A stretch of 9,348 nucleotides of DNA from a bacterium (GTDB lineage: Bacteria > JAMCPX01): the NCBI GenBank assembly GCA_021789095.1, contig JAJYJX010000101.1:1-9348 (forward strand). Direction: 5' to 3'. A program made the position numbers and the translations under genes. Positions within the stretch are counted from its first letter, which is position 1; each line of letters opens with the position of its first letter. Shown here piece by piece: positions 1-9,348 of the stretch. The notes beneath the pieces are model-generated. The model was not told the DNA's origin, did no database searches, and worked only from the letters and a program-made list of their open reading frames with translations.

Positions 1-2
1 GG

Positions 3-236
3 CAGTTCATTCAGGTAGGAATGAATGTGAATGAGAAAAACAGCGATGGACAGACTGCATTGATGCTTGCCTCTTACAGCGGACATATTGATACCGTTAA
101 ATTACTGCTAAAACAGGGTGCCTATATAAATGTAGTGGATAAATATGGCGACAGTGCATTATCCTGGGCAGCGGCAGAGAAGCATACGGATATAGTTCAA
201 CTGCTTAAGAAGGCAGAAATAGATAAAACGTATTGA
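3..236 (+). CDS. Ankyrin-repeat protein, 3' end only
   Basis: The reading frame is already open at base 3 and ends at TGA 234-236, so only the last 77 codons are present. The protein shows two ankyrin repeats: the pattern DGQTALMLASYSGHIDTVKL followed by a hairpin-loop segment (LLLKQGAYINVVDKYGDSAL), then a degenerate terminal repeat with SWAAAEKHTDIVQLLKK. Residues just before the first in-window ATG (21-23) read FIQVG, which fits the end of a preceding repeat, so that ATG is probably internal and the true start lies upstream of the window. Ankyrin repeats mediate protein-protein contacts; no partner or enzymatic role can be read here. The gene converges with the minus-strand cytochrome operon and shows no functional link to it. 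Confidence 0.85.
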   Translation, partial: QFIQVGMNVNEKNSDGQTALMLASYSGHIDTVKLLLKQGAYINVVDKYGDSALSWAAAEKHTDIVQLLKKAEIDKTY

Positions 237-280
237 CTCCGAAAGGCATTTTTGGGTTAAATCTACATTTTCATTATTAA

Positions 281-306
281 CACTGGCGTACTGCAATACG
301 CCAGTG
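281..306. terminator. Perfect 10-bp hairpin between convergent genes, probable bidirectional terminator
   Basis: CACTGGCGTA (281-290) and TACGCCAGTG (297-306) are exact reverse complements around a 6-base loop, CTGCAA. The hairpin lies 44 bases after the ankyrin stop and 12 bases after the end of the minus-strand pentaheme cytochrome gene, which is where a shared terminator is expected. Neither side has a clean run of T residues: the plus side is followed by an A/G-rich stretch and the minus side by a mixed A/T stretch. Intrinsic termination is therefore likely but not proven, and the hairpin could instead protect mRNA 3' ends. Confidence 0.6.
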
Positions 307-318
307 AAAGAAGAGCCG

Positions 319-1077
319 TTATTTCTTCTTTAGGACCGGTTTTTCTTGTGCCGGTGTCTGTTGGGCTGCCGGCAGCTTTTCAAGCGAATTATAAGCTTCC
401 TGTAAATAATTTACGATCGAATCAAGATCAAAAGTATGCCATTCCAGTCTTGCAGAGGACATGTTTGCTTGTGCAGCGCTTAATAGCTTTTCATCATTCT
501 TTGAGGTGTAAAGTTTTCTGTCAGCATTTATAAGTTCGCGGCTCTGTTTCAGAAGCAGGAGTACGGCCTTTGCTTCCTTAGGTATGTACGGCAGAACACC
601 AATCCTGCTGTTGTGGCACCTGTCGCATACGTTTGCCATATCACTGGGGGTTAAGACTGCTGTGACCATGGAGCCGTGGCATGTTACACAGTTAGGCCCC
701 TGGCCTGTTGATTCAAGCTTTTTGTAGTGATAGCTCTGCGTAAATTTGTAGAACTCTGCACCATGACATTTGCCGCAGGTGGAAGGAATATTTTTATAAT
801 ATACCGTGCTGTCGGGATTGCTGGAGCTGAATACTCCTATATGTGCCAGCTTCTCCGTTACCGCGTCAGGATCCCCTCCGTGACATTTATCGCACATTAT
901 ACCGTGTTCCTGGTGTATGGAACCCTGCCAGCTGTGCGATTTTACTCCTATAAAACTTTTATTTGATAAAACCGAATGACACCTGACACATGAATTACCG
1001 GCCTTTGCAGCCTGTACGCCCAGGACAAGTATGACGCTCAGTATGAATAATAGAACCGGACATTTAAACTTTATCAT
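319..1077 (-). CDS. Periplasmic pentaheme cytochrome c (soluble), last gene of the minus-strand bc operon
   Basis: This 252-residue protein has a signal peptide (about 1-26, hydrophobic core LLFILSVILVLGV, cleavage near AKA-GN) and five CXXCH heme sites at residues 30-34, 62-66, 101-105, 130-134 and 151-155. After the last heme comes a heme-free, probably helical region (about 165-235) ending in a Pro/Ala/Lys-rich tail. This resembles the C-terminal helices of some multiheme cytochromes, though I cannot name a family. There is no membrane anchor. The start is set at ATG 1075-1077: the frame extends upstream to 1131, but those 18 residues lie inside the cytochrome b gene, precede the signal peptide, and have no ribosome site as good as GGGGGAGGG (1086-1094). 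The gene begins 4 bases after the cytochrome b stop. It probably carries electrons from the Rieske/b core to periplasmic acceptors, in place of cytochrome c1. The first half resembles the other pentaheme cytochrome of the operon. Confidence 0.9.
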   Translation of the reverse strand: MIKFKCPVLLFILSVILVLGVQAAKAGNSCVRCHSVLSNKSFIGVKSHSWQGSIHQEHGIMCDKCHGGDPDAVTEKLAHIGVFSSSNPDSTVYYKNIPSTCGKCHGAEFYKFTQSYHYKKLESTGQGPNCVTCHGSMVTAVLTPSDMANVCDRCHNSRIGVLPYIPKEAKAVLLLLKQSRELINADRKLYTSKNDEKLLSAAQANMSSARLEWHTFDLDSIVNYLQEAYNSLEKLPAAQQTPAQEKPVLKKK

Positions 1078-1081
1078 TTTT

Positions 1082-2320
1082 TCATCCCTCCCCCTTTTTA
1101 TTGTAGAGCCGTAGAAGCGGATAGGAAACAACTGCCGCTATAGCTGTAGCAAGGATCACGTACAGGATCATCGTCTTCGGTTCAATATGAAGCACGTCAA
1201 TGTAACCGGAAACAACAAGCATAGTCAGGAACACTCCGCCGGTAATGCCAAAAGATGTCATAAACGGCCTGCGAAGCGGATTGATAATATAATGCTGCTG
1301 CTCCTTTGCCCTGTCGAGCAGGGGCACAAGTGCGAAGACCAGGATCAAGAATGTCGGGAAGATAACGCCTCCTATGGTCTCCGGGGTAATCTTGCCTCCG
1401 AAGATAGAAAATGAAAGGTCGCCCGGAATGAGCTTCAAAAATCCATAGATAACTAGGAAGTACCAGTCCGGCCTCATGACAGGCGTACCGGGTGACGGCG
1501 GGCCGTAGGTCTCGATAGGATTTAACGGAATATAGGTGGCGGTCATGACGATTACAAACAGCAGGAAGAAAAAGAACGCTATACTGATGAATGCCTGTTC
1601 AGGCCAGATTGGGATGCCGATGAGCCGTTTGCCGTTTTGTGCTTCAGGCCTGTTTTTATTGGAGGACGGTTCCGTGTGCTTTTGTTTGACCAGTATAATC
1701 AGGTGCAGCCCGATAAGACTTAAAAGCAGGAGAGGAATAAGCATGACATGAAGGAAAAAGAAACGGGGCACCGTTGCATTGGAAGGAAAATCTCCGGCAA
1801 AGAGCAGGCTTGAAATCCAGTTGCCGATCCATGGGACTGACTTTGCAATGTAATACCCTATGGACGTAGCCGTAACGGAAAAATTGCTGTACGGCAGCAG
1901 GTATCCGGTAAACGCCGCAAAAAGGGACAGCCCGAACAACCCAAGTCCGACATACCAGTTTATCTCCCTTGGGTTCCTGTAGGCCGACGTGAAGTAAATT
2001 CTCATAAGGTGGGCAAGGATTGCGGCTATCATGAACATCGCACTCCAGTGGTGTATGCGCCTTATAATCATACCCATGGAAAGCAGGTCTATCCTGACTA
2101 CACTTGCGTAAGCTGCAGGCACCATTGCGCCGAACAGGGGAACCATCTTCGTTGACGGCTCATACAGAAGACCAAGAAATATGCCCGTTATAATAAGCGT
2201 TATAAAGGAGAACAGCGCGATCTCTCCCAGGAGAAATGTCGGGTGAGTCGGGAATGTCTTGGACAGAAACTTTTCTTTGAATTTTTTTAGCTCAAGTCTT
2301 TCATCAAACCATTTAAACAT
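1082..2320 (-). CDS. Cytochrome b of Rieske/b complex 1 (b6 plus subunit IV fused, PDWY type)
   Basis: The 412-residue polytopic membrane protein is the diheme, quinol-oxidizing core of a bc-type complex. Its N-terminus (WFDERLELKKF) closely resembles cytochrome b6. The four heme b ligands are His90/His104 and His191/His206; the 14- and 15-residue spacings are the b6 pattern, since mitochondrial cytochrome b has 14 in both helices. The C-terminal half matches subunit IV, with the Qo-site motif PDWY at 284-287 in place of PEWY. A charged linker (about 213-235) joins the two halves, giving one fused chain with about eight helices. The usual PWDQ-like motif after GYLLP is replaced by PYSN (143-146). 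The cysteine that binds heme ci in b6f is absent (Leu30 in that position). The gene starts 18 bases after the Rieske stop, with AAGGGGA as ribosome site. It probably oxidizes menaquinol and passes electrons to the neighbouring Rieske protein. Confidence 0.95.
   Translation of the reverse strand: MFKWFDERLELKKFKEKFLSKTFPTHPTFLLGEIALFSFITLIITGIFLGLLYEPSTKMVPLFGAMVPAAYASVVRIDLLSMGMIIRRIHHWSAMFMIAAILAHLMRIYFTSAYRNPREINWYVGLGLFGLSLFAAFTGYLLPYSNFSVTATSIGYYIAKSVPWIGNWISSLLFAGDFPSNATVPRFFFLHVMLIPLLLLSLIGLHLIILVKQKHTEPSSNKNRPEAQNGKRLIGIPIWPEQAFISIAFFFFLLFVIVMTATYIPLNPIETYGPPSPGTPVMRPDWYFLVIYGFLKLIPGDLSFSIFGGKITPETIGGVIFPTFLILVFALVPLLDRAKEQQHYIINPLRRPFMTSFGITGGVFLTMLVVSGYIDVLHIEPKTMILYVILATAIAAVVSYPLLRLYNKKGEG
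1086..1094 (-). promoter_or_regulatory. Ribosome binding site fixing the start of the soluble pentaheme cytochrome
   Basis: On the minus strand this reads GGGGGAGGG, 8 bases before ATG 1077-1075. It lies within the last codons of the cytochrome b gene, consistent with coupled translation, and favours this start over the longer frame that begins at 1131. Confidence 0.6.
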
Positions 2321-2338
2321 TGCATAATCCCCTTTTTA

Positions 2339-2959
2339 TTAAACCTGAGGGCCTATAGGGCCTTTAAAATCACTTGTAAAAGCAAGTGTATCATCGTCAT
2401 TTACCTTAACGCCTATTTGCGCAAGCGGTATTGGTGCAGGCCCGCCTTCAACCAGCTCGCCCCTTGCAGGATTGAATGTGCTGTTATGACAGAAACATTC
2501 GGTGTAGGAAGCATCGGGCGAACCCGTATTTTTTACCCAGGAAACCGTGCAACCGAGGTGCGTGCATATTGCACTGTAAGCAACAAAGCCTTTATCCGTA
2601 TATTGAATATCCGTCGGTGCTTTGAAATCGGATTCATTGAGCTTGATAAGCTGGACGAGATTTGCGGGGTTTGATGATTTGCCCTTGGGGTATACGAGTT
2701 CCGCATCACCGACGTTGAACGAGCTTGCCTTGATCTCCATACCGATATTGCTGCCTGACGCATAGACAAGGAGATCACCCGGTTCGATCGTAGATACATA
2801 ACCGCTGCCCTTTTTTGAAGGGGACAGCACCTTCAGCAGTGACAGGAGCGAGCCGAATGCGCCTATTATGGCTACGATCATTGTACCGATAATGAACCGT
2901 CTTCTTGTTATACCCTGTTTGTCCGTGTTATCCGTTGTTTTTCCCGGTTCATTTACCAT
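2339..2959 (-). CDS. Rieske [2Fe-2S] protein of Rieske/b complex 1
   Basis: The 206-residue protein has an N-terminal twin-arginine segment (ITRRRFIIG, residues 17-25) followed by one hydrophobic helix to about residue 43. This is the usual Tat-exported, membrane-anchored layout of Rieske subunits. The cluster-binding boxes are CTHLGC (132-137) and CFCHNS (155-160). By family rule Cys132, His134, Cys155 and His158 bind the 2Fe-2S cluster, and Cys137 with Cys157 form the disulfide. The second box differs from the common CPCHGS in having Phe and Asn. The Ser and Tyr residues that tune redox potential cannot be assigned without an alignment. The ATG (2959-2957) overlaps the end of the upstream small membrane gene by 7 bases and has a GAGGAGG ribosome site, so the two are probably translationally coupled. 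It takes one electron from quinol at cytochrome b and passes it to the multiheme cytochromes. Confidence 0.95.
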   Translation of the reverse strand: MVNEPGKTTDNTDKQGITRRRFIIGTMIVAIIGAFGSLLSLLKVLSPSKKGSGYVSTIEPGDLLVYASGSNIGMEIKASSFNVGDAELVYPKGKSSNPANLVQLIKLNESDFKAPTDIQYTDKGFVAYSAICTHLGCTVSWVKNTGSPDASYTECFCHNSTFNPARGELVEGGPAPIPLAQIGVKVNDDDTLAFTSDFKGPIGPQV

Positions 2960-3216
2960 AACAGTTCCTCCTCTCTGTCCTCTGAGACCTCTCTGAACTC
3001 AAGGAAATACTTTAAATAAAGTGTGAGAATTATCCCTGTAATGAAAAATTCAATAGAGAGCAATGTGCCCATTATAAAATTGTTTCCCTTTCCTGTTATA
3101 AAAAGGTAAGCAAACAGTACGCTTATACAGAGGGATAGAATGGATAGCATTATAATTGCCGCTGTTGCTGCTATCGAGTAGGACGGTTTTTTGCTGTGTA
3201 GAATCTCAAACCCCAT
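2953..3216 (-). CDS. Small two-helix membrane protein of the bc operon, function unknown
   Basis: The 87-residue product has two hydrophobic segments (about 15-41 and 48-70) joined by a short TGKGNN turn, and a C-terminal acidic tail (EVSEDREEELLW). There are no heme motifs and only one cysteine, in the first helix. It has a near-ideal ribosome site (AAGGAGATAACC then ATG), starts 2 bases after the upstream cytochrome stop, and overlaps the Rieske start by 7 bases, so it is very likely a real gene made together with the complex. I do not recognise the family. An accessory or assembly subunit of the Rieske/b complex is a reasonable inference, by analogy with the small single-helix subunits of b6f and bc1, but nothing in the sequence identifies a role. 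Confidence 0.8.
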   Translation of the reverse strand: MGFEILHSKKPSYSIAATAAIIMLSILSLCISVLFAYLFITGKGNNFIMGTLLSIEFFITGIILTLYLKYFLEFREVSEDREEELLW

Positions 3217-3218
3217 GG

Positions 3219-3935
3219 TTATCTCCTTTTCTCTATAAGGATATAAATAATATAGGCGATAATGAATAAAACGATTATGGCGCCGAATGCAACAAAGCCG
3301 ATCTGGAATGAACCCAGCTCTTCAGGGAACAAGGGCAGTTCCTTGCCCTTAACCTTTTCCTCGGCCAGCTTTATCCTTAATCTTGAAAGTTCGGTTACCG
3401 TTGCATCATTGACGTTCATGGGATCTATCTGATCAAAGCCGGTTGTGTCCTTGTGGCATTTCTCACACGATTTTGGAACGTCGGGGATAATGACATAATG
3501 TGCCGAGTGACAGTCGGTACACGACGGGCCGCCTTTATTGTCAAGGTATGCAACTCCCATGATGCTGTTCTCGTACCTGTTAACAGAGTCACTGTGGCAT
3601 TTGCTGCATACGTCGAACATCTCCTTGCCTTTTGGTACGCCGATAAAGCCTTTTGCCCTGGACATTGCGAGTGCTTTCTTGCTCGCAAATTCCTGCTGGG
3701 AGAGCTGTTTTACGTTGCCGACATCTATATCAGCATCGCCGCCATGGCAGGACACGCATGTTACGCCGTTCTGTTTGTGGAGCGACCGCAGCCAGCACTC
3801 GGTGACACATTCGGCCTTTTCCTGCGGTATTGTGCTGTGGCATGTCAGACATGCGTTCTGCTTCGCATTAACTTTTGCCGCGCATAAAAATATTACAGTA
3901 ATCAAGGTTACATATTTTATTGTTTTGTTCCACAT
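3219..3935 (-). CDS. Membrane-anchored pentaheme cytochrome c, first gene of the minus-strand bc operon
   Basis: The 238-residue protein has a signal peptide (about 1-24), five CXXCH heme sites at 29-33, 60-64, 110-114, 139-143 and 157-161, a heme-free stretch to about 209, and a single C-terminal transmembrane helix (about 211-234) followed by EKRR. The heme domain should therefore sit in the periplasm, held by a tail anchor. A CVTEC pair at 43-47 resembles a heme site but lacks the histidine. The region around the second heme (SLHKQNGVTCVSCHGGD) parallels GSIHQEHGIMCDKCHGGD in the operon's other pentaheme cytochrome, so the two are probably distant paralogues. The start is ATG 3935-3933, with AAAGGA 9 bases upstream. 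As the first gene of a Rieske/b operon lacking a cytochrome c1 gene, it is a good candidate for the electron acceptor of the Rieske protein; this is inference. Confidence 0.9.
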   Translation of the reverse strand: MWNKTIKYVTLITVIFLCAAKVNAKQNACLTCHSTIPQEKAECVTECWLRSLHKQNGVTCVSCHGGDADIDVGNVKQLSQQEFASKKALAMSRAKGFIGVPKGKEMFDVCSKCHSDSVNRYENSIMGVAYLDNKGGPSCTDCHSAHYVIIPDVPKSCEKCHKDTTGFDQIDPMNVNDATVTELSRLRIKLAEEKVKGKELPLFPEELGSFQIGFVAFGAIIVLFIIAYIIYILIEKRR

Positions 3936-4068
3936 AGTTACACATCCTTTGACAAGACTATCTTTACACTCATAGTTTTATTATATAAGTCAAGCTTTTT
4001 TTTATCACAAATACATTGTAAATACATGTTGTAAAAAGGTGTGATTATAGAGGGGGTTGCGAAAATGC

Positions 4069-4074
4069 TTGACA
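4069..4074 (+). promoter_or_regulatory. Consensus -35 box (TTGACA) facing the plus-strand operon
   Basis: TTGACA matches the sigma-70 -35 consensus exactly. With 16-18 bases of spacing the -10 position falls on TTAAGA/TAAGAA (4091-4097), a weak match that directly abuts the inverted-repeat element starting at 4100. The promoter may be weak, may depend on an activator, or may have been interrupted by insertion of the element. An exact match is easily found by chance in AT-rich sequence. Confidence 0.35.
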
Positions 4075-4099
4075 AAAAATTTATACAAACTTAAGAACA

Positions 4100-4204
4100 G
4101 TTCACCCCGTTAGAAATTCTACCAAGCATAGCGAGGGGAAAATAATAGTATAGAATTTATAGAAAAGGCGTAGTTAAGACCGGGTCATTTCTAACGGGGT
4201 GAAC
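4100..4204. repeat. MITE-like element: perfect 18-bp terminal inverted repeats around 69 bases
   Basis: GTTCACCCCGTTAGAAAT (4100-4117) is the exact reverse complement of 4187-4204. One mismatch outside the arms, the match continues for two more bases (AC at 4097-4098 against GT at 4206-4207). The arms contain a CCCCG/CGGGG block that stands out from the AT-rich surroundings. The 69-base interior has no coding capacity, is itself A/T-rich and is not palindromic overall. Total length of about 105-111 bases with perfect ends is what a miniature inverted-repeat transposable element looks like. I see no clear target-site duplication. Alternatives are a long-range regulatory stem-loop or a dispersed REP-like repeat. 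The inverted repeat is certain; its mobile nature is inference. Confidence 0.65.
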
Positions 4205-4262
4205 AGTGATAGAGTTTTAATAATTTTTTTAACAGTATTATTTAAACAGGGGGAAATTAAAA

Positions 4263-4634
4263 ATGAAAAAGATTGCGGTCACAATATTAATGCTCGGTTC
4301 GCTGGTCTTTGCAGTTTATGCATTTGGAAAGGGCAATGACCAGGTACTTGCCAAAACAGGGGCGGATCTCTTTGCAACAAAGGGATGCACAGCATGCCAC
4401 ACCATAGGCAAAGGCAAGCTGGTAGGCCCTGACCTTAAGGGAGTAACAAAAACAAGAACAACAGCATGGCTAAAGAACTGGCTTAAAAACACAAACCAGA
4501 TGCTGCAGACCGATAAAACTGCCAAAGAGCTTGAAAAAGAATACGGCGTGCCCATGCCGCAGCAGAGTTTGAACAACGAAGAGATCAATGCGCTGATCGC
4601 TTATTTCAAAGCAAGCGACCAGGGAAAGAAATAG
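4263..4634 (+). CDS. Small monoheme class I cytochrome c, first gene of the plus-strand bc operon
   Basis: The 123-residue protein has a signal peptide (about 1-20, cleavage near VYA-FG) and a single CTACH heme site at 42-46 in the typical class I setting GADLFATKGCTACHTIGKG. The conserved GPDLKG loop follows at 55-60. The likely distal heme ligand is Met98 in GVPMPQQSL, followed by the C-terminal helix NNEEINALIAYF. It should be a soluble periplasmic electron shuttle. The ribosome site AGGGGG lies at 4249-4254. Position at the head of a Rieske/b operon suggests that it accepts electrons from that complex or from its tetraheme subunit. It ends 102 bases before the flavoprotein start, with no strong terminator between them, so co-transcription is likely. 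Confidence 0.92.
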   Translation: MKKIAVTILMLGSLVFAVYAFGKGNDQVLAKTGADLFATKGCTACHTIGKGKLVGPDLKGVTKTRTTAWLKNWLKNTNQMLQTDKTAKELEKEYGVPMPQQSLNNEEINALIAYFKASDQGKK

Positions 4635-4717
4635 CAGGAAACGGGTTCAATAGCCTGCTTGCAGATTTCTGCAAATTGAGCAAACTTCCTTATGGCATTT
4701 TTCGGGTTAACCGAAAA
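4633..4717 (+). other. Structured intercistronic stretch with three short hairpins
   Basis: Between the monoheme cytochrome and the flavoprotein lie three possible stem-loops: AGCAGG/CCTGCT (4633-4638 with 4654-4659), TTGCAG/CTGCAA (4659-4664 with 4669-4674, sharing one base with the first) and TTTTCGG/CCGAAAA (4699-4705 with 4711-4717, loop GTTAA). The last ends 5 bases before the ribosome site of the flavoprotein gene. None is followed by a run of T, so termination is unlikely. They could set mRNA processing or stability so that the small cytochrome is made in excess. Stems this short can occur by chance. Confidence 0.3.
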
Positions 4718-4722
4718 CCCAC

Positions 4723-4727
4723 GGGAG
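4723..4727 (+). promoter_or_regulatory. Ribosome binding site deciding the flavoprotein start
   Basis: GGGAG lies 9 bases before ATG 4737. The in-frame upstream ATG at 4692 has no purine-rich site before it and falls ahead of the hairpin at 4699-4717, so the shorter 650-residue protein is preferred. Confidence 0.55.
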
Positions 4728-4736
4728 CAGAAAACC

Positions 4737-6689
4737 ATGGATAAATACAAAGTGAGGTTAAGGGATCTGCCGTCTTTCAGGGAAGAAGTCTTATGCATGA
4801 TGGGATGTCCCATACACACGGACGCAGGCATGTATGTCCAGAGCGTGCCAAAGGGAGAATATGAAGAAGGTTATTTAATCGCACGATCCCCGAATCCTTT
4901 TGCCTCCGTATGCGGAAGGGTGTGCGCGGCACCGTGCGAAGACGCATGCAGGAAGGGCAAAGTCAATATCGAAGAACCCATAACAATAAGGTCTTTAAAA
5001 AAATTCATTTGTGAACGTTACGGTGCGGAATCAAAACAGCCTGACACGCAGGGCAAGCTTTTGACAGGCCACATTCCCAATAGTCATGGGTGGAGCGGGG
5101 ACGCACCCCTGCTGTCAAAACAGGACAAAAGCAACAGGAAGGTCGCTGTTATAGGAGCAGGTGTCGGAGGGCTTTCGTGCGCGCATGACCTGGCACTGAG
5201 GGGATACAGGGTCACAGTGTTTGAAGCTTCAGACACCGCAGGAGGCATGGTGAGGTTCGGCATACCGCGGTACCGCCTGCCGAACTATGTGCTTGAAAAA
5301 GAGATCCAGAAGATCGCGGACCTTGGAGTGGAAATAAAATACAAGACACCGCTCACAGATGAATTCGGCATAAGCGAATTAAGGAAACAGGGCTATGAAG
5401 CAATATTCATTGCAGTGGGAGCTCAGAGCGGGAGGAGCTTGGACATAGAGGGCAGCAACATAAACGGAGTTATCAAGGCGATCGAGTACCTTGTGAGCGG
5501 GAACAGGGGACTGAAGTACAACCTCGGGGGAAGGGTCGTGGTCATAGGCGGAGGGCTTGTTGCACTGGATGCCGCGCGTGATGCGCTCAGGACACTCATG
5601 GAAAACGTCCAGAGGGAGCGTGTCAGGCTTACAGCGGAAGCAAGTGAAGTGGCAGAGCAGAGAATATTTGAAACCCTTGATGTTGCAAGGGCGGCACTCC
5701 GTGAGGGGGCAATAGAAGTTAATGTCGTGAGTCTTGAATCAATGGACCAGATGCCCGCTGCAAGGAGCATCCAGGGCAAGGCAGAACTTGTGGAAACAAA
5801 GGATGAAGGTATAATCTTTTCCCATTCATGGGGTCCCAAACGGATCATCGGCGAAAACGGAAAGGTAAAAGCCGTTGAGTTTAAAAAGGTGGTTTCCGTC
5901 TTTGACGAGAAAGGCAGGTTCAATCCGACCTTTGATGAAAGTGTAACAAAGGTTTTCGAAGCGGACTCGGTGATCATGGCGATCGGCCAGGCAGTAGAAG
6001 TGTCCTTTCTTAAGAAGGAAGAAAATGTAGAGGTGTCGCCGCGCGGTACGATAAAGATTAATCTTAACACGCTTGCCACTACCGCAGAAGGCATATACGC
6101 AGGCGGAGATGCCGCATTCGGTCCGCGCAACCTGATCGATGCCATAGCCGACGGCAAAAAGGCCGCTGCCTCGATAGATGAATACCTGTCAGGCAAAAGA
6201 AGGAAACTCAGGTACAGGGTCAATGTAGACGTCCTGCAGTCAGACCATTACAGCATGCCGGAAGATTACGATGTCTATGCCAGGAAAACACCGGCCCTGC
6301 TTGAACCTGAAAGAAGGATTGGTCTCCAGGAGGTAGAGCAGTCTTACACAGAGGAGGAGGCAGTGATCCAGGGCGCACGATGCCTGCAGTGTCACACAAG
6401 TCCTGTTTATAATTCAGACCCGTGCATTTTGTGCGGCAGGTGCTCGGACGTTTGTCCCGAGGACTGCTTTGCATTTGTCCCGCTTGAAGAGGTGGATTTA
6501 AGCGTGGAAGACAGAGAAAATATTTACCATACTTTAGGATACAAAAAGAATGAACCTGTTACTGTGCTGGTAAAGGATGACGAGAAGTGCATCAGGTGCG
6601 GACTGTGCGCCGCCATCTGTCCGACCGGTGCCATGATGATGGAAAGGATTATAGTTAAGGAGGAATTTGCAAATGGCGGACAACAATAA
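4737..6689 (+). CDS. GltD-like FAD/NAD(P)-binding iron-sulfur oxidoreductase within a bc operon
   Basis: This 650-residue protein belongs to the glutamate-synthase-small-subunit-like flavoprotein family. In order: an N-terminal cysteine-rich Fe-S domain (CMMGCP at 20-25; CGRVCAAPCEDAC at 59-71); the FAD-binding motif GAGVGG (140-145); the nucleotide-binding motif GGGLVALDAARDALR (271-285); the FAD-closing motif YAGGDAAFGPRNLIDAIADG (454-473); a GARCLQC segment (546-552); and a C-terminal two-cluster ferredoxin (CILCGRCSDVCP at 563-574, CIRCGLCAAICP at 618-629) expected to hold two 4Fe-4S centres. There is no signal peptide or membrane helix, so it should be cytoplasmic. No glutamate synthase large-subunit gene is nearby; instead it sits between a cytochrome c and a Rieske gene and overlaps the latter by 17 bases. 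It may pass electrons between NAD(P)H, its Fe-S centres and the cytoplasmic side of cytochrome b. The GltD-type Arg-Arg pair is missing (Leu332, Glu333 at that place by my alignment). Confidence 0.92.
   Translation: MDKYKVRLRDLPSFREEVLCMMGCPIHTDAGMYVQSVPKGEYEEGYLIARSPNPFASVCGRVCAAPCEDACRKGKVNIEEPITIRSLKKFICERYGAESKQPDTQGKLLTGHIPNSHGWSGDAPLLSKQDKSNRKVAVIGAGVGGLSCAHDLALRGYRVTVFEASDTAGGMVRFGIPRYRLPNYVLEKEIQKIADLGVEIKYKTPLTDEFGISELRKQGYEAIFIAVGAQSGRSLDIEGSNINGVIKAIEYLVSGNRGLKYNLGGRVVVIGGGLVALDAARDALRTLMENVQRERVRLTAEASEVAEQRIFETLDVARAALREGAIEVNVVSLESMDQMPAARSIQGKAELVETKDEGIIFSHSWGPKRIIGENGKVKAVEFKKVVSVFDEKGRFNPTFDESVTKVFEADSVIMAIGQAVEVSFLKKEENVEVSPRGTIKINLNTLATTAEGIYAGGDAAFGPRNLIDAIADGKKAAASIDEYLSGKRRKLRYRVNVDVLQSDHYSMPEDYDVYARKTPALLEPERRIGLQEVEQSYTEEEAVIQGARCLQCHTSPVYNSDPCILCGRCSDVCPEDCFAFVPLEEVDLSVEDRENIYHTLGYKKNEPVTVLVKDDEKCIRCGLCAAICPTGAMMMERIIVKEEFANGGQQ
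6657..6663 (+). promoter_or_regulatory. Strong ribosome binding site deciding the second Rieske start
   Basis: AAGGAGG is a full anti-Shine-Dalgarno match, 9 bases before ATG 6673. It lies inside the 3' end of the flavoprotein gene. It favours ATG 6673 over the in-frame TTG at 6667, which would leave only 3 bases of spacing. Confidence 0.75.
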
Positions 6690-7206
6690 GGAAGGAAGGG
6701 ACATTCAAACACAGATTTCGAGACGGCGTTTTTTGTCGTATCTCAGCGGGCTTTTTATTGCCGGCGGATTCCTGCTGCAGGGTTTTGCTGCATTGAAATC
6801 GCTGTTTCCCAGAGTGCTGTATGAACCGCCTACAAAGTTCAAGGTCGGCATGCCGTCCGATTTTCCCGAGGGTGTGAGGTTTTTACCCGAACACAGGCTG
6901 TTTATAATAAGAAACGATGACAGATTTCACTGCATCTCTGCAATATGCACGCACCTCGGATGCACTGTTAATCTTGCCCAGTATTCTCCTCCGAAGGAAT
7001 ATGAGTCACATTCCGGCACGGCGGTTTCAGAAACGTACGAATTTCACTGTCCCTGTCACGGATCAAAGTACAGGGAGAACGGTAATGTCTATGCGGGTCC
7101 GGCCCCCAAGCCGCTCCCCTGGTATAGAATGTATACTGCACCTGACGGACAGATGGTGGTCGATACGAATACCCATGTAGACCACGATTTCAGACTGAAG
7201 GTATGA
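6673..7206 (+). CDS. Rieske [2Fe-2S] protein of Rieske/b complex 2
   Basis: The 177-residue protein has a twin-arginine motif (SRRRFLSYL, 16-24) followed by a hydrophobic helix (about 21-43), so it should be Tat-exported and N-terminally anchored. The cluster boxes are CTHLGC (92-97) and CPCHGS (126-131). Cys92, His94, Cys126 and His129 should bind the cluster, with the Cys97-Cys128 disulfide. The spacer between the boxes contains a Tyr/Ser/Glu-rich insertion (about 103-122), and the end of the protein carries the GPAPKPLPW motif common in Rieske proteins. It differs clearly from the Rieske protein of the minus-strand operon in length, second box and C-terminus, so the two complexes are not a recent duplication. 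The gene overlaps the flavoprotein gene by 17 bases, and cytochrome b follows 10 bases later. Confidence 0.95.
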   Translation: MADNNKEGRDIQTQISRRRFLSYLSGLFIAGGFLLQGFAALKSLFPRVLYEPPTKFKVGMPSDFPEGVRFLPEHRLFIIRNDDRFHCISAICTHLGCTVNLAQYSPPKEYESHSGTAVSETYEFHCPCHGSKYRENGNVYAGPAPKPLPWYRMYTAPDGQMVVDTNTHVDHDFRLKV

Positions 7207-7216
7207 GGGGTCAAAT

Positions 7217-8533
7217 ATGAAAGAAAAGATGAAAGCTTTTATAAGGAAGCTGACATGGACATACAACCCTGCCACAGAGAGGGAGGCATCTGACGCAACA
7301 GCAAGGAATTTCCTTTTGCACTGGTTCCCGGCAAAGGTCACGACAAAGAGCGCTTCAATAAGTTATTCCCTTGCACTCGGGATCATCATCATGACCGAGT
7401 TTACCATACTCACCGTAACAGGGCTTATACTGATGTTCCTGTACGTGCCATCGGTGGAAAGGGCTTACTGGAGCATTAAAGACCTTCAATTTGCGGTTTC
7501 ATACGGATGGTTTATCAGGGACCTGCACAGACTCGCGGCACAGCTCATGGTTGCAACCGTTTTTTTACATATGGTGAGGGTCTTCCTGACCGGCGCGTAC
7601 AAGTACAGTGAAAAGGTCGTGGGCAGCTACAGGCCGCTGAACTGGTGGATAGGCCTTGCATTGCTGCTGTCAACCATGATGCTGTCATACACCGGATACC
7701 TGCTTCCCTGGGACCAGCTTGCGCTCTGGGCCATAACCATCGGGGACAACATAGCACTGTCTGCCCCTGTTGTGGGAAAGCTCGTAAGCAAACTGCTGAT
7801 AGGCGGAACGATCATAGATCAGAATACTCTTATACGGTGGTATGTCGCACATGTGTTCTTTTTGCCGGTGATACTGTTTTTACTTATTATGTGGCACATG
7901 TGGAGGATAAGAAAGGATGGCGGCATGGCGGGTGTTGAGGCACTCGGCATTGAGAGGGTTACGCAGGGCAAGGTTGTATCAAAAGGGAAAACATACAGTC
8001 TCATGGGCATAGTAACGGGCATTACGCCCACAATAACGCAGTACAGGGTCCGCGGCAGCTCTGGAAGTTCTTCGCCTTACCTTACCCGCAGGATCCTCGC
8101 GATCTTTATACTCGTTACTGCCGTAACTATGGGGCTTACATTCCTCGTAAAGGCGCCCCTTGAGCAGCCTGCAAGCCTTATGTGGACGCCGAACCCTGCA
8201 AAAGCGCCGTGGTATTTCCTGTGGCTTCAGGAGCTGGTTGCAGACACTACGGTAAGGTTCGGCAGTTTCACCATAAGCGGCGGATTCGTGGGCGGGATAG
8301 TCATTCCAAGCCTTTTGCTCCTGCTTGCGGTAGTATGGCCGCTCCTTGACAAAAGCCCGGATGAAGCAATCGGTGTATGGTTCCATAAAGCGAGGAGGCT
8401 GCAGAACACGGTGTTCCTGTTCATCTGTGTTGTTATTGTAGTCCTGATCTATGTTGGCGCGGTAATGCGAGGGCCTTACTGGCACATTTACATGCCCTGG
8501 CAGAGCTGGCCGAAAATGCCGACACGGCTGTAA
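7217..8533 (+). CDS. Cytochrome b of Rieske/b complex 2 (fused b6/subunit IV, APWY type)
   Basis: The 438-residue polytopic protein has heme b ligands His104/His118 and His212/His227, with spacings of 14 and 15 (b6 pattern). The canonical TGYLLPWDQ stretch (159-167) is kept. The subunit-IV half starts after a hydrophilic linker (about 230-290). Where PEWY is expected the sequence reads NPAKAPWYFLWLQEL, with APWY at 330-333, so the Qo-site glutamate is missing and alanine-proline precede WY. To my knowledge this PAKxPWY form occurs in cytochromes b of several menaquinone-using bacteria. There is no cysteine near the heme ci position; the only cysteine (404) lies in the last helix. A GAGGGG ribosome site lies 6 bases before the ATG. 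It probably oxidizes menaquinol and delivers electrons to the preceding Rieske protein and the following tetraheme cytochrome. It is clearly diverged from the minus-strand cytochrome b. Confidence 0.95.
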   Translation: MKEKMKAFIRKLTWTYNPATEREASDATARNFLLHWFPAKVTTKSASISYSLALGIIIMTEFTILTVTGLILMFLYVPSVERAYWSIKDLQFAVSYGWFIRDLHRLAAQLMVATVFLHMVRVFLTGAYKYSEKVVGSYRPLNWWIGLALLLSTMMLSYTGYLLPWDQLALWAITIGDNIALSAPVVGKLVSKLLIGGTIIDQNTLIRWYVAHVFFLPVILFLLIMWHMWRIRKDGGMAGVEALGIERVTQGKVVSKGKTYSLMGIVTGITPTITQYRVRGSSGSSSPYLTRRILAIFILVTAVTMGLTFLVKAPLEQPASLMWTPNPAKAPWYFLWLQELVADTTVRFGSFTISGGFVGGIVIPSLLLLLAVVWPLLDKSPDEAIGVWFHKARRLQNTVFLFICVVIVVLIYVGAVMRGPYWHIYMPWQSWPKMPTRL

Positions 8534-8550
8534 ATTGGGAAGGGGAGCAG

Positions 8551-9348
8551 ATGTTTAAAAAAGACCCGGTAATACTGTTTATAGGAAGCGGATTATTATT
8601 TTTGTTTACTGCACTATTGATCTACAGGTCAGGGCATCAGGAATGGAAAACCTTCCAGAGGGAATTCAGGGAACAGGCAAGTTTGACTGTCGGACAGCAG
8701 AGGGCGAACACGGTTGATACGGGGATCCTGCAGATATATATTCCCTCATTAAACCGCGTCGACAGGTGCATAACCTGCCATCAGGGATATGATATACCCG
8801 GCATGGAAAAAGCGAAAGAGCCCTTCACCACGCATCCTGACCTGCCATTCATGAAGTACCATAAATTTTCGCAATTCGGTTGTACGATATGCCACGGAGG
8901 CCAGGGGTATGCAACAGAGGTAAAAGCCGCGCACGGCCTTGTTGAACACTGGGACGAACCGCTCCTGGACAGGAAGCTTGGTGAAGAGTACGGATTGGAG
9001 CACCCCGGGCATATCATGGAAATAAACTGCGATACCTGTCACAGGGACAACCGGAATATAGGGTGGATGGATTACACAAATCAGGCAAAAGAACTGATCA
9101 ACGGAAAGAATTGTACAGCATGCCATATAATAAACGGCCAGGGCGGCAGGCTGGGGCCGGATCTTACCTATGAAGGTGATAAAAATCCCGAGTTGTTTGA
9201 TTTTACAAATGTCAAAGAAGGTCCCAAGACCGCATTCAACTGGCTTTACCTGCATTTTAAAGACCCTGCGGGCGTGACCAAGGGCAGCATAATGCCCAAT
9301 TTCGGGTTTACGGACGAACAGGCACGGGCGCTGACCATGCTTGTTCTG
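8551..9348 (+). CDS. Membrane-anchored tetraheme cytochrome c with C-terminal class I domain, 3' truncated by the window
   Basis: The frame is open from ATG 8551 to the last base (266 codons) with no stop, so the C-terminus is missing. The N-terminus has a short cytoplasmic KKDP segment and one uncleaved-looking membrane helix (about 7-25). Four CXXCH sites follow at 73-77, 111-115, 160-164 and 188-192. The last one opens a class I cytochrome c domain: CTACHIINGQGGRLGPDLTY (188-207), then the probable distal ligand Met248 in GSIMPNFGFTDEQARAL, near the expected end of the domain. The gene begins 17 bases after the cytochrome b stop, with a GGGAAGGGGAG ribosome site. It looks like the cytochrome c1 substitute of complex 2: a membrane-bound multiheme relay ending in a class I domain that could hand electrons to the monoheme cytochrome at 4263. 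The acceptor is inference. Confidence 0.9.
   Translation, partial: MFKKDPVILFIGSGLLFLFTALLIYRSGHQEWKTFQREFREQASLTVGQQRANTVDTGILQIYIPSLNRVDRCITCHQGYDIPGMEKAKEPFTTHPDLPFMKYHKFSQFGCTICHGGQGYATEVKAAHGLVEHWDEPLLDRKLGEEYGLEHPGHIMEINCDTCHRDNRNIGWMDYTNQAKELINGKNCTACHIINGQGGRLGPDLTYEGDKNPELFDFTNVKEGPKTAFNWLYLHFKDPAGVTKGSIMPNFGFTDEQARALTMLVL

Follow-up and report, generated by a model that had tools for sequence, protein, structure and literature searches.

Textbook bc complexes have quinones and cytochrome c as their only partners. In the window, the 9,348-nucleotide stretch of bacterial DNA that was analysed, a gene for a FAD- and NAD(P)-binding iron–sulfur flavoprotein lies inside a Rieske/cytochrome b gene block. 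The question raised by this locus is whether the flavoprotein belongs to the complex encoded around it, and in which direction electrons would then pass. The preferred reading, with a probability of roughly 0.6, is that the Rieske/cytochrome b complex has the flavoprotein as a stable subunit on its cytoplasmic (n) side and is thereby connected with the NAD(H) pool. Such a port would alter respiratory energy book-keeping, as NADH could be formed from menaquinol without complex I, or electrons from NADH could be passed directly to a terminal reductase.

Gene block and its conservation across phyla

The block occupies positions 4263–9348 of the forward strand and consists of five ORFs, encoding a monoheme cytochrome c, the flavoprotein, a Rieske protein, a fused cytochrome b, and a pentaheme cytochrome c, all on the forward strand. 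The first gene (4263–4634) encodes a class I cytochrome c (PF00034, 4.4e-13) with one CXXCH motif and a signal peptide or TM segment at residues 4–22, which is likely a periplasmic electron carrier. The same gene was found upstream in four family members (L034, L035, L042, and L044) and was absent in a fifth (L037). The last gene (8551–9348) is cut by the contig end after four hemes, with four CXXCH in the 266 residues present, while intact relatives have five; this membrane-anchored multiheme cytochrome would take the role of cytochrome c1 or f.

The preliminary description of this DNA had placed the flavoprotein between the cytochrome c and Rieske genes, with a 17-base overlap with the latter, and recomputation of the coordinates bore this out. 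The Rieske ATG is at 6673 and the flavoprotein stop codon, TAA, is at 6687–6689. Overlaps of 17, 17, 11, and 8 bases were also found in close relatives.

That description had further proposed a search for co-occurrence of the flavoprotein with Rieske and APWY-type cytochrome b genes, with the coupling refuted if the flavoprotein were found mostly elsewhere. In 78 of the 80 best genome matches, the Rieske gene was directly downstream of the flavoprotein gene, so the pattern of mostly separate genes was not seen. Cytochrome b was present in 76 and the multiheme cytochrome c in 74, and most of the missing neighbors were due to contig ends. Orthologues in other genomes gave the same picture. The true exceptions among the flavoprotein orthologues were one without a Rieske neighbor (L060) and one at the end of a complex I (nuo) operon (L119). 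The order of the window, flavoprotein–Rieske–cytochrome b–multiheme c, recurred in no fewer than twelve bacterial phyla, with hosts including Acidobacteria, Ignavibacteria, and Anaeromyxobacter. As the block is conserved across many phyla, its arrangement is beyond chance.

Flavoprotein clusters and predicted nucleotide specificity

The flavoprotein frame is open from 4692, and the start codon is probably the ATG at position 4737 (gene at 4737–6689, 650 residues), because the relatives begin there and residues 1–14 of the longer reading were modeled with pLDDT <50. Pfam matches identified Fer4_20, Pyr_redox_2, and 2x[4Fe-4S] ferredoxin domains. From the N- to the C-terminus, the layout is a pair of [4Fe-4S] sites, the Rossmann domains for FAD and NAD, and a 2x[4Fe-4S] domain. 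In the numbering of the 665-residue frame, the N-terminal ligands are Cys35, 39, 74, 78, 82, and 86 (codons within 4794–4949), and the RCLQC motif with the ferredoxin domain (6381–6620) contains Cys564, 567, 578, 581, 584, 588, 592, 633, 636, 639, and 643. These 17 cysteines are kept in 65–66 of 66 relatives and suffice for four [4Fe-4S] clusters with one to spare, in agreement with the earlier suggestion of a GltD-like protein with about four Fe–S centers. The CXXCH-type sequence CLQCH (564–568) was considered as a heme site and rejected, since it contains a conserved Fe–S cysteine pair in a cytoplasmic protein. The cytoplasmic location is predicted because no TM or signal peptide, that is, no hydrophobic segment, is present.

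The Fer4_20, FAD, and NAD(P) Rossmann domains place the protein in the GltD/NfnL superfamily, and its AF2 model (pLDDT 91.8) gave NfnABC (9bov) and StnABC (8oh5) as the best folds. NfnL, NfnABC, StnABC, and GltD thus have the same fold and domains as the window flavoprotein. However, the RCLQC motif is N-terminal in NfnL-type proteins and C-terminal in the window protein, a permuted order, and compared with NfnL-type proteins and GltD, the window protein has an additional 2x[4Fe-4S] domain and, as its proposed partner, a membrane Rieske/cytochrome b complex. Assignment as GltD proper was rejected: the gltA/GOGAT_sm_gam scores (267 against a cut-off of 471.75 bits, and 178.9 against 447.7 bits) were too low, and the large glutamate synthase subunit, GltB, was absent among the window ORFs, as had been described.

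Where strand 2 of the NAD domain ends, the window protein has SLES (5730–5741; alignment with relatives) in place of the YRR found in NADP enzymes of the family and in the PDB relatives. An L/I/P-E pair occurs at this site in 62 of 64 window-type sequences. For DsrL, YRR was shown to correspond to NADP(H) (PMC7596348). As YRR is missing in the window flavoprotein, NAD(H) rather than NADP(H) is predicted as its nucleotide.

Rieske protein, cytochrome b, and comparison with anammox

The Rieske [2Fe-2S] protein (6673–7206; PF00355, 7.8e-14) has a Tat-type RRRF anchor and the motif CPCHGSKY, with both the Ser and the Tyr of high-potential Rieske proteins. The closest solved structures, 9rk4 and 9rk3, are both from Kuenenia. 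The Ser/Tyr pair was considered as a marker of flavoprotein coupling and dropped, being too frequent in linked and unlinked groups alike; 53 of 98 linked proteins have Ser and Phe instead.

Cytochrome b (7217–8533; 438 residues) was identified from PF00033/PF13631, alignments, AF2, and fold search. Its invariant heme histidine pairs, H104/H118 and H212/H227, lie 14 and 15 residues apart on two TM helices, which is the spacing of b6-type proteins. The Qo-site motif at the PEWY position is APWY (8204–8215; 62/62 rows). The cysteine that binds heme c_n is absent, with A53 in the window and no Cys in the 62 aligned window-type rows. The complex thus resembles b6f and bc1 in having a Rieske protein and a cytochrome b with four heme histidines and a Qo motif. 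It differs from them in its NAD-linked cytoplasmic module, in the multiheme cytochrome c that replaces cytochrome f or c1, and in APWY instead of PEWY. The earlier label of a menaquinol-type cytochrome b does not follow from the cytochrome b sequence, as APWY is also found in anammox; the genome does have the menaquinone gene mqnC.

A feature associated with the flavoprotein is a cytoplasmic-side loop of cytochrome b (residues 237–286; 7925–8074), which contains KTYSLMGI (KTY at 7988–7996, residues 258–260). Of 103 flavoprotein-linked cytochromes b, 97 have the KTY motif, whereas none of the 22 unlinked ones does; the latter include a third paralogue of the same genome, which has no flavoprotein. 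In this paralogue, which nests inside the window-type clade, the loop is 27 residues long, compared with 47–61 residues in the linked proteins. The loop was modeled with a pLDDT of 50–61 in isolated cytochrome b; a conserved segment that folds poorly alone would be expected of a docking element. The KTY loop is proposed, on sequence grounds, as the docking site of the flavoprotein. In one split-gene case (L184), the motif is on subunit IV, while five flavoprotein-linked split-type operons have no KTY on the b6 subunit. On the tree, the association of loop and flavoprotein comes down to two independent changes only, both in the expected direction, which is too few for statistical power.

The closest described complexes are those of the anammox bacterium Kuenenia stuttgartiensis (Kuste4569–4574 and Kustd1480–1485), for which the same architecture was proposed and modeled and the subunits comigrate (PMC12954380). 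In both systems, one gene cluster encodes a Rieske protein, an APWY b6-type cytochrome b, a multiheme cytochrome c, and a flavoprotein that is GltD-like, binds FAD and NAD(P), and has four predicted Fe–S clusters. However, the gene order differs, and cytochrome b is split in Kuenenia (b6 and a five-helix subunit IV) and fused in the window. Kuenenia has the heme c_n cysteine but no KTY loop, and both of its flavoproteins carry YRR instead of SLES. Moreover, the Kuenenia flavoproteins are only 33–34% identical to that of the window and fall outside its clade. The anammox b6 proteins nest among flavoprotein-less b6 (97%), and a single clade of flavoprotein-bearing cytochromes b was rejected (AU p 0.003). 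In the flavoprotein tree, the window-type clade received 100%, and its union with anammox received 76% and was not rejected; in another tree, the two were on opposite sides of a 97% split. Anammox stands as the closest precedent by complex and by solved Rieske structure, whereas the tree of cytochromes b and the AU test speak against a single family. Should the two lineages have separate origins, the wiring of NAD(P) to a bc complex would have evolved at least twice.

Residues related to a proposed additional heme were also compared. His35 of cytochrome b (7319–7321) aligns with Kuste4571 His43 and Kustd1481 His62, which were proposed to bind a novel b heme located between the monomers of the dimer (PMC12954380). 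It is invariant in 62/62 rows yet equally conserved in flavoprotein-less paralogues, and was accordingly rejected as a sign of an electron path to the flavoprotein. Likewise, the Arg/Lys beside this histidine is conserved to an equal degree where the flavoprotein is absent. Kuste4570 Arg511 corresponds to R583 of the window flavoprotein, and Arg is kept there in only 37 of 66 sequences.

Proposed electron transfer and possible link to N2O respiration

According to the preferred reading, the flavoprotein would dock on its specific loop, which lies where the b6 half of cytochrome b meets the subunit-IV half. Electrons would be exchanged between NAD(H) and the b heme on the n side by way of FAD and the four [4Fe-4S] clusters, a number that suits a chain linking FAD with that heme. 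Oxidation of quinol at Qo on the p side would send one electron through a predicted high-potential Rieske center into the cytochromes c, pentaheme and monoheme, and on to a final high-potential acceptor, which in many relatives would be NosZ. Physical coupling is likely, judging from the sequences. The preliminary suggestion of a bc complex coupled to the NAD(P) pool is thus strengthened by synteny and by the flavoprotein-dependent insertion in cytochrome b, and is amended in that NAD(H), not NADP(H), is the predicted nucleotide. A soluble enzyme that merely shares the operon, with a function in regulation, maturation, or redox sensing and another partner, is improbable. The superfamily is rich in soluble enzymes with many partners, and two orthologues have no Rieske/cytochrome b neighbors, but this reading has to face the near-constant adjacency with overlapping genes and a cytochrome b loop that comes and goes with the flavoprotein. 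Even less probable is confurcation, in which a ferredoxin or other carrier on the ferredoxin domain would be the cytoplasmic low-potential partner and NAD(H) the second substrate. The related NfnL-type and NfnABC/StnABC proteins are flavin-based bifurcating enzymes; however, the conserved block has no second flavoprotein or ferredoxin gene, and the four clusters are enough as an internal wire.

Given coupling, the direction that is tentatively preferred, at somewhat less than even odds, is quinol-bifurcating NAD+ reduction as proposed for anammox. Menaquinol electrons would be split, one passing through Rieske to the high-potential acceptor and the other through the b hemes and Fe–S clusters to NAD+, and NADH would be generated without complex I. 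A thermodynamic scheme for this was given for Kuenenia, in which Rieske centers above +300 mV were measured (PMC12954380). The window Rieske protein is closest to that of Kuenenia by sequence and has both potential-raising residues, which is what the scheme needs, but the motif is not specific. The menaquinone gene is also in favor, as is the missing heme c_n cysteine, which leaves no competing c_n route. Against bifurcation, the nosZ-linked hosts look heterotrophic, probably for the most part, and with ample NADH they might spend rather than make it. The opposite direction was given a smaller share, and a reversible or other mode the rest. In the former, rather unlikely overall, the flavoprotein would be an NADH dehydrogenase module feeding the n-side heme or Qn, and the complex an NADH-to-cytochrome c (or N2O) oxidoreductase bypassing complex I. 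The NAD(H)-type motif, the close relative that ends a nuo operon, and the finding that 55 of the 113 sampled operons are directly followed by nosZ, a setting that spends reductant, are consistent with NADH input. However, bypassing complex I wastes the energy between NADH and menaquinone (argument from PMC12954380), NAD+ is the better acceptor in vivo according to work on DsrL (PMC7596348), and the genome family has complex I with NuoF. An origin of the window in Ca. Acidulodesulfobacterales, acid-mine Deltaproteobacteria that lack nuoEFG (PMC6776010), was also considered and is not supported, as NuoF is present and the DsrL of the genome has YRR where that group has YNK; an argument from a lack of the complex I NADH module was accordingly dropped.

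To our knowledge, nosZ encodes the only biological sink of the greenhouse gas N2O, and little is known of the electron supply of clade II enzymes. In clade II (atypical) nos clusters, the same Rieske, cytochrome b, and cytochrome c genes precede nosZ, as noted previously (PMC11096178, PMC9697520). In the window's own family, nosZ is absent from the operon and no nos_propeller match was obtained. In the mostly open-access literature covered on nos or acidobacterial Rieske/b operons, which gives weak evidence of absence, no NAD-linked flavoprotein subunit was described beyond anammox. It is conceivable, if still short of an even chance, that the window represents another class of Rieske/cytochrome b complex, assembled independently of that of anammox, much more widespread, and permanently wired to NAD(H), which supplies clade II N2O reductase in Acidobacteria, Ignavibacteria, Anaeromyxobacter, and others, so that N2O respiration would be coupled to the NAD pool at the bc level. 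So far as is known, NAD-linked bc complexes had been proposed only for anammox bacteria, which are uncultured or slow-growing. The architecture is now found in genera that are in culture, Anaeromyxobacter among them, where tests are feasible; these can draw on the KTY loop, on the switch between SLES and YRR, and on the paralogue in the window's genome that naturally has no flavoprotein.

DsrL, the dsr-operon NAD(P)H:acceptor oxidoreductase (PMC7596348), belongs to the same superfamily and likewise delivers electrons to, or withdraws them from, a respiratory redox enzyme, but its clade and partner differ from those of the window flavoprotein. The genome carries its own dsrL, whose product has YRR, in contrast to YNK in Ca. 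Acidulodesulfobacterales.

Operon structure and co-occurrence with Rieske/cytochrome b genes

The window is the entire contig C33 of a 2.15 Mb genome in 203 contigs, and two Rieske/cytochrome b operons diverge from each other on it. The one on the plus strand encodes a monoheme cytochrome c (4263-4634), the GltD/NfnL-type flavoprotein (frame 4692-6689, probable start 4737), a Rieske protein (6673-7206), a fused cytochrome b (7217-8533), and a multiheme cytochrome c (8551-9348) whose gene runs off the contig. The 17-base overlap of the flavoprotein and Rieske genes noted in the preliminary description was exact, with the Rieske ATG at 6673 and the flavoprotein TAA at 6687-6689. As overlaps of 8-17 bases recur among family members, translational coupling of both genes is suggested. 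The minus-strand operon (319-3935), which was kept beside the flavoprotein operon in loci L042 and L044, encodes a second Rieske/cytochrome b complex with a PDWY motif, two pentaheme cytochromes c, and DUF7318, a mainly haloarchaeal family. It resembles the Methanoperedens Rieske/cytb cluster, which has two pentaheme cytochromes (PMC4683180).

The proposed check of co-occurrence was made by scanning 84,980 species genomes with a flavoprotein profile. Neighbourhoods were counted at the best 80 loci, and distant relatives are thus under-sampled. Rieske lay directly 3' in 78 of these loci, as expected from the preliminary description; 76 had cytochrome b and 74 had multiheme c. Of the six loci with a missing neighbour, four reach a contig end. 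The true exceptions were L060 (Ignavibacteria), without a Rieske neighbour, and L119 (Methylomirabilota), where the flavoprotein follows nuoC-nuoD-nuoG. The record labels comprised Ignavibacteria, Kryptonia, KSB1, Calditrichaeota, Bacteroidetes/Chlorobi, Acidobacteria, Anaeromyxobacter, Verrucomicrobia, Binatota, Aminicenantes, Tectomicrobia, Methylomirabilota, Planctomycetales, and Desulfobacterales. Moreover, every orthologue found in 60 other genomes adjoined Rieske/cytochrome b. The finding is therefore real and conserved beyond a single odd operon.

The L119 orthologue (6983-9049, 45% identical), at the end of its nuo operon, is perhaps an alternative complex I input module. An Rrf2-type regulator gene precedes the flavoprotein operon in L056 (2848-3324, the only locus tested against Pfam), and short ORF starts similar to it precede the operon in L039, L046, and L060, a hint that the operon responds to Fe-S status or NO.

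The flavoprotein and a candidate docking loop

The flavoprotein belongs to the GltD/NfnL superfamily, and its predicted structure (pLDDT 91.8) has a fold like those of the NfnABC and StnABC large subunits, NfnL, dihydropyrimidine dehydrogenase, and GltD. Neither a hydrophobic segment nor a signal peptide was found in its sequence, which marks it as a predicted cytoplasmic protein. Seventeen Cys were kept in 65-66 of 66 relatives: six near the N-terminus, the RCLQC pair, and those of a 2x[4Fe-4S] ferredoxin domain. Sixteen of them suffice for four predicted [4Fe-4S] clusters, in agreement with the earlier estimate of about four centres. In phmmer searches, the RCLQC region (residues 531-572) matched the N-terminal end of NfnL-type proteins; the first cluster motif was hence relocated to the C-terminal side.

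Where the second strand of the NAD domain ends, solved relatives carry the NADP-type YRR motif, as do both Kuenenia flavoproteins, whereas the window protein has SLES, and L/I/P-E occupies the position in 62 of 64 window-type flavoproteins. According to work on the related enzyme DsrL, NADP(H) is the substrate of YRR enzymes, and enzymes lacking the motif prefer NAD(H) (PMC7596348). By homology, NAD(H) rather than NADP(H) is predicted for the window flavoprotein. One Rieske/b-linked flavoprotein inside the window clade (L207, genome G392) yet has YRR, so nucleotide use may have changed during the evolution of the clade.

The b6 half of cytochrome b, which ends in HMWRIRKDGG, is joined to the subunit-IV half by a segment that contains a K-T-Y-S/G-L motif and that b6 topology puts on the cytoplasmic side. 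Of 103 cytochromes b with the flavoprotein in the operon, 97 had the motif, versus 0 of 22 without it. Five of the six exceptions are split-gene, one of which (L184) has the motif on subunit IV, and the sixth has RTWGLM. The genome has a third Rieske/cytochrome b operon (L048, contig C74), which carries no flavoprotein gene and encodes a tetraheme c, a 304-aa protein, and a 757-aa molybdopterin oxidoreductase whose N-terminus is Tat-like. The cytochrome b of this operon falls within the window-type clade (100%), and the segment is 27 residues long versus 47-61 in window-type proteins, with the motif lost. In a model of isolated cytochrome b, the loop had a pLDDT of 50-61; being conserved yet unfolded alone is expected of a docking loop. 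With only two independent changes on the tree, this is strong circumstantial evidence, not statistical proof, that the segment would dock the flavoprotein.

Comparison with anammox complexes

For the Kuenenia complexes Kuste4569-4574 and Kustd1480-1485, NAD(P)H formation through quinol bifurcation was proposed. The Rieske centres of these complexes were measured at +303 and +335 mV, and AlphaFold3 models placed a four-cluster flavoprotein on the cytoplasmic side and a new b heme at the interface of the cytochrome b dimer (PMC12954380). Both operons were recovered in the Kuenenia stuttgartiensis genome, with a Rieske identical to 9rk4 and all checked residue numbers in agreement. The closest solved structures to the window Rieske are the two anammox Rieske proteins, and it has the potential-raising Ser and Tyr that the anammox proposal needs. 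In the window cytochrome b, H35 and R232 are counterparts of the new-heme His and Arg247. However, these residues were equally conserved in flavoprotein-less paralogues; a role restricted to passing electrons to the flavoprotein is therefore excluded, which, judged from conservation, also bears on the published Kuenenia model.

The window differs from Kuenenia in its fused cytochrome b, KTY loop, SLES, and gene order, and the c_n Cys was found in none of 62 aligned window-type cytochrome b rows. Anammox cytochrome b subunits fell (97%) among b6 proteins that lack a flavoprotein and mostly have the c_n Cys, and a tree holding all flavoprotein-bearing cytochromes b together was rejected (AU p 0.003). 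The flavoprotein tree gave a window-type clade (100%) excluding the anammox proteins, and a common origin of both within the superfamily was neither demonstrated (76%) nor rejected. Independent recruitment is the simplest reading, with multiple losses as a possible alternative. The window family would form a second class of Rieske/b complexes linked to NAD(H).

Proposed electron flow and acceptors

The best supported role is an n-side NAD(H) port, through which the flavoprotein would connect the Rieske/b complex to NAD(H); we put physical coupling at roughly 0.8. The suggested link of a bc complex to the NAD(P) pool gains from the co-occurrence and the KTY loop, but should be narrowed to the predicted NAD(H). 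As to direction, we lean only slightly toward quinol bifurcation with NADH formation, which would fit the anammox precedent and the Rieske motif of high-potential type, while NADH input, slightly less favoured, would suit the nosZ link in hosts with probably ample NADH.

In 55 of 113 sampled flavoprotein operons and in 0 of 22 flavoprotein-less ones, the multiheme cytochrome c gene was immediately followed by the N2O reductase gene nosZ. In L067, it (12661-14520) directly follows the flavoprotein-Rieske-cytochrome b-pentaheme c block, as in 54 other loci; in L045, L046, and L163, a decaheme cytochrome and a large Tat-exported oxidoreductase follow instead. Consequently, the module is plugged into high-potential periplasmic reductase operons. 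Clade II nos clusters are already known to contain Rieske, cytochrome b, and cytochrome c genes; no description of an NAD-linked flavoprotein subunit was found in the literature searched. The operons of the window's own family contained no nosZ, and a search without a positive control gave no nos_propeller match in this family.

In the host, menaquinone is the likely quinone, as mqnC is present. A norC-norB-like pair of the cytochrome c nitric oxide reductase type (L259, contig C88, 283-2313), with two CXXCH in the NorC-like protein, could serve the cytochromes c as a high-potential acceptor. A dsrA-dsrB-dsrD-dsrL-dsrN-like cluster (L049, contig C104), whose DsrL has YRR, marks the organism as a sulfite reducer or sulfur metaboliser.
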